NCBI GenBank assembly: GCA_019454145.1
Contig: CP075366.1
Span: forward strand, 2,149,564 to 2,213,563
Reading direction: 5' to 3'
Length of the DNA stretch: 64,000 bases
DNA from: Fimbriimonadaceae bacterium
GTDB taxonomy: Bacteria; Armatimonadota; Fimbriimonadia; Fimbriimonadales; Fimbriimonadaceae
Positions 1-64,000 of the stretch are shown here, one piece after another. The translations under genes were made by a program, and so were the position numbers. How positions within the stretch are numbered: position 1 is the first letter of the stretch; each line of letters opens with the position of its first letter. Under the pieces are notes generated by a model. It did no database searches. It saw only the letters and a program-made list of their open reading frames with translations, and was not told the DNA's origin.

Positions 1-228
1 GGGCCGATTGATATTGATCTCGGCAATCTGGATGAAGGCGTTTACGTTTCTCGCAAACACGCCAAGATCACCGAAGCAGATGGGGTTTATTCTATTAGCG
101 ATCTGGGTTCGAGCAACGGAACCTACGTTCTTCAAGACGATGAATTCAAGAAAGTGGATGAAACGGAAATCAACGATGGCGATGAAATTGCGCTCGGCAA
201 TGCCCGCTTCGTTTTCCGACTGAGCTAG
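1..228 (+). CDS. FHA-domain protein, C-terminal fragment
   Basis: The reading frame is open from base 1 and ends at TAG 226-228, so only about 75 C-terminal residues are present. They carry the phosphothreonine-binding core of a forkhead-associated domain: SRKHAKI (fragment residues 17-23), then DLGSSNGTYV (about 34-43), then a GDEIALGNARFVF strand at the extreme C-terminus. FHA domains dock on phosphothreonine in signalling or secretion partners. The domain sits at the C-terminus; the N-terminal part and any fusion partner lie outside the window. The gene is tail-to-tail with purM, with only three bases between the stop codons and no terminator between them. Confidence 0.85.
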   Translation, partial: GPIDIDLGNLDEGVYVSRKHAKITEADGVYSISDLGSSNGTYVLQDDEFKKVDETEINDGDEIALGNARFVFRLS

Positions 229-231
229 ACG

Positions 232-1269
232 CTAAACAATCTGAACGTCTTTTGATCCGCTGATGATTTTTCCGATGCTCGCGGCGTGAGTTCCGGATTC
301 ATTCAGTGAGTTGATCACATGGTCGGCGGAATCATCATCCACCACTAGAATCATGCCAATGCCCATGTTAAAGGCCCGGTACATATCAGCATCTGGAATC
401 TGACCAAGCTGCTGGATGACCTGGAAGATTGGTAGAGGCTCCCAGGTGCGCCGATTGATCTTCGCTTGAACGTTAGAAGGCAATACTCGCGGGAGATTGT
501 CGTATAAACCGCCGCCGGTAATATGCGCCGCCGCTTTGATGTGATCGCTCTGTATGAGCGGATACACGGCATTGAAGTAGCACGTGTGCGGCTGGAGGAG
601 AGCATCTGCAATCGTCATTTCCTCAAATCCAGGAAGTGGATCGCGAACGCTAAGAGAGTGGTCGTTAAACAAAACTTTGCGGGCCAAGGTGTATCCGTTA
701 GTGTGAAGTCCGTTACTCGCCAAGCCAATTAAGCGGTCACCAGCCGAAATCCGTGGTCGAGGAAGTTTATTTGGCTCGTCAACGACGCCAACGATTGAGC
801 CGACGATATCAATCTCTGCGTCTTCGTAGACACCCGGCATTTCGGCGGTCTCGCCACCAATGAGCGCGCACCCTACGGCTTGGCAAGCTTCCGCCGCGCC
901 AGTGACAATAGAATGAAAAACGCTGGGTTCTAGCTTGCTACAGCCAAAATAATCCATGAAGTAGAGTGGTTTCGCACCCTGACACAGAATGTCGTTTATG
1001 CAGTGGTTAACAATATCGTGACCAAGTCCAGAATAGTCACCCGCCATTTGAGCAACTTTGGTTTTAGTGCCGATCCCGTCAATCGAACTCACGAGGATCG
1101 GAGCAGAACTGCCCGGAAAATCTGCTCTAAACATCGCACCAAAACCGCCGACCCCACCGACAACTGATTCGTTGTATGTCGCGGTGACCGCTTCTTCGAC
1201 CGACTTGAGCGAAGCATGAGCGGCATCAATATCCACTCCGGCCGCCGAGTAGCTTTGGCCCGTATCCAT
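232..1269 (-). CDS. purM: Phosphoribosylformylglycinamidine cyclo-ligase (AIR synthetase)
   Basis: PurM catalyses the ATP-dependent closure of FGAM to AIR, the fifth step of purine synthesis, in the cytosol. The N-terminus YSAAGVDIDAAH, the SSIDGIGTKTKVAQ loop, the FMDYFGC segment and GGETAEMPGVY are diagnostic of the family. The start was placed at ATG 1267-1269 (345 residues, normal length). The frame is open to 1308, but the extra residues do not resemble PurM. No Shine-Dalgarno precedes this ATG. Instead TACCCT lies 6 nt upstream, fitting the leaderless pattern seen elsewhere in the window. No other pur gene is adjacent. Divergent from tRNA-Lys. Confidence 0.96.
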   Translation of the reverse strand: MDTGQSYSAAGVDIDAAHASLKSVEEAVTATYNESVVGGVGGFGAMFRADFPGSSAPILVSSIDGIGTKTKVAQMAGDYSGLGHDIVNHCINDILCQGAKPLYFMDYFGCSKLEPSVFHSIVTGAAEACQAVGCALIGGETAEMPGVYEDAEIDIVGSIVGVVDEPNKLPRPRISAGDRLIGLASNGLHTNGYTLARKVLFNDHSLSVRDPLPGFEEMTIADALLQPHTCYFNAVYPLIQSDHIKAAAHITGGGLYDNLPRVLPSNVQAKINRRTWEPLPIFQVIQQLGQIPDADMYRAFNMGIGMILVVDDDSADHVINSLNESGTHAASIGKIISGSKDVQIV

Positions 1270-1335
1270 GCTTGCAGGGTACCCCTGGTCCCGTGGGGGA
1301 AAGCCCAAAATGCCCCGATTCTCATTCCAGGGCGG

Positions 1336-1341
1336 TATAGT
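1336..1341 (+). promoter_or_regulatory. Putative -10 box for tRNA-Lys
   Basis: TATAGT lies 10 nt upstream of the mature tRNA 5' end, a usual position for a tRNA promoter. No convincing -35 box was found, so this rests on the -10 match and position alone. Confidence 0.4.
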
Positions 1342-1351
1342 TTTTGTGATT

Positions 1352-1426
<75 letters not shown>

Positions 1427-1434
1427 AAATTTTA

Positions 1435-1467
1435 AGCCAGCTTTTAATAAAGCTGGCTCTTTCTTTT
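1435..1467. terminator. Intrinsic terminator after tRNA-Lys
   Basis: A perfect 10-bp stem (1435-1444 with 1449-1458) closes a TAAT loop and is followed by a T-rich run CTTTCTTTT. It ends the tRNA transcript. On the other strand it is followed by AAAATTTT, so it may also serve the convergent nitroreductase gene. Confidence 0.85.
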
Positions 1468-1481
1468 ACAAGTTTATAGTT

Positions 1482-2087
1482 TTAGATGATCTTGCCAAAC
1501 GCATCAAATTCATGGCGGTAATGGGAGAAACCTTCTTCGGCGGGTCGGCCCATAGCGACCAAAGCTGGTACTTGAACATGGTCGGGAAGATTGAACAGTT
1601 CTTTAACCATTTCAGGATCAAAACCCAGCATCCCAGAAGTTGCATAACCCTGCGACTGAGCTTCCAACATCAAGAATCCCATAAATGTATAACCCTGCGC
1701 CCGCCCCCACCAATGCAGATCATATTCCGACATTTTGGCAAAGGTATCGCGGATAGATTTCGCAGTTTCAGCTTCACGATCCTTCATGCCCGGATGAATG
1801 GTGTTTTCTACGTTGTCCAAAACATCTGTCATATCCGTGTAGATCACGAAAGTTACGGCAGATGCGCCAACCTGAGGTTGTCCGTAAGCCGCTTCCATGA
1901 GTTTGGCTTTGGTTTCCGGGTCTTTCACGGCGATGATCCGCCACGGCTGGAGGTTCCAAGGCGAAGGGGCCAATCCGGCGGTTGTGACCAGCGCTTTTAT
2001 AGTCTCGTCACTGATTGGCTCATCTGTATATTTGCGAATAGAACGCCGCTCATTTGCGGCCTGTTTGACGGTTAGTTCCTGTGGCAT
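1482..2087 (-). CDS. Nitroreductase-family FMN oxidoreductase
   Basis: A 201-residue protein of the nitroreductase fold: homodimeric, FMN-dependent NAD(P)H oxidoreductases acting on nitro-aromatics, quinones or similar acceptors. The hallmarks are RRSIRKY at residues 14-20 (phosphate-binding arginines for FMN), SPWNLQPWR at about 42-50 (the SxxNxQPW motif), and near the C-terminus VPALVAMGRPAEE (the P-V-A-x-x-x-x-G element). The physiological substrate cannot be read from the sequence. The start is ATG 2085-2087 with no Shine-Dalgarno; a TAGAAT box sits exactly 6 nt upstream. It lies downstream of the rtcA-like gene on the same strand but has its own putative promoter. Confidence 0.9.
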   Translation of the reverse strand: MPQELTVKQAANERRSIRKYTDEPISDETIKALVTTAGLAPSPWNLQPWRIIAVKDPETKAKLMEAAYGQPQVGASAVTFVIYTDMTDVLDNVENTIHPGMKDREAETAKSIRDTFAKMSEYDLHWWGRAQGYTFMGFLMLEAQSQGYATSGMLGFDPEMVKELFNLPDHVQVPALVAMGRPAEEGFSHYRHEFDAFGKII

Positions 2088-2093
2088 TGGGCT

Positions 2094-2099
2094 ATTCTA
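2094..2099 (-). promoter_or_regulatory. TAGAAT -10 box, leaderless-type, for nitroreductase
   Basis: On the minus strand TAGAAT is followed by a 6-nt spacer and then the start ATG. Transcription would start at or next to the start codon. There is no Shine-Dalgarno and no clear -35 box. Confidence 0.5.
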
Positions 2100-2148
2100 C
2101 GTCCTATTTTTTGATAATGATACGCACCGTATCGAAATTAATAAAAAT

Positions 2149-3213
2149 TTATCTTTGTACAGTGATCGTTCCAGGGCTTCCCTCTGTGCCTTTGATGGTG
2201 ATGGCAATTGGTAGGAACTGCTTAATCACCCAAGCAATGGTCTGAAGTCGGCGCGTGATCACGCTGGTTGTGTAGGTGGTTTTGCCCTCGGCAAATGCGG
2301 CCGTGAGGAGCAATTGATCAGCCAAAAACGGGTCAACCGTAGCGCTTGTGCCGAGAAAGGCATGGAACTCTTCCCAAGCCCGGTGAACGGTTTCAAATGG
2401 CTTTCCGCCTTTGGGTAGGCACGCCGATGACGAAGCAAACCCCCGCTCAAATTGTGTATGGAATGTGACTGAAAGTCCAGGTTCTGGGCCAGAGACTTCG
2501 ATCAGTTCTAAATCATCCCCCAATCCTGCCTCTTGCAATTTTTTTAGGGCGGCGGTGGCGGCATCATTGATGAGCCTGGAATGAAGTTCGACGGCGGTCA
2601 CCCAAGCACCAGAGCGAACGATTCCACCTCGGCTCTGCCAATCAATTGGATTTGTAGCGGATGGTTCGTATTCCACTACGACTTCACCTCGGTTGGCAAA
2701 CCCGAATCCCGCCGAGGTGAGGTGCGGATAAATACCGATCCCTTGAGCTAGGTGCGCTCGGCAAGTCGCGAGTTCAAATGCGTCAAAGTTCAGTGTGTTA
2801 TTGTTGTGGGTTTCGCCAAACAGATGCACGCTGGAATAAGCTCCAGCTCGTGAAAGCAAGGCCGCAAGAGAATGAGCAACCACAAGGGTGTTTCCGGGAG
2901 ACTTTCCTGGGCCGATGCGCGTGATATCGAAGTCAAACTTGATTGCCTTGGGCAATTGCTGAGGCGCAAAAGCGAGTTTGCGAGAGCCGACGTCATCCCC
3001 TTCTAAGCGGGCGTTGCAGCTGATCGCCAAAGCGGAAAGCAGGGCGAAATCTTCGTGAGAGAGTCCGGGTTTGCGCATAGCTCCCCGAACTGAATGAATT
3101 ACTACTGGCTTTTGGGTCAGCGCACTCATGCAGAGTGCAGTTCGGAGAAGGGCACCACCGCCTTCGCCGTGGCTTCCGTTTAGGGTAACAATTTCTTCCG
3201 CCGCTTTGGGCAT
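2149..3213 (-). CDS. RNA 3'-terminal phosphate cyclase-like protein (RtcA family, nucleophile His replaced)
   Basis: A 354-residue RtcA-family protein. Active RtcA converts RNA 3'-phosphate ends to 2',3'-cyclic phosphates through an adenylylated histidine. Family marks are GSHGEGGGALLRTAL (about residues 13-27), KPVVIHSVR, RKPGLSHEDFA, FDITRIGPGKSPGNTL and, near the C-terminus, DPFLADQLLL. In RtcA the nucleophile sits in an H-x-x-T motif just before the final VV-x-x-FLP segment. Here that stretch reads TRRLQTIAWVIKQFLP, so the expected His is Arg322 (codon 2248-2250). The protein may therefore be a non-catalytic relative, as eukaryotic Rcl1 is. It starts 6 bp after the stop of the upstream membrane-protein gene. 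No rtcB is nearby. Confidence 0.85.
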   Translation of the reverse strand: MPKAAEEIVTLNGSHGEGGGALLRTALCMSALTQKPVVIHSVRGAMRKPGLSHEDFALLSALAISCNARLEGDDVGSRKLAFAPQQLPKAIKFDFDITRIGPGKSPGNTLVVAHSLAALLSRAGAYSSVHLFGETHNNNTLNFDAFELATCRAHLAQGIGIYPHLTSAGFGFANRGEVVVEYEPSATNPIDWQSRGGIVRSGAWVTAVELHSRLINDAATAALKKLQEAGLGDDLELIEVSGPEPGLSVTFHTQFERGFASSSACLPKGGKPFETVHRAWEEFHAFLGTSATVDPFLADQLLLTAAFAEGKTTYTTSVITRRLQTIAWVIKQFLPIAITIKGTEGSPGTITVQR

Positions 3214-3219
3214 AGCTGG

Positions 3220-4323
3220 TTAAATCTTGAGCTTCCAGACCAAGTATTCGATTAACTTGATGGCGTAGGCGAGGGCTACGAGGGCAAGCACAAAAAGGAT
3301 GATCTCGTTGTACGCAATAGCTCCGCCATCGACTGACGTTGCCTTTGCAGCTTCACTTCCATTTGCATTGCCAGCAAGAGCAGCATTGGTGTAGATTTTG
3401 TCAATGCCACTTAGCGCGACTTGAATAGAGTCGGCAAGTACGGGCCGCATGACAATATAGATAGCCACGATAGAAATAAAAGCAATTGGCATGAATAGCT
3501 GATATTTATGCTTTTGGTGCTCGTTGTAGATAACACATTGACGGCATCGTTCCGCTTTAGCCGCCGCACTCAGTGTGTGGTTTTTGGGAATGAATTTAGA
3601 AGCAGCGAGCAAGTCTTTTGAAATTGGCCCACCTTCCATCGCAGTTTTGATAACGCCTTCCTCGCACATACACCCAACCCGCTCTTTCCAACAGGTTCTT
3701 TTAGCATGATAAATCGGGCAACGTTCCCGCACAAATTTACGGCAATAGGGTAGCTGCCAGCATTTGCCAAAGAACACGTTGCGGGTGTCACGTTCTTCGC
3801 GCATTCCCTTGCCGTACTTCATTTGCTCAGCTTTGGCCCCTTCTTTCAGGCGCATTCTCATCCGAGTAACGACATCGGCGATGATCAAAATGAATCCAAC
3901 GATGACTCCTGGGTAGCCGGATGCCGCCAGATACTGCAAGGCGTTAGCTTGTAACTGATTGGCTTGGTTTGGCGCAACCATGGGCACCCACCAAGTCATC
4001 AATGCGAGAAGGAGCCCGACAATGAGCAGAATTGGCCCGCAGACTTCCTCACCCCAGAACAGCCACGCCGTTCCGATAGATGCGGCTAAGAATCCCCATA
4101 ACGCCATTTGGCGGAAGTAGTCTTGGTACTTGAGTGCTGCTAAAATCTGCGCTTGATCTGCATTACCTGAACCAAAGAAGTGGTATAGCAGCATGAGGAT
4201 GCCAATCGCGGCGATTGCTCCGCCCCCGTAACAAAGAACCTTTCCAATTGAATCGAAAAAATTGGTGACAGCTTCGTTTAGGTAATTGTTAACTCTTAGC
4301 TCGTTTGGATCTCGGCGCCCCAT
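3220..4323 (-). CDS. Cys-rich polytopic membrane protein, two-CW-like metal-binding domain
   Basis: Function not recognised. In the 367 residues there are about four predicted membrane helices in the N-terminal half (roughly 27-49, 70-90, 92-115 and 135-150). A basic cytosolic domain of about 110 residues follows, then helices near 270-290 and 340-360. The soluble domain is rich in cysteine and histidine: CWQLPYC, CPIYH, TCW and CMC, then CRQC about 60 residues on. The CW-x4-C...CP...CW spacing resembles the two-CW domain of signalling proteins, which is thought to bind metal or an Fe-S cluster. The gene is 15 bp downstream of efp and 6 bp upstream of the rtcA-like gene, so the three are probably co-transcribed. 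Confidence 0.75.
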   Translation of the reverse strand: MGRRDPNELRVNNYLNEAVTNFFDSIGKVLCYGGGAIAAIGILMLLYHFFGSGNADQAQILAALKYQDYFRQMALWGFLAASIGTAWLFWGEEVCGPILLIVGLLLALMTWWVPMVAPNQANQLQANALQYLAASGYPGVIVGFILIIADVVTRMRMRLKEGAKAEQMKYGKGMREERDTRNVFFGKCWQLPYCRKFVRERCPIYHAKRTCWKERVGCMCEEGVIKTAMEGGPISKDLLAASKFIPKNHTLSAAAKAERCRQCVIYNEHQKHKYQLFMPIAFISIVAIYIVMRPVLADSIQVALSGIDKIYTNAALAGNANGSEAAKATSVDGGAIAYNEIILFVLALVALAYAIKLIEYLVWKLKI

Positions 4324-4338
4324 AAGTATTTGCCCGTT

Positions 4339-4908
4339 TTACTTTTTGACGCGTTCCAAGTATTCCCGGCTACGCGTATCTACTTTAACCACATCACCTT
4401 CATTGACAAAAAACGGGACGTTAATGATTGCACCTGTCTCTAAAGTCGCAGGTTTTCCACTTCCACCCGTTACAGTGTCGCCTTTGAATGAAGGATCTGT
4501 TTGCACAACTTCAAGTTCTACAAATTGAGGAACGTCATAGCCCATCATTTCGTTTCCAACTCTGAGCGCAACGACTTCCATTTCTTCTTTTAAGAACTTT
4601 GCCCCTTCGCCAAAAACATCTTCCTTCACGGGAATCTGTTCATAGGAGTCGAGATCCATAAGTATTAGTTCGTCGCCTTGGCGGTATAGGTACTGATAGT
4701 TGATTTTCTCCATATAGGCGTCATCAAACTTTTCACCGCTTCGGAATGTTTTTTCCAAAGTCGCGCCAGTTTTTAACTTTCGCAGTTTAGTGCGAACAAA
4801 TGCTGGCCCTTTTCCGGGTTTGACATGCTGAAAATCAATGATCTGATAGACCTCTCCATCCATGTAGATCGCAATGCCGGTTTTGAAATCGCTTGTATCA
4901 ATTGCCAC
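4339..4908 (-). CDS. efp: Translation elongation factor P
   Basis: EF-P binds between the P and E sites of the ribosome and relieves stalling at polyproline stretches. The 189-residue length is typical. The N-terminal KOW-like domain begins AIDTSDFKTGIAIYMDG and carries the modification-site loop KPGKGPAFVRTK, with Lys at about residue 33. The two OB domains follow, ending in the family C-terminus DVVKVDTRSREYLERVKK. The start is GTG 4906-4908, supported by an AAGGGA Shine-Dalgarno 6 nt upstream. No lysylation (epmA) or rhamnosylation (earP) gene is present in the window, so the modification type is unknown. Confidence 0.98.
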   Translation of the reverse strand: MAIDTSDFKTGIAIYMDGEVYQIIDFQHVKPGKGPAFVRTKLRKLKTGATLEKTFRSGEKFDDAYMEKINYQYLYRQGDELILMDLDSYEQIPVKEDVFGEGAKFLKEEMEVVALRVGNEMMGYDVPQFVELEVVQTDPSFKGDTVTGGSGKPATLETGAIINVPFFVNEGDVVKVDTRSREYLERVKK

Positions 4909-4914
4909 TAGAAT

Positions 4915-4920
4915 TCCCTT
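4915..4920 (-). promoter_or_regulatory. Ribosome binding site that fixes the efp GTG start
   Basis: On the minus strand AAGGGA is followed by a 6-nt spacer and GTG. This strong Shine-Dalgarno shows that conventional initiation is used in this genome alongside the apparent leaderless starts. Confidence 0.7.
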
Positions 4921-4970
4921 TCACTTAGCCTCAATGTTACTCTATGTAAGCAGAGGCAAATAGCGTTCAA

Positions 4971-6125
4971 TTAAATTCTTCCAATGGGATTCACGGGCTT
5001 ACCGTTCACACGGACTTCGAAGTGAAGATGAGGGCCAGTGCTAAACCCAGTTGAACCTACTGCCGCGATTCGTTCGCCCGTCTTAACAGATTGACCAACT
5101 TTCGCATATAGTCGGCTGCAGTGACCATACAGCGTTGAGATTCCGCCGCCGTGGTCAATGATGATGGTGTTACCGTAACCATTGATATAAGAAGCTGTAA
5201 TGACTTTTCCTGAACCGGCAGCTTTGATAGGAGTTCCGCTACTGGCTGCTAGGTCAATACCTGTGTGGGTTTTTCGTTTCCCAGTAATTGGATGGACTCG
5301 TGTTCCGAACCCGCTGGACATTCGACCGTTTACTGGCCGAATGAATTTGCCACTGAAGATAGGCGTTGAACCGCTTGTCCTTGCTTGAATAGCCGCGATT
5401 TGAGCTTCCAGCTTATTGCTTTCTCGCTCCATTTCCTCAAGCCGAACTTCTAGCTCGTTTTCTTCGGCTTTTAGAGAAGCAAAGAGTTGCTTTTTCTTTG
5501 CTCTTGCTGCTTGAAGTTCGCCGACTTCTTGTTTTTGCTGTTGGACGAGTTCAGCAATTCTCGCTACGGTCAAATCTTGTTGCTTTTTCTTTGCGAGCAC
5601 AGCATCTCGAAGCACTCTAACATCATTGAAAAGCTCGCGGTCGCTGTTGGCGATGCGCTGGATAAACGCTTTTCGAGCCGCAAGGTCGCCAACAGATTTA
5701 GATTCAGCGATCATGGCGATAGGCGCGGTTTCGCCTTGAACATACATTGCACGCACTCGCTGGGCAACGTGCTTCTTGACTACATCTAGCTTTTCTGTCT
5801 GTTCTCGCAGTTCAACCGAAAGTTTTTGCTGTTCCTTTTTGTTCTTATTTAGCTCAGCGGTAGTGTCGTCAATTCTCTCATTCAAAGATGTGAGTTGGCT
5901 GTCAACGGCGTGAACTTGATCCATCGCTGTATGAACGGCTTCTTTCTTCTGATTGAGTTGGGAGCGAAGCTGATTCCGTTTTTGTTTGACCTTGGAAAGT
6001 GAACTGGATAAGCTACTTTGTTTCTTTTTTAGGCTGGAAGATGACTGGGTGAAACCGATCATTCCAGCGGTCATAAGGACAACGCAAATGAGTCCCGTTA
6101 GGCGATTCAGAGTTGTTTTCTTCAT
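4971..6125 (-). CDS. Secreted coiled-coil M23 (LytM) peptidase, FtsEX partner
   Basis: The 384-residue protein has a signal sequence (first ~27 residues), a long coiled coil (about 30-255, Lys/Gln/Glu-rich heptads) and a C-terminal LytM/M23 domain. This is the architecture of EnvC and related division hydrolases that are controlled by FtsEX across the inner membrane. Unlike E. coli EnvC, the zinc ligands look intact: the H and D of THTGIDLA and the HxH of GPHLHFEV. It may therefore be an active peptidoglycan endopeptidase rather than only an amidase activator. The gene overlaps ftsX by 4 bp (ATGA), so translation is likely coupled. Confidence 0.92.
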   Translation of the reverse strand: MKKTTLNRLTGLICVVLMTAGMIGFTQSSSSLKKKQSSLSSSLSKVKQKRNQLRSQLNQKKEAVHTAMDQVHAVDSQLTSLNERIDDTTAELNKNKKEQQKLSVELREQTEKLDVVKKHVAQRVRAMYVQGETAPIAMIAESKSVGDLAARKAFIQRIANSDRELFNDVRVLRDAVLAKKKQQDLTVARIAELVQQQKQEVGELQAARAKKKQLFASLKAEENELEVRLEEMERESNKLEAQIAAIQARTSGSTPIFSGKFIRPVNGRMSSGFGTRVHPITGKRKTHTGIDLAASSGTPIKAAGSGKVITASYINGYGNTIIIDHGGGISTLYGHCSRLYAKVGQSVKTGERIAAVGSTGFSTGPHLHFEVRVNGKPVNPIGRI

Positions 6126-7012
6126 CGTGGTAGTTCCTCGGTTGGTCGCTCGCGGATGGCGAGGTACGAGCAGACAAGTCCGTAGACTGCGCCGCTAAGG
6201 CACAAAACGATCGTGGTTAAGAGAAGCGGAAATTCTCCTACTTTGATGACACTGAGGCTGGTTTCCAGCAATTTCGCCACAACCGAATGGGCGATCCAGA
6301 GTACCGCAGTAGCGAGTAGAGCACCCATGACACCCTCAGCAACTCCCTCAATCATTAGGGGAGTCCACACGGTTTGGCGGGTTGCGCCGACGAGTTCCAT
6401 GATGCGCATTTCTTTCTTGCGCGCAACCATGGTGAGACGTATCGTGTTGTAAATCAAAATTCCGCCGGTGGCGAGCATTACAGTGCCTAAAACTAATCCC
6501 AGCCACCTGATAGCAGACATGACTTGCTCAATGAGGGCTTGCACATCACCCATATACTGAACCCCGTCTTTCGGGGCGACCTCAGGCATCTTTCTAGCGT
6601 AGGCAACGATGTCCTTCGCTTTCTTCAAATCACTAAAGGTGATATTAAAAGTATCGGGCATCGGGTTCTCAATTTCCAATCCGCTAGAGATTTCGGGGTT
6701 TTCGGTTTGAAACTCTTTCCAGACTTCGGCTTTGCTTCTAAACGTAACCTGTTTAACACCATCAAGCTTTTCAAGCCGTTTTCCAAGTGCTTGAACTTGC
6801 TCGGGTGACGCATCGGTTCGCGCAAAAACATTGATGTCGAATTTGCTTTCTTGATTGCCAGCAAAACTAGCCAATCCAAAGTAAGCAAAGGCAAAACCGC
6901 CGATGATAAACAAGGCCATGGCGGAAGTTGTGATCGCTGCAAAAGTAATCCACTTATTACGGCGCAAGCTCACAAAAGCTTCGTTTAATAAAAACTCTAG
7001 TCGATCTAGCAT
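6122..7012 (-). CDS. ftsX: Cell-division ABC transporter permease FtsX
   Basis: FtsX is the membrane half of FtsEX. It does not transport; it passes ATP-hydrolysis-driven conformational change to a periplasmic hydrolase. The 296 residues show a cytosolic N-terminus (FLLNEAFVSLRRNKW), TM1 at about 22-45, an extracytoplasmic domain of about 120 residues, and three C-terminal helices within an FtsX/MacB-type permease domain (TIRLTMVARKKEMRIMELVGAT). It lies 2 bp downstream of ftsE and overlaps the M23 peptidase gene by 4 bp, giving the order ftsE-ftsX-peptidase. Confidence 0.95.
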   Translation of the reverse strand: MLDRLEFLLNEAFVSLRRNKWITFAAITTSAMALFIIGGFAFAYFGLASFAGNQESKFDINVFARTDASPEQVQALGKRLEKLDGVKQVTFRSKAEVWKEFQTENPEISSGLEIENPMPDTFNITFSDLKKAKDIVAYARKMPEVAPKDGVQYMGDVQALIEQVMSAIRWLGLVLGTVMLATGGILIYNTIRLTMVARKKEMRIMELVGATRQTVWTPLMIEGVAEGVMGALLATAVLWIAHSVVAKLLETSLSVIKVGEFPLLLTTIVLCLSGAVYGLVCSYLAIRERPTEELPR

Positions 7013-7014
7013 GG

Positions 7015-7752
7015 TTAAGATTCGGTAGGAAATTCCAGCGGGTCTTCGTGCATGTGCTGCAACAATTCTTCATCATGATCGCCTTTGTCGATCATGCCTC
7101 CGGCAAGCTGTATGACTCGTTGATTTGCCCTCTCAACCTGCATGATGTCGTGCGTGGCAACGACGATGGTTGTTCCTTGAGAGTTCAGATCAAGGAGAAT
7201 ATTAATAATTTCATCGCTATGGCCAGGGTCAAGATTCCCGGTTGGTTCGTCAGCCAAAAGAAGCGGAGGGTTGTTAATCAATGCACGGGCAATAGCTACT
7301 CGCTGTTGTTCGCCACCCGATAGCTCAGTAGGGTAGGCATCTGCACGGTGGAGGATATTGACCCGCTCAAGAATAGCTGGCACTTCGTCTCGTACCTCGT
7401 GTTTCGATCTGCCAACCGCGCGCATGGCATAACCAACGTTTTCCCAGACTTTCTTGTTGGGTAGAAGACCGAAGTCTTGGGGAACGATTCCGATCTTACG
7501 GCGGAGCATCGGAACTTCTTCTGGCGTAACCGAAGCGAGTGAGCGCCCATCGATAACCGCATCGCCTTTAGTGGGCTTAACTTGGCAAGAAAGAACCTTG
7601 ATGATTGTTGACTTACCGCTTCCGGTTTGACCGCACAAGAATATGAATTCACCACGGTTTACATCTAAAGAAACGCCTCTTAATCCGCTGACGTAGTCGT
7701 TGTATGCGACCTCAAGCTTTTTAAGTTGAATGTAGGGTGCTGGAGTTGCCAT
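7015..7752 (-). CDS. ftsE: Cell-division ATP-binding protein FtsE
   Basis: The 245-residue ABC ATPase has Walker [10 protein letters not shown] (about 41-49), a Q-loop at VPQDFGLL, the signature [15 protein letters not shown], Walker [13 protein letters not shown] and the switch H in VVATHD. It pairs with FtsX to control cell-wall hydrolysis at the septum. It is the first gene of the ftsE-ftsX-peptidase run. The start ATG 7750-7752 has no obvious Shine-Dalgarno. Confidence 0.96.
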
Positions 7753-7868
7753 GGATCGGGCTACAAATTATGGTACCCGTGGAATTGCTTGGTGAGCTTC
7801 AGCGAATGGACTTTGAGCACTGGAGAGCAACTAGCTGTTCAAATTATCCATTTCTATCGGGTTAATCC

Positions 7869-8246
7869 TTACATCCCGGTAGACGAGTTATCCGGTTCCT
7901 CTTTAGAATCCGAGTCTTTGCCGACAAACCAAATTACACAGCAAACCAATGTGCAAATGGCGACTATGACTGAAGCTATCATCGGTTCAATTGGCGACAT
8001 TTTATATTTTATGCAGATTGCGTAGGAAACAAACCACGCAACCACCGGGAAGGACACATAGCGATCGACAATTCTTAGCATCTCTCCCCATCCTTCACTG
8101 TGCGCCCGGGCCTTCTCATTACCAATAAACAGAGAGAGATGCCATCGAATGTAAGCAAGCGCAACTCGTTCCCTCGTCACAAAAATAAACAGAGCCAGGA
8201 AAAGTGAAATGCAAGTCCACTCTATTATTCCAATGATCATATCCAT
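7869..8246 (-). CDS. Small membrane protein, unknown
   Basis: A 125-residue protein not recognised as any family. Three hydrophobic segments are seen (about 3-25, 67-82 and 88-110), with a basic loop between the first two and a hydrophilic acidic tail (GKDSDSKEEPDNSS). A weak AGAAG lies just upstream of the ATG at 8244-8246. It stands alone between ftsE and the divergent thioesterase gene. The base composition looks more AT-rich than its neighbours. It is kept as a gene because the helices and tail look protein-like, but coding is not certain. Confidence 0.55.
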   Translation of the reverse strand: MDMIIGIIEWTCISLFLALFIFVTRERVALAYIRWHLSLFIGNEKARAHSEGWGEMLRIVDRYVSFPVVAWFVSYAICIKYKMSPIEPMIASVIVAICTLVCCVIWFVGKDSDSKEEPDNSSTGM

Positions 8247-8489
8247 GACTTCTTGTAAAATCCCTAATTTGGTTCCAACCTACAGTGACCGGATTAGAGC
8301 CTCGGAATACTTGGGTGGGGCTGTCAGTGTACTGACTTTTGGGCTTGCGATCAAAATCTAGACTAACTTCATTACAGAGTTGACCCCAAGTTGCCCCTAG
8401 TAGTTGTAATAAATACAAAGCTTTACTCTGAAAGAATCTGCACTCTTATGCAATGAACTCATCCGCCTCTGATCGGGTAAACCATCAAG

Positions 8490-8903
8490 GTGAGCGAGCC
8501 CACAATTGAGCGAATCAGAGTCCGCTATGGCGAAACCGATCAGATGGGCCACGCCTACTACGGAAATTACATGTTATGGTTTGAACAAGCACGTGGGGCA
8601 TGGTGCCGGGCTCGGGGATTTACATATAAAGAGCTTGAAGAAATGGGCTACAAACTCCCGGTTGTGGAGGTATGGGCCAAGTATCGCGGCGAAGTGAAAT
8701 ACGATGATGTCATTGCTGTGCGTATTTGGATAGGAGAGATGCGCCGAGCCGCAATTCAGTTCATGTACGAAGTCATAAATGAGACCACAGGGCAGGTAAC
8801 AACTGAGGGCTACACATGGCACGTTTTTGTTGCCGATTCTATGAAAGTGATCTCTATCCCGCCAGAAATTCGTTTGATGATGGAAAAAGAGCCTGAAAAC
8901 TGA
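8490..8903 (+). CDS. Acyl-CoA thioesterase, YbgC/4HBT hot-dog family
   Basis: A 137-residue single hot-dog domain. The N-terminal strand and active-site helix VRYGETDQMGHAYYGNYMLWFEQAR match the 4-hydroxybenzoyl-CoA thioesterase/YbgC pattern, with Asp17 of ETDQMGH as the presumed catalytic residue. The family hydrolyses acyl-CoA thioesters; chain specificity cannot be told. The start is GTG 8490-8492, giving MSEPTIERIRVRYGETD. No strong Shine-Dalgarno is present. It lies 53 bp before the large metalloprotease gene on the same strand and could share its transcript. Confidence 0.9.
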   Translation: MSEPTIERIRVRYGETDQMGHAYYGNYMLWFEQARGAWCRARGFTYKELEEMGYKLPVVEVWAKYRGEVKYDDVIAVRIWIGEMRRAAIQFMYEVINETTGQVTTEGYTWHVFVADSMKVISIPPEIRLMMEKEPEN

Positions 8904-8956
8904 AATTTAAGGTCAATAACGGAACTTCAGGCATGGTTTTTCCGCTAAAGTTATCT

Positions 8957-11900
8957 ATGCCTTCTCGCAATCGCGCTTTTGCGTTCTCATTAGTATTGGC
9001 AGCACTGTCGATTTCCGCGATCGGTGTTCCAACTCCGAAACAAGAAAAAGTTCTCCTACGATTTAAGCCTGAGGTTGGTCAAAAGGCAAAAACCAAGAGT
9101 CAATCGACGGTTAAGTTTGACGCCATGGGACAAAAGCTGACCATCGAAGAGTCAAGCACTTCAGCAACTGAGGTTCTATCTGCCGACGATTCACACAGCG
9201 TTTTGCGCACAGTTGTTGAGTCATCTAAGTCAACTATTAATGGTGATCCACTTCCCGACGATGAAAGTGATGAGAAGGTGGACATCACTTACGGGCCAAA
9301 CGGTGAGATCAGAGAAATTAACATTGATCCGAAACCAGAAGAAGAATCAGAAATAGAATTCCGGGCTCGTTTAAATGTCGGTACGTCCGTTGTTTTCAGC
9401 GATCAGCCAGTGGGTGTAGGTGATACGTGGGAAAAAACTTACGCGCCAAGCGATAAGTTAAAGATCCGAGCGGCGAAAGCGACCTTTAAGCTGGAAGCGA
9501 TGGAGGAACTTGACGGAGTTCCTTGCGCGAAAGTGTTAATGTCTTATGTTGAATCTGCTGGCAGTCCAAAAATGACGGCGACTTCAACTCATTGGATCGA
9601 AATCGCATCTGGTGATTCGATCAAGAACGAGATGAAGATCAGTGGCGTTCAAATTGACTTTGGATTCGATGAACTCACAACGGTTGCTGTAACTGGAAGC
9701 GCAATGCGAAGCTCCGGCGGATTGGTTCAATCAGACACAAATAAAGAAGAATCACCAGAAGACGAACTCGGCCCGATTGACGAAAAAATCAAAGATTTCG
9801 AAAAAATTGATGGCTGGGCACCCATCTACAGGCAAGTGAAAGATGGGCGAATGACATTGCTTATGGAGTTGAATGCTGACCTGTTCGAAAAGCCGATGAT
9901 GCTCCAAGCAACCGCCGCAAGCGGACTTGCTGACGGACGTGTTACTCCTGGTGAGCCAATCTCTGACCTTGTTTTTGAATTCCGCCGATTACCAAACGAA
10001 AAGATTGCGATGTATGTGCCGAACTACTTGTTCCGCGCAGATTCAAAATTGCCGATTGCTAAGGCAGTTCAACGATCATTCCCAGATTCCCTCATCGAAA
10101 CCTTTGGAATTGAAGCGGAGCAAGATGGAAAAGTCTTAATTGACCTCAGCAACTTCTTCCGCGGCGATGTTTCCCGGCTTCCAGAATTGCTTGCGGGTGG
10201 CGGAAACCCATTCTTGGGTGGTGGGGGAAGTTCACTAGGGCTTGATCGCGAGAATTCATACGTTTCCGAAATCAAGAACTTCCCGAATAACACTTACGTT
10301 CAAGCTGTGCTGAACTTCGTTGGTCGGGGCGGTGGCGGAATGGCCGCTTTGCTTGGTGGTCAAACCAGCGCGGACGACCGCAGCATGATCGTCAAGCTGA
10401 ACTACAACTGGTATCCGCTTCCCGTTGACAATGGCTATCAGCCACGCATGTTTGATTCACGAGTTGGGTTTTTCACCAACGATTACACTGATTTCAACGA
10501 CACCACGGCTATTGATGACAAGGTGATGATGATCAGCAGATGGCACTTAGTAAAGAAAGATCCATCTGCGGAAATGAGTGAGCCAGTTGAGCCAATCGTA
10601 TTCTGGATAGATAACTCGGTTCCAGAAGAATTCAGAGATTCAGTGCGACATGGCATTGAAAGCTGGAATAAAGCGTTTGAAGCGGCTGGTTTCATCAATG
10701 CGGTTGTCGCTAAGCAAATGCCAGATGATGCGGATTTTGATTCGGCTGACCTGCGCTACAACGTTGTCCGGTGGATTACTTCACCAAGCGATGCTTATGC
10801 AATTGCTCTGTTCAGAACCAATCCATTAACTGGTCAAATTCTAAACGGCAGTGTGAACGTAGACGCAAACATTGTCAAGATTTTTGCCGAGGAATACGGT
10901 CACTACGTGCGGCCGGAAGCTTGGCAATCAAAGCTGGCGAAACGACTCGCGGCAATTCAAGCAAATCATCGAGATCATCCGGGCGAATGCACGCTTATGG
11001 AAGATGGCGGCCTAAATGCGGCAACCGGATTCATCGCGGCTGGGCTGGTTCCTGGACTTTCTCGCGATGACTATGTGAACCAATTTGTGAAATGGGTGGT
11101 TACTCACGAAATGGGGCACATGATGGGCTTGCGCCACAACTTTGTTGCTTCCACATTGCTTGATCTCAACAATCTGGGCAATGCCGGGGAAGTTGACGCA
11201 GAGGGTACAGCCGCTTCGGTGATGGATTACGTTGCGTTCAACCCATCCGCTCTGAAAGCTGGTGGCGCAAAATTCTACGGTGACACAGTTGGTCGGTACG
11301 ACATTCACGCGATTCAGTACGGCTACACGGTTTTCCCGAACAAAGATAGCCAAGATGAGCGCTATGATCTAATCAAAATGGCCGAAAGGGGCACGAGCGA
11401 AGGTTTAGCCTGGCTCGGCGATGAGTACGCAGATGGAATTGATCCATACGTCACTCGGTTTGACCTAGGCAAAGACCCGCTCGCTTATTGGAGCCGCATG
11501 GGAGATGTCAGCCATGACCTGCTCTTGAAACTGGCTCAGAACTCGCCACGACAAGGCCAGAGTTATTACAACTTCACTCGTGACTTCAATGTTCTGCTTG
11601 GCGAATACAACCGTTCAGCGATTGAACTCACCCGATTTGTTGGTGGCGTTCGCAAAAGCTCAGCATACAAAGGTGATCCTAATGCTAAGCCTCCAATTGT
11701 GAACATTGACGGGGCGACTCAAAAGAAGGCCTTAAACCAAATCGTCAAGATGGTGTTCGACGCGAAAGCCTTTGACTTCCCTAAAGACACGTTCAAGTGG
11801 ATGTCGCTAAACCCCAAAGGTTCGTTTATCGAAACCATGGGGAATGCATCTCAAGACTTCCCAATGCGTGACCAATTCGGCTCTATTCAGGCAAGCGTTT

Positions 11901-12373
11901 TGGGATCATTGATGGAAGGCGGAACTCTTAATCGGGTCATGAACGCAGAATTTGAAGCCGAAAAAGGAGAAAACACTTTGCGACTCATCGATCTCTTTAC
12001 GATGATCCAGGATGCGATTTGGAGTGAAACCAAATCGGCGAGTGCTGTATCACCACTTCGCCGAGATTTGCAACGCGCCCACGCAGACATTCTGATGAGC
12101 ATGGTTCTTGAGCAAAGTGGTGCTCCTGCTGAGGCAATTACGATTGCCCGGTGGCAATTGGTTAAGCTTTCTGCAACGCTGAAAGCCGCAAGCAAAAAGT
12201 CCACTGACGCTTATACTCAAATGCACTGGGATGACTTGGCTGATCGAATGGAAAAAGCTTTGAGTGCTCGACCAACGATTGGTTCAAGTGGCGGTGGCGG
12301 CGGACTTAGCCTTGCTGACCTGCTGGGTGGGGCAAAGCCTCCAAAATCTGCTTCTGGAAAGAACGGCGGCTAA
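8957..12373 (+). CDS. Large secreted zinc metalloprotease, metzincin-type active site
   Basis: About 1138 residues with a signal peptide (MPSRNRAFAFSLVLAALSISAIG). An N-terminal region of about 250 residues resembles DUF6263-type beta-rich domains (DKPV-like segment SDQPVGVGDTWEKTY). The main part matches the large bacterial zinc-dependent metalloproteases annotated with DUF5117/DUF4953. The active site THEMGHMMGLRHNF gives HExxHxxGxxH (H717, E718, H721, H727), with a downstream Met-turn ASVMDY, so it is metzincin-like. The C-terminus is low-complexity Gly/Ser/Lys. A more upstream ATG at 8933 is in frame. ATG 8957 was preferred because it begins a clean signal peptide and has TAAAGT 5 nt upstream. 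Confidence 0.85.
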   Translation: MPSRNRAFAFSLVLAALSISAIGVPTPKQEKVLLRFKPEVGQKAKTKSQSTVKFDAMGQKLTIEESSTSATEVLSADDSHSVLRTVVESSKSTINGDPLPDDESDEKVDITYGPNGEIREINIDPKPEEESEIEFRARLNVGTSVVFSDQPVGVGDTWEKTYAPSDKLKIRAAKATFKLEAMEELDGVPCAKVLMSYVESAGSPKMTATSTHWIEIASGDSIKNEMKISGVQIDFGFDELTTVAVTGSAMRSSGGLVQSDTNKEESPEDELGPIDEKIKDFEKIDGWAPIYRQVKDGRMTLLMELNADLFEKPMMLQATAASGLADGRVTPGEPISDLVFEFRRLPNEKIAMYVPNYLFRADSKLPIAKAVQRSFPDSLIETFGIEAEQDGKVLIDLSNFFRGDVSRLPELLAGGGNPFLGGGGSSLGLDRENSYVSEIKNFPNNTYVQAVLNFVGRGGGGMAALLGGQTSADDRSMIVKLNYNWYPLPVDNGYQPRMFDSRVGFFTNDYTDFNDTTAIDDKVMMISRWHLVKKDPSAEMSEPVEPIVFWIDNSVPEEFRDSVRHGIESWNKAFEAAGFINAVVAKQMPDDADFDSADLRYNVVRWITSPSDAYAIALFRTNPLTGQILNGSVNVDANIVKIFAEEYGHYVRPEAWQSKLAKRLAAIQANHRDHPGECTLMEDGGLNAATGFIAAGLVPGLSRDDYVNQFVKWVVTHEMGHMMGLRHNFVASTLLDLNNLGNAGEVDAEGTAASVMDYVAFNPSALKAGGAKFYGDTVGRYDIHAIQYGYTVFPNKDSQDERYDLIKMAERGTSEGLAWLGDEYADGIDPYVTRFDLGKDPLAYWSRMGDVSHDLLLKLAQNSPRQGQSYYNFTRDFNVLLGEYNRSAIELTRFVGGVRKSSAYKGDPNAKPPIVNIDGATQKKALNQIVKMVFDAKAFDFPKDTFKWMSLNPKGSFIETMGNASQDFPMRDQFGSIQASVLGSLMEGGTLNRVMNAEFEAEKGENTLRLIDLFTMIQDAIWSETKSASAVSPLRRDLQRAHADILMSMVLEQSGAPAEAITIARWQLVKLSATLKAASKKSTDAYTQMHWDDLADRMEKALSARPTIGSSGGGGGLSLADLLGGAKPPKSASGKNGG

Positions 12374-12389
12374 TTTTTGACCGCTTAGT

Positions 12390-12434
12390 AAGCCGTCCTG
12401 GCAACCTGTTGGTAACCAGGACGGCTTAATTTTG
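12390..12434 (+). terminator. Intrinsic terminator after the metalloprotease
   Basis: A 12-bp perfect stem (12390-12401 with 12416-12427) has a 14-nt loop that can pair further, followed by AATTTTG. It lies just downstream of the TAA stop at 12371-12373. Confidence 0.85.
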
Positions 12435-12470
12435 TGCAACTTGCGCGTTTTATTGATCGTCTAGTCTGTT

Positions 12471-13070
12471 ATGTCGGCAGGACGCCCAAGATCGTTTGAA
12501 GAACAGGAAGTTATCACTCGTGCCACAGATTTATTCTGGCGGCAGGGCTACGAAGCCACTGGTCTGACCCAACTGTTGCAACACATTAATATGGCTCGAC
12601 AGAGCCTTTACAATGTGTTTGGCGAGAAACGTGGCCTCTATTTGAAATGCTTGGAGTACTACTCGCAGATGGATTTAGAGCGGCTCGACCAGCGGCTGTC
12701 CTCCAGTCAATCGGCGTATGACTCTCTTTGCGACTGTTTACTAACTTTCGCAGCCGGCCCGCCAGCCGGAGAACCTGCGGGTTGTTTAATCGTTCATGCC
12801 GCATGCGAATTTGGCCGATCTGATTCAGAGATTGGTTCCATAGTTCAGAACCATTGGAATGCGATGGCAGCCCGTATTGGGAGAAGCCTAGAAAACAGCA
12901 TCGCTGGAGGCGATTTGCCCGCCGGAGTCAATGTATTGCAGACTTCGCGTGCACTCACTCATACAATTACCGCGATTTGCGTAATGCAACGAGCCGGCGT
13001 TCCGGCGGACGAAATGCACCAAGTGGCTAATGCGGCGATTGAAGGAATCGCCGTAAATACAAGCTTCTAA
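12471..13070 (+). CDS. TetR/AcrR-family transcriptional regulator
   Basis: A 199-residue one-component regulator. The N-terminal helix-turn-helix is typical: GRPRSFEEQEVITRATDLFWRQGYEATGLTQLLQHINMARQSLYNVFGEKRGLYLKCLEYY (shown in parts: GRPRSFEEQ, FWRQGYEAT, ARQSLYNVFGEK). The C-terminal ligand/dimer domain has no recognisable ligand signature. The target is unknown; it is tail-to-tail with pgi (4-bp overlap of ends) and follows the metalloprotease terminator, so no obvious regulated neighbour is divergent from it. TetR proteins usually repress and are released by small molecules. Confidence 0.93.
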   Translation: MSAGRPRSFEEQEVITRATDLFWRQGYEATGLTQLLQHINMARQSLYNVFGEKRGLYLKCLEYYSQMDLERLDQRLSSSQSAYDSLCDCLLTFAAGPPAGEPAGCLIVHAACEFGRSDSEIGSIVQNHWNAMAARIGRSLENSIAGGDLPAGVNVLQTSRALTHTITAICVMQRAGVPADEMHQVANAAIEGIAVNTSF

Positions 13071-14707
13071 GGAGCGACCGCGATATGCATTTCTGCGGCT
13101 AATTGGTGCAAAGCACCAACAACATCCGTTGTCGCCAAGTGAACGTGGATGACAGCTCGGCCGTTTGACTGCAACGCGCCAATATCGCCAAGTGCCTGCG
13201 CCATCTTGAGTTGACCGAATGTGGCATCCATGCCCGGAATATCGAAATCGGCCGCGTCTTCGCTTGTGAGCACAATGTAGTAGCCGTTGTTTGGGCCACC
13301 TTTGTGATACTGCCCCGTGCTGTGCAAGTAGCGAGGGCCGTAGCCAAAGCTAGTTGCGAGTTTGAGCCTTGCGGTTGTGGCGGTGCGGATTTCCTGAATC
13401 GCTCCAGTTGCGCCCTCTGATTCCGGCAAAAAGGCAAGGAAAGCGATCTGCGAACCTTCTGGTGCTTTGTGAATGAAGTTTGCAACCGCCTCACCAACCG
13501 TGTTTCCATGCGATCCATAGAGCCTCAAATCTTGACTGGCGATTTCATATTTGATTTCGGGAATTGAGCTGAGTGCTTGGATTTTTTGGAGTTCCGCCCG
13601 GGCAATATCTTTTGCCGCCTGAACGTTGGGCTGATCAAAAGGATTGACTCCGAGTACCGCTCCGCATGTAGCGGTTGCGATTTCCAACCAGTACAAAACC
13701 TTAGCGAGGTATTCGGGCGAATCGATTTTAGAAGTCAATCGAGGTGCTTGTTCCTGAGTTGGAATTGCGGGATCAAAATCTTTGCCACCGACGACAAAGA
13801 ACACGCGATCTGTGCCGTAGCAATCGGGGGTTGCGAGCGGTTCGGTTGCAAGAGGCAGCGTCCCGACGCCATGCTTTCCGGTCGATTCGGCAATAAGTTG
13901 CTCAGCCCACAATGCGATGCCGTCGAATTCTGGCGGGTTAGCAAACGTGATTTTGTCAACGCCATTTTTGGCAAGTTCGCCAAGGAAAATTCCCGCAGTG
14001 ATTCCGTGTGTGTCTTTATTTTCAAACAGACTGCAAACTTCGCGGAGCATGGATTCCACGGGGAGTCCTGCTAGGGCGGCGGGCACCATGCCGAATACTG
14101 TGAAAACGCTGAATCTTCCGCCGACCGCTGGCTCACCGAGAAAAATCTTTCGATATTTACGTTCAGTGGCTCTAGTTTCCATTTGAGAGCCAGGATCGGT
14201 GATTGCCACCATGTGTTGCGCGGCATTATCACCCATCTCTTGTAGTAGTTCGGAGTAGAAGAACTCTTCGAAAGCAAGTGGTTCGACGGTGGTGCCTGAC
14301 TTGCTCGCAACAATAAATAGCGTTTTATTTAACGGAACGGAGTTGCGAATGCGCTGAACGTCAACCGGGTTTGTTGAATCCAAAACGTGCAGTTTTAGCC
14401 CGCCCATATTGGGGAACGCTTGCGAGAACATGAGGCTCGAAAGGCTCGATCCGCCCATACCGAGAACAACCGCATCGGTAAAACCCGATTTTTTAACTAA
14501 CTCGACAAACCCAAGAATTTCTGGAAGTTGCTGGCGAGTTCTGAGTGGAGCATCCACCCACCCAAGAAACGCCGCAACATCTGCCTGAACCGAGGGATCG
14601 CTCGACCATAAACTGGGGTCTTTACCGTACAACTTCTCGGCGATTTCAGTCTCGTTCCAGTAAGAACTAGCGACGATGGCGTTGGCTTCAGCTTGATTCA
14701 TGCTCAA
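13067..14707 (-). CDS. pgi: Glucose-6-phosphate isomerase, type found fused to transaldolase
   Basis: The 546-residue SIS-fold enzyme interconverts glucose-6-phosphate and fructose-6-phosphate. Recognisable are GMGGSSLSSLMFSQ (about 82-95), HVLDSTNP, the phosphate loop VASKSGTTVEP, and GRFSVFTVFGMVPAALAG. The sequence type is that of the isomerase half of bacterial transaldolase/phosphoglucose-isomerase fusions rather than E. coli Pgi. Here it is a separate gene whose start overlaps the tal stop by 4 bp (ATGA), so it is translationally coupled. A second Met (MNQ) two codons in could be the true start. Confidence 0.93.
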   Translation of the reverse strand: MSMNQAEANAIVASSYWNETEIAEKLYGKDPSLWSSDPSVQADVAAFLGWVDAPLRTRQQLPEILGFVELVKKSGFTDAVVLGMGGSSLSSLMFSQAFPNMGGLKLHVLDSTNPVDVQRIRNSVPLNKTLFIVASKSGTTVEPLAFEEFFYSELLQEMGDNAAQHMVAITDPGSQMETRATERKYRKIFLGEPAVGGRFSVFTVFGMVPAALAGLPVESMLREVCSLFENKDTHGITAGIFLGELAKNGVDKITFANPPEFDGIALWAEQLIAESTGKHGVGTLPLATEPLATPDCYGTDRVFFVVGGKDFDPAIPTQEQAPRLTSKIDSPEYLAKVLYWLEIATATCGAVLGVNPFDQPNVQAAKDIARAELQKIQALSSIPEIKYEIASQDLRLYGSHGNTVGEAVANFIHKAPEGSQIAFLAFLPESEGATGAIQEIRTATTARLKLATSFGYGPRYLHSTGQYHKGGPNNGYYIVLTSEDAADFDIPGMDATFGQLKMAQALGDIGALQSNGRAVIHVHLATTDVVGALHQLAAEMHIAVAP

Positions 14708-15789
14708 ACCACGAAAGATTCTTGTTTGGTGCGGAGCGCGTCGAGGAGTTTGTCGTGTGGCTCTACAAACTTGGCGATTGCATCCTGTTGCAGAGTTTTG
14801 GCGGCGGCTTCAATATCAAAACCTGCCCCGGCGAACTCATCCATGATCGCTTTTTGAGTCTGATATTGCCCGGTGAGTTGATCGCTTGGATTCCCGATTT
14901 GCAGATATGCTTCGATCGTGTCAAGCGGCATTGTGTTTACTGTATCCGGCCCGACTAGTGAATCTACGTAGATGACGGGAGAGTAGGCGGGATTCTTTGC
15001 CGATGTACTTGCCCAAAGCAGGCGTTGGGGCCGAGCCCCTGCATTTGCTAAAACTTGGAACCGATCTGACTTAAACAAATCTTCGTAAACTTTGTACGCC
15101 ATGTGGGAGTTGGCAATGGCGATTTTTCCAGCGAGTTGTGGTGCTTTTTCGGCAAGTTGGGGATCAAGCAAAGTGTCAACTCGGCTAACAAAAAAGCTTG
15201 CTACGGAAGCCATATGTAGAGAAAGACCCTTACTGTGCCGTTCCTCAAGTGCGGAAATGTATGCCTCGGCAATAGCCTGATATCTGGGCACACTGAAAAG
15301 AAGCGTGACGTTGACATTGATGCCATCGGCAGTGATTTGGCGGAAAGCCGTCACTCCGGCTTCGGTCGCCGGAACTTTAATCATCACGTTTGGTCGGGCC
15401 AGTGTCTTCCATAGCCTTTGCGCGTCGGCGATAGTGCCTTCTGCATCGTCGGCGAGGTGCGGCGAAACTTCCAGACTCACGTATCCATCAAGTCCGTGAG
15501 TGGAATCGTAGACCTGCCTGAAAAGATCGGCCGCCATAGCGACGTCTTCTATGCTCAATACATCTAGCGTTTGTTCCGCATCGTTTCCGGCGGCAGTGAG
15601 CGTAAAGATCGCATCGTCGTAATCGTGGCTCCCCGCTATGGCTTTTTCAAAAATCGCTGGATTACTGGTGACCCCTCTGATTCCGTTATCAATATCCCGT
15701 TGCAGGCTTCCATCTTGAATATAGCCACGACGAATAAAATCGAGCCACGGGGATTGGCCAAAATTCGGAAGTTGCTGCAGAGGATTCAT
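14704..15789 (-). CDS. tal: Transaldolase
   Basis: A 361-residue transaldolase of the pentose phosphate pathway, moving a dihydroxyacetone unit between sugar phosphates through a lysine Schiff base. Family marks are GVTSNPAIFEKAI (about 39-51), SLEVSPHLADD, RPNVMIKVPATEAG (with the Schiff-base Lys), NVNVTLLFSVPRYQAIAEAY, and RLLWASTSAKNP. The C-terminal DKLLDALRTKQES ends cleanly at a stop overlapping pgi. The order tal-pgi matches the domain order of the known fusion enzyme. TAAACT lies 15 nt upstream of the ATG. Confidence 0.96.
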   Translation of the reverse strand: MNPLQQLPNFGQSPWLDFIRRGYIQDGSLQRDIDNGIRGVTSNPAIFEKAIAGSHDYDDAIFTLTAAGNDAEQTLDVLSIEDVAMAADLFRQVYDSTHGLDGYVSLEVSPHLADDAEGTIADAQRLWKTLARPNVMIKVPATEAGVTAFRQITADGINVNVTLLFSVPRYQAIAEAYISALEERHSKGLSLHMASVASFFVSRVDTLLDPQLAEKAPQLAGKIAIANSHMAYKVYEDLFKSDRFQVLANAGARPQRLLWASTSAKNPAYSPVIYVDSLVGPDTVNTMPLDTIEAYLQIGNPSDQLTGQYQTQKAIMDEFAGAGFDIEAAAKTLQQDAIAKFVEPHDKLLDALRTKQESFVV

Positions 15790-15997
15790 ATCAAGTTGTG
15801 GCTTAGTTTATCGGCAACGGATGACATGCTCCGGGATGATTCTTGCTAAAAAATCGGGACATATTTTGGGTTTTCAACATTTTGCGTCTTTCTGGTTCGG
15901 AACGCCGTCTGGAATTTCGGTCAATGGAATGGCGGGCGAGCGGCCAGGGAGGGCGTTTTTTTCCTAGTTGTCTACCGATAATCTTCCTAAGAAAGAA

Positions 15998-16912
15998 ATG
16001 AGTTTTGTCGGCAAGTGGTTTGGCTTTGGGAAAGATCCCAATTTTGATGATGGGATCAGGGCATATGAAAAGGCAGAATTTGCTGAAGCTCTCGCACACT
16101 TCAATGCTTGCGTTACCAACAGCCGAGAAGCGGCGGTTCGAGAACGAGCCAAGAACTATATTTCTGGATGCTTAGGCAAACTTGCCCGACGAGCCTACGA
16201 CCGCCGGGAATTCGAAGAAGCACTCACTTACTTAGACCAAGCAACTGAAGTAAGACCAGGCTTCGCTGACTTGTGGCTGACTAAGGCAAAGGTCGAAAAG
16301 GCTTTGGGTGACGCAAAAGCGGCGATGGAACATGCGGAGAAGAGCCTGGAAATAAACCCAACATTTGGCGGCGCGATGGTAATGCGTGGTGTTTTAGTTT
16401 ATAAGTTAGGCGACTATCAAAAAGGATTTGAAGAAATACGACGAGGAATTGAGACAGACCCCCGCCTAGAAACCAATGACTGGAAAAAGGGGCTGTCATT
16501 CCACGAATCGGGAAATTTTAAACAGGCACTGAGCGAATTTGAGCAAATTCATCCGCAAGGGGGTGACGTCAACGATCTAGTTGCCCAAGGGGATGACCTC
16601 GCCAGGAAAGGCTCTTGGAAACAAGCGCAAGAGATGTTTAGGGCCGCTACGGAGATGGCCCCTAACTATGCCGATATCCGCAGCCGGCATGGGCAGTCGT
16701 TGATGGAATTAGGTGAACTCGCTGCGGCAGCTCAGGCGTTTCAACGTGCCATCGCGATCAATCCTGATTACAGCGATGCCTTTGCTCTCCTTGGGATAGT
16801 TTTGAGGCGACAGGATGATGAGGAGAATGCGATGGCGGCTTTCCGTCAAGCTTTGGAATTAGATCCGCATCACCCCATAGCTAGCCAAGAGATTTTGTAC
16901 CGCCGCCGCTAA
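15998..16912 (+). CDS. Tetratricopeptide-repeat protein
   Basis: About 304 residues built almost wholly from TPR units, for example YEKAEFAEALAHFNACV, YDRREFEEALTYLDQATEVRPGFADLWL, KALGDAKAAMEHAEKSLEINP (read in parts), and DDEENAMAAFRQALELDPHHP near the end. There is no signal peptide or membrane helix, so it is probably a cytosolic scaffold. The partner is unknown. The start is uncertain: ATG 15998 follows AAGAAAG closely, while an in-frame TTG at 15968 adds ten residues and has AGGGAGG about 15 nt upstream. Divergent from tal, with a 208-bp intergenic region holding nothing else recognisable. Confidence 0.85.
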   Translation: MSFVGKWFGFGKDPNFDDGIRAYEKAEFAEALAHFNACVTNSREAAVRERAKNYISGCLGKLARRAYDRREFEEALTYLDQATEVRPGFADLWLTKAKVEKALGDAKAAMEHAEKSLEINPTFGGAMVMRGVLVYKLGDYQKGFEEIRRGIETDPRLETNDWKKGLSFHESGNFKQALSEFEQIHPQGGDVNDLVAQGDDLARKGSWKQAQEMFRAATEMAPNYADIRSRHGQSLMELGELAAAAQAFQRAIAINPDYSDAFALLGIVLRRQDDEENAMAAFRQALELDPHHPIASQEILYRRR

Positions 16913-16913
16913 C

Positions 16914-17654
16914 CTACGGCCTAGATTCCAGAATCTGAGCCGCGACTGGACGCCGACCAAACATGGGAGAAAGGTATTTACGCATTTCAACCTTTTGGTA
17001 AGTAATTACGTGAGCATACTGATTCTCCATTTTGCTCGGTTGTAGTTCTGAAAAGACTGCTTCAACTGCTTTGTGCTGTGCAGGCGAAAGTTGCGCAGTC
17101 GTCAGTCTTTTATTAATTTGCGTCAGAGCCTTTTTGTCTGATCTTACTTCGCTAATGCCATAGATCATTGCTTGTAGAGGTAATGTTGAAGTTTGATCTA
17201 TTTGTGATTCAACCATTAGGGTGAGAAGTTGATCTAGCTGGCTATCAGTAAGAGGCATCGCTAATTCTCGCTGGCTTGTGATCACCCCTTGGATCGCAAA
17301 TTTCAAAATTGATTGTTTGTTGCTCGCCGTTGAAATGATCGGTTTTAATCGTTGGACAGAATTGAGGATAAAGCCGGGAGATGGATAATTGTTCACGACT
17401 TGATCGAATGTGTACCAAAGAGACTGAGATACTTCGGCTGCTTCAGGATTTGCTTTAAAAATCCTTTCGATTCTTGCAAATTGGGCGTCGAGTTTCGTCT
17501 CTGCGGCTTTTCCTCGTTGACCATGGAATGCAACCGCGTGAACCTCGTCAATGATTTGCCCTGGTGATTCAAAGTGGGAACTGTACGCCACTGTGGCAAG
17601 TGCAACCCCGAGAGAGACTGCTGCGATTCCAAAACCCAAGAATCTACGTTCCAT
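16914..17654 (-). CDS. Secreted or membrane-anchored protein, unknown
   Basis: A 246-residue protein with an N-terminal hydrophobic segment (about 6-26, GFGIAAVSLGVALATVAY) that is a signal peptide or anchor. The rest is mostly helical and polar. No family was recognised. It ends one base after the TPR gene stop on the other strand. The start motif M-E-R-R-F-L-G and the spacing of a following IERIFKANPEA segment weakly echo the next gene upstream (17802-18794), so the two may be distant tandem relatives. Confidence 0.65.
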   Translation of the reverse strand: MERRFLGFGIAAVSLGVALATVAYSSHFESPGQIIDEVHAVAFHGQRGKAAETKLDAQFARIERIFKANPEAAEVSQSLWYTFDQVVNNYPSPGFILNSVQRLKPIISTASNKQSILKFAIQGVITSQRELAMPLTDSQLDQLLTLMVESQIDQTSTLPLQAMIYGISEVRSDKKALTQINKRLTTAQLSPAQHKAVEAVFSELQPSKMENQYAHVITYQKVEMRKYLSPMFGRRPVAAQILESRP

Positions 17655-17801
17655 ATCCGCAATACGGGTGGCTGTTCAAACGGGGTTCCCAATTCTAGGT
17701 ACTTGTGCAATAACTTTCATCAAATATTCAGTTCAAATGAACCCAGATTTATTGAGGGACAAGGGACCCGATTTGGTTAGAGTCAACCATAAGGTGGGTC
17801 A

Positions 17802-18794
17802 TTATTTGCTCCTAATCGCCGCCAAATTGAGCAACCTAACTAACTTTCCGCTCTCATCGAACTCGTAAGTCGCACTTCTATACGATTCGTTAATCAAATC
17901 CGTCTTAGAACTGTCCGGACTAACTAAGACTTCGATGTTTTTTGAAGCCAATTCCTTGGCGATTGCTAGATTATCGAGCATCGGTTTGCTTACACAGAAT
18001 AGTCGCCGATGAGTTGTGTGAGCCGATGGCAAAAGCACCATATATGGGAAGGAACCTGCTTGCAAGTAAGACGATAGTTCTTGTTGCGAATTTGGTAGCA
18101 CCATGACTAGCGTTGGTTGATTTAAATCGTTTGTTGAAAATGGTTTACCGCTTGGCCACAGATGGCCATTGATACCCAGTTGGGTTCCACGCTTTTTGAT
18201 TGAATTTGACAATAATGTAAGGCCGTCTTGGTCTTTCTTGCCGCTAGCTACTTGCCAGGCCAAATCTACAATTCTTTCTTGCCAAGCTTGCTCATCTGAC
18301 GCTCCGCAAAAACGAACCGCTTTTTCAGCGGTTGATATGTTTTGGTCAGGCATTGTTATGAGTTTTTCAGCCGAAAGTTTGACTTCTTCGTAGAATGGAT
18401 CGCTCTGATGGAATTTTTCAACAGCATAAGAATTGTTGATCGATTCATCAATGGTTGGGTCGGAAGCGTAAGGACGGAGCTGAACCGCAAAAATCAGATC
18501 CGAACCTCGGTCTCTGGCAGTAGGTAATCCGTATGAATGACTAATATCAAAAAAGTATCGGATCAGCAAATCTGTTTTTGGGCTGTTGGGAAAGCTCTTT
18601 GCAAAAGTTTCGATGGCATCAGCTTTTTCTCTTTGCAACTTAAAACTGTATTTATTATTTTCTAGGATGGGCAGGGCCGAAATTCGCTCGAATTCCGCAT
18701 CCTCTCCTGGGTGTGAAGCTACCCAAAACACCATCGCCGAAATTACGAGCAGAGAAGGAATCGCGAGGAAAATTCCTAAGAGTCGCTTATCCAC
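17802..18794 (-). CDS. Membrane-anchored protein with possible thioredoxin-like C-terminal part
   Basis: A 330-residue protein with one N-terminal membrane helix (about 7-27). The middle is helical. The last ~110 residues alternate strands and helices in a pattern like a redoxin fold (PTLVMVLPNSQQEL, FPYMVLLPSA, NIEVLVSPDSS, TYEFDESGKLVRLL), but there is no CxxC, so any redox role is doubtful. The start is GTG 18792-18794, preceded by TAAAAT with a 5-nt spacer and no Shine-Dalgarno. It lies 21 bp downstream of the cysS stop codon on the same strand and may be read from cysS as well. Confidence 0.65.
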   Translation of the reverse strand: MDKRLLGIFLAIPSLLVISAMVFWVASHPGEDAEFERISALPILENNKYSFKLQREKADAIETFAKSFPNSPKTDLLIRYFFDISHSYGLPTARDRGSDLIFAVQLRPYASDPTIDESINNSYAVEKFHQSDPFYEEVKLSAEKLITMPDQNISTAEKAVRFCGASDEQAWQERIVDLAWQVASGKKDQDGLTLLSNSIKKRGTQLGINGHLWPSGKPFSTNDLNQPTLVMVLPNSQQELSSYLQAGSFPYMVLLPSAHTTHRRLFCVSKPMLDNLAIAKELASKNIEVLVSPDSSKTDLINESYRSATYEFDESGKLVRLLNLAAIRSK

Positions 18795-18799
18795 GCATT

Positions 18800-18805
18800 A
18801 TTTTA
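18800..18805 (-). promoter_or_regulatory. TAAAAT -10 box, leaderless-type
   Basis: On the minus strand TAAAAT is followed by AATGC and then the GTG start at 18794. It overlaps the spacer between cysS and the downstream gene. The position suits a transcript beginning at or very near the start codon. Confidence 0.4.
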
Positions 18806-18815
18806 GCGAATTAAC

Positions 18816-20318
18816 TCACCTTATTTTTTTCCAATCTGTCCCTTCGATCGAATCTCTCAATTCGTAACCTGCAACAGCCAAATCGTTGCGGATTTGATCA
18901 GCTTTTGCGAAGTCTTTGGCGGCCTTTGCTTCGGACCGCTCGACAATCCATTGCGTGATGAGTTTGCCATTGATTTCGGGCTCTGCTTCAAATTCTTCAC
19001 CTTCTGATGGATCGGCAAAAGTAGCGTAAACAATGCCAAGGAGATTGTTGATCTTTTTGAGGAACCAAGCGGCTTGAGCTGCAGTTTTTCCGTCGAGATG
19101 GTCGCGTAAGATGAGTTTGTTGCCTTCCAATGCTTTAGCCACAGCGACCGATGTGTTGAGGTCGTTGAGCATCGCCGCTTGTGCTTCTGAGTAAATCTCG
19201 CTGAGCTTGCTTAAGGGGCCTTCGGGCAACTGTCCGTCCGGAAAATCATCCATCGTGAAGCCAGCTTTACCAATCCTATCAAGTGATTCCGTAAAGCGAT
19301 CAATATGAGCCTGCGAATCCCGCAAGGTCTGCAGCGTGAAGTTGTGCGGCTTGTTGTAAGGAACTGAAATCAGGGCAAGGCGCAACGCGAGCGGGCCGAA
19401 TCCTTGGTCGAACAGGTCTCGCGCCGTGTAGAAATTGCCCTTCGATTTGGACATCTTCTCACCTTCCACCTGCAAAAAGGTTACATGGAGCCAGTGGTTG
19501 CAGAACGGTTTACCGTTACCTGCTTCGCTTTGAGCGATTTCGCATTCATGGTGCGGGAACTTGAGGTCTTCGCCGCCTCCATGCAGGTCAATCGTGTCGC
19601 CGAGATACTTTTGCGCCATGACCGAGCATTCGATATGCCAGCCGGGGAAGCCCCATCCCCAAGGGCTGAACCATTGCATGAGGTGCTTGTCATCCTTTTT
19701 CCATAGCGCGAAGTCAGCCGGACTCTTTTTGTTGTCATCTTGAACCACGTCGCGAACTGCGACCTGAAGGCTTTCTCGATCGCGGTTGCCGCTGAGTTTG
19801 CCGTACTCAGCAAACGAATCCACGTTGAAGTAAACGCCAGTTGGAGTTTCGTAAGCGTGACCCTTTTCGATGAGGTCTTGCACCGCCACGATTTGCTCGC
19901 GCATGTGGTCGGTCGCGCGGGGTCGGACTGAAGGGGGCAACAGGTTCAAATGACGCCAATCCGATTCAAAAGCATCTGCGTAGTGGCGGGCTAAATCCCA
20001 GACGTTGGCAAACTCTTCTCCTTCTTTACTTTGCAGAGCGCGGGCCATTTTGTCTTCGCCGCTCGCATCCGCAACGTCATCTTGCGTGAGGTGCCCCACG
20101 TCGGTGATGTTGCTCACATAAGTCACTTTCCAGCCAATGGACTGCGCGGTTCGGACGATCAGGTCGCTGGTAATAAAGGTTCGGAAGTTACCGATATGAG
20201 CGTAAGAGTAAACAGTTGGTCCACATGAATAAAAGCGCAGCTGATTGGGTTCGACCGTCTGGATGGGTTTGACAGTTCGCGAAAGACTATCGTACAGTTT
20301 GAATTCCGGCGCGCTCAT
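18816..20318 (-). CDS. cysS: Cysteinyl-tRNA synthetase
   Basis: A 500-residue class I synthetase charging tRNA-Cys. The HIGH motif is in AHIGNFRTF (about 40-48) and the KMSKS loop is KMSKSKGNF. The catalytic zinc ligands are intact: the Cys of [10 protein letters not shown], the Cys of [14 protein letters not shown], and the His and Glu of [12 protein letters not shown]. The C-terminal DALR-type anticodon domain ends [14 protein letters not shown]. The intact zinc site matters because two other enzymes in this window have lost structural zinc ligands. Start ATG 20316-20318. Confidence 0.97.
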
Positions 20319-20384
20319 GGGATGGTTCTCAGTTTAACGAGTGAACTTACTTTTACGCCGGGACGGGCGGAAGTATCTCTGTGG

Positions 20385-21035
20385 TTAGGGTGTCTGTCTC
20401 GCGATTAAGTAGAGAAGTTGGACGTTATCTTCCCAAGATTTTTGATTGTCTGATATCAGTGTCTGCATCGCAGTGTATGGCTTATTTTCCCGAATGAGTT
20501 GATTGACCGATGCAATGAACTCTGTTCGGGGTTTGGTAAGGGAAAAGAGCAGCTGATTTTCTTCAGATACTTCCAATTGATCCGGCCCGAGGGGTGGATT
20601 TAGGTCAAGTTTGAATAACAAAAAAATTGATATAGTAACGGCGATCAAAACCAATTGAGCAAGAATGAGAAGATAGGGACGCGAATCTGAACCAATCCCA
20701 AATAGTCCGGCAGGTAATACATAGACTCCGCTCAAATAGAGTGGTGTCAACTGAATAGTACGCAGTTTTTCAAGTGCAAATTCTGAATACTTATAGGAGC
20801 AAGATGTGTAGATACGCCGGGGAACTAGATACGTGCAGTAGGCCAAAACCAGACCCAGCGTTGCCATGGTGCAACCAAGAATAAAGCGGGAAAGTTGCTG
20901 GGATGCAGTGGCCTCAACTGCAACTGCTCTGTAAGTGCCGCAACCAAGCACTAGAATCAAAGCCAGTATGATAACAAAGGTGCGCCTTCGCGTCTGTAAG
21001 CCGAATACTCGAATCTGAGCGTTCAGCGGTTTCAT
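20385..21035 (-). CDS. Membrane protein with L7/L12-like C-terminal motif (paralog 1)
   Basis: A 216-residue protein with about four hydrophobic helices (about 19-38, 49-70, 95-115 and 120-142) and a short cytosolic C-terminal domain of about 50 residues. Within it, NQLIRENKPYTAMQTLISDN parallels a segment in the gene just upstream (21032-21706). The I-x-E-x-K-x-x-A pattern recalls the helix-turn of the ribosomal L7/L12 C-terminal fold that bacteria reuse in small membrane proteins. Function unknown. It overlaps the upstream gene by 4 bp, so the two are coupled. Confidence 0.7.
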   Translation of the reverse strand: MKPLNAQIRVFGLQTRRRTFVIILALILVLGCGTYRAVAVEATASQQLSRFILGCTMATLGLVLAYCTYLVPRRIYTSCSYKYSEFALEKLRTIQLTPLYLSGVYVLPAGLFGIGSDSRPYLLILAQLVLIAVTISIFLLFKLDLNPPLGPDQLEVSEENQLLFSLTKPRTEFIASVNQLIRENKPYTAMQTLISDNQKSWEDNVQLLYLIARQTP

Positions 21036-21706
21036 TTTGCCACCGCCCGATCTAAGTAGAACAGGTGATCCTCGCCATCCATCGCGATGTGAGTCAGTAG
21101 GTTCTCAGCTTCATCCACGTTGAGCCGCAACTTAGAAGAAAGAGATCGAATTGCCATGAAGGGTTTATTCTCAATAATCAGTTGCCGTGCTTGCTCTAAG
21201 CAGAGCTGATTGTTAGAATTTTCGTAAGCTGCGCGAGCAGGTTTGTTTAAACAGTGGTTGCACAGAACCCCGCGGTATCTAAAAAGCAATCGGTATATGA
21301 GCAAAGCACTAAACACGGTGAGGGGAATCACGATTGGTTGAATTCCGACTCTTTGCAATTCGGGCAAAAACCAGAACGACAGCAGGATAAAAATCGAGGC
21401 TGAATCAAACGCTCGTGAGAAAGCAAAAACTATCCGGAGCAAGAACTCAGGGAATCGGACGGGAATTCTGACTTGAAAGAAAAACCACATAGAAATGCTC
21501 TTAGCGACATACGGCATTAAATAATAAATTGCGATTACTAATCCAAGTGCACGGACTCTTGTTTGGCTTGAATTTGGTTCGGCAATGCGTTCGGCGGCCC
21601 CAAATGGCATCCAAGCAAACAGCGCAACTAATCCAACAAATACCAAAAACGCAAATACATGCTGAGACTCAAATCTCTTCAATCTTTGAGAACTGGTACG
21701 TATCAC
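21032..21706 (-). CDS. Membrane protein with L7/L12-like C-terminal motif (paralog 2)
   Basis: A 224-residue protein with about four hydrophobic segments (about 16-34, 50-72, 88-115 and 121-143) and a cytosolic tail. The tail holds a clear L7/L12-C-terminal-like signature, ARQLIIENKPFMAIRSL followed by LRLNVDEAENLL. In ribosomal L7/L12 and its reused copies, the pattern is K-x-x-A-I-K/R...L-x-L-x-E-A-K-x-L. A CNHC-like pair (LCNHCLNKP) lies between helices and tail. The start is GTG 21704-21706, with no clear Shine-Dalgarno. No function can be given. Confidence 0.7.
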   Translation of the reverse strand: MIRTSSQRLKRFESQHVFAFLVFVGLVALFAWMPFGAAERIAEPNSSQTRVRALGLVIAIYYLMPYVAKSISMWFFFQVRIPVRFPEFLLRIVFAFSRAFDSASIFILLSFWFLPELQRVGIQPIVIPLTVFSALLIYRLLFRYRGVLCNHCLNKPARAAYENSNNQLCLEQARQLIIENKPFMAIRSLSSKLRLNVDEAENLLTHIAMDGEDHLFYLDRAVAK

Positions 21707-21740
21707 GATTACAGACTTAATTGTATTCGAAAACAGAGTT

Positions 21741-22439
21741 TTAACTCAAAAAATCTTCCGGCGGCGAAGGATCCTGTGGGTCTTTACTATCTGGATTGCG
21801 GCGGATGCGGTCATCGTGCAGAACCAGGTTCAGCAAGAACAAAGCATCGCGCGGGGAGAGGTTTGTCTGCATCCGCACGTACTTCATATTTTCCAGCCAT
21901 TCACCACCCTTGAACCGCTCCAGAATCCCTGCGTACAAATCTGATTGCCGGTCGAGCAGTAGCCTCACGTTCCCCGGAATGATCGTCAGGGGGGCATGCG
22001 TGAGTTTCCGCAGTGAAAACAGCGGCAAAACAACCTGATACGAAATAATCAGTGGCATATCCGGGAACACCTCCGTGACATTGAACATCCAAAGCATCCA
22101 GGCCAGAAAAATCGAGTGAGGAACCCCTCGGATTGCGACACCGAAAAACGCCATGACTTTGGAGACATTTTTTGATGGAATCGAGCCAAGTTTATCGCTT
22201 GTGGCGAGATCGATAAAAAACGAGTTCAGCCATTGGGTGACGAACAATCCGATGCCGTAAGTGAGGGCGAGAACCGCAGTTCCCGATGCGATTTTCCCCG
22301 AGATCCCTTGCACCAAATAAGCAACCAAAAACGCGAACAAGAGCCGAGAAACAAGGTGAATCAGACGCCGCTGAACCGTGCGGGTGAGGCTACGTTCAGA
22401 AGTCGGCGACCAGTATTGATCGGGGCTTGTGTAAGTCAT
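21741..22439 (-). CDS. Polytopic membrane protein, unknown
   Basis: About 232 residues with four predicted helices (about 30-47, 55-80, 100-120 and 125-145), a soluble middle and C-terminus, and a Pro/Asp-rich tail (PDSKDPQDPSPPEDFLS). In the tail region LSPRDALFLLNLVLHDD may be a degenerate form of the EA-x-L helix of the two downstream genes, but this is weak. The start is taken as ATG 22437-22439; an in-frame TTG at 22446-22448 directly abuts the stop of the phosphatase gene. It is probably one transcript with its neighbours. Confidence 0.65.
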   Translation of the reverse strand: MTYTSPDQYWSPTSERSLTRTVQRRLIHLVSRLLFAFLVAYLVQGISGKIASGTAVLALTYGIGLFVTQWLNSFFIDLATSDKLGSIPSKNVSKVMAFFGVAIRGVPHSIFLAWMLWMFNVTEVFPDMPLIISYQVVLPLFSLRKLTHAPLTIIPGNVRLLLDRQSDLYAGILERFKGGEWLENMKYVRMQTNLSPRDALFLLNLVLHDDRIRRNPDSKDPQDPSPPEDFLS

Positions 22440-22448
22440 TCGTATCAA

Positions 22449-23288
22449 TCAGTCTTCTAAGCCGAACACTTGATGGTGATCAAAGGCGGCTGACTGCAGT
22501 GTATCTTTGATCGCTTCTCCCATGATGGTTCCTTGCCATTCGGCTGGTGCCTTGATTCCGAGCAAATGAACCGCCGTCGGGGCGATATCCAGCAAAGATG
22601 TTGGTGCTTTTATAGTACGTCCGCTCATTACTCGGTATCCCCAAAGGTAGATCGGGATCGTCATGTCTTCCGGCATCAACGTTCCGTGCCCGTGATCGTG
22701 GCCTCCGTGATCAGCGAAGATCATAAAATCTACCGGCTGATGCATAGCAACGATGGCATCCACAAAGTGCCCGAGTGCCTTATCTGTTTCAGAAATCGCT
22801 TCAATCTGCTCGTCGCTCATCCATCCGTATTCATGACCGCACCAATCTGTGTGCCCCAGATAGAGGTAGAGCAGATCAAAATCTTCCGTAGAAGCCGACT
22901 GCAGGGCAAAGTCAATAATGCGCTCGTTGCCGTTGCTCAAGTTGAAGTTCGCATTGCCGTAACTTACATCCAGACTCGCCGCACTGGTGACTTCGCGGAT
23001 CATGGGCCAGTTGTAGAAGAACCCGGTTTTCATATCGTGAGCTTTGGCGACTTCGAAAAGCGTGGGAACCGGGTTGGTAGGCGTCGGCGTTTCGTTTGCT
23101 GTGACTCCGTGAACGCTCGGCGGGACGGATCGAAAAATAGAATGGTGGGCGGGGATGGTGATGCTTGGATCAACCGATTGCGCCGTCCAAGTGTAAGAAC
23201 CGTCCCGGGCGATTCGGTCGAGGTTGGGGGTCGCCGCTCGCTGAATGGCGTCCGGACGAACTCCGTCGATTGTAACAAGGACTACCAT
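22449..23288 (-). CDS. Alkaline-phosphatase-superfamily phosphodiesterase/phosphatase
   Basis: A 279-residue enzyme of the type I phosphodiesterase/nucleotide pyrophosphatase branch. The metal-binding pattern is complete: VTIDGVRPD at the N-terminus (first Asp ligand), the nucleophile region DPSITIPAHHS (a Thr), YLGHTDWCGHEYG (Asp and His ligands), and FADHGGHDHGHG (Asp-His), with a later His near the C-terminus. No signal peptide is present, so it should act in the cytosol. The substrate cannot be deduced. TAAAAC lies 6 nt upstream of the ATG, near but not matching the leaderless pattern. Confidence 0.88.
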   Translation of the reverse strand: MVVLVTIDGVRPDAIQRAATPNLDRIARDGSYTWTAQSVDPSITIPAHHSIFRSVPPSVHGVTANETPTPTNPVPTLFEVAKAHDMKTGFFYNWPMIREVTSAASLDVSYGNANFNLSNGNERIIDFALQSASTEDFDLLYLYLGHTDWCGHEYGWMSDEQIEAISETDKALGHFVDAIVAMHQPVDFMIFADHGGHDHGHGTLMPEDMTIPIYLWGYRVMSGRTIKAPTSLLDIAPTAVHLLGIKAPAEWQGTIMGEAIKDTLQSAAFDHHQVFGLED

Positions 23289-23334
23289 ATGCAGGTTTTA
23301 CCAGTTTGTTTTGATTTGGGTTGCTATACGGTGG

Positions 23335-24333
23335 CTACTCGGCCTCATCAATCACCGGAATCACACGACGGAGTTCACGGCCTGTTTTCTCAACCGGAAG
23401 TTCCGGCGTAGCCGCGCGGAATTCGGCCATCCGTTTCTGCCCCGATTCGTTTTCTGCGATCCACTCGCGGGCGAATTCTCCCGATTGGATTTCGCTCAGA
23501 ATCTTCTTCATTTCGGTGCGGGTTTCATCTGTCACCAGCCGCTGACCCGCCAGGTAGCCGCCCCACTCCGCAGTTTCAGAAATCATCCGGTTCATGTGGG
23601 TCAGCCCGCCCCGGTACAGCAAATCCACGATGAGGCGCGTTTCGTGAAGACATTCAAAATAGGCGACTTCTGGCGTGTAGCCAGCATCAATCAGGGTCTG
23701 CGCTCCAGCGGCGATGAGGGCAGGAATCCCGCCGCACAAAACCGCCTGTTCGCCAAAGAGGTCGGTTTCGGTTTCTTCTTTGAAAGTGGTTTTCAGTAGC
23801 CCCGCTCTGGCTGATCCGATCCCCCAGGCGTAGCTGAGCGCGATTTGTTGGGCGTTGCCGGTGGCATCTTGGTGAACCGCGAACAGAGCGGGCAATCCCC
23901 GACCAGCAAGATATTCGGCTCGCAAACCTGGCCCTGGCCCTTTGGGAGAAACCATCGCAACATCAATAAAATCTGGTGGGGAAATGGTTTTGTACCGGAT
24001 ATTGAATCCGTGAGCGAACAGGAGAGCCTGGCCCTCGCGCAGATAAGGGGCAACATCTGCGGCGTAGATGCGCGCCATCGGCACATCCGGCGTGCACATC
24101 ATAATCACATCGGCTTCGCGCACGGCTTGGCAGGTAGTTAGAACTGTAAAACCCTGCTCCTGGGCTTTGGCGATGGATTGGCTGGTTTCGTGAAGCCCTA
24201 CGATGACATCCACCCCAGAATCGCGCAGGTTGAGGGCGTGGGCATGCCCTTGCGACCCGTAGCCGATGATCGCCACCCGCTTGCTTTTGATGATCTCTGG
24301 GTTCACGTCTTGGGTGAAAAGGAAGTCCGCCAT
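23335..24333 (-). CDS. ilvC: Ketol-acid reductoisomerase, class I
   Basis: A 332-residue enzyme making 2,3-dihydroxy-isovalerate and its isoleucine counterpart in branched-chain amino acid synthesis, with Mg2+ and NAD(P)H. The Rossmann motif is IIGYGSQGHAHALNLRDSGV (about 23-42), then a cofactor-specificity loop GLHETSQSIAKA. The catalytic region has FAHGFNI and VSPKGPG, and the knotted C-terminal domain has TETDLFGEQAVLCGG, FECLHET and SETAEWGG with the metal-binding acids. The length fits the short class I enzyme. No other ilv or leu gene is adjacent. This region looks more GC-rich than the gene upstream of it. Confidence 0.97.
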   Translation of the reverse strand: MADFLFTQDVNPEIIKSKRVAIIGYGSQGHAHALNLRDSGVDVIVGLHETSQSIAKAQEQGFTVLTTCQAVREADVIMMCTPDVPMARIYAADVAPYLREGQALLFAHGFNIRYKTISPPDFIDVAMVSPKGPGPGLRAEYLAGRGLPALFAVHQDATGNAQQIALSYAWGIGSARAGLLKTTFKEETETDLFGEQAVLCGGIPALIAAGAQTLIDAGYTPEVAYFECLHETRLIVDLLYRGGLTHMNRMISETAEWGGYLAGQRLVTDETRTEMKKILSEIQSGEFAREWIAENESGQKRMAEFRAATPELPVEKTGRELRRVIPVIDEAE

Positions 24334-24389
24334 TAATATGGAAATAATAAACGATCAATCACTGACATCCGCCAAATTGCGAACAAATA

Positions 24390-25403
24390 CTAAGTTTTCA
24401 AATTCTTCAAAGGCCTTTTCAACTTCATCGTAATGGGCGGGATTTGGATACAAAAAGCCGGCGAAATCTGATTTGGATGGTAGCCGGGAATGTATAGAAT
24501 TCCAGACCAGGCATTGAGGCCCTCAACGTGAAAGAGTCCGTCCCAATTCATCTTTACGTCTACTAGTGTTGAATGGTCATCGGGCGAAGTGGAAACTACA
24601 ACTACTTCATTTCCATACAAAGCGTGAAAAATATCCTCAGGAGCGATCAAGTAACTTTCAAATTGAACCGTCAGAACATTCACAAGACCTTCGTTGGGAA
24701 CTCCGGACAAGGTTTTCCTTCCCTTACGCTCAGAAGTTTTTAGCTTATCACGAAGTAACTCAATACTTAATACTTGCACGCCACCGATTGATGACCCTAT
24801 TCCCATACATAGCCCGTCAACAGAGCGGTGTTTAAGATATTTGAACGTTGCACACTTCTGGCCTTCAATGGTGCAATAAGTAGCAGAATCGCCATCCGAC
24901 CAAAATTCTGCGTCGCTTATAAAGGCATTCACGACTTTGTCCCAGGATTCAGAGCTAGCATTAGCGTCTGGCGTTATCTGGTACAAAATTCCAGGCGAAA
25001 TATGTTTGCTCCCTAGATAAATCTTGTTTAGAGCTCTTGCTAGCTCTAATTCGCCAGCCCAGTTCTCTGACCTTTTGCATTGAAAGTTGTAGACAATTCC
25101 ATTGTCGCGAAGTATTAAATCTGCAGGGAACTTAGGATTTAACATTTCTTCGCACGAGATAGTGCCATCTATCTTCGCTTCTAAAAGCCAGTTTGCTAGA
25201 ACCATCTCTAGCCAAAATCCGCCAAAACTGTGTGAACGCTTGAACTCGGCTAGTGATTGATCGACAAGCTGACCTAGACTAGCTTCATTCAATTTTTCAA
25301 GCAAGTCTAAAATACTTGACCGAATGTGATCCCGACTAAAACCTAAAGAGCTTTGGGCGTGAAACTTCTCGAGTATCTGGTCGACTAATACTCTATCAAA
25401 CAC
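24390..25403 (-). CDS. PD-(D/E)xK-like nuclease-fold protein, unknown role
   Basis: About 337 residues, not matched to a named family. Residues 60-110 look like a restriction-endonuclease core: an acidic helix FWLEMVLANWLLE (Glu66), then FPADLILRD (Asp95), then VYNFQCKRSENW (Gln108 and Lys110), giving E...D-x12-Q-x-K. It may be a nuclease or a DNA/RNA-binding relative. It stands alone between ilvC and the YHS gene, with no methylase or helicase nearby, and looks AT-richer than ilvC, suggesting transfer. The start was placed at GTG 25401-25403, which has GAGG 6 nt upstream; the in-frame ATG at 25409 abuts that GAGG. Confidence 0.6.
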   Translation of the reverse strand: MFDRVLVDQILEKFHAQSSLGFSRDHIRSSILDLLEKLNEASLGQLVDQSLAEFKRSHSFGGFWLEMVLANWLLEAKIDGTISCEEMLNPKFPADLILRDNGIVYNFQCKRSENWAGELELARALNKIYLGSKHISPGILYQITPDANASSESWDKVVNAFISDAEFWSDGDSATYCTIEGQKCATFKYLKHRSVDGLCMGIGSSIGGVQVLSIELLRDKLKTSERKGRKTLSGVPNEGLVNVLTVQFESYLIAPEDIFHALYGNEVVVVSTSPDDHSTLVDVKMNWDGLFHVEGLNAWSGILYIPGYHPNQISPAFCIQIPPITMKLKRPLKNLKT

Positions 25404-25507
25404 TCGCATCCTCGCAGATTACCGGCTTCATGATCGACAGTGTGTGAGTTCTCACGAATAGGACACCGAACTCCCCTGCGTCAAAAAGCATTACAATAGA
25501 AAGAACG

Positions 25508-26098
25508 ATGTTGACTCTCACCACCTTGATTGCTATTGCCGTTACCACGCCGAGCATGGCGACGGATGACATGGTTTGCCCTGTGATGGGCTCCAAAATT
25601 GCCGATCTTTCGACGGCGGCTTACCACGATTACAACGGCGCGCGCTATTTCTTCTGCTGTGGCGGATGCGACACGAATTTTGCGAAGTCTCCAGCCAAGT
25701 ACTTGGAAACCCAAGCCAAAGCTAAGAAAGTCGCGGGCGATTTCATGTTCGACCCGGTGACTGGTATGCGCTTGAAATCCCCGGCGATCATCGCTGAAAC
25801 CAGCGATTACAAAGGCGTGCGGTTCCACTTTTCCAGCAAGGCTAACAAGGATATGTTCGATAAAGAGCCAGCCAAATACGGCACCATGCCAAAGAAAGAA
25901 GCTCTTTACTGCGCGGTCGCGGGTGAAGAAATCGAAAATTACTCTTCTGCCGCCAGCTATGTGGATTACAAAGAAGTCCGGTATTACACCTGCTGCACAG
26001 GATGCGTCGGCAAGTTGAAGGCTGATCCGGCGAAGTACGTCGGCAACGCCAAGGATCACATCAAGACTCCTGGCATCGCAACTGAACCAAAAGGTTAA
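25508..26098 (+). CDS. Secreted protein with three YHS-type metal-binding domains
   Basis: A 196-residue protein with a short signal peptide (MLTLTTLIAIAVTTPSMA) and three tandem YHS/TRASH-like units. Unit 1 has CPVMGSKI and YFFCCGGCDTNFAKSPAKYL. Unit 2 has DPVTGMRLKSP and VRFHFSSKANKDMFDKEPAKYG, so its second cysteine cluster is missing. Unit 3 has CAVAGEEI and RYYTCCTGCVGKLKADPAKYV. YHS units bind transition metals, often copper or heavy metals, so a periplasmic metal-handling role is likely. TACAAT lies 10 nt upstream of the ATG. It is followed by a strong bidirectional terminator. Confidence 0.85.
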   Translation: MLTLTTLIAIAVTTPSMATDDMVCPVMGSKIADLSTAAYHDYNGARYFFCCGGCDTNFAKSPAKYLETQAKAKKVAGDFMFDPVTGMRLKSPAIIAETSDYKGVRFHFSSKANKDMFDKEPAKYGTMPKKEALYCAVAGEEIENYSSAASYVDYKEVRYYTCCTGCVGKLKADPAKYVGNAKDHIKTPGIATEPKG

Positions 26099-26115
26099 GA
26101 TTATTTAATAGAGAA

Positions 26116-26152
26116 AGATCCGGAGGGCAATTGCCCTCCGGATCTTCTTTTT
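26116..26152. terminator. Bidirectional intrinsic terminator
   Basis: A fully palindromic 28-nt element (26118-26145) centred on AATT, extended by AA/TT pairs and followed by CTTTTTT on the plus strand. It separates two convergent genes: the YHS protein (ends 26098) and the PEP-CTERM protein (ends 26152). It should serve both. Confidence 0.9.
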
Positions 26153-27159
26153 TACTTTCGTCGCTTGCGAGCGAATGCGGCCAAAGCCGCCGCTCCGAGA
26201 ACTGTTAGCGTTGCTGGTTCAGGAACCGCTTGCGCTTCAGAAACGATGAACCTGTCTTGATTTGACGCGAACAGCTGATCTGCCATCCAGATTCGCCCGT
26301 CAGTTCCGATATCAATAAACGCCCAGCCTTCGCCGTTCCCGCCGCGAACGTATGCGTTGCCGTCCAGAGTGTCAACACCAAGGTCTTCCACAAAGGAAAG
26401 CGTTGTTTGATCGAATACGCTGATCTTGCTGTTTAGCCCGTTGTACGAGGTCGCGTACATCTTGCCGCCGTAGAGTGCAACACCCATCGCTCGGGTGAGG
26501 GTCACGTTAGTTTGTGCGTTAGTCGTGCCGTCAATCCGGAAAACCTTGTTGTTGTCTCGGTCGGCAACAAAGATCGTTCCATCGGCCGCAACTTGGAGAT
26601 CACGTAACGCGCCTCCGCCGGAAACAGTAAGAGTTCCGCCCGTGCCAAAGGTTGTGTCCAGAGTCATCGCGCCGGTGTTGTTGACGTTGTATCGCTCAAT
26701 TGCTCCACCGGCTTCTCGGCTGACGTAAAGCAGGTAGTCATTTCCGACTTTGTTTACCCACGCACCACCAACTTGAACGCCGCCGATATTCATGTTTGAA
26801 ACATCTGACAGGTTCGCGTTATGAACGTAGATACTGGAGATGTTAGTGCCAGTATTGCGGTTGAGAACGAACACGTTTCCGCGGTCATCGGTCGCAATTG
26901 CTTTTGGTTGAAGCGAACTTCCTGCGGCTCCATCGCGGCTATCAATCATCGCGAGCGAAGTTGTATCGAATCGGTGTACGTCTCGTGCACTATTTTGAAT
27001 GTATCCGGCATAAACTGATGCTCCATCTTGTGCCAGGGCAACGCTGCGAAGGCTACTGGTGGTGGAACTGTTGGTTTGGAGAACCGTTGTCCAACTCAGA
27101 GCATGGGCTTGTACTGAAATTGCCGCAAACGCGACAATCACTAAAGATCTTGAAGTCAT
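26152..27159 (-). CDS. PEP-CTERM surface protein, beta-propeller-like
   Basis: A 335-residue exported protein with a signal peptide (about 1-20, ends AHALSW). The C-terminal PEP-CTERM sorting signal is VPEPATLTVLGAAALAAFARKRRK in essence: VPEP, a hydrophobic stretch, then RKRRK. Such tails are recognised by exosortase, which is not in this window. The body has repeated strand-loop units with DGxIFVADRDNNKVFRID-like NHL signatures (for example GTIFVADRDNNKVFRI), so a propeller is likely. An AAGGA sits 5 nt before the ATG. It is divergent from a second PEP-CTERM gene, with tRNA-Val in between. Confidence 0.88.
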   Translation of the reverse strand: MTSRSLVIVAFAAISVQAHALSWTTVLQTNSSTTSSLRSVALAQDGASVYAGYIQNSARDVHRFDTTSLAMIDSRDGAAGSSLQPKAIATDDRGNVFVLNRNTGTNISSIYVHNANLSDVSNMNIGGVQVGGAWVNKVGNDYLLYVSREAGGAIERYNVNNTGAMTLDTTFGTGGTLTVSGGGALRDLQVAADGTIFVADRDNNKVFRIDGTTNAQTNVTLTRAMGVALYGGKMYATSYNGLNSKISVFDQTTLSFVEDLGVDTLDGNAYVRGGNGEGWAFIDIGTDGRIWMADQLFASNQDRFIVSEAQAVPEPATLTVLGAAALAAFARKRRK

Positions 27160-27216
27160 ATTTGTCCTTTCCTTTGGTACTCAAATCCTCGCAATCTCAC
27201 CAGACTGCGAATGCAG

Positions 27217-27245
27217 GCAATATTGACAGATACTTGTCGAGTCAA
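27217..27245 (-). promoter_or_regulatory. Possible promoter of the PEP-CTERM gene
   Basis: On the minus strand TTGACT (27240-27245) is separated by 17 bp from TATTGC (27217-27222), about 58 bp upstream of the start. The -35 match is good and the -10 match is weak (three of six). The rest of 27160-27430 holds nothing else I recognise. Confidence 0.3.
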
Positions 27246-27430
27246 TTACGGAGTTGAGTGAAGAATCCGACTAAAACTAGCAACTCTACGAGTATTTTCT
27301 GGGACTTACCTTACCTCAGTCGGAATTGCAATAAATCAATCAGATCTTAAGGGTGCTCTAGTGACTCAAAGCGTGTATTGAATGCTATCGAGAAACTCAA
27401 AGAAAAGTAACCATTGAAAATAATTCAAAA

Positions 27431-27505
27431 TGGTGCGCGGTACAGGATTTGAACCTGTGACCCCTACAGTGTCATTGTAGTGCTCTACCGCTGAGCTAAC
27501 CGCGC
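27431..27505 (-). tRNA. tRNA-Val (anticodon GAC)
   Basis: Read on the minus strand, acceptor GCGCGGT pairs with ACCGCGC, followed by A and an encoded CCA (27431-27433). D arm GCTCAGCGGTAGAGC; anticodon stem CTACA/TGTAG closes loop ATGACAC with anticodon GAC; T arm ACAGG-TTCAAAT-CCTGT. All stems pair well. Confidence 0.97.
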
Positions 27506-27591
27506 GTGGGATTAGAAGTATGGCAGGTTCGCCGGGAATTCACAAGGGGACCTGAGCCGAACCCCAAAATCGCCATGATTAAGCGATGAAT

Positions 27592-27616
27592 AAATAATGT
27601 TACAAAAACGTTATTT
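27592..27616. repeat. Inverted repeat in the tRNA-Val / PEP-CTERM intergenic region
   Basis: AAATAATGTT and AACGTTATTT form a 10-bp stem with one mismatch around the loop ACAAA. There is no T-run beyond the stem itself. It could be an operator or an untidy terminator. It is the only structure I see in 27506-27746, which otherwise holds the leader of the next gene, with a GGAG Shine-Dalgarno at 27737-27740. Confidence 0.4.
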
Positions 27617-27746
27617 CGTGGCTCATTCAATGGATATTCCGTATATTTGCCAGCCCAAAGTTAGGTGGCCTTAGATATTCTGAATACTGAGTTCGTGACG
27701 GGATAAATGCCTTACGGTGAACTCACTTTGATTTCTGGAGATGATT

Positions 27747-28724
27747 ATGAAATTCCTTATGCGTTCGTTGATCTTAGCCTCAACGGTTGGGCTAGCGGTG
27801 ATGAGCCAGGCTCAGTTCACCTTGTTTGCAACCGAAACCCAGAGCGGTTCTCTTGGTGGCAATACCTCTCTTTGGAAGGGCGTTCAGCAGTTCAACTTCA
27901 CCGGAACCGGGGGAGGGTTTTCTATGGGGCCTGGTTTAGCGCCTGGTTCGGTTAATGATCCGAGTGGCGTGGAAGTCGTTGGTAACCAGGTTTACATCAG
28001 CAACCGCCATGGCAACCAATCGGGAATCGGGTCTATCCAACGATTTAATTGGGATGGAACGGGTCTGAATTTTGATATTAGCTTGACGGGCAACGGATTA
28101 CAGCAAGTGCACGGCGCGGCGATTTCTTCAACTACTGGAGAATTATTCAGTGCTAATAAAGATGGCGGCGTGAGTCGCTTCTTGCCAAGTGGCGGCGGAT
28201 TCACGGCAAACGGAACGTTCAATAACGGAGATTTGCGGGATGTTCTTGTCTCCAGCGACGGTACAAAGCTGTATCAAACCACCCCATCAAACTTTATTCG
28301 CGTTACTGAGATCGCAACTGGTGCAACCACCAACTTCACTGTTAATGGATCGAACGCAATGCACCAGATGCAGATGTTAAACGGCGATCTTTATGTGACT
28401 TCGTTTAATAGCGGAACTGTCCACAAAGTTATCCTTGATGCCAACTTCATGCCCGTTTCATCAAGTGTGATCCTGAACGTCAACTCAGCTATTGGGATCG
28501 TATTTAGTCCAGATGGGCAAGAAATGTTTGTTTCTGGTCATACCAGCAACATGATTTCCCGATTCCTAAACTCAGGCGGAACATGGGTGGCAAACGGTCA
28601 GATTGATGCGGGCACAAACCTTGGCCAGCTTGGGATTATTCAAACAGTTCCGGAACCAGGAACTATGGCTTTACTCGTAGTTGGACTTACAGGACTAGCT
28701 GCAAAACGACGAAGAAAGGGCTAA
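27747..28724 (+). CDS. PEP-CTERM surface protein, beta-propeller-like
   Basis: A 325-residue exported protein. The signal peptide is about residues 1-23 (MKFLMRSLILASTVGLAVMSQAQ). The C-terminus has VPEPGTMALLVVGL and ends KRRRKG, a PEP-CTERM sorting signal. The body repeats strand units such as GAAISSTTGELFSANKDGGVSRF and SAIGIVFSPDGQEMFVSGHTS, as in NHL/YncE-like propellers. The start was set at ATG 27747 because GGAG lies 6 nt before it; ATG 27741 in frame abuts that GGAG. It is followed by a strong terminator. Cargo or ligand unknown. Confidence 0.88.
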   Translation: MKFLMRSLILASTVGLAVMSQAQFTLFATETQSGSLGGNTSLWKGVQQFNFTGTGGGFSMGPGLAPGSVNDPSGVEVVGNQVYISNRHGNQSGIGSIQRFNWDGTGLNFDISLTGNGLQQVHGAAISSTTGELFSANKDGGVSRFLPSGGGFTANGTFNNGDLRDVLVSSDGTKLYQTTPSNFIRVTEIATGATTNFTVNGSNAMHQMQMLNGDLYVTSFNSGTVHKVILDANFMPVSSSVILNVNSAIGIVFSPDGQEMFVSGHTSNMISRFLNSGGTWVANGQIDAGTNLGQLGIIQTVPEPGTMALLVVGLTGLAAKRRRKG

Positions 28725-28745
28725 ATAAATACTCAACAATGTAGT

Positions 28746-28781
28746 TTGCCTGGGGATTCGTTCTCCCCAGGCAATTTTTTT
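28746..28781. terminator. Intrinsic terminator after the PEP-CTERM gene
   Basis: An 11-bp perfect stem (28746-28756 with 28764-28774), a 7-nt loop, then a run of seven T. It lies between convergent genes ending at 28724 and 28780. Confidence 0.92.
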
Positions 28782-29139
28782 ATTCGGTTGGCGGGCTTTT
28801 GGGTTTGCGGCTGGTCGGCGTTGATTTCACGGTCTTTTTGGGCCGCGTAGTTTTTGGGCGTGGTTTTGTTTGCCGAACCTTAGTCGCTTTCGGTTCAGAG
28901 GGAGCATCAGGAACCTTTGGTTCCTTAGTTGCGGTGGCAGATTCTTTTGGCGGATCGGGAATCTTCGGTTCTGCCTTAGATTCTTCCTCCACAGTTGCTT
29001 CTTTTAGTTTGCGTCCAAACTTTTCAATACCTTCACCGATTTTTTTAGCAAGTGGCTTTGAAGCTTTAATGACAATAGGCAGAGCCGCGGCTGCTACAAG
29101 TACGGCTAAACTTGCTCCAGGGGATGGAATTCTTCTCAT
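28780..29139 (-). CDS. Small membrane-anchored Lys/Pro-rich protein
   Basis: About 119 residues. One N-terminal hydrophobic helix (about 9-24, LAVLVAAAALPIVIKA) is followed by an amphipathic segment and then a low-complexity tail of about 70 residues rich in Lys, Pro and Thr (KVRQTKPRPKTTRPKKT). No family recognised. Such basic tails may contact nucleic acid or acidic cell-wall polymers, but this is a guess. The start is ATG 29137-29139 with GGAG 8 nt upstream; GTG 29148 in frame overlaps that site. It lies 35 bp downstream of lspA on the same strand, as the last gene of an ileS-lspA run. Confidence 0.7.
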   Translation of the reverse strand: MRRIPSPGASLAVLVAAAALPIVIKASKPLAKKIGEGIEKFGRKLKEATVEEESKAEPKIPDPPKESATATKEPKVPDAPSEPKATKVRQTKPRPKTTRPKKTVKSTPTSRKPKSPPTE

Positions 29140-29174
29140 TGCGGTCACTCCCTTTGTTAAGGGTCTATTCTAAA

Positions 29175-29720
29175 TTACTCCGCCGGAGTTTCTGGGGTTT
29201 CAGAGGGGCTGGGTTCAAGTGGGGCGGCTGACTCGGTTGGTTTATTGAATGTGTCTTTTATCGCCAACAAAACAATAAGAGCGCCCGCGAAAGTGATGCA
29301 GATATCGGCAACGTTGAAAACGGGAAAATCAATAAACCGGGCATAAAACATATCTGTGACTTTGCCGCCCATAAAAAGTCGGTCGACAAGATTTCCAAGG
29401 GCACCAGAAGCAAGCAGTACCAACGCACTGAAAACTCCCGGAGGATCGTTCTTCTTTTTTGCGACGTGGTAGATGCTGTATCCGGTGATGGCGATGGCTA
29501 TGGGAGTGAGGATAAATCCTGCCCCTTGCGCCATGCCAAACGCGATGCCCTCGTTAAACACGAGTTTGAACTCAAAAACGTTGGGAATTAGAACAAAAAA
29601 AGTTCTGCCTTCGGTCATATCGGCGGCATTACGCGCCCAAAGCTTGACCACTTGGTCGAGAACAACCAGCCCGGTAACCCAGACGAGGAATTTAACTAAC
29701 CGAGATTTGTTCACGCTCAT
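29175..29720 (-). CDS. lspA: Lipoprotein signal peptidase (signal peptidase II)
   Basis: A 181-residue inner-membrane aspartic peptidase that removes signal peptides from diacylglyceryl-prolipoproteins. It has four helices, the N-terminal VVLDQVVKLWARN segment, FNEGIAFG, and the two catalytic aspartates in ASGALGNLVDRL and VFNVADICITFAG. The C-terminal tail is Pro/Glu/Ser-rich. It overlaps the ileS stop by 4 bp; the ileS-lspA pairing is known from many bacteria. It would process several lipoproteins seen in this window (32651, 36162, 40422). Confidence 0.96.
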   Translation of the reverse strand: MSVNKSRLVKFLVWVTGLVVLDQVVKLWARNAADMTEGRTFFVLIPNVFEFKLVFNEGIAFGMAQGAGFILTPIAIAITGYSIYHVAKKKNDPPGVFSALVLLASGALGNLVDRLFMGGKVTDMFYARFIDFPVFNVADICITFAGALIVLLAIKDTFNKPTESAAPLEPSPSETPETPAE

Positions 29721-32500
29721 CCGATAATGCCTAAAACCTTGCGGTCGCGCGCAGAAAGAGGCACCTGTTCTCCATCAAGCGTAACGAGTTCCACATCGGG
29801 CCGGCGAACACGACTTCTTGCGCATTCTAAATAGCTCGATGGTTTGAACACCATTTTGCTGTCGCCAACAAATGTGTGCACTGCCGCCATCTTGAAGAGG
29901 TTTGCGAGTTGGTCGCCAAAAGCGGCGAGTTGGTCATAATCTTCTTGGCTGAGTGGCAAATGAATTTCCACATCTTGTGAATTCTTGAGGCCAAGTTCTT
30001 GCTTCTCCTGCTCCCATGCGATAAATGCCCTTCCGCGAACCGCGAGCAAAGCATCCACTTGATCTTGAACCGTTTGGTCAAACACGATTGATGGTTTGCG
30101 GAACGTATCGCAATGGACAGATTGCAGTCGGTTGATATGCGGAATCTTTGCGTATGTTTCCTCCGCCGTGTGGATGAGAAATGGGGAGATCAGAAGGGTT
30201 AGCCGATCTAACACATAGAGGCAAGCTTGCTGGGCTCCTCGACGAGAGGGCCAGTTTGTGCCATCGGCGTACATCGAATCCTTGATCGCGTCTAAGTAGA
30301 AGCGGCTGAGTTCGTTGACGCAGAAGTTATGAATTGCACTCAACGCTTGGTTGAACTCATAGACCTTGAGGAATTCGAGGACTTTACTTACCAGAACATC
30401 AGTTGACTGCATTACCCAGCGATCAACGACATTCAGTTCAGCGGGATCGGCAGGGTCGTAGTCGGCTAAGTTCCCAAGCAAAAACCGCAGAGTGTTCCGG
30501 ATGGAACGGTAGTTTTCGCCCGCGATTTTGAGAAGTTCTTCACTGACAGGAGCATCGTTGTGATAGTTCACACTCGCGGCCCAATAGCGCAAAATATCTG
30601 CTCCATAAGTGTTAGAAGCTACGACAGGGTCAATCGTATTGCCTTTGCGCTTAGACATTTTGTCGCCCGTTGCGTCCGTAATCATTCCGTGGGTGACGAC
30701 CGCGTTGAATGGTCGCTGAGCACGAACGGCCATTCCCAACACCATACTGATGTTGAACCAGCCGCGGTGCTGATCGCTTCCTTCGGCAAAAACGTCGGCC
30801 GGAAGGTGTTCTTTCCAGCGTGGGTCAACATTGCCTTCTAATACGGCGATATGTGTGCAAGCCGAATCGAACCAAACGTCAAAAACATCAGTTTCTTTTA
30901 CAAATTCAGTTTCGCCCGTTTCCGGATGTTTATAACCATTTGGTAGAATTGCTGATGGCTCATCCGTGTACCAGGAGTCCGAGCCGTTCGCGGCGATATG
31001 ATTGGCAACCGCTTCAATAGCCGCGGGATCAAGAACTGGCTTACCAGATTCTTTCCCGTAAAAGATGGGGATTCCGATGCCCCAAGGTCGCTGACGGGAG
31101 ATACACCAATCGGGGCGACCTTCAATCATGTTGGTGAACCGGACTCTGCCCGTTTGCGGATACCAACTCACTTGTGGGATTTGTTCCAGCATTGCTTGCC
31201 GCAAGGTTTTGCTTTTATCGGCATGGAATGGGAGGTCTATACCGATAAACCACTGCTCGGTGGTACGGAAAATCACTGGCTGGTTATCTCGTTCGGCTAA
31301 TGGATATTTATGTTTGTACGGCTCCGTGTAAAGCAAGGTTCCAAGCTCATTGAGTCGGTTCACAACAACTTCATCGCACTTTTTGAAGTGAATTCCCGCG
31401 AATTCGCCCGCTTCTTCGGTGAGCACTCCGCGCTCGTCGACCGGGCAAAGGATTTGCAAGCCGTATTTTTGTCCGGTTTGAAAGTCTTCTCGACCATGCC
31501 CAGGTGCGGTGTGAACTACGCCAGTTCCGTCCTCGGTCGTTACGTAGTCGGCGAGTACGGCCAAGGAAGTTCTATCATAAACCGGGTGTTTGAATAGAGT
31601 GCCTTCGATTTCGGAGCCTTTGAATTCTTTAACCGTTCGGTGGTTTACCAGGCCGCACTTTTCTAGAGTGCGTTCAAGTAAGTCTTTAAGGAGCACTAAG
31701 TGCCCGCGATCGGTTTTCACAACCACGTAAGTGAACTCTGGGTGGTAAGCAACTGCGAGGTTAGCTGGAATTGTCCAAGGAGTGGTGGTCCAGATCACGG
31801 TACCGACATCTTCAAGGCCTGCAAACAAGCCATTTTTGTCTTCAACTAGAGGGAATTTTACGAAGATTGAAGTGGAAACATGGTTTTCGTCGTAGACGAT
31901 CTCTGTGTCGGCAAGCGCGGTTCGAAATGTGGGCGACCATAATACTGGTCGCAACCCACGATAGATATAACCATTTTCAACCAAACGCTTAAAGCACCGG
32001 ATGATTTCGGCTCCGTAGGCAGGACGCATGGGGGAATAGTAGTTGTCCCACATCCCAAAAACGCCAAGTCGCTTGAATTGTTCCGTTTGTATTTCGCAAA
32101 AATGCTCAGCATGTTCACGACAGGCTTTCCTAAGCATGGGGATGTCGTAATCCACCTTTTGGTCAGCCAGTTTTTTCATGACTGCTTGTTCAATGGGGAG
32201 ACCGTGATTATCATAACCTGGCACGTAGGGTGCCCGGAATCCCATTATTGAATGCGATTTGATAATGAAATCTTTGAGGATTTTGTTTAGCCCAGTTCCG
32301 ATATGAATAGGCGAGTTTGTGTACGGCGGTCCGTCGTGCAGAACAAACGATTCCGCATCCTTGCGTGCTGCCTGAATGACTTCGTAAATGCCAATGGAAT
32401 CCCAATGAGCTTGCATCGCAGGCTCAAGCTGGGGCAGGTTCGCCTTCATAGGAATGGAGAACTCTGCATCGGGCAAATTAAGCGTGTCCTTCAGGTTCAT
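29717..32500 (-). CDS. ileS: Isoleucyl-tRNA synthetase with degenerate C-terminal zinc finger
   Basis: A 927-residue class I synthetase. HIGH is SPIHIGTGLNKILKDF (about 64-79) and KMSKS is KMSKRKGN. The CP1 editing domain (TTPWTIPANLAVAYHP) and the anticodon domain are present. Bacterial IleS usually ends in a zinc finger with two CxxC pairs. Here the matching region reads ECARSRVRRPDV (Cys893, Ser896) and PLSARDRKVLG (Ser916, Asp919), so three of four ligands are gone while the flanking residues remain alignable. Zinc binding there is unlikely. It heads the ileS-lspA operon. TATTAT-like boxes were not evident upstream. Confidence 0.97.
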   Translation of the reverse strand: MNLKDTLNLPDAEFSIPMKANLPQLEPAMQAHWDSIGIYEVIQAARKDAESFVLHDGPPYTNSPIHIGTGLNKILKDFIIKSHSIMGFRAPYVPGYDNHGLPIEQAVMKKLADQKVDYDIPMLRKACREHAEHFCEIQTEQFKRLGVFGMWDNYYSPMRPAYGAEIIRCFKRLVENGYIYRGLRPVLWSPTFRTALADTEIVYDENHVSTSIFVKFPLVEDKNGLFAGLEDVGTVIWTTTPWTIPANLAVAYHPEFTYVVVKTDRGHLVLLKDLLERTLEKCGLVNHRTVKEFKGSEIEGTLFKHPVYDRTSLAVLADYVTTEDGTGVVHTAPGHGREDFQTGQKYGLQILCPVDERGVLTEEAGEFAGIHFKKCDEVVVNRLNELGTLLYTEPYKHKYPLAERDNQPVIFRTTEQWFIGIDLPFHADKSKTLRQAMLEQIPQVSWYPQTGRVRFTNMIEGRPDWCISRQRPWGIGIPIFYGKESGKPVLDPAAIEAVANHIAANGSDSWYTDEPSAILPNGYKHPETGETEFVKETDVFDVWFDSACTHIAVLEGNVDPRWKEHLPADVFAEGSDQHRGWFNISMVLGMAVRAQRPFNAVVTHGMITDATGDKMSKRKGNTIDPVVASNTYGADILRYWAASVNYHNDAPVSEELLKIAGENYRSIRNTLRFLLGNLADYDPADPAELNVVDRWVMQSTDVLVSKVLEFLKVYEFNQALSAIHNFCVNELSRFYLDAIKDSMYADGTNWPSRRGAQQACLYVLDRLTLLISPFLIHTAEETYAKIPHINRLQSVHCDTFRKPSIVFDQTVQDQVDALLAVRGRAFIAWEQEKQELGLKNSQDVEIHLPLSQEDYDQLAAFGDQLANLFKMAAVHTFVGDSKMVFKPSSYLECARSRVRRPDVELVTLDGEQVPLSARDRKVLGIIG

Positions 32501-32650
32501 GTGAAGCGGAAATTTTACCTATCGGCCTGCACCAGCCCCGGGCGGGCAAGAAAGGACAAAAGTCCGTTATAGCCGGAAATAGTGAAACATCCGGTTATTA
32601 TTGAATATCAATAGATCATCGCGCTTAGGCGAGTGAATGAGAGAACCGAG

Positions 32651-33703
32651 ATGAATTGGAAAAACTTAGTATTGGCGGCATTGGGCGGAGCAGCTATTCT
32701 CCCCGGGTTAGTTGGATGTGGTGGCGGAGGCGGCAGCGCGGCGAGCAGTATTCGCATGATTGCCGTCGGTGACAATGGTCAGGTAGCGGCTTACAAAGTG
32801 GAATCAAACGGCACGATTTCGGCCGTGCATTCCGATTTGGCAACTTACGATTGGGTTTCGGTAGTGCCTGGTCGTAATCCAGGTGTGTTTTATACAAGCG
32901 CATCCGATGAAACACAAATAGGAGTCATCGCGCTGGTAGATGACACTGATTTTACAGGCGATTTTATTACAGATAGCCAAGCTGCTGGAAGCAAGCTATT
33001 CAAGCATCCCACAAAAAATGCACTGTATGTAATGCACGCAGGGCTTGATATAATCGAGCAGTTCGCGATTAACGTCGATAACTCAGTTACACCACTAGCT
33101 CTAGCGACCGCGCCAACCGATGATCAGCCCACTAGCATGGTCTTTAGCAAAAACGGCAACTATGCATACGTCATCGCAGAAGGAAGCGCAACTGTTCGTG
33201 CGTACCAAGTAAGCCCAAATGGAACTCTAACCCAGCTTCCGGGTGCAGTTTATGCAGCGGGTATCAATCCTCGAAAAATCGTGATCAGCGATGACGGTGT
33301 AAACGTATACGTGATGTCGGCGACGACCAATTTCCGGCAGGCGCAGGTGAACAGCGATGGCACACTCACTCCGCTGAACCCGGTTGACGTTGCTTATCCG
33401 ATGGGCAATTTCCGAGCGGCGATTACGGGCCTCAACACCTTGTGCTTCTACCGAGAATCGGATGAAGGTATCGAAACTTATGGTCGCAATCAAAACGGAA
33501 CGATGAGCGACTTAGGGGTTCCCAACTTTGCTACTTCTGGCACCACAAACGTATTCAGAATGCCAGGTCAGGATTATCTTCTGTTGCTTACGGGAACTCA
33601 AGCACGCGCTGTGCGGATGGGCGCAAACGGTTCTGGCACGGAGATCGATAGCGAAGTGCTACCGGCGGGTATCCGGGACATCACGTTTATTTCGGCAAAC
33701 TAA
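32651..33703 (+). CDS. Lipoprotein with lactonase/YncE-like beta-propeller
   Basis: About 350 residues. Signal peptide II with lipobox LVGC at about 19-22 (LPGLVGCGGGGG), so it is exported and lipid-anchored after LspA processing. The body repeats GNYAYVIAEGSATVRAYQ-type units ending in NGTLTQLPG and NSDGTLTPL, a pattern of seven-bladed 6-phosphogluconolactonase-like propellers. There is no clear catalytic signature, so an enzyme call would be unsafe. The start is ATG 32651; a GTG at 32633 in frame would add six residues before the signal peptide. Confidence 0.82.
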   Translation: MNWKNLVLAALGGAAILPGLVGCGGGGGSAASSIRMIAVGDNGQVAAYKVESNGTISAVHSDLATYDWVSVVPGRNPGVFYTSASDETQIGVIALVDDTDFTGDFITDSQAAGSKLFKHPTKNALYVMHAGLDIIEQFAINVDNSVTPLALATAPTDDQPTSMVFSKNGNYAYVIAEGSATVRAYQVSPNGTLTQLPGAVYAAGINPRKIVISDDGVNVYVMSATTNFRQAQVNSDGTLTPLNPVDVAYPMGNFRAAITGLNTLCFYRESDEGIETYGRNQNGTMSDLGVPNFATSGTTNVFRMPGQDYLLLLTGTQARAVRMGANGSGTEIDSEVLPAGIRDITFISAN

Positions 33704-33720
33704 CACGGATGATAAGAATT

Positions 33721-33750
33721 AAGGAGCGGTCTTCGGGGCGCTCCTTTTTG
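33721..33750 (+). terminator. Intrinsic terminator after the propeller lipoprotein
   Basis: AAGGAGCG pairs with CGCTCCTT across a 10-nt loop containing TTCG, followed by TTTG. It lies 17 bp after the stop codon. Confidence 0.85.
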
Positions 33751-33786
33751 TGAAACTAATTCTTTTTAGATGCTGTTATTTGTCAC

Positions 33787-34254
33787 ATGGCGGCAAGTCA
33801 GCCAGCAAAGAAGTTTAACCGTCGCTGGCTGTGGCTCCTGCCCATTTGGGCGGCGGTGATCTTCTTCACTTCAACGACGGTCATCACCCAAAGGCAACTC
33901 GCCCGTTTTGTCGCGAGCGTCATTCCTGGCGTGACCGAAGATGGCTTTTTTGAATGGTGGCAAACCTGGTGGTGGGTGTTCGTAAAAGGATTCCATTTGG
34001 TCGAGTTTTTTATTCTCACCATTGCGGCAGGTTGGGTTTTTCGCAAGTTCAAATTCCGGCGTTGGTTGGTCTGGGCACCTTTATTCGGACTACTCTTTGC
34101 TATCAGCGATGAATGGCATCAAACATTTGTGCCTGCGCGCGGTGGTCGGGCGACTGATGTTTTGATCGACAGTATTGGAATTTGCCTTGCCGCACTCTTA
34201 ATGTTTCTAAGAACAAAAAAAGCTAAAGCGCATCCACCCGAAGATACTCTTTGA
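33787..34254 (+). CDS. VanZ-like family membrane protein
   Basis: A 155-residue membrane protein with about four helices. The diagnostic segment is FAISDEWHQTFVPARGGRATDVLIDSIG in essence: SDEWHQ, the FVP-x-R turn, and DVLIDS-x-G. VanZ was named in a teicoplanin-resistance cluster, but most homologs are of unknown function; no resistance role should be assumed. The last 32 bp overlap the 3' end of uvrC on the opposite strand. Confidence 0.9.
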   Translation: MAASQPAKKFNRRWLWLLPIWAAVIFFTSTTVITQRQLARFVASVIPGVTEDGFFEWWQTWWWVFVKGFHLVEFFILTIAAGWVFRKFKFRRWLVWAPLFGLLFAISDEWHQTFVPARGGRATDVLIDSIGICLAALLMFLRTKKAKAHPPEDTL

Positions 34255-36118
34255 TAGTCGTTGCCTGGCTCATGGTCAGGGTCGGAACCGCGGCGATTTC
34301 TTCCACCGTCGCCCGACGGATTCCTTCGATCGAACCAAACGTCCTTAATAGCATCCGCCGCCGCTTTGGGCCGATGCCCGGAACTTCATCGAGCACCGAA
34401 CCGTGCATCCGTTTATCACGAAGTTTGCGGTGGAACGAAATCGCAAACCTGTGTGCTTCATCGCGCAGTTTGCGGAGGAGCATCAGGCCAGGCGATGTGA
34501 GGGGCAAGATGACCTCGTGGTAGCTGTATTCCGGTTTGCCTTTTTCATGGCTCCCCGGTATGAGGGTAGGAACAAAGATGATTTCTTGCTTTTTCGCCAA
34601 CCCAACCATGGGGATAGAAAGCCCAAGCCGGTCGCGAGCATCGAGCGCCGCTCCGAGTTGGCCCTTACCACCATCAATCATGATGAGGTCAGGAGTTTTC
34701 GAGAACTTCGGGTCGCCGTCGAGCAACTTCATCAATCGGCGGGTGATCACTTCGTGCATCATGGCGAAGTCATTGGGTTCCTCTGGATTCCACTTGATTT
34801 TGAATCTTCGGTACTGATCCTTTGCTGGTTGGCCGTCCTCAGTTACAACCATCGAACCGACGGGCAACGATCCTTGCGTATTAGAAATATCGTAGCCTTC
34901 AATCCGCAGAGCGGGCGAAGGCAGATCAATTTCTTCGCTGAGTTGCTGGATAGCTTGCTGCGCCCATTCTTCGCGCTGTTCAATCTCCAGAGCCATAGTT
35001 TTGAGCGCGAGTTCGGCATTCTTCGCCGCCATATCCACGAGCCGCAAGCCTTCGCCCCCTTGTGGAACTTCAATCGAAACTGCCGCGCCCCGTTTTTGGC
35101 GAAGCCATTGCTGAACAATCGCTCTCTCTTCAATTTCAAGCGGCAGAAGGATTTCCCTCGGCACTTCGGGCGCGGTCGCGTAATACTGCTTCACAAATTC
35201 CTGCACGGCTTCGGTAGGAGAAGCTTCTTTACTGCCATCCATCATGTAGTTGGTTTGCCCGATGAGCCGCCCGCCGCGAATATAAAGCATTTGGATCGCC
35301 GCTCCCCGCTCGTCTTTGACAACTGCGACGATGTCTCGATCTTGACCGTCTTCACTCAGAACTTTTTGCCGTTCAAGAATGCTGTTAAGAGCCTGAACTC
35401 TGTCTCGGTAAAGGGCGGCTTTTTCAAACTCTAGCTCCTCTGCCGCTTTCTCCATTTTCTCGTTAAGGTCAATCAGGATTCCTGCTTCTTTGCCTTCTAA
35501 GAATCGGGTGACCTGGCTCAGAACTCCCTGATATTCCGCTTTATCCGACATCCCCGCGCAGGGAGCCATACATTGGTGCATGTGATAGTAAAGACAAGGT
35601 CGTTGCTCTGCTCGACCGCTCCAACTTTTGCCGCACGGAATTAAAGGGAAGACCTTATGCAGGAGCTGCAAAGTGTCACGCACGGCATAAGCAGAAGTAT
35701 AAGGCCCGAACGTTCGCCCTGATGCTTTGCGTGGGTTACGGGTGAAGATCACTCGCGGATAAGCCTCTTTAGTAATGGCGATGTAGGGATAACTTTTATC
35801 ATCGCGCATCCGCACGTTGTAAGGCGGTCGATGCTCTTTAATAAGATTACATTCTAAAACGAGGGATTCGAGTTCGCTATCCACGACCATCCATTCAATG
35901 TCGCGGATTTTGTGCACCATCCGAGCGATGCGCGTGGAATGATTGGCGGAGTTTCGGAAATACGAGCGCACACGCGAACGCAGATTGATGGCTTTGCCGA
36001 CATAGAGGATGTCTTTGTTTTCGTCGCGGTAGATGTAACAACCGGGCGAGGTCGGGACGTTTTTAAGAAAGTCTCCGACATGGGGATTGGTAGGCTGGCT
36101 GCGGGGTTTTCCGCTCAT
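34223..36118 (-). CDS. uvrC: Excinuclease ABC subunit C
   Basis: A 631-residue nucleotide excision repair nuclease that cuts on both sides of a lesion in the UvrB-DNA complex. The N-terminal GIY-YIG domain has GCYIYRDENKDILYVGKAINLR (in parts: GCYIYRD, ILYVGKA) at about 27-48. The UvrB-binding UVR motif is EKAAEELEFEKAALYRDR. The C-terminal RNase H-like half has EGYDISNTQG and MIDGGKGQL. It ends in a helix-hairpin-helix pair (VPGIGPKRRRMLLRTFGS). No uvrA or uvrB is in the window. Its start region faces a divergent lipoprotein gene. Confidence 0.97.
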   Translation of the reverse strand: MSGKPRSQPTNPHVGDFLKNVPTSPGCYIYRDENKDILYVGKAINLRSRVRSYFRNSANHSTRIARMVHKIRDIEWMVVDSELESLVLECNLIKEHRPPYNVRMRDDKSYPYIAITKEAYPRVIFTRNPRKASGRTFGPYTSAYAVRDTLQLLHKVFPLIPCGKSWSGRAEQRPCLYYHMHQCMAPCAGMSDKAEYQGVLSQVTRFLEGKEAGILIDLNEKMEKAAEELEFEKAALYRDRVQALNSILERQKVLSEDGQDRDIVAVVKDERGAAIQMLYIRGGRLIGQTNYMMDGSKEASPTEAVQEFVKQYYATAPEVPREILLPLEIEERAIVQQWLRQKRGAAVSIEVPQGGEGLRLVDMAAKNAELALKTMALEIEQREEWAQQAIQQLSEEIDLPSPALRIEGYDISNTQGSLPVGSMVVTEDGQPAKDQYRRFKIKWNPEEPNDFAMMHEVITRRLMKLLDGDPKFSKTPDLIMIDGGKGQLGAALDARDRLGLSIPMVGLAKKQEIIFVPTLIPGSHEKGKPEYSYHEVILPLTSPGLMLLRKLRDEAHRFAISFHRKLRDKRMHGSVLDEVPGIGPKRRRMLLRTFGSIEGIRRATVEEIAAVPTLTMSQATTIKEYLRVDAL

Positions 36119-36148
36119 CTATGTCTACTGGATTCTACTCCTTCGGTG

Positions 36149-36154
36149 TATGCT
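36149..36154 (+). promoter_or_regulatory. TATGCT -10 box, leaderless-type
   Basis: TATGCT is followed by the 7-nt spacer GAGTTTT and then the ATG of the lipoprotein gene. There is no Shine-Dalgarno. Confidence 0.45.
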
Positions 36155-36161
36155 GAGTTTT

Positions 36162-37457
36162 ATGAAGCGGTGGATGTCCTGGATACTTGTAAGCGCAGTC
36201 TTGCTGGGAGGCTGCAACGCCAAACCTTCGGGCGCAGGAGCCAAGGGCAATTTCACTTACGAACAGGTTCTAAAAGAGGTTGGTCGCCAAGAACCCGCAA
36301 AGACTGACTGGGTCGCCGAGCAGTACGCCACGCTTGAAACCGGAATTTCTTCCGAACTCATGGACGCAATTGCCCGACCAGAACATCCTGATGCCGAATG
36401 GCGAAAGGATACGGCACTGAGAAACCGCATCAAACAAGAACTTCAAAGTTGGGTGAAAGGCGAGCCTTCAACCGGGCGGGAAGAAAACGAAATCATCAAC
36501 AACTTTGTGCTTGTGGCGAACGGTCGAATCCTGGCCTCGCACATTGCCGCCAGCGAAGGCGATTGGCCGCTTGCTTTGAAGTCCGGGCTGGATGCATTCG
36601 ATTTAGCCTGGGAAGGATTCTCAACTGCACCAAATTTGGTCGGTGCGGATTTCCAACTCAATATGTGGATCGCGGCCGATAACCTTGCCCAGTTAAGCCG
36701 AAGGAGTGAGATTTCCCAAGCTCAACGGAAAGAAATCATCGCTCGGCTGGAAAAGGCGAGGGATGAGGTGCCTCATATAATGAGCACTGTAGTCATGCGA
36801 GACTTCACATCGGTCGGAGTGCAAAGCTTGACGGAAATGGTCAATGCCGGGGCCGATGCGGCATCAATAGGCGCAATGATCGCTCCAATGGATGACCCGG
36901 AGATCAGGACAGAGAAACTGAAATCCTATATTGCCTCCTTAAAAACCCCATTAGAAACTAAAGCTACTTTTGATTCCGTTGCCAATGCAATGGAATTCAT
37001 TTCCGACAGTTCTCATGGTCTTATTGGATTTTCACAAGATGGAGTTCTGCTCGCCGATAGTTCAAAAGTGTGGGGAGTGGATTTGCTCAACACATCGGCT
37101 GAAGAGTGGGATGCCTCAGCACTGGATAAAAACGCGGTCAATGCAGTTGGCGAAATGATCAAGGCCGGACTGCTGCGAAAATATGTGAGCGCGACCGAAT
37201 CCGGTTATGTTTCACAAATCAACTTTTCTGCGGCGATCATCCGAACTGGCTACGAGTGGTTTAAGGTCGAGAATAAACGCGATCCTAAAGATCTTCGCGA
37301 GTTGAACTTGGCAATTGGAACCATGGTGGTTGACCCGGCTTCCGGTAAAGAATTTATCGTTGAATGGTCAAATTCGCTGATTAAGAGTCAGGCAGAGCCT
37401 TTACCTAAACAGCTTGTTTTGCTCAACGCGATCATCCAAAACGGTGTTCCGTTTTGA
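36162..37457 (+). CDS. Lipoprotein, unknown function
   Basis: About 431 residues. The first 17 residues (MKRWMSWILVSAVLLGGC) form a lipoprotein signal with lipobox LGGC. The mature part is helical, with no recognised domain; segments such as NRIKQELQSWVKGEP and IIARLEKARDEVP look like helical bundles. The ATG at 36162 was preferred to an in-frame ATG at 36087 because it begins the lipoprotein signal and has a TATGCT box 7 nt upstream. It lies upstream of acnA on the same strand with a palindrome between them. Confidence 0.75.
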   Translation: MKRWMSWILVSAVLLGGCNAKPSGAGAKGNFTYEQVLKEVGRQEPAKTDWVAEQYATLETGISSELMDAIARPEHPDAEWRKDTALRNRIKQELQSWVKGEPSTGREENEIINNFVLVANGRILASHIAASEGDWPLALKSGLDAFDLAWEGFSTAPNLVGADFQLNMWIAADNLAQLSRRSEISQAQRKEIIARLEKARDEVPHIMSTVVMRDFTSVGVQSLTEMVNAGADAASIGAMIAPMDDPEIRTEKLKSYIASLKTPLETKATFDSVANAMEFISDSSHGLIGFSQDGVLLADSSKVWGVDLLNTSAEEWDASALDKNAVNAVGEMIKAGLLRKYVSATESGYVSQINFSAAIIRTGYEWFKVENKRDPKDLRELNLAIGTMVVDPASGKEFIVEWSNSLIKSQAEPLPKQLVLLNAIIQNGVPF

Positions 37458-37482
37458 TGCTGTCCTGACTCACTTGACGGTG

Positions 37483-37510
37483 CCAGGTAACCTGGGTGAA
37501 TTCACCCAGG
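37483..37510 (+). promoter_or_regulatory. Overlapping palindromes upstream of acnA
   Basis: Two overlapping inverted repeats: CCAGGTAACCTGG (37483-37495) and a perfect 20-bp palindrome CCTGGGTGAATTCACCCAGG (37491-37510). They share CCTGG, so in RNA only one could form at a time. TTGACG at 37474-37479 could be a -35 box with TGAATT 17 bp on as a poor -10. No T-run follows, so it is not a standard terminator. An operator or leader switch for acnA is possible. Confidence 0.5.
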
Positions 37511-37531
37511 AATAATGGAGCATGCGCGCAA

Positions 37532-40165
37532 ATGAATAGCTTTGGCACAAAAACCACCGCCTCTCTCGGCGGAGAATCATTCACTTTTCACAGTTTCAAA
37601 TTATTAGAGGAAGCGGGTTACAACGTCGCCCGATTGCCTTACGCGCACAAAGTATTGCTTGAGAATCTTCTTCGTAACGAAGACGGCGTCAACGTTACCA
37701 AAGACGATATTGAAGCGATGCTCAACTGGGATCCAAAAGCGGAACCGAGCAAAGAAATTGCGTTTACTCCGGCCAGGGTTCTGCTTCAAGACTTTACTGG
37801 CGTCCCTTGCGTTGTAGACCTCGCCAGCATGCGCGATGCGATGGCGGCTCTAGGCGGCGACCCAGAGAAAATCAACCCGCTCCAACCAGTTGAACTGGTT
37901 ATCGACCACTCAGTTCAGATCGACGCATACGGTAGCGATGCGGCTTTGCAGATCAACTTGGATCACGAATTTGAGCGAAATAACGAACGGTACGAATTCC
38001 TGAAATGGGGGCAAAGCGCACTTGAAAACTTCAAAGTTGTTCCTCCAAACACTGGTATCTGCCACCAGGTGAACCTCGAATATCTAGCTCGAGTCGTATT
38101 CAATAATTCCGGCGCGGCTTATCTTGATACTCTCGTCGGCACAGATAGCCACACAACCATGATCAACGGACTTGGGGTTCTGGGTTGGGGTGTTGGTGGA
38201 ATCGAAGCGGAAGCTGCAATGCTCGGTCAACCAGTCAGCATGCTGATCCCACAAGTCGTTGGATTCAAACTCACAGGCAAACTTCCAGAAGGTTCAACCG
38301 CTACTGACCTCGTTCTAACGGTCACGGAAATGCTTCGTAAGCATGGGGTCGTTGGCAAGTTCGTAGAGTTCTTCGGCCCTGGCATCGGCAACATGCCGCT
38401 TGCCGATCGAGCAACCATCGCGAACATGGCTCCCGAATACGGCGCGACTTGCGGACTATTCCCGGTAGATGCAGAAACTCTGCGGTACCTGATGGTCAGC
38501 GGTCGCCCAGAAGCTCAGGTTAATTTGGTTCGTGATTACTACGCGATGAACGGTCTGATGCATACGGCTGATTCGCCCGAAGCAACCTACTCGGCAACTT
38601 TAGAACTGGATATGGGCACGGTTATGCCAAGCGTCGCCGGCCCAAAACGACCTCAAGACCGGGCGCTTCTTGGTAAAGCGAAAGATTCGTTCTTCGCAGC
38701 GTTCCCGGAAGCAAAAGGCACACGCGACAAACTCAGTAACGGAAGCATTGTTATCGCTTCTATCACCAGCTGCACCAACACGAGTAACCCAAGCGTGATG
38801 GTCGCCGCCGGCTTAGTCGCTCGCAAAGCTAACGCGCTCGGGCTCAAGCCGAAACCATGGGTGAAGACATCTCTCGCCCCTGGTTCACGGGTCGTCCAAC
38901 AATATTTGGAACACGCTGGTTTGCAAACCGACCTTGACGCTATCGGCTTCAATATTGTTGGTTACGGTTGCACCACCTGCATCGGAAACTCTGGCCCATT
39001 GCCGGAATCTGTATCCGCAATCGTGCGCGAAGCCGACCTCGCTGTTGTCAGCGTTCTCAGCGGAAATCGTAACTTTGAGGGCCGGGTCAACCAAGATGTC
39101 AAAGCGAATTACCTGATGTCGCCTCCACTGGTTGTGGCGTACAGCTTCGCCGGAACGATTGACATTGACCTTACTACGGAGCCGCTTGGTCAGGATAAGG
39201 ATGGCAACGATGTGTTTCTCAAAGACATCTGGCCGAGCCAAATGGAAATCGCGGAAACGGTTGAAAAAAACATCAACCGAGAAATGTTCACAAAAAGCTA
39301 TGCAAGCGTTTTTGAAGGCGATGAAAAGTGGAAGGCAATTGCGGTTGGCGAAGGCAAGCGCTACCAATGGCATGGCGATTCCACTTATGTGAAGCAAGCT
39401 CCCTTCTTTGAAGGAATGCTCCGCGATGCCCAGGAATTTGTGCACGAACTGACCGGACTGAAATGCTTGGCAAAGCTGGGCGATTCGGTTACCACTGACC
39501 ACATTTCACCAGCCGGATCAATCAAAGCAACTTCTCCAGCTGGCAGTTATCTGATTGAAAAAGGCGTTTCCCCTCACCTCTTTAACAGCTACGGCGCGCG
39601 ACGTGGTAACGACGAAGTGATGGTGCGGGGGACATTTGCGAATATTCGCCTCCGTAACCAACTCGCCCCAGGAACTGAGGGTGGATTTACAACCAACTTC
39701 CTCACTGGCGAAGTCACTTCAATCTACGAAGCGGCGATGGCCTACCAAAACCAAGGAATCAATCTTGTTGTTCTAGCTGGTAAAGAGTACGGAACTGGCT
39801 CAAGTCGCGACTGGGCGGCAAAGGGAACTCGACTCCTAGGCGTCAAAGCAGTTATTGCCGAGAGTTTTGAGCGAATCCACAGGTCTAACTTGATCGGGAT
39901 GGGTGTGTTGCCGCTTCAATTTGAAGCCGGACAAAATGCCGACTCACTCGGGTTGAAAGGTACCGAAGAATTCAGTGTTCTTGGGTTATCAGCAGGGGTT
40001 GCCGAGAAGTTTGCTTCTGGTAAAACCTTGATGGTTCGGGCCACTGATGATAACGGCGATACAAAATCGTTTAATGTAGTTTGTCGGTTGGATACGCCAA
40101 CGGAGATGGATTACTACCGCCATGGCGGAGTTCTTCAGTACGTTTTACGCGGACTCTTAAATTAG
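37532..40165 (+). CDS. acnA: Aconitate hydratase A
   Basis: An 877-residue [4Fe-4S] aconitase of the TCA cycle (citrate-isocitrate). The AcnA/IRP type is shown by length and by [21 protein letters not shown], the cluster cysteines in [11 protein letters not shown] and [12 protein letters not shown], and the swivel domain with [16 protein letters not shown] and [13 protein letters not shown]. The start was set at ATG 37532 ([12 protein letters not shown]); GGAG lies 11 nt upstream. The frame is open to a GTG at 37496, but that part overlaps the palindrome and is unlike AcnA. It has its own terminator. Confidence 0.97.
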
Positions 40166-40181
40166 GCTAAGTCGAAAAAGA

Positions 40182-40217
40182 AAAGCCTCATCCGAATTAG
40201 GATGAGGCTTTATTATT
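40182..40217. terminator. Intrinsic terminator after acnA
   Basis: A 12-bp perfect stem (40182-40193 with 40200-40211) with loop GAATTA, then ATTATT. The A-run before the stem makes it usable from the other strand too, for the convergent small lipoprotein gene. Confidence 0.88.
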
Positions 40218-40230
40218 AACCTTAGGCTGA

Positions 40231-40422
40231 CTAGCCGCCTTCTGAGCTTCCTTCAGCGGCATCGGTTGGTGGAGGTTGTGGAGCCCCACCGCTCGCATCA
40301 CCTGATTCTGCAGGTGCCTGATCTTTATGCATCAGTCCCGAGGTATCAGCTGCTGGTTCTGTTTGACTGCAAGCGACAAGAAATCCTGCCACGGCAACGA
40401 AAAGGATCAAAAGTTTTTTCAT
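40231..40422 (-). CDS. Small lipoprotein
   Basis: A 63-residue protein with a lipoprotein signal (MKKLLILFVAVAGFLVAC, lipobox LVAC) followed by about 45 residues of Ala/Gly/Pro/Ser/Glu-rich low complexity. No domain. It starts 2 bp after the stop of the prepilin-like gene and must share its transcript. It may be a surface accessory of the secreted pseudopilin-like protein, but there is no direct evidence. Confidence 0.75.
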   Translation of the reverse strand: MKKLLILFVAVAGFLVACSQTEPAADTSGLMHKDQAPAESGDASGGAPQPPPTDAAEGSSEGG

Positions 40423-40424
40423 TC

Positions 40425-41399
40425 TTAGTTGTCTCGGTCAGGTCGGAAGAAGCAGTGGTAACGATTTCCAGTTGTGTTTGTGCCTGAGATTTGATCGCAG
40501 AGGTTGTCGTTAGTTGCGTAGAACGTGAATCCGCTACCCATGCCTTCACCACCATCGGTGATGCGAGCATAAGGATCTTGGTGAGCGGCAGTATTGGTGA
40601 TTGGATCAATTCCGATACCGACTCGTTGATACTTAGCGGAGCTATCAACTCGGACAAACATTTGTCCACCGGCATTTTGATCACCAAATGTCCAGACTCG
40701 GAAACCAACACCGAGGCCTCGGAATGAGTAGGTATTGGTCATCAAACCGGTGATCGCTGGGTCTCCAGGAGCTCCGGAAGGATTGAATCGGCATTCTCCT
40801 GCCCAACCAGTACCGCAGTTGAGCGTTGGGTTGCTAGAAGCTCGACCATAGCGCTTTACGTTTCCTGTACCAGTCCAAAAGAGTGGCACGGTTGAAACTG
40901 CTGATACAGCGGTTCCGCTGTAGGTGTGCAGAAGTCCGTTCATGGTCATACCGACTTCCCAAGGGGTGACTCCAGGAGTAAATGTTTCGCCAGCAATCGT
41001 TCCTCGCTGCTGCGATGGGGATTGCATGAGTTGCACATTTTTCATGTATGGCTGAAGTGAAATGTGCCATGCCTGAGCGACTGTTTCAGGAACGCCTGCC
41101 ACATCCCATCCGCCGCCAACAATGACGTTTTGAGGTGCAGGGTGGGCAGTTGTATTTCGGTGAGTGCCATCGCCTCTGCGTGACCAAGCATGAGAAATAA
41201 CATCGTCATGGTCGGCCATGTAGATGTTTGCCGCAGTTCCCATTTGCTTAATGTTGCTCAAAGCCTGGGTTTTCTTCGCAGCATTTTTTGCTTGTGCGAA
41301 TACAGGGAACAGAATTGCTGCAAGGATTGCAATGATTGCAATTACAACGAGGAGTTCAATTAATGTGAATCCTCGGCGTGAGATTTGGGTGAGTTTCAT
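40425..41399 (-). CDS. Secreted protein with type IV prepilin-like N-terminus
   Basis: A 324-residue protein. The leader has the prepilin-peptidase site [18 protein letters not shown] with Glu5 after cleavage, continuing as a hydrophobic helix and [21 protein letters not shown]. This N-methylation/pseudopilin fold with a long globular tail is abundant in Armatimonadota, Planctomycetes and relatives. The tail has six cysteines and a [11 protein letters not shown] segment. Its role is unknown; it could be a minor pilin, a type II secretion pseudopilin or an unrelated surface protein. Weak GAGAG near the ATG. Confidence 0.88.
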
Positions 41400-41577
41400 T
41401 TGTCTCTCAGTTGAAGTCTGTTTAGAATTACTTGAGGATTTGCGCCCAAAAGCAAGTCTTGGATACTATATTCGAACCCGAACGTCAATTGTTCCTCAAT
41501 TACAAAAAATGGGCAAGAAATTGTCGCAATTTGTGAAGTTGAACTAATATTATTCGAAGAAATAGAGAATAGACCTG

Positions 41578-42324
41578 ATGCATAATTCACGATTCGTAGG
41601 CTTTGGCACAATATTAAACACTTTCGCGGTGCTTATTGGTTCAGCGATCGGCCTTGCAACAGGTTCGGCACTTCCATCCAGTGTGCGGGATGTCGCAGTC
41701 TATGGAATCGGGCTCATCGTGATTGGCATCGGCATTCAAATGTTTTTGAAGACAAAGAACGCGCTGATCGTGATTGCAGCAATTTGTATTGGCGGAGCAA
41801 TTGGCGCGGTTATTGGTTTAGATAGCGGAATCGAAGCATTATCCGAGTGGGCACGTTCGACCGTCGGTGGCGATGGAGATTTTAATCAAGGATTTATCAC
41901 AGCAAGCGTTCTATTTTGTATCGGCCCGATTACCTTGATGGGGTGCCTGCAGGATGCCCTAGAAAGGAAAACCGATCTGCTCAATATCAAATCGATGCTA
42001 GATGGTGTGAGTTCAATTTTCCTCGCCGGAGCATTTGGCTTTGGTGTTCTGCTTTCAGCATTTTTTGTTCTGATTTTTCAAGGCATTCTCACCATGCTTG
42101 CCCGACCTTTACAAAAGTTTGCTCGTGACGAAGCATTAATGTTGGAAGCCACGGCAACCGGAGGTGTGCTTATGATGTGCACCGGGCTATCTATTGCCCA
42201 GATTCGCGACTTTTCGACCGTGCTATTTTTGCCCGCACTATTTGTTGCTCCCGTGATTGTTAGAATTGCTGAGCACTGGCAAAATCATAAGAAAGGGGAG
42301 CTATCTACTCCTGAATCGTCGTAA
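41578..42324 (+). CDS. DUF554-family membrane protein
   Basis: A 248-residue protein with about seven membrane segments. GTILNTFAVLIGSAIGL at the N-terminus and FCIGPITLMGCLQDAL in the middle match DUF554 (YdfK-like) proteins of unknown function, proposed to be transporters. It precedes the S9 peptidase by 10 bp on the same strand. No Shine-Dalgarno is clear; TAGACC lies just 2 nt before the ATG. Confidence 0.88.
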   Translation: MHNSRFVGFGTILNTFAVLIGSAIGLATGSALPSSVRDVAVYGIGLIVIGIGIQMFLKTKNALIVIAAICIGGAIGAVIGLDSGIEALSEWARSTVGGDGDFNQGFITASVLFCIGPITLMGCLQDALERKTDLLNIKSMLDGVSSIFLAGAFGFGVLLSAFFVLIFQGILTMLARPLQKFARDEALMLEATATGGVLMMCTGLSIAQIRDFSTVLFLPALFVAPVIVRIAEHWQNHKKGELSTPESS

Positions 42325-42327
42325 TAT
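42322..42327 (+). promoter_or_regulatory. TAATAT -10 box, leaderless-type, for the S9 peptidase
   Basis: TAATAT overlaps the TAA stop of the DUF554 gene and is followed by a 7-nt spacer and the ATG at 42335. There is no Shine-Dalgarno in the spacer. Confidence 0.5.
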
Positions 42328-42334
42328 TGTAGAC

Positions 42335-44377
42335 ATGCGAAAAGTAGCCGTATTTGCCTTGGTCGCCTTGAGCGGCATAGGCATTGCCCAAGACAGATTC
42401 CCCACGATGCCTGGATACGAAGGGTATCGCGCCGCGCAGGCAATGCGTAGAGATCTGACAGTCAATAGGCTGCGTGGACAATGGACAAGCAATAACGAAT
42501 ATAAATATGTTGATAATAATGGTTCCTATTCTTACAATGTAGCTACTGGAGAAATCACGGAAGCCAAGCCAATTGTTGGACCTCAACCAGATCCATTTTT
42601 CCAGCAAACACCCGGTCGCGGTCGCCAATTTGATCGTGTGAAGTCCGCCGATGGTTCGATGACGGCTATTTACCGAGACGGAAATGTCTATTTGGATAAA
42701 AGCGGTCAAGAAAAAGCGATTACGACTGATGGGAGTGTTCAAGAGAGAGTTCGCTATGGCATCGCGAGCTGGGTTTATGGAGAAGAACTAAATCAGCGTG
42801 ATGCGATGGGATTTTCGCCCGATGGGCGCTATTTGTGGTTCTATAAATTTGATGACCGACCGGTCAAGTTTTATTATTTGACGCTCGGGCAAAGGAGCCA
42901 GCAGGTTGCACTCGATACCGAGGCGTATCCGAAGCCAGGCAACGAAAACCCGATCGTTGATCTGATGGTATACGATTTGGAAACCGGGAAAACTCAGACG
43001 GTAAAGGTTCGACCCGGCTCATTCGACAATGGCATTGGTCACTATGTTTATGCCATTTCTTGGATGGGCAACGATTTGATGTTCCACCGGATGGATCGCC
43101 GCCAGCAAGTACGCGACCTTTGCATCGCGAATCCTCAAAACGGCGAAGTGAAGGTGGTTGATCACGTTGAAAACAAAGCTGGATGGGTTGAATTCGGCCC
43201 GCTTCGCGATGTTCGTGGTAACAAAAACGATGGCAAGATGCTCGTTATGACCGACGACGACGGCTTTGACAACCTATCCTGGATTAACTTGAAAACGGGC
43301 AAACGAACTGCCGTTACGATGCATAAAGCTGACTTGGTAAGCATGATTCGCATGGATGAAACCGGTCTCTGGTACACGGTCGCTGATGGAAACAATCCGT
43401 ACTACCATCAGCTTTATCGAGCAAATCCAGATGGTTCTATGCCTAAAAGACTGACCGATCCGCAATACCATCACTCTGTTTCGGTCAGCCCAGATGGAAA
43501 GCACATTGCAGATGTCTTTGAAAACGAATCTGCGCCCCCGGTTTTGCGCATGTTAGATTCAATCGGAAAACCAGTAAAGACAATCTCTGATGCAAGTTTG
43601 AATCAAACGGCCGCTAAGGTTAAGCCGATCCAGTGGATCAAGTACAAGTCATTCGACGGCACCACGGATTTATGGATGGAAGTAAGCCTTCCAACTGATT
43701 ACAAACCGGGAACTAAACTCCCCGTCCTATTTGGCGTTTATGGAGGGCCACTACCTGGTCGTGCGCCGAGCATTGGCTATTCCATGCCAGATATTATGAC
43801 TGGGGCCGGATTTGCGGTAATAGATGTAAGAATGCGAGGCGGTAATGGGCGAGGCCGCGCTTTCCGACAAGCGATTTACAAAAATTTGGGCAAAGTCGAA
43901 ATTGATGATATTGCCGCCGCTGCCGCCTCGCTCAAAGATCAGCCTTGGGCCGATACGAAACGGGTCGGTATTTACGGTACAAGCTACGGTGGCTACTCTT
44001 CCGCGATGTGCATCTTGCGGTATCCGGAACTGTTCCAAGCGGCAAGTGCGAGTAGCATGGTCAGCGACTGGCGCAATTACGACACAACATATACCGAGCG
44101 CTATATGGGCTTGTTGGAGGAGAACAAAGCAGGCTACGATTTCGGCTCGGCGATGACCTATGCCAAAGACCTCAAAGGCTGGTTGATGATCTACTACGGA
44201 ACCGGCGACAACAACACCCACCCGGCGAATAGTTTGCAGCTTTCTGATGCGCTAACGAAGGCAGGCAAGTATTACGAAGTCCAAGTTGGAGTTGATGCGG
44301 GACACTCTGGATTGAACCAAAGCCGAATGCTAGAGTTTTTTATAGAACGATTAGTCATGAACCCGCCGAGAGGCTAG
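42335..44377 (+). CDS. Secreted S9 family (dipeptidyl peptidase IV-like) serine peptidase
   Basis: About 680 residues. Signal peptide about 1-17 (MRKVAVFALVALSGIGIA). The N-terminal beta-propeller has repeated WxxDG and SPDGxx units (FSPDGRYLWFY, SVSPDGKHIADV). The C-terminal alpha/beta-hydrolase has YGGP, nucleophile Ser550 in GTSYGGYSS, Asp625 in GTGDNNTHP and His657 in DAGHSG. This is the catalytic triad of DPP IV/acylaminoacyl peptidases, which release dipeptides or short peptides. It probably works with the metalloprotease at 8957 in protein or peptide degradation outside the cytosol. The end overlaps cinA by 4 bp. Confidence 0.93.
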   Translation: MRKVAVFALVALSGIGIAQDRFPTMPGYEGYRAAQAMRRDLTVNRLRGQWTSNNEYKYVDNNGSYSYNVATGEITEAKPIVGPQPDPFFQQTPGRGRQFDRVKSADGSMTAIYRDGNVYLDKSGQEKAITTDGSVQERVRYGIASWVYGEELNQRDAMGFSPDGRYLWFYKFDDRPVKFYYLTLGQRSQQVALDTEAYPKPGNENPIVDLMVYDLETGKTQTVKVRPGSFDNGIGHYVYAISWMGNDLMFHRMDRRQQVRDLCIANPQNGEVKVVDHVENKAGWVEFGPLRDVRGNKNDGKMLVMTDDDGFDNLSWINLKTGKRTAVTMHKADLVSMIRMDETGLWYTVADGNNPYYHQLYRANPDGSMPKRLTDPQYHHSVSVSPDGKHIADVFENESAPPVLRMLDSIGKPVKTISDASLNQTAAKVKPIQWIKYKSFDGTTDLWMEVSLPTDYKPGTKLPVLFGVYGGPLPGRAPSIGYSMPDIMTGAGFAVIDVRMRGGNGRGRAFRQAIYKNLGKVEIDDIAAAAASLKDQPWADTKRVGIYGTSYGGYSSAMCILRYPELFQAASASSMVSDWRNYDTTYTERYMGLLEENKAGYDFGSAMTYAKDLKGWLMIYYGTGDNNTHPANSLQLSDALTKAGKYYEVQVGVDAGHSGLNQSRMLEFFIERLVMNPPRG

Positions 44378-45621
44378 TTCGTAGCTAAAAGCACGTTTCT
44401 GAGTTCAATGAGCGCGGCGACTACCGCCCGCTCTCGAATCAATTCGCGGGAGCCACGGTAGTGGAGGGTATGCACTTGTGTTTGAGCTGGCGTTGAAATA
44501 CCAATATAAACCAGACCCGATGGCTTTGGAGCCGGAGGTTCATCAAGTGGTTCTGACCCAGCTACGCCTGTAATTCCAATTCCGTAAGTTGCTCGTGCTT
44601 GTAGTCTTGCTCCGATAGCTAACTCCTCGGCGACTTCCGAACTAACTGTGCCGAATTGGGCTATCGATTCTGGCTTCACTCCAACCAATTCCTGTTTCGC
44701 TTCCGCAGAGTAGGTGACGAAACTCGACCCAATAACCTTCGATGCGCCCGAAACCGAAGTGATTCTTGCGGCGAGCAATCCGCCAGTGCAACTTTCTGCG
44801 GTGGCGACGGTTTCTTTCCGCTTGGTTAACTCCTTGACAATCCACTCTTCCAGGGATTCATTGCCAACTGCGTAGAGTTTGTCACCGATTCTGGATCGCA
44901 CTTCTTGTTCAACGATATCTATTCGGATATCTGCTTCTTTTTGCGAAGCCGCTTTTGTGGATGCCCGCAGGTGCACTTCACCAGTTTTTGCGTAAGGAGA
45001 AAGAGTGGTTTCAGTACCTTCCATGAGGTCGGCGAGGATTTCACAGAGAGTTCCTTCGCCAATACCGGCAACGCGCAAAGTGCGCGAAAAAAGCTGAGGG
45101 CCAGGGTTCAGGCTTAAAATGAATTCGCGAACTTGGCCTTCGAGCATAGGAATGAACTCGCGAGGTGGGCCAGGCAATGCAATAACATATTTTGACTCCT
45201 TGGTACAGATTAAGCCCGGCGCGGTTCCGTTTAAGTTGGGTATAGGTTGACCACCTGCTGGGCGATCCGCCTGTCGGTATTGTGATTCAACCAGTTTTAA
45301 CCCACGGCGACCGTACTCATTTTTCAAATGCTCAACTATCGCTTCATCTCTAATCAATTGGTCGTTTAAAACGGCGGCAATTCCATCGCGGGTCAAATCA
45401 TCTTGGGTTGGACCGAGCCCGCCGATGGTAATGACAATATCCGCTCGGGAAAGTGCGAGTTCTAGAGCTGAAACAAGCCGCCCAAAATTATCGCCCACCG
45501 TTTGCTGGTGGGTGTGGTCAACTCCTAGCTCGGCTAAAAAGGTGCCGATGTATGCCGAATTTGTATCTACGGTTTGCCCGAGCAGAAGTTCGGTTCCAAC
45601 GGAAATGACTTCTGCTCGCAT
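44374..45621 (-). CDS. cinA: CinA-family protein (competence/damage-inducible; NMN deamidase)
   Basis: A 415-residue two-domain protein. The N-terminal MoaB-like domain has EVISVGTELLLGQTVDTNSAYI and TIGGLGPTQDDLTRDG. The C-terminal domain (about 255-415) has TVATAESCTGGLLAARIT and GVTGVAGP-like TGVAGSEP, matching the nicotinamide-nucleotide amidohydrolase domain that recycles NMN. The N-terminal domain may act as an ADP-ribose pyrophosphatase in related proteins. TAAACT lies 9 nt upstream of the ATG. It lies 12 bp downstream of the PrcB-like gene start... more exactly, the PrcB-like gene precedes it on the same strand. Confidence 0.94.
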   Translation of the reverse strand: MRAEVISVGTELLLGQTVDTNSAYIGTFLAELGVDHTHQQTVGDNFGRLVSALELALSRADIVITIGGLGPTQDDLTRDGIAAVLNDQLIRDEAIVEHLKNEYGRRGLKLVESQYRQADRPAGGQPIPNLNGTAPGLICTKESKYVIALPGPPREFIPMLEGQVREFILSLNPGPQLFSRTLRVAGIGEGTLCEILADLMEGTETTLSPYAKTGEVHLRASTKAASQKEADIRIDIVEQEVRSRIGDKLYAVGNESLEEWIVKELTKRKETVATAESCTGGLLAARITSVSGASKVIGSSFVTYSAEAKQELVGVKPESIAQFGTVSSEVAEELAIGARLQARATYGIGITGVAGSEPLDEPPAPKPSGLVYIGISTPAQTQVHTLHYRGSRELIRERAVVAALIELRNVLLATN

Positions 45622-45633
45622 ACTGGGCGTAGT

Positions 45634-46299
45634 TTAGTCTGTATGTCCGCCGCCGTTGCGCATTGGAGGGCAGATTTCTCCACCATTCCCACCGCCACCA
45701 ATTGGATTGCCACCGACTCCAACCCGGACGACTCCTCCACCACCGCCTCCGCAATGGGCGCATCCGCAGTTACAGCTACATTGGTTGTTATTGATACCGT
45801 TACCAATGTAAGTAGTGGTATATGCGGTAGTGCCGCGGAACCGATAAGGCGCAGTTTGCTTTTCAACTACAACAACTACGTATGGGCTAGTGATCACTTG
45901 GCTGACCATGCTGTTCATCGTGGGTTGATTGACAACATAATCCACCGCAACTTCGGTCGGTTTTTCTTGCCTAATCATGCTGACGTAAACGCTGTGGCCA
46001 GACGTGTTTTTGCGACCAGTATGGATGACGAGCAAGTCGTAGGAATTAAAATCGCACATCACTGGAGCAGGGGTGAATCCAATAGTTCGATCGCCTGCCA
46101 TTTTTGAATACAAAGTTTGCCAATCTTTTGAACCAGTAATGACGTCGAATTGAGCGGTCTGAATTCGAGAATTATTGCCTTGAGCCACTGCTTGATATCG
46201 AATCGCTTTATACGGGGTAGCTTGTCCGCCAAATGTTGCAACCTGAGCTCCTGCCAAGCCGCTCAGAAGGACGAGCGAAATAATGTGTCCGGCTTTCAT
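45634..46299 (-). CDS. Secreted PrcB-domain-like protein with Cys/Gly-rich tail
   Basis: A 221-residue protein with a signal peptide (about 1-19, LVLLSGLAGAQ). The middle (about 45-150) looks like a PrcB C-terminal domain: a W-x-x-L-Y segment, a strand FNSYDLLVIHTGRKN, then SGHSVYVSMI and a terminal SPYVVVVVEK strand. PrcB stabilises a serine protease in Treponema; here a link to proteolysis is only suggested. The tail carries CSCNCGCAHC followed by long Gly runs, five cysteines within ten residues, which could bind metal. AGGA lies 10 nt upstream of the ATG. It is 12 bp from cinA. Confidence 0.75.
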   Translation of the reverse strand: MKAGHIISLVLLSGLAGAQVATFGGQATPYKAIRYQAVAQGNNSRIQTAQFDVITGSKDWQTLYSKMAGDRTIGFTPAPVMCDFNSYDLLVIHTGRKNTSGHSVYVSMIRQEKPTEVAVDYVVNQPTMNSMVSQVITSPYVVVVVEKQTAPYRFRGTTAYTTTYIGNGINNNQCSCNCGCAHCGGGGGGVVRVGVGGNPIGGGGNGGEICPPMRNGGGHTD

Positions 46300-46406
46300 G
46301 ATGGAATCTTCCTACTAACTTAGACGTATCAACCGTAATCAGATTTCTTGAAAATAGTCTACAGATTACGAATTTTTCTGGACCTGAATTACATTTGAAG
46401 GCAAGG

Positions 46407-46412
46407 TATTAT
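46407..46412 (+). promoter_or_regulatory. Putative -10 box for tRNA-Leu
   Basis: TATTAT ends 13 nt before the tRNA 5' end. No good -35 box was found. Confidence 0.35.
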
Positions 46413-46425
46413 CCTAAGTCCATCG

Positions 46426-46511
46426 GCCGGGGTGGCGGAATGGTAGACGCGGCGGTCTCAAAAACCGCTAAGGTTAAACTTGTGAGGGTTCGAGTCCCTC
46501 CCCCGGCACCA
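46426..46511 (+). tRNA. tRNA-Leu (anticodon CAA)
   Basis: Acceptor GCCGGGG pairs with CCCCGGC, then A and encoded CCA (46509-46511). The anticodon loop CTCAAAA has anticodon CAA. A long variable arm (class II tRNA) follows, and the T arm is GAGGG-TTCGAGT-CCCTC. Confidence 0.97.
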
Positions 46512-46516
46512 AATAG

Positions 46517-47467
46517 TTATTGAATTCTTTTCGCTTTTGACTTTTTCAGCAGTTCAAGAATCGTAGCTTTGCGACCAATCTCACTGCCGTTTGTGGTTGC
46601 AGTTGCCGCACCAGCTGCGTTGCCATAGCGCAGAGCTTCTTTATTAGAAAGACCGATTTGAAGAGCATACAGAAAACCGCCCAGCAGAGAATCGCCCGAG
46701 CCGATGGTGGACTTTGGAGTAATCCTGATTGGTTCCGCTTCGTAAACTCCTTCAGTAGTTGCCATAATCGCACCCGCGGCTCCGCGTGAAATAATTGCAA
46801 CTGGCGACTGGCTACCGCCTTTTTTGAGTTGATCCCGCAACTTTTGCGCGGCGACAATGATCGCGGATTGTTTGTGCTCTAGTTCTGAATCAAGCAACCG
46901 TTCCGCTTCCTTGACATTGGGTTTGATCAGATCTGGCGCGGCAAGCATTCCGTGTTCCATCGGAACGCCATCAGCATCAATCAAAACTTTGCAGTTGTGC
47001 TTTTTGGCGATTTCCGCCAGCATTTTCCAAGATTCCGGCGGTAATCCCGGCGGAATAGAACCGGAAAGGGCTACCCAATCTGCTTCTTGGCAGAGAGAAT
47101 CGTATTTGGTGAAGAACTGCTCAAGTTCTAGACCGAGAACTTCTGCACCTTTAGCGTTGAGGGTAGTGGGCGGGCCATTGCCAGATTCAATATTGAAATT
47201 CGTACGCGTAGTCGCCAATATTTTGATGAATTCATCCCGTACTCCCTGCTTTGCGAGAGTGTGATGAATGAACTGCCCAGTGTCGCCGCCTAAAAAGCCC
47301 GTCGCAGCAGTTTTTCCGCCTAGCTCCGCGACGATTCGGCTGAGGTTGATCCCCTTACCTCCAGCATCAGTTTGAATTTCGGAAATGCGGTTCGTGTCGT
47401 GCAGAGTCAGTCGCCCAACAATAATTGTGTGGTCGAGGGCAGGATTCAGGGTGACGCTAAGAATCAT
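46517..47467 (-). CDS. 1-phosphofructokinase-family hexose kinase
   Basis: A 316-residue PfkB-fold kinase of the 1-phosphofructokinase/tagatose-6-phosphate kinase branch. Marks: ILSVTLNPALDHTI at the N-terminus, TDAGGKGINLSRIVAELGG, ALSGSIPPGLP, and the C-terminal TIGSGDSLLGGFLYAL with catalytic Asp. Such enzymes phosphorylate fructose-1-phosphate or tagatose-6-phosphate. No fructose PTS gene is nearby, so the substrate is open. It overlaps pfkA by 4 bp; both feed fructose-1,6-bisphosphate or a related product. Confidence 0.9.
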   Translation of the reverse strand: MILSVTLNPALDHTIIVGRLTLHDTNRISEIQTDAGGKGINLSRIVAELGGKTAATGFLGGDTGQFIHHTLAKQGVRDEFIKILATTRTNFNIESGNGPPTTLNAKGAEVLGLELEQFFTKYDSLCQEADWVALSGSIPPGLPPESWKMLAEIAKKHNCKVLIDADGVPMEHGMLAAPDLIKPNVKEAERLLDSELEHKQSAIIVAAQKLRDQLKKGGSQSPVAIISRGAAGAIMATTEGVYEAEPIRITPKSTIGSGDSLLGGFLYALQIGLSNKEALRYGNAAGAATATTNGSEIGRKATILELLKKSKAKRIQ

Positions 47468-48426
47468 TGGGCCATCATTTCGAGCAGAAGCAACTTATCC
47501 GGATCAACAGTTCGCTCGGTTGAAAGAACGTAGCTCAGTGGATGATGGCAAAGACGAGAACCATCTACGCCAACCATTTCTCCGGTGAAACCGCTGAGTA
47601 AGCGATTTGCGGCATGGCTTCCGAGCCGAAGTGCTAAAACTCGGTCAAACGAAGTCGGAGATCCTCCCCGCTGGATGTGCCCAAGCACAGATTCACGCGC
47701 CTCAAATCCCGTGTTTTTCTGCACGAAGTCTTTGATGTCGCCCGCTCTTGCCGCGCCTTCTGCAACAACGATGACTGAAGATCGTTTGCCTCGCACTCTC
47801 GCTTGGCGCAGGTTTTCGCAGATTTCAAGCAAGGAAAACGGCACTTCAGGAATCAAGACTGCTTCGGCACCTCCGCTCAAAGCGACTTCGAGGGCGATAA
47901 ATCCGTTGGCTCGGCCCATGACTTCGACAACAAAAACCCGTTCGTGTGAATAAGCCGTATCGCGGATTTTGTCAATTGCGCCAAGAGCTGTGTTGACCGC
48001 AGTATCAAAACCGATAGAGAAATCTGTACCAGCGATGTCGTTGTCAATACTGCCCGGAACCCCAATGATGGGGAAGGAATATTCTTCGTGCAGAGCTCGT
48101 GCACCTGTGAGCGACCCATCCCCGCCGATCACGATCAGACCATCAATATCGTTTTCGCGCAGGACTTCTATCGCTTGGTCGCGCCCGGCTTTTTCACGGA
48201 ATTCTGGGCAACGAGCGGTGCGTAACATGGTTCCGCCCTGGCTAATGATGCCCCCGACGGAATTGGTATTCATCGGAAAGATTTCTTCAGAAATGATTCC
48301 GCGGTATCCGTGATGGAATCCAAAGACTTCGGCTCCGCGGGCTAGTGCGGTGCGAACAACGCCGCGCACGGCGGCGTTCATGCCTGGGGAATCACCCCCG
48401 CTGGTAATGACGGCAATTTTCTTCAC
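47464..48426 (-). CDS. pfkA: ATP-dependent 6-phosphofructokinase
   Basis: A 320-residue allosteric glycolytic kinase (group A). GGDSPGMNAAVRG at about 11-23, GGTMLRTARCPEF, GGDGSLTGA (ATP site), GSIDNDIAGTDFSIGFDTA with the catalytic TID/Asp region, and MGRANGFIA are all present. The Gly in GGDGS suggests ATP rather than pyrophosphate as phosphate donor. The start is GTG 48424-48426. It is the first gene of a two-gene unit with the hexose kinase. Confidence 0.96.
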   Translation of the reverse strand: MKKIAVITSGGDSPGMNAAVRGVVRTALARGAEVFGFHHGYRGIISEEIFPMNTNSVGGIISQGGTMLRTARCPEFREKAGRDQAIEVLRENDIDGLIVIGGDGSLTGARALHEEYSFPIIGVPGSIDNDIAGTDFSIGFDTAVNTALGAIDKIRDTAYSHERVFVVEVMGRANGFIALEVALSGGAEAVLIPEVPFSLLEICENLRQARVRGKRSSVIVVAEGAARAGDIKDFVQKNTGFEARESVLGHIQRGGSPTSFDRVLALRLGSHAANRLLSGFTGEMVGVDGSRLCHHPLSYVLSTERTVDPDKLLLLEMMAQ

Positions 48427-48528
48427 GAAGAGACCTGACCTACGGCGTTAAAGATCGCCCGGACGGAAGTGTCTGCGTCGTTGCAGGGTTTTCCCGGATG
48501 ACAGAGTTATTTTGACCGATTGAAGCGA

Positions 48529-48861
48529 TTAATGAACGACTTGTCCGTTTGCGTAGTCCGCACTTTTACGAACCCAGCCGACAAATGAGTCGTAATTATC
48601 GAGCACTGCTTGCGGCATTCGTACATATTCGCGCATTGGTTCCGCTGCTGGATCAGCACGAAACGGCTCGGCACCATCAATGAGCATGGCTTCTTCAAGG
48701 TCGTTAGGTGAGAGTTTGAGGCCGATATCCTCTCCTACCAGAAAGGCGAACATTTTTTCGCCCGAGTAAATCGCCATTCCTTCGAACATGCGGCGTGCCC
48801 TCACGTCCATGCCTTCGGCGGCTTTCATCATTTGTTCATAGCGAAGTGGCCGGTAAACCAT
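48529..48861 (-). CDS. TfoX N-terminal-domain protein
   Basis: A 110-residue protein matching the TfoX/Sxy N-terminal domain: RMFEGMAIYSGEKMFAFLVGEDIGLKL (in parts RMFEGMAIYS and MFAFLVG), a GAEPF turn, then PMREYVRMPQAVLDN. TfoX regulates competence in gamma-proteobacteria, but stand-alone N-terminal-domain proteins elsewhere have no known role. The fact that dprA is at the right edge of the window is suggestive but not evidence of a link. No Shine-Dalgarno close to the ATG. Confidence 0.88.
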   Translation of the reverse strand: MVYRPLRYEQMMKAAEGMDVRARRMFEGMAIYSGEKMFAFLVGEDIGLKLSPNDLEEAMLIDGAEPFRADPAAEPMREYVRMPQAVLDNYDSFVGWVRKSADYANGQVVH

Positions 48862-49080
48862 TTTTTTGATAAGTCCTGGTTAAATCACGAATCCAGCCAT
48901 GCAACCACAGCTAAAAGGATTCGATCAAACATGGGTTTTGCCCACAAGCAATGATACCCGTTTTAGAGGCTGCCCAGTTGCACCCATGAGAAATCATAGA
49001 GCAAAATTTGCCGGGAACATTTTTCACAAGTCTGCCAGTATTGTGTAATCGTGCCCAAGTAGGATGTGGGTGGGGATTTA

Positions 49081-51045
49081 ATGAACACGAGAATTCTGTT
49101 TTGCATTGCAGCTGCAGTTTGTGCAGGCGTTGTGTCGGCTGCCGGAAGAACAACCGAGGCGGCAACCCTTACGAAATTGCCGATAATTGATGGCGTTATT
49201 AATGAAGGCGAATGGAGTGAGGCAACTCACTTGACAGATTTTTTTGACCAGGCAGTTGGTGGGAAAGCTGCTGATCAAACAGATGCATGGATAGGGGTTA
49301 CAGAGGCGGGCGTTTATGTTGCAATCCATGCTCACGATTCGCAGCCAGATAAGATTTCTGCAAGGACAGTTCAGCGCGACGGTCAATTTCAGGGGGAAGA
49401 TTATGCAGGGGTAATCCTTGATCCAATGAACAGGCGAGCGGTTGAGGGGAATTCCCAATTCTTCGTAAATCCTTTAGGAACTCAGTGGTCTAATATTGCT
49501 GGCGGCAGAATTGCCAAGCGGGAATGGAAGGGCGACTGGGAAGGGGCTGCTTCAAGAGTTGCAGATGGTTATATTGTTGAGCTAATGATCCCGTGGAAGC
49601 TACTCAGCTATCCAGCGGGCAAAAAGTCGAATATATTGTTTAATATTGCCCGGCTGAACAATCGGACTCAAACGGCCAGTTACTGGTCTAATCCCGGCAA
49701 TCCGTTCATGGCGGACAATCACGGTACGATTTTGGACGTTCAATTTCCCAAGCGAGATTTGAGCGAACAGATTGACCTTTTGGGCTACTTTTCACCCGAG
49801 TATGATCGTGATTCTAGACCTCAAACATCGTTCCGAACTGGCTTTGATCTACGTTACAGGCCGACCGAAACAACGACCAGTGTGCTCAGTGTAAGCCCTG
49901 ACTTTCGTAACATCGAGGGACAGGTCGAAGGAATTGGGTTCACTCGCACTGAAAGGAGGCTGGCCGATACTAGACCATTTTTTGTGGAAGGCAGTCGGTA
50001 CTTTAATCTCACAGATGACGAGGTAGGGCAGATGTTCTATTCAAGGAGAATAGATGATTTTGACCAGGGCATTAAATATTTTGGCAATCTTGATCGGCGA
50101 AATTCGATTGGCATCCTTGCAACGCACGAGGATGGCAAACGCTTGGATTCCGTATTCCGCTATAACAATCAACTTGGCTCGAGAAGCAACATATCTGTTT
50201 ACAGTACTTATCGCGATGAGCCTGGTCGTAAAAGCTCCGTAATCGGATCAAGCGGTACGTTTGCGTTTGGAAATACCGGACTGTATTATGATTTGATCCA
50301 ATCCGACGACGCTGGAATGGCCGGCATGGCAAGCTCCGCCGCGGTAAGTTACCAGTTGCCGAATTTCTTTGGCATTGCACGGGCAACAATGCTTCAGCCA
50401 ACGTTTAGGGCCCGATTGGGATTTGTTCCAGAAGTAGATTTGCGCGGCGGCTATGTATATGGGGAATATGCTCGAGCTCTTAGAAAAGGAGGAATCCGTT
50501 CGTACGGCATGGACTTCTTTGCGGAAGACAATGAACGGTTTGACGGCAATAATGGTGAACGGCAAGCGTCTTTAGGAGGATTTGTAACTTGGCGGAACGA
50601 TTGGCAGTTACGCATGAGCGCATACACCAATCGATATGAAACCGAAGAATCCAAAGAACTGAATTTTAATATTGGGTATGGCGTGAGCAACCCTCTTAAA
50701 AACGCCTATTTGAGTTATTCGTTTGGAGAGAGAGCAGGAGATTTCACAAGCTTCCTAGCGGCTACGGGAACCTACCGGCTCGCAAAAGGAGTGGACTTCG
50801 GATTCCGCCATTCAGTATTGAACTTTCAAGGATTCTCTGATCAAACCATCCTCACTCTGGGCTGGGAAATGGATGCTGAGCAGGCTCTTAGCGCGCGATG
50901 GGTTGAAACTGATGGAGATTCCAACTGGTATTTGGCTTACCGAAAAGCGGGCGGTAAAGGGCTGGAATACTTCCTCATCATCGGGGATCCGAACTCAGCA
51001 ACCACTCGCGACCGGGTAGCTCTCAAAGTAGTTTGGGCAAGATAA
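49081..51045 (+). CDS. DUF5916-type outer-membrane protein with N-terminal CBM9-like domain
   Basis: About 654 residues. Signal peptide 1-26. Residues about 30-225 look like a carbohydrate-binding family 9-type beta-sandwich: PIIDGVINEGEWSEATHL and YVAIHAHDSQPDKI. The rest matches DUF5916 proteins: SVSPDFRNIEGQVEG, FTRTERRLADTRPFFVEGSRYF, and many alternating strands ending in an aromatic-rich C-terminus (RDRVALKVVWAR), as in an outer-membrane barrel. This supports a diderm envelope. The ligand is unknown. GGGG 5 nt before the ATG is a usable Shine-Dalgarno. Confidence 0.87.
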   Translation: MNTRILFCIAAAVCAGVVSAAGRTTEAATLTKLPIIDGVINEGEWSEATHLTDFFDQAVGGKAADQTDAWIGVTEAGVYVAIHAHDSQPDKISARTVQRDGQFQGEDYAGVILDPMNRRAVEGNSQFFVNPLGTQWSNIAGGRIAKREWKGDWEGAASRVADGYIVELMIPWKLLSYPAGKKSNILFNIARLNNRTQTASYWSNPGNPFMADNHGTILDVQFPKRDLSEQIDLLGYFSPEYDRDSRPQTSFRTGFDLRYRPTETTTSVLSVSPDFRNIEGQVEGIGFTRTERRLADTRPFFVEGSRYFNLTDDEVGQMFYSRRIDDFDQGIKYFGNLDRRNSIGILATHEDGKRLDSVFRYNNQLGSRSNISVYSTYRDEPGRKSSVIGSSGTFAFGNTGLYYDLIQSDDAGMAGMASSAAVSYQLPNFFGIARATMLQPTFRARLGFVPEVDLRGGYVYGEYARALRKGGIRSYGMDFFAEDNERFDGNNGERQASLGGFVTWRNDWQLRMSAYTNRYETEESKELNFNIGYGVSNPLKNAYLSYSFGERAGDFTSFLAATGTYRLAKGVDFGFRHSVLNFQGFSDQTILTLGWEMDAEQALSARWVETDGDSNWYLAYRKAGGKGLEYFLIIGDPNSATTRDRVALKVVWAR

Positions 51046-51046
51046 A

Positions 51047-51085
51047 TTTAAGAATTGCACTCAGCCACTGGGTGCAATTCTTAAA
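51047..51085. terminator. Bidirectional terminator between DUF5916 and UbiD-family genes
   Basis: A 14-bp perfect stem (51047-51060 with 51072-51085) around an 11-nt loop. Its arms begin and end with AAA/TTT. It overlaps the stop codon of the convergent decarboxylase gene (51081-51083). Confidence 0.8.
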
Positions 51086-52622
51086 GACCAAGCTTCGGCC
51101 AGATTGAATCTATCTTTGCCTTCACATCTTCCGCCATCGTGATGAGCTTAGGGTAGTCGCGGCTGAAACCGTTTTCGCCCGACCATTTGTGGGTGCAATC
51201 GAATCCAATTTTGCCGCCGAAGCCTTCAGCGACAGATGCGTGGTCAAGCTGGTCAACCGGGCCGCGAGAATGCAAAGTGTCGCGCCCTGGATCGCAGTTT
51301 GCGCCGATCCTAAACAGCACTTCTCCAAGGTCTTGAACATTAGTATCTTCATCAAAAATAAACACAAACTTAGTAAATGAAAGGCCACCTAATCCCCAGA
51401 TAGCGTTCATAACCTTGTATGCGTGCCCGGGATACTTTTTCTTAATACTTACAAAAGCCATATTGTGGAAAGTTGCCTCTACTGGCAGGTTCATATCCAC
51501 TATTTCTGGCACTGTGAGTTGGATCATCGGCAGGAAGATACGCTCCACTGCTTTGCCCATCCAGCCGTCTTCCATCGGGGGCTGTCCGACGATGGTCGCC
51601 GGGTAAACCGCCTTTTCGCGCATGGTCACGGCGGTCACATGGAGAACCGGAAAGTCGCCAGCCAGCGAATAATAACCCGTGTGATCACCGAACGGGCCTT
51701 CGAGTTGCCGCTCGGATGGGTCTATATAGCCTTCGATGACCATCTCACAGTCAGCCGGAACGGAGACATCAACTGTCTTAGCTTTGACCATGTTCACTCG
51801 CTCGCGGCGGAGGAATCCACAGAACATCATTTCGTCAATGCCGGGCGGGAGGGGTGAAATCGCACCAAAGGCGTAGCTCGGATCGCCGCCTAAGCAGACG
51901 GCAACCTCGATTCGTTTGCGTTGGGCACCGGCTTCTTCCATATGGCGCATGCCGGTTTTATGCATCTGCCAGTGCATTCCGCAGGTGTTTTTGGAATGCA
52001 ATTGCACCCGGTACATACCCACGTTGCGTTTGCCCGTGTTCGGGTCGTGCGTGAATACAAGCGGCAGGGTGATAAACGGGCCGCCATCTTCCGGCCAGCA
52101 AGTGAGGATCGGAAGTTTAGTCAGGTCAACCTCGTCGCCCATCATCACGATTTCTTGGCAGATGGCGTTTTTGACCGGCTTGGGCGGGGCATCTTTGAGT
52201 TCAAGAACCTTGCTGAGAGCCGCGATGGCTTCTTTCGGGCCTTTGGGGAGCTCTGGTTTCAACAAGCCTGCGATGCGTTCAGCGTGTTCTTCAAAGTCGT
52301 CGCAACTCAAAGCGAGGGACATGCGTTTGCGCGTGCCCATCGTGTTGATGGCGACCGGATAGCTGTACTGCACATTCCCCTGCGGACGCGCGGCGGGGTC
52401 AATGGATGGATTATTGAGAACGGCTGATTTCGGATTCGGCGTTCCTAATCTGTGGGGCGCGCCCGCTGGGTTAGTGAACAGCAAAGCTGGCCCACCTGCT
52501 TTCATAACCCGATCCGCAACTTCTGTGATTTCTAAATATGGACTGAGCGGTTCTGAAATCGTTTTGAGTTCATTTTTAGACTTCAGAACGTCGAGGAAGT
52601 GTTGAAAGTCACGGTATGCCAT
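51081..52622 (-). CDS. UbiD-family decarboxylase
   Basis: A 513-residue prenylated-FMN-dependent decarboxylase. Recognisable are GPALLFTNPAG near residue 43-53, CDDFEEHAERIAGLL, PILTCWPEDGGPFITLPLV, NVGMYRVQLHSKNTCGMHWQ, and the active-site region DCEMVIEGYIDPSE with LEGPFGDHTGYYS. In respiring bacteria the ubiquinone or menaquinone pathway uses such enzymes, but UbiD relatives also act on aromatic acids, so the substrate is not assigned. The prFMN-making flavin prenyltransferase (UbiX) is not in this window. TAGAAT lies 14 nt upstream of the ATG. Confidence 0.93.
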   Translation of the reverse strand: MAYRDFQHFLDVLKSKNELKTISEPLSPYLEITEVADRVMKAGGPALLFTNPAGAPHRLGTPNPKSAVLNNPSIDPAARPQGNVQYSYPVAINTMGTRKRMSLALSCDDFEEHAERIAGLLKPELPKGPKEAIAALSKVLELKDAPPKPVKNAICQEIVMMGDEVDLTKLPILTCWPEDGGPFITLPLVFTHDPNTGKRNVGMYRVQLHSKNTCGMHWQMHKTGMRHMEEAGAQRKRIEVAVCLGGDPSYAFGAISPLPPGIDEMMFCGFLRRERVNMVKAKTVDVSVPADCEMVIEGYIDPSERQLEGPFGDHTGYYSLAGDFPVLHVTAVTMREKAVYPATIVGQPPMEDGWMGKAVERIFLPMIQLTVPEIVDMNLPVEATFHNMAFVSIKKKYPGHAYKVMNAIWGLGGLSFTKFVFIFDEDTNVQDLGEVLFRIGANCDPGRDTLHSRGPVDQLDHASVAEGFGGKIGFDCTHKWSGENGFSRDYPKLITMAEDVKAKIDSIWPKLGL

Positions 52623-52669
52623 GGGGCGTTAATGGCATTCTACGCGGAACAAGCGATTGGTCGGCAAGA

Positions 52670-53245
52670 CTATCTCCGAACCCGAGTCTTGTCGTACCGA
52701 TCAAAAGCCATGATCCGCTGAGTTTCGTAGATCGACCAAATCAAACCGCCGTTGATGATGATGCTGAATACGGTCATGATCGTAAGAATCACACCGTATA
52801 TTCCCAGTCCGAGGATCAACGCCATATTGCCGAGTAAATCCCAAAGGTTAAAGATAATTCCAACCGCGCAAACAGTTGTTACGAAGTCACGAACCCTTTC
52901 GACTTTCGCCAATAAGCAAATCCCTATGATAATGAAAACTACATCAATCAAGATGCTCACAATTCCGAACACATCTGGCTCAAACGGCTTGCCATTCGCT
53001 ATTGGAGCGAAGACAAGCGTGATCATGAGGCTCGTTCCATGGGTAAGGATCAAAAACCAGCAAAGCGCTCCATAAATTGCCCACACGGTTTTGGGCGCGA
53101 TTCCCGAGCCAGCTTCCAGTTCATCGTCGCCCCCTTTTGCCCGAGCGGCACTGCGAATAGCGGGTGAAACAATGGCGCCGCAGAATTGGCAGGTTTGAAG
53201 AGTCGCGGGGATCTGCTGACCGCATTTAGGGCAAGGGATGATCAT
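52670..53245 (-). CDS. Zinc-ribbon membrane protein, four helices
   Basis: A 191-residue protein. The N-terminal 25 residues form a zinc ribbon (CPKCGQQIPATLQTCQFCG: CxxC-x12-CxxC), followed by a polar linker and four membrane helices (about 53-80, 93-113, 120-140 and 148-170). Proteins of this layout are common and uncharacterised. Its Shine-Dalgarno GAAGGA, 9 nt before the ATG, is part of the 3' arm of the hairpin that ends the upstream TPR gene. Confidence 0.8.
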   Translation of the reverse strand: MIIPCPKCGQQIPATLQTCQFCGAIVSPAIRSAARAKGGDDELEAGSGIAPKTVWAIYGALCWFLILTHGTSLMITLVFAPIANGKPFEPDVFGIVSILIDVVFIIIGICLLAKVERVRDFVTTVCAVGIIFNLWDLLGNMALILGLGIYGVILTIMTVFSIIINGGLIWSIYETQRIMAFDRYDKTRVRR

Positions 53246-53250
53246 TTAAA

Positions 53251-53282
53251 AAAATCCTTCTGATTAAGTACAGAAGGATTTT
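53251..53282 (-). terminator. Terminator whose 3' arm carries the Shine-Dalgarno of the next gene
   Basis: On the minus strand AAAATCCTTCTG and CAGAAGGATTTT form a 12-bp stem around an 8-nt loop, followed by more T (seven in total after GGA). It lies between the TPR gene (stop at 53308) and the zinc-ribbon gene (start 53245). The GAAGGA in the 3' arm is the only Shine-Dalgarno for that gene, so read-through RNA would hide it. Confidence 0.75.
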
Positions 53283-53307
53283 GACTTTTGGTTGCGTGCA
53301 AATGCAA

Positions 53308-55164
53308 TTAGGCATCAATGTGATCAAGTGCGGAAATCAATTCCTTAACCTGATCTGGCTCTGCATTTTGTTGTTTGATCGCCTCCCGGATTTGCCCGGT
53401 GATGCGTCGTGCTTCATCTGCGTTGCCCATATTCTTGGCGGCACTTGCGTAAGCTACGGCAATCGGAAGGCTGCCCGACATATTAGCGAAGGCGATTTGC
53501 ATGATTCCGAATGCTTCTTCGTGTTTTCCTTGTCCGGCAAGCGCGTTGTTGAGTTCAACGTAAGCTGGCTCGCAGGCGGGGAACTGTTCAAGAACCTTGC
53601 GCGAAGCTTCTTCCGCATCGGCGAATTCGCTGACTTGGTTGTAGCAGCTTGCTAGAACCATCCACAGCTTCCAATAATCGCCGAGCCACTGCCGTAGAGG
53701 TTTCAAATCCTTGATCGCCCCTTCGTAATCTGCGTTTTCTGCCTTGATCGAAGCGTCCCGAACGGCATCGGCCCGCTTAGGTTGCTCGATTTCGATCAGC
53801 CAAGCGTTAGCGTTTGCGGCAAGGTTTTGGTCTGGATTGGATGAAAGAATCGTGCGGAGCGTGTCCGGCACTTCAAACTCCCGGTCAGCCCGCGCCAGGG
53901 TTTGGGCATACTCCCAAAGAAGCGCGTGATCGGTTGGCGCGACGTCAATGCAGTCTTCGTAGAAGTCCATCGCCCGGTCAATTTCATCGGGGTTTTGAGC
54001 CAGGATCGGCGCGTAGTACCGCTTGACGTAGGTGTTATCCTCTAAAACTTCCAGGCCTTCATCAAAAGCACGGATCGCATCTTCGTTGCGGTTGTTCGCC
54101 ATCAACGACATCGCATAACGAGCGTGGGCCTTGGCATTTTGTGGGTTTTGTCGAATCAAGTCTTTCCAAAGTTCAGGTACTTCGTGAACCCGACCGGTTT
54201 GAGCCAATACTTCGCTCAGCAGGTCAAGCGACGGCTTTTCGTCGTCTTCCATATCCATTGCTTTGCGCAGGTTTCGTTCAGCATTGACTGGCATTCCAAG
54301 TCCAAGTTGGATGCGTGCCAACCGGTGAATGATCGCTGGCTCTTCGGGGCTGAGGTTCGCTGCTTTTTCAAACGCTTCGGAACTGCCTTGAAGATTGCCA
54401 ACCGCTTCATAGAATTCGCCGAGCGCGAACCAACCGCGAGAATCTTCTGCTTCAACTTCAGTCAGCCGCTTGAGGTGCTTTTCGATGTTCTCTGCATTAC
54501 CGATCCGCATTTGGGTGCACATCCGGCAAAGCTGAACCAGAACCATAAACGGAGCTTCCCAATCCGTATCGGCTTCCACCGCTTCGGCGAGCTTTTCCAT
54601 GTAAGGCGCCACATCCCAGGTGCTGATCATGTTTCCTTGGGATTGTTCGATGTACCGCAGAGCGTCGTAACCTTCAACGAACTTCAAAAACGCTTCTGTA
54701 TCTTTTGTGCCGAACAGAGCTTCGTCTTCAGCAAGTTCGGGAGCGAGTGAGCCACCCGCGAGTTTCACGAGCATTTCAATCGCGCTTCGCAAAGCGGAAT
54801 AAAGCCCGCCGGGGAGGTAGCTGAATTCTTCTTGTTGTTCTGGCTTTTCCGGGTCTTTGCCCCAGACCCGAACGATCAGAGTTCCGCCGCCGCTTTTTTC
54901 CGTGAACAACCCGTCCACTAAGTAATCCATTTCGGCTTGACCCTTGAATTGTTGGATCATTTCTGCTTCGTTCAAAACTTCAGCTGGGTTGATTTGGGCA
55001 ACTTTTGGGATACCTCCTTCTTGAACCTGCGCCATATAGTTAGCGGCATTGATTTCCGCATCTGTATTGCCTTGAGTAATTTCTACGATGAAGCTAGCGA
55101 ACTGACGGGCGAGTTCGTGGCGAGTATCTGGCCCCGCGTTGAACGGCAGAACGGCGATTTGCAT
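53308..55164 (-). CDS. TPR-repeat protein with FlgO/TolB-like N-terminal domain
   Basis: About 618 residues. The start IAVLPFNAGPDTRHELARQF and MDYLVDGLFTEKSGGGTLIVRVW resemble the strand-helix fold of TolB-N/FlgO-type domains (IAVLPF...DYLV.G). From about residue 200 come many TPR units, for example GWFALGEFYEAVGNLQGSSEAFEKAANLSPEEPAIIHRLARI in parts. There is no signal peptide, so it is probably cytosolic. The ATG at 55162-55164 was chosen because it begins the IAVLPF strand and has a TACACT box 7 nt upstream; 13 codons further upstream look unrelated. Confidence 0.82.
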   Translation of the reverse strand: MQIAVLPFNAGPDTRHELARQFASFIVEITQGNTDAEINAANYMAQVQEGGIPKVAQINPAEVLNEAEMIQQFKGQAEMDYLVDGLFTEKSGGGTLIVRVWGKDPEKPEQQEEFSYLPGGLYSALRSAIEMLVKLAGGSLAPELAEDEALFGTKDTEAFLKFVEGYDALRYIEQSQGNMISTWDVAPYMEKLAEAVEADTDWEAPFMVLVQLCRMCTQMRIGNAENIEKHLKRLTEVEAEDSRGWFALGEFYEAVGNLQGSSEAFEKAANLSPEEPAIIHRLARIQLGLGMPVNAERNLRKAMDMEDDEKPSLDLLSEVLAQTGRVHEVPELWKDLIRQNPQNAKAHARYAMSLMANNRNEDAIRAFDEGLEVLEDNTYVKRYYAPILAQNPDEIDRAMDFYEDCIDVAPTDHALLWEYAQTLARADREFEVPDTLRTILSSNPDQNLAANANAWLIEIEQPKRADAVRDASIKAENADYEGAIKDLKPLRQWLGDYWKLWMVLASCYNQVSEFADAEEASRKVLEQFPACEPAYVELNNALAGQGKHEEAFGIMQIAFANMSGSLPIAVAYASAAKNMGNADEARRITGQIREAIKQQNAEPDQVKELISALDHIDA

Positions 55165-55171
55165 GAGGGCG

Positions 55172-55177
55172 AGTGTA
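55172..55177 (-). promoter_or_regulatory. TACACT -10 box, leaderless-type, for the TPR gene
   Basis: On the minus strand TACACT is followed by CGCCCTC and the ATG at 55164. No Shine-Dalgarno. Confidence 0.45.
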
Positions 55178-55252
55178 CCGCTGGGGTCGAGATGGGTAGG
55201 CACCCTAGTAAGCGGGCGGTTCTTCCGCTAATGTTTTGTCGTCTTATTCAGC

Positions 55253-55513
55253 ATGAGTCGTCAGATGATGCTGCAGATAGCAGCCCTGGTTTTTCTGTTG
55301 CTCACTGGCATCACAATTATTGAGTTTGCGATCCTCGTTGTAAATACGGAAATGAGTTCTATTACACTGCCGGAATTGGGGCAAACCATGAGTAAAGAAG
55401 TAATTTTGCCCCGGTGCTTTTTTGTGATGCTGATCTTCTTGGTGCCGGCCGTGATCTTTGGCATCATGGCGCGAAAGTCGGCCGAAGCTCCGGCTTCTAA
55501 GAAGTCTCGTTAA
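55253..55513 (+). CDS. Small two-helix membrane protein
   Basis: An 86-residue protein with two hydrophobic helices (about 5-31 and 52-72) and a basic C-terminus (KSAEAPASKKSR). Unrecognised. It is divergent from the TPR gene and convergent with dinB-like gene, whose stop it overlaps by 4 bp. No Shine-Dalgarno was seen before ATG 55253. The tight packing between two real genes and the clear helices argue that it is coding. Confidence 0.6.
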   Translation: MSRQMMLQIAALVFLLLTGITIIEFAILVVNTEMSSITLPELGQTMSKEVILPRCFFVMLIFLVPAVIFGIMARKSAEAPASKKSR

Positions 55514-55980
55514 GCCTTGCTTTTCACCAAAAGGTAGAGCTGACGGATCGCTCCAAGGTGGTACGCCGCGTGACCAACGTTGGCGATTCCTTCGACCACG
55601 TTCCACTTCTCCTCAAAATCCATTGAATCCAGCAGTCCGCAAAACTTCTCAACCTGAGATTTGAGCAAGGCTTGTTGCTCACGCCATTCTTCGGCGGTGA
55701 CGGTTTGTTTTGCCCAACTGCCGGGCCAGTCGCCTTCGAGTTCATTACCCTCCATGCCTTGCAGACTCAAATAAAGATAGTAGTTGGTATGAATCACGTG
55801 CGCGGCAAAGGAACTCATCCCCGGCTCTGGGATGCGCGATGCTTCTTCCGCATTTAGGTCTTGGAGGGCGGCAAAGAGTGCCTCATCGCCTTGAACAAAG
55901 CAAGTGCCCTCCGCTCCTTCGGCCGTGCCGTAGAGGACTTCGTTGAGAAGGAATTTGATTGCGTGTTTGGTGGGAGTCAT
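55510..55980 (-). CDS. DinB-like four-helix protein
   Basis: A 156-residue protein of the DinB/YfiT four-helix metalloenzyme type. The first helix ends near FAAHVIHTNYYLYLSLQG (His ligand) and the last has GHAAYHLGAIRQLYLLV with two His, giving the usual three-His metal site. In related proteins the site binds a thiol cofactor or is of unknown function. No operon partner is evident; hicBA follow upstream on the same strand 11 bp away. Confidence 0.82.
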   Translation of the reverse strand: MTPTKHAIKFLLNEVLYGTAEGAEGTCFVQGDEALFAALQDLNAEEASRIPEPGMSSFAAHVIHTNYYLYLSLQGMEGNELEGDWPGSWAKQTVTAEEWREQQALLKSQVEKFCGLLDSMDFEEKWNVVEGIANVGHAAYHLGAIRQLYLLVKSKA

Positions 55981-55991
55981 ATCGGTTGGTA

Positions 55992-56207
55992 CTACCGCAA
56001 ATCCGCAGGAGTGATTCCAGTTTGCTTGGCAATTCTAGACAGCATACGCGGGCCGATTTCTTCCCGGTCATGAAATGAAAAAACGTAATCGGGTTTTCCT
56101 GGAAATGATAAAACACGGTGGGAGCCAGTCGTACGTTTAATTTCCCATCCTAAGCCAACCAATATTTTCAGTAGCTCTTTGGCTCGAATAGATGACCAAT
56201 CGCTCAT
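55992..56207 (-). CDS. hicA: HicA-family toxin (mRNA interferase)
   Basis: A 71-residue protein with the double-stranded-RNA-binding-like HicA fold: KELLKILVGLGWEIKRTTGSHRVLS (in parts: LGWEIKR, TGSHRVLS) with catalytic His30, then a FSFHDREEIGPRML loop and the C-terminal helix RIAKQTGIT. HicA cleaves mRNA; the upstream HicB-like protein would block it. The start overlaps the hicB stop by 4 bp (ATGA), so they are translated together. Confidence 0.93.
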   Translation of the reverse strand: MSDWSSIRAKELLKILVGLGWEIKRTTGSHRVLSFPGKPDYVFSFHDREEIGPRMLSRIAKQTGITPADLR

Positions 56208-56407
56208 GCTGCATGGAAAGTCACGTTCAGCAATGGCATCGCTTCATTGTGTTCAAGTTGATCAGCCATCACTCGCAGAGCGAGCGATTGGATTTTTTGG
56301 AGAGCTTCATTTTTATTGGCTCCATAAGTCATCACACCTGGCATTGACGTGATTTCGGCAATCCACCGACCATCGGCTTCCTGCTCCGTTTCAATCTCAA
56401 TAATCAT
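56204..56407 (-). CDS. hicB: HicB-like antitoxin, short form
   Basis: A 67-residue protein with the partly degraded RNase H-like HicB fold: IEIETEQEADGRWIAEI, SMPGVMTYGANKNEALQKIQSLAL. The usual C-terminal DNA-binding domain of longer HicB proteins is absent, so autoregulation must work otherwise or not at all. The promoter is unusually clear: TATAAT 6 nt before the ATG and TTGACT 15 bp upstream. The order antitoxin-toxin, with 4-bp overlap, fits tight coupling. Confidence 0.9.
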   Translation of the reverse strand: MIIEIETEQEADGRWIAEITSMPGVMTYGANKNEALQKIQSLALRVMADQLEHNEAMPLLNVTFHAA

Positions 56408-56413
56408 TGATAA

Positions 56414-56440
56414 ATTATACGGCGATTAATCAAAAGTCAA
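56414..56440 (-). promoter_or_regulatory. hicBA promoter, leaderless-type
   Basis: TTGACT (56435-56440), a 15-bp spacer, TATAAT (56414-56419), then a 6-nt gap and the ATG of hicB. The -35 box and spacer overlap the 3' end of tdh. This is the best -10/-35 pair of the leaderless-type starts. Confidence 0.65.
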
Positions 56441-57454
56441 AACAACCTTCCCCGCTTCGCCTTTCTTCATCGCCTGAATCGCGGATTCAAACTCCGTGAA
56501 CGGCATTTGGTGCGTCACCACCGCCGAAACATCCAACCCCTTCTCATCGAGAAGCCAGATCATTTGATCCCAGGTTTCCCACAGGCGGCGGCCGATGATG
56601 CCGTGGATAGAAAGCCCTTTGAAGATCGCCTTGTTGAGCTCGATGGACTGCTTGTTCTGCGCATAAAGGCCGAGCAGGCTGATCCGTCCGCCGGGGCGGG
56701 CGTATTCCACTGCAAGTTCAAGGCTGGAGGGGTGGCCCGACATTTCCAGAACCGCGTCGAACCCTTCCGGAACGTGTTCTTTGAATGCCGATGCGACATC
56801 ATCTTTCATCGGGTTGAAAATCAAATCTGCGCCGCAATCAATGCCCAGTTGGGTGCGGTAAGGCGAAATTTCGGTGGCGAAAACGTTTCGTGCTCCCAAG
56901 CACTTGCAGATGGCAACGCTAAATAGCCCAATCGGGCCAAGCCCAGTGATGAGAATATCTTTGCCTTCCACTGGCCCATCCATCACCGTATGAACCGCGT
57001 TCCCAAGCGCATCCAGCATGCTTGCGACATCTTTTGGGACGCTGGTTGGCACTGGTCGGGCATTCATTGCCGGAATCACCGCGTACGGCGCAAATCCACC
57101 ATCAATATCCACGCCCAAAAGCTGAGTGGTTCGGTCAATGTGGCCCAACCCGGCGAGGTAATCGGGCGAATTTGGATCAACAACGTGGGATTCCGAAGCG
57201 ACAAAATCCCCAATTTTGCGGTCAGTGACTCCCTCGCCGACTTCGATAACGGTTCCGCAGAACTCGTGACCAACGATTCGGGTGGGTTTGATGCGATTGC
57301 TCGACCACTCATCCCATTCGTAAATGTGGAGGTCGGTGCCGCACAAAGAGGCGCGTTCGACTCTAATTTTCACCGTTCCTGGTCGAACGGTGGGTTCAGG
57401 GACTTCAATAATCTCAAGCCCTACGTCTGGTCGCGTCTTTGCGATCGCTTTCAC
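56426..57454 (-). CDS. tdh: L-threonine 3-dehydrogenase lacking structural zinc ligands
   Basis: A 342-residue zinc alcohol dehydrogenase-fold enzyme oxidising threonine to 2-amino-3-ketobutyrate. The length and the catalytic residues follow E. coli Tdh numbering: Cys38, Thr40, His43 in LCGTDLHIYEWDEW, and His63-Glu64 in GHEFCG. The structural zinc ligands of the family (Cys93, 96, 99, 107) are Asp93, Ser96, Tyr99 and Asp107 here, within DPNSPDYLAGLGHID. The NAD domain has ITGLGPIGLF. The start is set at GTG 57452-57454, which gives family length. No kbl (ketobutyrate-CoA ligase) is adjacent. Confidence 0.93.
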   Translation of the reverse strand: MKAIAKTRPDVGLEIIEVPEPTVRPGTVKIRVERASLCGTDLHIYEWDEWSSNRIKPTRIVGHEFCGTVIEVGEGVTDRKIGDFVASESHVVDPNSPDYLAGLGHIDRTTQLLGVDIDGGFAPYAVIPAMNARPVPTSVPKDVASMLDALGNAVHTVMDGPVEGKDILITGLGPIGLFSVAICKCLGARNVFATEISPYRTQLGIDCGADLIFNPMKDDVASAFKEHVPEGFDAVLEMSGHPSSLELAVEYARPGGRISLLGLYAQNKQSIELNKAIFKGLSIHGIIGRRLWETWDQMIWLLDEKGLDVSAVVTHQMPFTEFESAIQAMKKGEAGKVVLTFD

Positions 57455-57613
57455 AGGGAGAAAATGTACCCTTCCGCACACTTTAACACTAGGTTAATCC
57501 TTCGGTAGTTAAATTGTTAAGACCCCAGTTTGGGGAAGCAAATTGAAAACTTGTTCTCAAGCCATGCTAAACTTTTCGGGTGCGTTTATTTGCACATCGA
57601 AGGTAGAGAAGAT

Positions 57614-58741
57614 ATGGGAAGTGCATATACACCTGGGTTGACCGTCAGTGCGGACACCGTTGTTGAACGATTACGCCGATTGCCGATTAAAGGTGAAGTG
57701 CTCGTTTCCGTTGGCGATAAGGTTAATCACGATACTGTTATCGCCCGTGCTTTGCTTCCCGGCCCGCTCCAAAATATTCGCCTGACCGAGCGATTAGGTG
57801 TGGAACCTAAGGAAGCCCAAGACCTCTGCCATTTCAACGTAGGCGACCAAATCGAAGCTGGTCAAGTGGTTGCGGAAACCAAAGGCTTGTTCGGAAAATA
57901 CTTCAAGAACAAAATCACCAGCGACTACACAGGGGAAATCGAAAGTATTTCCACCGTCACTGGAAACGTGTTGGTTCGCGAAGCCGCGATTCCGGTTGAG
58001 ATGACCGCTTACATGGACGGCACAGTCATTGATGTAATGGTCGGCGAAGGCGCGACGATCCAAACTCGCGGGGCGATGGTTCAGGGCATCTTCGGAATCG
58101 GGGGCGAGCGCAACGGTCAGGTTCGAATCGCAGTTGATTCAGCGGATGAAGTGTTAGATGTTCAGCATATTTTGGAAACCGATGCAGGGAATATTTTGGT
58201 TGGCGGTGCTGGAATCACCGCAGGAGCATTAAAGAAAGTCAACGAACTCGGCGTAGTCGGGGTAGTTGTGGGTGCCGTTAAAGACGTAGATCTGACGGAG
58301 CTTTTGGGATACGAAATCGGGGTCGCCATCACAGGGCAAGAAGAGGTGACGACCACTCTGGTAGTAACAGAAGGTTTCGGAAAGTTAAGCATGGCAAAGA
58401 GAACATTCGAACTGTTGAAGAGCCTTTCGGGGCGAAGCGCCAGTTTGAATGGGGCGACACAGATTCGCGCTGGGGTTATTCGTCCCGAGCTGATTGCTCC
58501 CATCGAGCATGCGGCCGGTGATGTTGTCCCCGAGGGCAGCGGCAACGTTCTGGGTGTTGGCACTCCAATCCGTGTGATTCGAGAGCCTTACTTTGGTCAG
58601 TTGGGTGAAGTGACAGGTCTGCCTGCACAACTTCAAACGGTTGAATCCGGGGCGGAAGTCCGAGTTTTGGAAGCGAAACTCGACAGCGGCGAGGTGGTCT
58701 GTGTACCCCGCGCCAACGTTGAGATCATCGCCACATCATGA
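57614..58741 (+). CDS. Barrel-sandwich-hybrid protein, unknown, coupled to a response regulator
   Basis: About 375 residues, not assigned to a named family. The N-terminal half has three lipoyl/biotinyl-like barrel-sandwich pieces: KGEVLVSVGDKVNHDTVIA (about 26-44), NVGDQIEAGQVVAETKG, and GTVIDVMVGEGATIQTRGA. These resemble parts of RnfC-like and efflux-adaptor folds, but without a modified Lys motif. The middle has a Gly-rich GGAGITAGALKKV helix. The last ~60 residues look like a KOW/SH3-type barrel (YFGQLGEVTGLP). No signal peptide or helix is seen, so it is cytosolic. AGAGAAGAT precedes the ATG. The stop overlaps the response regulator start. Confidence 0.75.
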   Translation: MGSAYTPGLTVSADTVVERLRRLPIKGEVLVSVGDKVNHDTVIARALLPGPLQNIRLTERLGVEPKEAQDLCHFNVGDQIEAGQVVAETKGLFGKYFKNKITSDYTGEIESISTVTGNVLVREAAIPVEMTAYMDGTVIDVMVGEGATIQTRGAMVQGIFGIGGERNGQVRIAVDSADEVLDVQHILETDAGNILVGGAGITAGALKKVNELGVVGVVVGAVKDVDLTELLGYEIGVAITGQEEVTTTLVVTEGFGKLSMAKRTFELLKSLSGRSASLNGATQIRAGVIRPELIAPIEHAAGDVVPEGSGNVLGVGTPIRVIREPYFGQLGEVTGLPAQLQTVESGAEVRVLEAKLDSGEVVCVPRANVEIIATS

Positions 58742-59406
58742 AAATCCTACTCGTAGACGACGAAGAAACAATCCTTGAAACAGTAGAAAATAAACTCCGG
58801 AAGGAAGGGTACACGGTGTTTACCGCCGGTACCGCCGAGGAGGGGATGCGCCTTTACCGGCTCATCAAACCAGACATCCTGTTGCTGGACATCATGTTGC
58901 CTCAACGTTCGGGTGTAGACCTCGCCCGCGCCATCCGCAAAGATTCCACCGTGCCCGTGATCTTCCTCACTGCCAAAGCGGCGGAAGAAGACCGCGTGAA
59001 AGGCTTGGAAATTGCCGATGACTACATTGTCAAGCCGTTTTCTTTGGCTGAACTCGCGGCCCGGGTGAAATCGGTTCTTCGTCGTTCCACTGGCGATACT
59101 CCGGTTGAGGCGATTGAATCCGGCAATCTGCGAATTGACCCCCGCACTCATGAAGCTTGGCTGAACGATTCTCCTCTCACGCTTTCGCCCAAAGAATTTG
59201 CTCTGATCTACTTCTTGGTTCGTAACAAAGGGCAAGTTTTCAGCCGCGAGATTTTGCTCGATCGCGTTTGGGGCCAGGATGCGTACGTCAGTGCCCGCAC
59301 GGTGGACGTTCACGTTCGCTGGCTTCGCGAAAACGTAGAAGCCGAACCTAGCAATCCTCAGCGCATTATGACTGTGCGCGGTGTGGGTTATAAGTTCGTT
59401 GGCTGA
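58738..59406 (+). CDS. OmpR/PhoB-family response regulator, orphan
   Basis: A 222-residue two-domain regulator. The receiver has the acid pocket DDE at 7-9, phospho-acceptor Asp51 in LLLDIMLP, Thr in IFLTAK and Lys in VKPFSLAEL. The winged-helix domain has LTLSPKEFALIYFLVRNKGQVFSREILLDRVWG (in parts) and ends TVRGVGYKFVG. The usual GLELGADDY loop reads GLEIADDY, one residue short, before the conserved Lys. There is no histidine kinase next to it. It overlaps the barrel-sandwich gene by 4 bp and ends with a terminator. Confidence 0.95.
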   Translation: MKILLVDDEETILETVENKLRKEGYTVFTAGTAEEGMRLYRLIKPDILLLDIMLPQRSGVDLARAIRKDSTVPVIFLTAKAAEEDRVKGLEIADDYIVKPFSLAELAARVKSVLRRSTGDTPVEAIESGNLRIDPRTHEAWLNDSPLTLSPKEFALIYFLVRNKGQVFSREILLDRVWGQDAYVSARTVDVHVRWLRENVEAEPSNPQRIMTVRGVGYKFVG

Positions 59407-59428
59407 TTTAGTTTTCGTGGAGTTGTTT

Positions 59429-59474
59429 AATGCCCTACTTTTGGATGTCCAAAGGTAGGGCATTTTATTTTTTG
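59429..59474 (+). terminator. Intrinsic terminator after the response regulator
   Basis: A 16-bp stem with one G-T wobble (59429-59444 with 59449-59464) and loop ATGT, then TTTATTTTTTG. The following 59475-59630 is AT-rich and holds nothing I recognise. Confidence 0.92.
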
Positions 59475-59630
59475 CTTTGTTAACCCCATCCTTAATCCTT
59501 GCCCAAGTTCGTGAGGGAAATTTGAATAACCTATCCAAACCTTACTTGGAGAAATTTCAAATTGGGTGTCACGGATGGAGCCCATGTTAGTAAAATCGCA
59601 AGGATTTTTCGCCAGTGGGCTGTTAAAAAA

Positions 59631-60125
59631 TTAATTCCTTTCCGCACACTCACTTTGAAATTTATCAAAATTACGTTCGTATTCTTCTTTAGAGCCGATA
59701 TAACTACAAGAACGGCGAGGAAGATTAGTTCTCAGAATATCCCTGCCGTCGTAGACTGCTAGCTCATTCGGTTTCGGACTGTCAGGTGAATATCTGATTT
59801 CAATGTTATTCACAAAGTATCGATACTCGCGCCAAACATCCCTCCAAGAGAAATCCTTCATCCTTACGATGCCACTTGCAGGTACATCAATTACTATTTC
59901 ATGTTCCCCGACTACTACGGGTGGAGCATTTTTGTCTTCTTCAAAGATTAGCGTGCCACGGAAGTTACTTGGCATATTTATTCTTACAGGAACTCCAGTT
60001 ACTTTTGATCTTCTGTACCAGTCAACAGCGCAGGCGACTATCACGACCAGAACGATTAAACTAATGACCGCGACAATTAACCTTATCCTTTTGTCCGAAT
60101 CGGAAGCTGGATAGGGCTGATTCAT
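59631..60125 (-). CDS. Single-pass membrane protein, possible DUF6843-like domain
   Basis: A 164-residue protein with one N-terminal helix (about 15-37, RLIVAVISLIVLVVIVACAV) and an extracytoplasmic domain: MPSNFRGTLIFEEDKNAPP, then a strand-rich IVIDVPASGIVRMKDF. That layout weakly resembles DUF6843, which starts IPENY-x-G and has an IP-x-x-GIL turn. The domain continues YRYFVNNIEIRY and ends with a Cys pair region SCSYIG. It is 8 bp downstream of the small Acb2/Tad1-hairpin-like gene and probably shares its transcript. Local AT content is higher than in most of the window. Confidence 0.65.
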   Translation of the reverse strand: MNQPYPASDSDKRIRLIVAVISLIVLVVIVACAVDWYRRSKVTGVPVRINMPSNFRGTLIFEEDKNAPPVVVGEHEIVIDVPASGIVRMKDFSWRDVWREYRYFVNNIEIRYSPDSPKPNELAVYDGRDILRTNLPRRSCSYIGSKEEYERNFDKFQSECAERN

Positions 60126-60133
60126 CTCGAAGC

Positions 60134-60442
60134 CTACTCCGACTTATGTTTATCCCGCTTACCGATAAGACCTTGCATTTCGCGTCGGCGTCGGCGCAGA
60201 AGCAACGCTTCTCGGGCGAGGTCGAGGTGGTAGAGCGCGGTGGCGTTTTCTTCGCATGAAAGATCACGGCCTTGGAAATCGAGGAGCTTTTCAACAATCA
60301 CGTCGAGAACGTCTTCGATGCGGCAACCGTTGATTCCAACATCGGCCGGGTCGCCATGTTGAAACACAATCCGCATATATTCAGATTCGACAACCGCCAT
60401 ATTGCCGTCAAGGTGGCGGAATTTTTCCATGTTTTCGCTCAT
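60134..60442 (-). CDS. Small protein with Acb2/Tad1-hairpin-like domain
   Basis: A 102-residue protein. Residues about 25-95 match, by eye, the helical-hairpin domain (formerly a DUF) of Acb2/Tad1-type proteins: FQHGDP, VGINGCRIEDVLDVIVEKL, DFQ, then SCEENATALYHLDLAREALL and a run of arginines before QGLIG. The known phage-borne relatives show a G-V-N-G, F-Q, C-x-ENA-x-AL and R...RG-x-EG pattern; Acb2 and Tad1 bind cyclic nucleotide signals and block CBASS or Thoeris defence. GAGG 5 nt upstream of the ATG is a good Shine-Dalgarno. It is on a chromosome next to GH38 and a membrane protein, not in an obvious prophage. Confidence 0.6.
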   Translation of the reverse strand: MSENMEKFRHLDGNMAVVESEYMRIVFQHGDPADVGINGCRIEDVLDVIVEKLLDFQGRDLSCEENATALYHLDLAREALLLRRRRREMQGLIGKRDKHKSE

Positions 60443-60516
60443 CTGTTCCTCACTTTCTAGTTTATGCCGAACCTTTGTTTGAATCTACGCTTTTAGGCGC
60501 ATTAGCGGTTCTTTCC

Positions 60517-63500
60517 TTATAAATCCACCGCTACCGTCAGAATTTCAAACGGCTTGTAGGGCAGTACCACCTGACCATCATGAATTTCTAGCTCGTTGAG
60601 CGGTTTCTCTTCCAAATCGCAAAGCCACGCCTGTTTCACGGGTAAAGCAAAACTGAGTTGAGCCGTGCCTCGACTGTTGTGACATTCGTAAAGCCTCACA
60701 ATGCGATGGCGCGATTTTTCGGATTTCTTAACTGCTTCTACGACAAGTGATCGGGAATCCGTTTGCACAAAAGCAGGAAGTTGTCCCGCTTCGCCGGATT
60801 GCTTTTTGAGCGGAACAACGTGGCATTCTGCATTCACCGCGTAAGCCGCCGCTACAACGTCGCTTTGTTGGGGGCTGTCGAAGTGCGGGAGCAGAACGTA
60901 GCTAAAGTAGTGCTCGCCCATGTCGCAGGTGGGGTCGGGAGCTTTTGGTGAACGGAGTAACGAAAGGCGCAGGTCGGAGCCGTTGATGTCGTGACCGTAT
61001 TTGCCAGTGTTGATGAGGGCAACTCCGTGACCGCCTTCGCTGAGGTCAACCCACTTTTGCGCGCAGACTTCGAATTTTGCCATATCCCAGGTTGTGTTGC
61101 GGTGAGTTGGGCGCTCCACGTGCCCGAACTGGATTTCACAAGTGGACTTGGTGGTATTCACATTGAGGGGGAACATCACCTTGAGGAACTTGTGGTCTTC
61201 GTGCCAATCCACCCAAGTATCGAACCGGATTCCCGGAGTTGGGCCGAGGCTGATGCGTTGACGGATCGTTGACTTTCCGAACTGTTTGACGAGCTCGACC
61301 GCTACTCGCACTGGCCCGCGTTCAACAACTTCAAACGAAACGCTTCGGGTTAGGTCAAGGGTGGTTTCGTGGGCGTAAAGCTCTGTATCCCATGCATCCC
61401 AGAAAAGCGGGCGGTCATCGAGGAGTTGGAAGAGGTTGCCAAGTTGGCCTGGTCGAATAAATTCCACCGGGTCGTCATCGAGGCTGGTTATTGACGTGAT
61501 GTTGCCGTGTTGATCAAACCGCACGACCCATTCGTCGTTTTCGAGCTTGCGGTTACTTGCTTTGAGCCGCTTTTCGGATTCTGGTTCTGAAGCACGGAAA
61601 TCTCCCAGCGCGACGGCTCCGCGAGCGGCAGCAGGAACTGGGAAAATGAGTCGTTCGCCATTCGCGTCTTCAATTAGCTGCACGGGAAGTGATTGATCCC
61701 CGCAATGGAGCGAATTCGGTGCTTTTCCGTTGATCACCGGCATAGTGCCTTGGCTCGATGCTTCGGCTTGATGGAAGATGGCAACTGGGCTTTGACACAT
61801 GGATGTATCAAATTGGCTACCGATATCGGAAAGCGCGGTTGTGATTACCTCTCTCGCTTCTGATTCTGCAGTTGCGTAGTCTTTCGCCGCCTCGTCGTAG
61901 ACTTCCTTTACTGAAGAACCAGGAATGATGTCGTGAAACTGGTTCAAAAGCACGATTTTCCAGGCATCTTCTAGTTTCTGCGACGGATAGCTGGCGGGGA
62001 ACTGAGGGTGGAAGCAACTCAGCAATTCTGCGTCGCGGAGCAGGAATTCGCAGGTTCGGTTTTTCTGCTTGCATAGGGCTTGGCTGGTATAGGTGCCTCG
62101 GTGGAATTCTAAATACAATTCACCGACCCAAGTCATTAAGTCTTCGGATTGCTCAATCGTTTGCAAAAAGAAGTCCTTCGCTTTGACCTTGCTTTCGATC
62201 ATGGGCAGGCAAGGGGCAAGCCGAGCGCGTTTGAGTCGTTCAATATGCCATTCGGTTGGGCCACCGCCTCCGTCCCCGAAGCCGAATAAGTAAAGCGATT
62301 GGTCGGATCGTGCGTGGTCGCGGTGGTTTTTTACACTTTGCGAAATCTGAGTGGGCGAACAATCCGCAACATAAGTATCCGCCGGTGGAAAGTGCGAAAA
62401 AATACGCGAACCATCTATCCCTTGCCACCAAAAGGTGTTATGCGGAATTTTGTTGGTCTGGTTCCAGCTCATTTTCTGGGTGAGGAACGCTTGGATATTG
62501 AATTTCTGCAGGATTTGCGGGAGTGCGGCGCAGTAACCAAACACGTCGGGTAGCCACATATCAACGGTTTCGACCCCGAGTTTTTCGCGGAAATACTGCT
62601 TGCCATAGAGGAATTGTCGAACCAGTGATTCGGCTCCTGTCAGGTTGCAGTCGGCTTCCACCCACATAGAGCCGACAACTTCCCAATTACCTGCTTTGAT
62701 GCCAGCTTTGACTCGTTCAAACAGGTCAGGATGTCGCTTTTCTAGCCATTCGTATTGCGATGCTTGGCTGTGAGCGTAAAGGTGGCCGGGATACCGCTCT
62801 GCCAATCCTAGCTGCACCGAGGTCGTGTGCGCCATTTTGAGTTTTGTGACATCAAGCGGCCATAACCAGGCTGTATCGAGGTGGGCATGGCCAACCGCGT
62901 AAACCGTGTGTTTGGATTCGCTACTGAGCGAGCCAAGCGCGTTTTTAATTAGGCGGCGGCAACGAGCAAAGGAGCGCCGATTTTCTTCTTGAAATTCATT
63001 ACAGACTTCGTTCAATGCACGGATGAGAGTCGCGTGAGCGGGATCTTCGGGCGGGATCGAATCGGCAAGGTTAAGGACAAATTCCGCATCGTAGAACAAA
63101 TCCATCCGCTCTTGATCGAGCAAAGCGACTTTGAATCCGTGGAAGGTTTCGGAAAGCTGGGTTCTTGGTTTTTCCGGGCGGTGTACGGTGGTTTCCCGGT
63201 TGTGCGCGTAAGTTTGAACCAAAAGGTCAATTTTTGATTCATTTGGGTCGAGCCGGAAGTATTCGTGACCGTGGTCAAGGCCACCCCGTTGGATGTTTTT
63301 GATCCAGATCGTGCCTTCTACAATGCTGCCAGTTTCCCATTTGACTTGCGGCTCGGCTCCGTAGACCAGCACGGGGACAAAACCTTCTGGAACTTCCGGA
63401 AGTTTGCCGCTGACTTTATACCAACCTTCTTGATAAGGTGGCCCCCAGATGAACCCCGGTTCAATTGCCTGCCAATCTTTGGCTTTTCGGGCGGCTTGGG

Positions 63501-63627
63501 CATCAGGATAGCTTGCAACGTTGATTTCGGTCGCGAGGGGAAGTGGATTGATGATCAGGAGTTCACGCAGGCGAAAGTCGATGAATTGTTGAATTCTGCG
63601 ACGAGTGACTGATGCGTGTTTTTCCAT
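60517..63627 (-). CDS. Alpha-mannosidase, GH38
   Basis: A 1036-residue GH38 enzyme. The N-terminal ~240 residues form a beta-sandwich region; the catalytic (beta/alpha)7 barrel begins AVGHAHLDTAWLWP with the zinc ligands H249 and D251 region (HAHLDTAW), and has VGSMWVEADCNLTGAES and LPDVFGYCAALPQI with nucleophile Asp361. Further zinc His are in FGFGDGGGGPT-like and HDIIPGSS segments. It has no signal peptide, so it likely acts in the cytosol on mannosides taken up from outside. TATACT lies 17 nt upstream of the ATG. No sugar-uptake genes are next to it. Confidence 0.95.
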   Translation of the reverse strand: MEKHASVTRRRIQQFIDFRLRELLIINPLPLATEINVASYPDAQAARKAKDWQAIEPGFIWGPPYQEGWYKVSGKLPEVPEGFVPVLVYGAEPQVKWETGSIVEGTIWIKNIQRGGLDHGHEYFRLDPNESKIDLLVQTYAHNRETTVHRPEKPRTQLSETFHGFKVALLDQERMDLFYDAEFVLNLADSIPPEDPAHATLIRALNEVCNEFQEENRRSFARCRRLIKNALGSLSSESKHTVYAVGHAHLDTAWLWPLDVTKLKMAHTTSVQLGLAERYPGHLYAHSQASQYEWLEKRHPDLFERVKAGIKAGNWEVVGSMWVEADCNLTGAESLVRQFLYGKQYFREKLGVETVDMWLPDVFGYCAALPQILQKFNIQAFLTQKMSWNQTNKIPHNTFWWQGIDGSRIFSHFPPADTYVADCSPTQISQSVKNHRDHARSDQSLYLFGFGDGGGGPTEWHIERLKRARLAPCLPMIESKVKAKDFFLQTIEQSEDLMTWVGELYLEFHRGTYTSQALCKQKNRTCEFLLRDAELLSCFHPQFPASYPSQKLEDAWKIVLLNQFHDIIPGSSVKEVYDEAAKDYATAESEAREVITTALSDIGSQFDTSMCQSPVAIFHQAEASSQGTMPVINGKAPNSLHCGDQSLPVQLIEDANGERLIFPVPAAARGAVALGDFRASEPESEKRLKASNRKLENDEWVVRFDQHGNITSITSLDDDPVEFIRPGQLGNLFQLLDDRPLFWDAWDTELYAHETTLDLTRSVSFEVVERGPVRVAVELVKQFGKSTIRQRISLGPTPGIRFDTWVDWHEDHKFLKVMFPLNVNTTKSTCEIQFGHVERPTHRNTTWDMAKFEVCAQKWVDLSEGGHGVALINTGKYGHDINGSDLRLSLLRSPKAPDPTCDMGEHYFSYVLLPHFDSPQQSDVVAAAYAVNAECHVVPLKKQSGEAGQLPAFVQTDSRSLVVEAVKKSEKSRHRIVRLYECHNSRGTAQLSFALPVKQAWLCDLEEKPLNELEIHDGQVVLPYKPFEILTVAVDL

Positions 63628-63641
63628 GATCGTGCCGGGCG

Positions 63642-63669
63642 TTGAGTATACATGGGGTGCGGGTAAAAT
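63642..63669 (+). promoter_or_regulatory. dprA promoter, leaderless-type
   Basis: TTGAGT (63642-63647), a 16-bp spacer and TAAAAT (63664-63669), then 6 nt to the ATG at 63676. The -35 box overlaps the -10 box of the divergent mannosidase promoter. Confidence 0.5.
63645..63650 (-). promoter_or_regulatory. -10 box of the alpha-mannosidase gene
   Basis: TATACT on the minus strand, 17 nt before the ATG at 63627. No strong -35 box was found. It overlaps the divergent dprA -35 box, so the two polymerase sites should compete. Confidence 0.45.
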
Positions 63670-63675
63670 TGACGG

Positions 63676-64000
63676 ATGCTAAGGGGAGATTGGCATGCTG
63701 GGAGGTGCGTTTTTACGTGCCTTTATTTGCCGGTAAATGGGTGGCAAAAACCGCCGACACGACATTGGCCCAAGGTGCTCGCTGCGTTGCGCGAGGATTC
63801 TGTTGGTGCGGCGGAGCAACGGTTGCGGGCGGCTGGCTTGTGGCACGAGGCATCGGTGCTTGCGGAGCCTGATCGTCTTGCTCTGGCAGAGCAGTATTGC
63901 GAGCGCGAGCAAGTATTAACCGTATGCGATGCCGCTTACCCAACCGGGTGGCTCAATTTGCTAGGCGACACTGCTCCGCCTGCTTTGTGGCGATTGGGCG
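63676..64000 (+). CDS. dprA: DNA processing protein DprA, N-terminal fragment
   Basis: An open frame runs from ATG 63676 to the window edge (108 codons and one base, no stop). Near the end it has DAAYPTGWLNLLGDTAPPALWRLG, here read as AYPTGWL and TAPPALWRLG, which is the start of the DprA Rossmann region (Y-P-x-x-L...PP-x-L-x-x-x-G). Before this lies a SAM-like helical stretch (KVLAALREDSVGAAEQ). DprA loads RecA on incoming single-stranded DNA during transformation. There is no Shine-Dalgarno; TAAAAT lies 6 nt before the ATG. The first 30 codons are Cys- and Trp-rich and unlike DprA, so the true start may be further in. Confidence 0.8.
   Translation, partial: MLRGDWHAGRCVFTCLYLPVNGWQKPPTRHWPKVLAALREDSVGAAEQRLRAAGLWHEASVLAEPDRLALAEQYCEREQVLTVCDAAYPTGWLNLLGDTAPPALWRLG

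Follow-up and report, generated by a model that had tools for sequence, protein, structure and literature searches.

We identified a 102-aa protein on the chromosome of a Fimbriimonadaceae bacterium (complete genome, 2.76 Mb) that represents a bacterial branch of the Tad1 family, host-resident and reduced in length, and we favour, with modest confidence, the view that it is a candidate native buffer or receptor for a cyclic nucleotide. In existing descriptions, Tad1-type sponges serve phages as weapons against immunity based on nucleotides, and a literature search found no paper joining Tad1 with Armatimonadota. The existence of a conserved chromosomal Tad1-like gene suggests a native role of the fold that is undescribed in searchable papers. 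The gene (hereafter, copy A) lies in a 64,000-nucleotide stretch of DNA (hereafter, the window), which corresponds to bases 2149564–2213563 of the genome, together with the following features:

58738–59406, plus strand: OmpR-type response regulator, convergent, which marks the conserved copy A site in synteny comparisons
59429–59464, no strand: strong terminator-like hairpin between the response regulator and an inserted ORF
59631–60125, minus strand: 164-aa orphan ORF with one N-terminal hydrophobic segment and no Pfam or PHROG match
60134–60442, minus strand (read from 60442 to 60134): copy A, Tad1-like hairpin protein of 102 aa with an ATG start; core residues 20–98
60517–63627, minus strand: GH38 alpha-mannosidase of 1036 aa (Pfam PF01074, 1.1e-82), directly upstream of copy A

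A sequence-only reading of the window had listed a series of landmarks in this product (FQHGDP, VGINGC, DFQ, C-x-ENA-x-AL, an Arg-rich helix and QGLIG). All of them were found in the ORF (the helix as RRRRRE), for which that reading had named no coding strand. Its proposal of a likeness to the Acb2/Tad1 hairpin proteins held as membership of the superfamily, within the Tad1 branch, based on profile matches to solved Tad1 proteins and on Foldseek structure comparison.

Relationship to Tad1 in sequence and predicted structure

Judged by sequence comparison, the resemblance of copy A to Tad1 is far beyond chance. A single-sequence phmmer search of PDB chains matched copy A to CmTad1 (8kbb; E 3.3e-6), phiKZ gp184 (8y6v; E 5e-5), and CbTad1 (7uav; E 2.7e-3), with one unrelated chain at E <1 (0.22). 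The same three chains were recovered by a family profile built from 38 bacterial relatives at E 5.1e-14, 1.8e-10, and 1.6e-9, respectively. PHROG 2428, which is annotated as unknown function, matched both copy A (E 3.9e-14) and the SPG24 phage protein named Tad1 in GenBank (E 2.6e-48), although only the C-terminal 80 of its 131 profile positions match copy A. The SPG24 protein itself shares 36.5% identity with copy A over residues 25–98 (tblastn). Profile searches thus matched solved Tad1 proteins, but the Pfam model PF24729 (Acb2_Tad1_hairpin) was unmatched in copy A and its 37 relatives (38/38 members missed); the score of copy A falls under the curated cut-off of 27 bits, a value exceeded by two phage Tad1 controls (33–34 bits), so that copy A fails formal membership. 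The PF24729 model, with 58 positions, appears too narrow for the host-resident branch. Because it misses the whole bacterial Tad1-like branch, this branch would go unnoticed in routine annotation, and NCBIfam returned no model for either copy A or a phage Tad1 control.

The structure of copy A was predicted with AlphaFold2 using a 38-row alignment (pLDDT 83; >90 at residues 41–90, low confidence at residues 1–12). The predicted elements are short strands at residues 17–20 and 23–27 and a two-helix hairpin formed by residues 42–58 and 64–89, and the core fold of Tad1 (a beta strand leading into a two-helix hairpin) is present in this model. In Foldseek, the top 20 PDB matches were all Tad1 chains (probability 1.00; best match E 3.5e-5, TM 0.69), and the first non-Tad1 match followed at E 1.7. 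Using VIA-align, CbTad1 matched the model with Z 9.4 over 89 residues, whereas unrelated helical proteins start at 6.9. Matches in BFVD include proteins annotated as 'Acb2/Tad1 hairpin domain-containing'. The structural comparison, which recovered the Tad1 fold, gave a weak likeness to Acb2 (T4 Vs.4, 7uq2), a protein with a short N-terminal helix and two long helices: its helical hairpin aligned over 53 residues with a VIA-align Z of 5.5, a value that common helical arrangements also reach, and no sequence match between copy A and Acb2 was found.

Comparison with characterized proteins revealed both shared and missing elements. CmTad1 and CbTad1 (Thoeris anti-defence 1; PDB 8kbb–8kbh, 7uav, 7uaw, 8smd) share with copy A the sequence core (31% for CmTad1), the two-helix hairpin fold, and the EN and R-x-x-x-R signature, but they are phage-encoded proteins of about 125–132 aa, whereas copy A has 102 aa and is encoded on the host chromosome. 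In place of the four-strand N-terminal beta sheet of Tad1, two short strands are predicted in copy A, and its N-terminal region, modelled at low confidence, is about 20–40 residues shorter than in phage Tad1. With this shortening, the oligomer interface or a portion of the pocket may be altered. The phiKZ protein gp184, reported as a Tad1 (PMC12043709), has a C-terminal hairpin core in common with copy A but differs in being phage-encoded and in carrying a 150-residue N-terminal extension. Because copy A lacks the long beta region at the Tad1 N-terminus and scores below the PF24729 cut-off, we refer to it as a Tad1-related hairpin protein and not as a proven Tad1; it is also not a phage- or prophage-encoded counter-defence gene, as Tad1 proper would be.

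Distribution, descent and genomic setting

The Tad1-like family was found in 68 of 291 Armatimonadota genomes and is limited to two families (f1 and f5) of a single order, the Fimbriimonadales. Outside the nearest species, bacterial relatives are 40–84% identical to copy A, and viral matches reach only 27–42%. In the protein tree, a long branch (length 1.19; local support 0.998) separates all 60 distinct bacterial sequences from all 81 viral ones. Codon comparisons show strong purifying selection on the copy A family: copy A and its counterpart in the sister species differ by 21 synonymous and no non-synonymous changes (100% protein identity), and dN/dS ranges from 0 to 0.07 in the other pairs with a computable dS >0. 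A recently acquired prophage or mobile-element remnant would fit a family otherwise known mostly from phages, but such an origin of copy A is very improbable, contradicted by the separate bacterial clade, the purifying selection, sites shared across genera, and searches that returned no plasmid match and no close relative in IMG/VR. The single bacterial clade, the shared sites, and the lack of a plasmid match also bear out the non-phage chromosomal setting proposed from the letters alone, and 'domesticated Tad1-like protein' is a well-supported description, fitting one clade kept across a bacterial order; the gene may have passed from phage to host or the other way round.

Synteny common to several genera argues that most Tad1-like copies are long resident. 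Strict vertical descent was not supported by the tree, in which the deep branches are poorly resolved by a 102-residue protein, nor by comparison with RpoB: distances were correlated when all g1 species were kept (Mantel r 0.42; 20 of 5000 permutations as high), and this correlation was gone with one genome per genus (r 0.04). The missing correlation may reflect some exchange between genera or the poor resolution of so short a protein. A second, diverged copy (copy B) is present in seven of the eight searched genomes of the window genus. Copy B adjoins LeuB in the source genome, and its conserved FQHG...GxNG loop is longer than that of copy A by one inserted residue. It is constrained as well, with ratios of synonymous to non-synonymous changes of 15:1 and 25:7. 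The two copies may differ in ligand preference.

Tad1-like genes are located among housekeeping genes at clade-specific sites. Copy A lies behind the GH38 gene, as the sequence-only reading had stated; the two are 74 bp apart on the same strand, and GH38 occupies this upstream position in genera g1, g47, g5, g4, and g26. Because it is conserved next to copy A in one group of genera only, GH38 is probably not a functional partner. In another clade the neighbours are a small protein of 94–135 aa and LeuB; an M14-like carboxypeptidase is found upstream in four of five sampled f5 genera, and an M61-like protease directly downstream in eight of the 20 g20 and g29 loci that were sampled, as well as in g7 (both peptidase names come from reading the sequences, not from a family search). 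There was no universal operon partner across the sampled clades, the neighbours changing from clade to clade.

The closest neighbour of copy A had been interpreted in the sequence-only reading as a membrane effector paired with a nucleotide receptor. A single-pass-like ORF of 164 aa does lie 8 bp downstream on the same strand, but the pairing deserves hardly any weight, since it is contradicted by the absence of the ORF from the sister species, which has an identical Tad1-like protein, and from other genomes. The sister locus (L003) lacks about 670 bp at 59431–60125, the orphan ORF region between copy A and the response regulator. Among 61 genomes, the ORF was found in the source genome and, as a fragment match with 26% identity, in one of the other 60. 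Its GC content is 42%, compared to 52% for copy A and GH38. Based on these comparisons, the ORF is a recent low-GC insertion and not a conserved partner, and of the earlier 'domesticated sponge or receptor' the receptor with an adjoining membrane effector did not hold up.

Candidate pocket, ligand and rival explanations

Residue conservation was determined by aligning the 60 distinct sequences from bacteria with 81 distinct ones from viruses. Eight residues (G39, E43, C63, E65, N66, L80, R83, and R87) exceed 90% in both sets, with R83 at 100%/99% and R87 at 100%/100% (bacterial/viral); G39, E43, C63, E65, N66, R83, and R87 form a core signature common to the copy A family and its phage members. 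Five others (Q28, G30, G36, N38, and Q57) are invariant in bacteria and reach 77–81% in viruses. In the profile alignment, F56, N66, R83, and R87 of copy A correspond to F82, N92, R109, and R113 of CbTad1, which we take to be contacts for gcADPR or cyclic trinucleotides in Tad1 structures. Tad1 forms a hexamer that has two sites for trinucleotides in addition to six pockets for dinucleotides or gcADPR, and it sequesters gcADPR, cyclic dinucleotides, and trinucleotides (review, PMC12043709). Copy A would likewise oligomerize, probably as a hexamer, and R83/R87, N66, and the aromatic side chain at position 56 would line its pockets for anionic ligands. These pockets would bind a cyclic nucleotide that the bacterium itself produces, and the small soluble oligomer would either buffer this nucleotide inside the cell or report the ligand through protein contacts. 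The Tad1-like proteins of g20 and g29 (L075–L094) carry an additional tail at the C-terminus, R(T/S)ED...(E/D)FSATG(A/S), which is strongly conserved and absent from copy A; it may act as a signal for docking or degradation.

The source genome encodes one diadenylate cyclase (DAC) and about ten GGDEF domains; these synthases of c-di-AMP and c-di-GMP are candidate ligand sources. CBASS or Thoeris elsewhere in the genome, which the sequence-only reading had brought into play, found no counterpart there: no match was obtained with the SMODS CD-NTase, TIR_2, ThsB_TIR, or Cas10 palm models. Of 30 carriers of the Tad1-like gene, 12, including the source genome, were likewise devoid of detectable SMODS, TIR_2, ThsB_TIR, and strong Cas10 matches, and a role against resident CBASS or Thoeris in the source genome is therefore unlikely. 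The known Tad1 targets are also unlikely as the general ligand of the bacterial family, within the limits of a search with a few Pfam models that divergent CD-NTases or other synthases could escape. The signal would instead be a housekeeping or novel nucleotide, serving a purpose other than phage counter-defence. Strong Cas10 matches were concentrated in family f2, which is without a Tad1-like gene, and CD-NTases in carriers, with lineage as a confounder in either case.

The main rival to a buffer or receptor is that the fold was kept but a different ligand is bound, for example via the expanded Arg cluster 83–87. Nucleotide binding would then have changed or disappeared, the conserved residues would be structural, and the second helix, rich in Arg (LLLRRRRRE), would bind RNA, DNA, or protein. 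The additional arginines at 84–86 are indeed lineage-specific (0.68–0.82 in bacteria, compared to T/M/D in phages), the bacterial family has an invariant Q90 and H99 that lie outside the phage pattern, and the N-terminal beta region is shortened. However, a bare hairpin does not need N66 and R83/R87, which are nevertheless invariant in bacteria and nearly so in phages, and we regard this rival as unlikely. Less likely again is a domesticated sponge with which the cell would damp its own signals from CBASS, Thoeris, or type III CRISPR, or the signals of competing mobile elements. The ligands sequestered by Tad1 are in its favour, as is the frequency of SMODS CD-NTases, which occur in eight of 30 carriers and one of 31 non-carriers (p 0.012, confounded by lineage; 7/25 vs 0/12 within the family of the source genome, p 0.07). 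Set against this are the 12 carriers devoid of such markers, the lack of association between TIR families and carriage in the same genomes, and a negative association of Cas10, also lineage-confounded. An immunity component, in which a bound decoy or guarded sponge senses phage nucleotide chemistry, is improbable: Panoptes demonstrates that the interplay of sponge and nucleotide is usable for defence (PMC12657218), but no conserved effector adjoins the Tad1-like genes at the sampled loci, and single genes that are strongly conserved and sit at housekeeping sites do not resemble defence islands.

The preferred reading of copy A as a native buffer or receptor can be extended, more tentatively, to the Tad1 fold itself, which might be a native bacterial nucleotide-binding module that Fimbriimonadales keep in one or two copies for ordinary signalling and that shares a common ancestor with the phage sponges. 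If this is true, the fold has a host-side ancestral function undescribed so far. A constrained host clade in which many genomes lack the known targets would show either where the fold originated or that a sponge has become a component of the cell. With the candidate ligand residues intact in a small and soluble protein, a ligand screen might expose a novel nucleotide signal in Armatimonadota.

Tad1-like hairpins were also observed in diverse contexts among phages. The gp131 protein of the jumbo Burkholderia phage FLC9 (L130:727–1743, plus strand) is a fusion of a cyclophilin (PF00160, residues 3–162) with a Tad1-like hairpin, which occupies about residues 258–338 in the C-terminal part. Two further hairpin proteins, orf71 of Lactococcus phage 1706 (L137:1372–1725, plus strand) and A0A7R8MJE9 of Klebsiella phage Eowyn (BFVD), carry annotations as structural proteins. 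Since phiKZ gp184 is reported as an injected virion protein (PMC10449902), the three cases taken together suggest that sponges are often packaged in virions.
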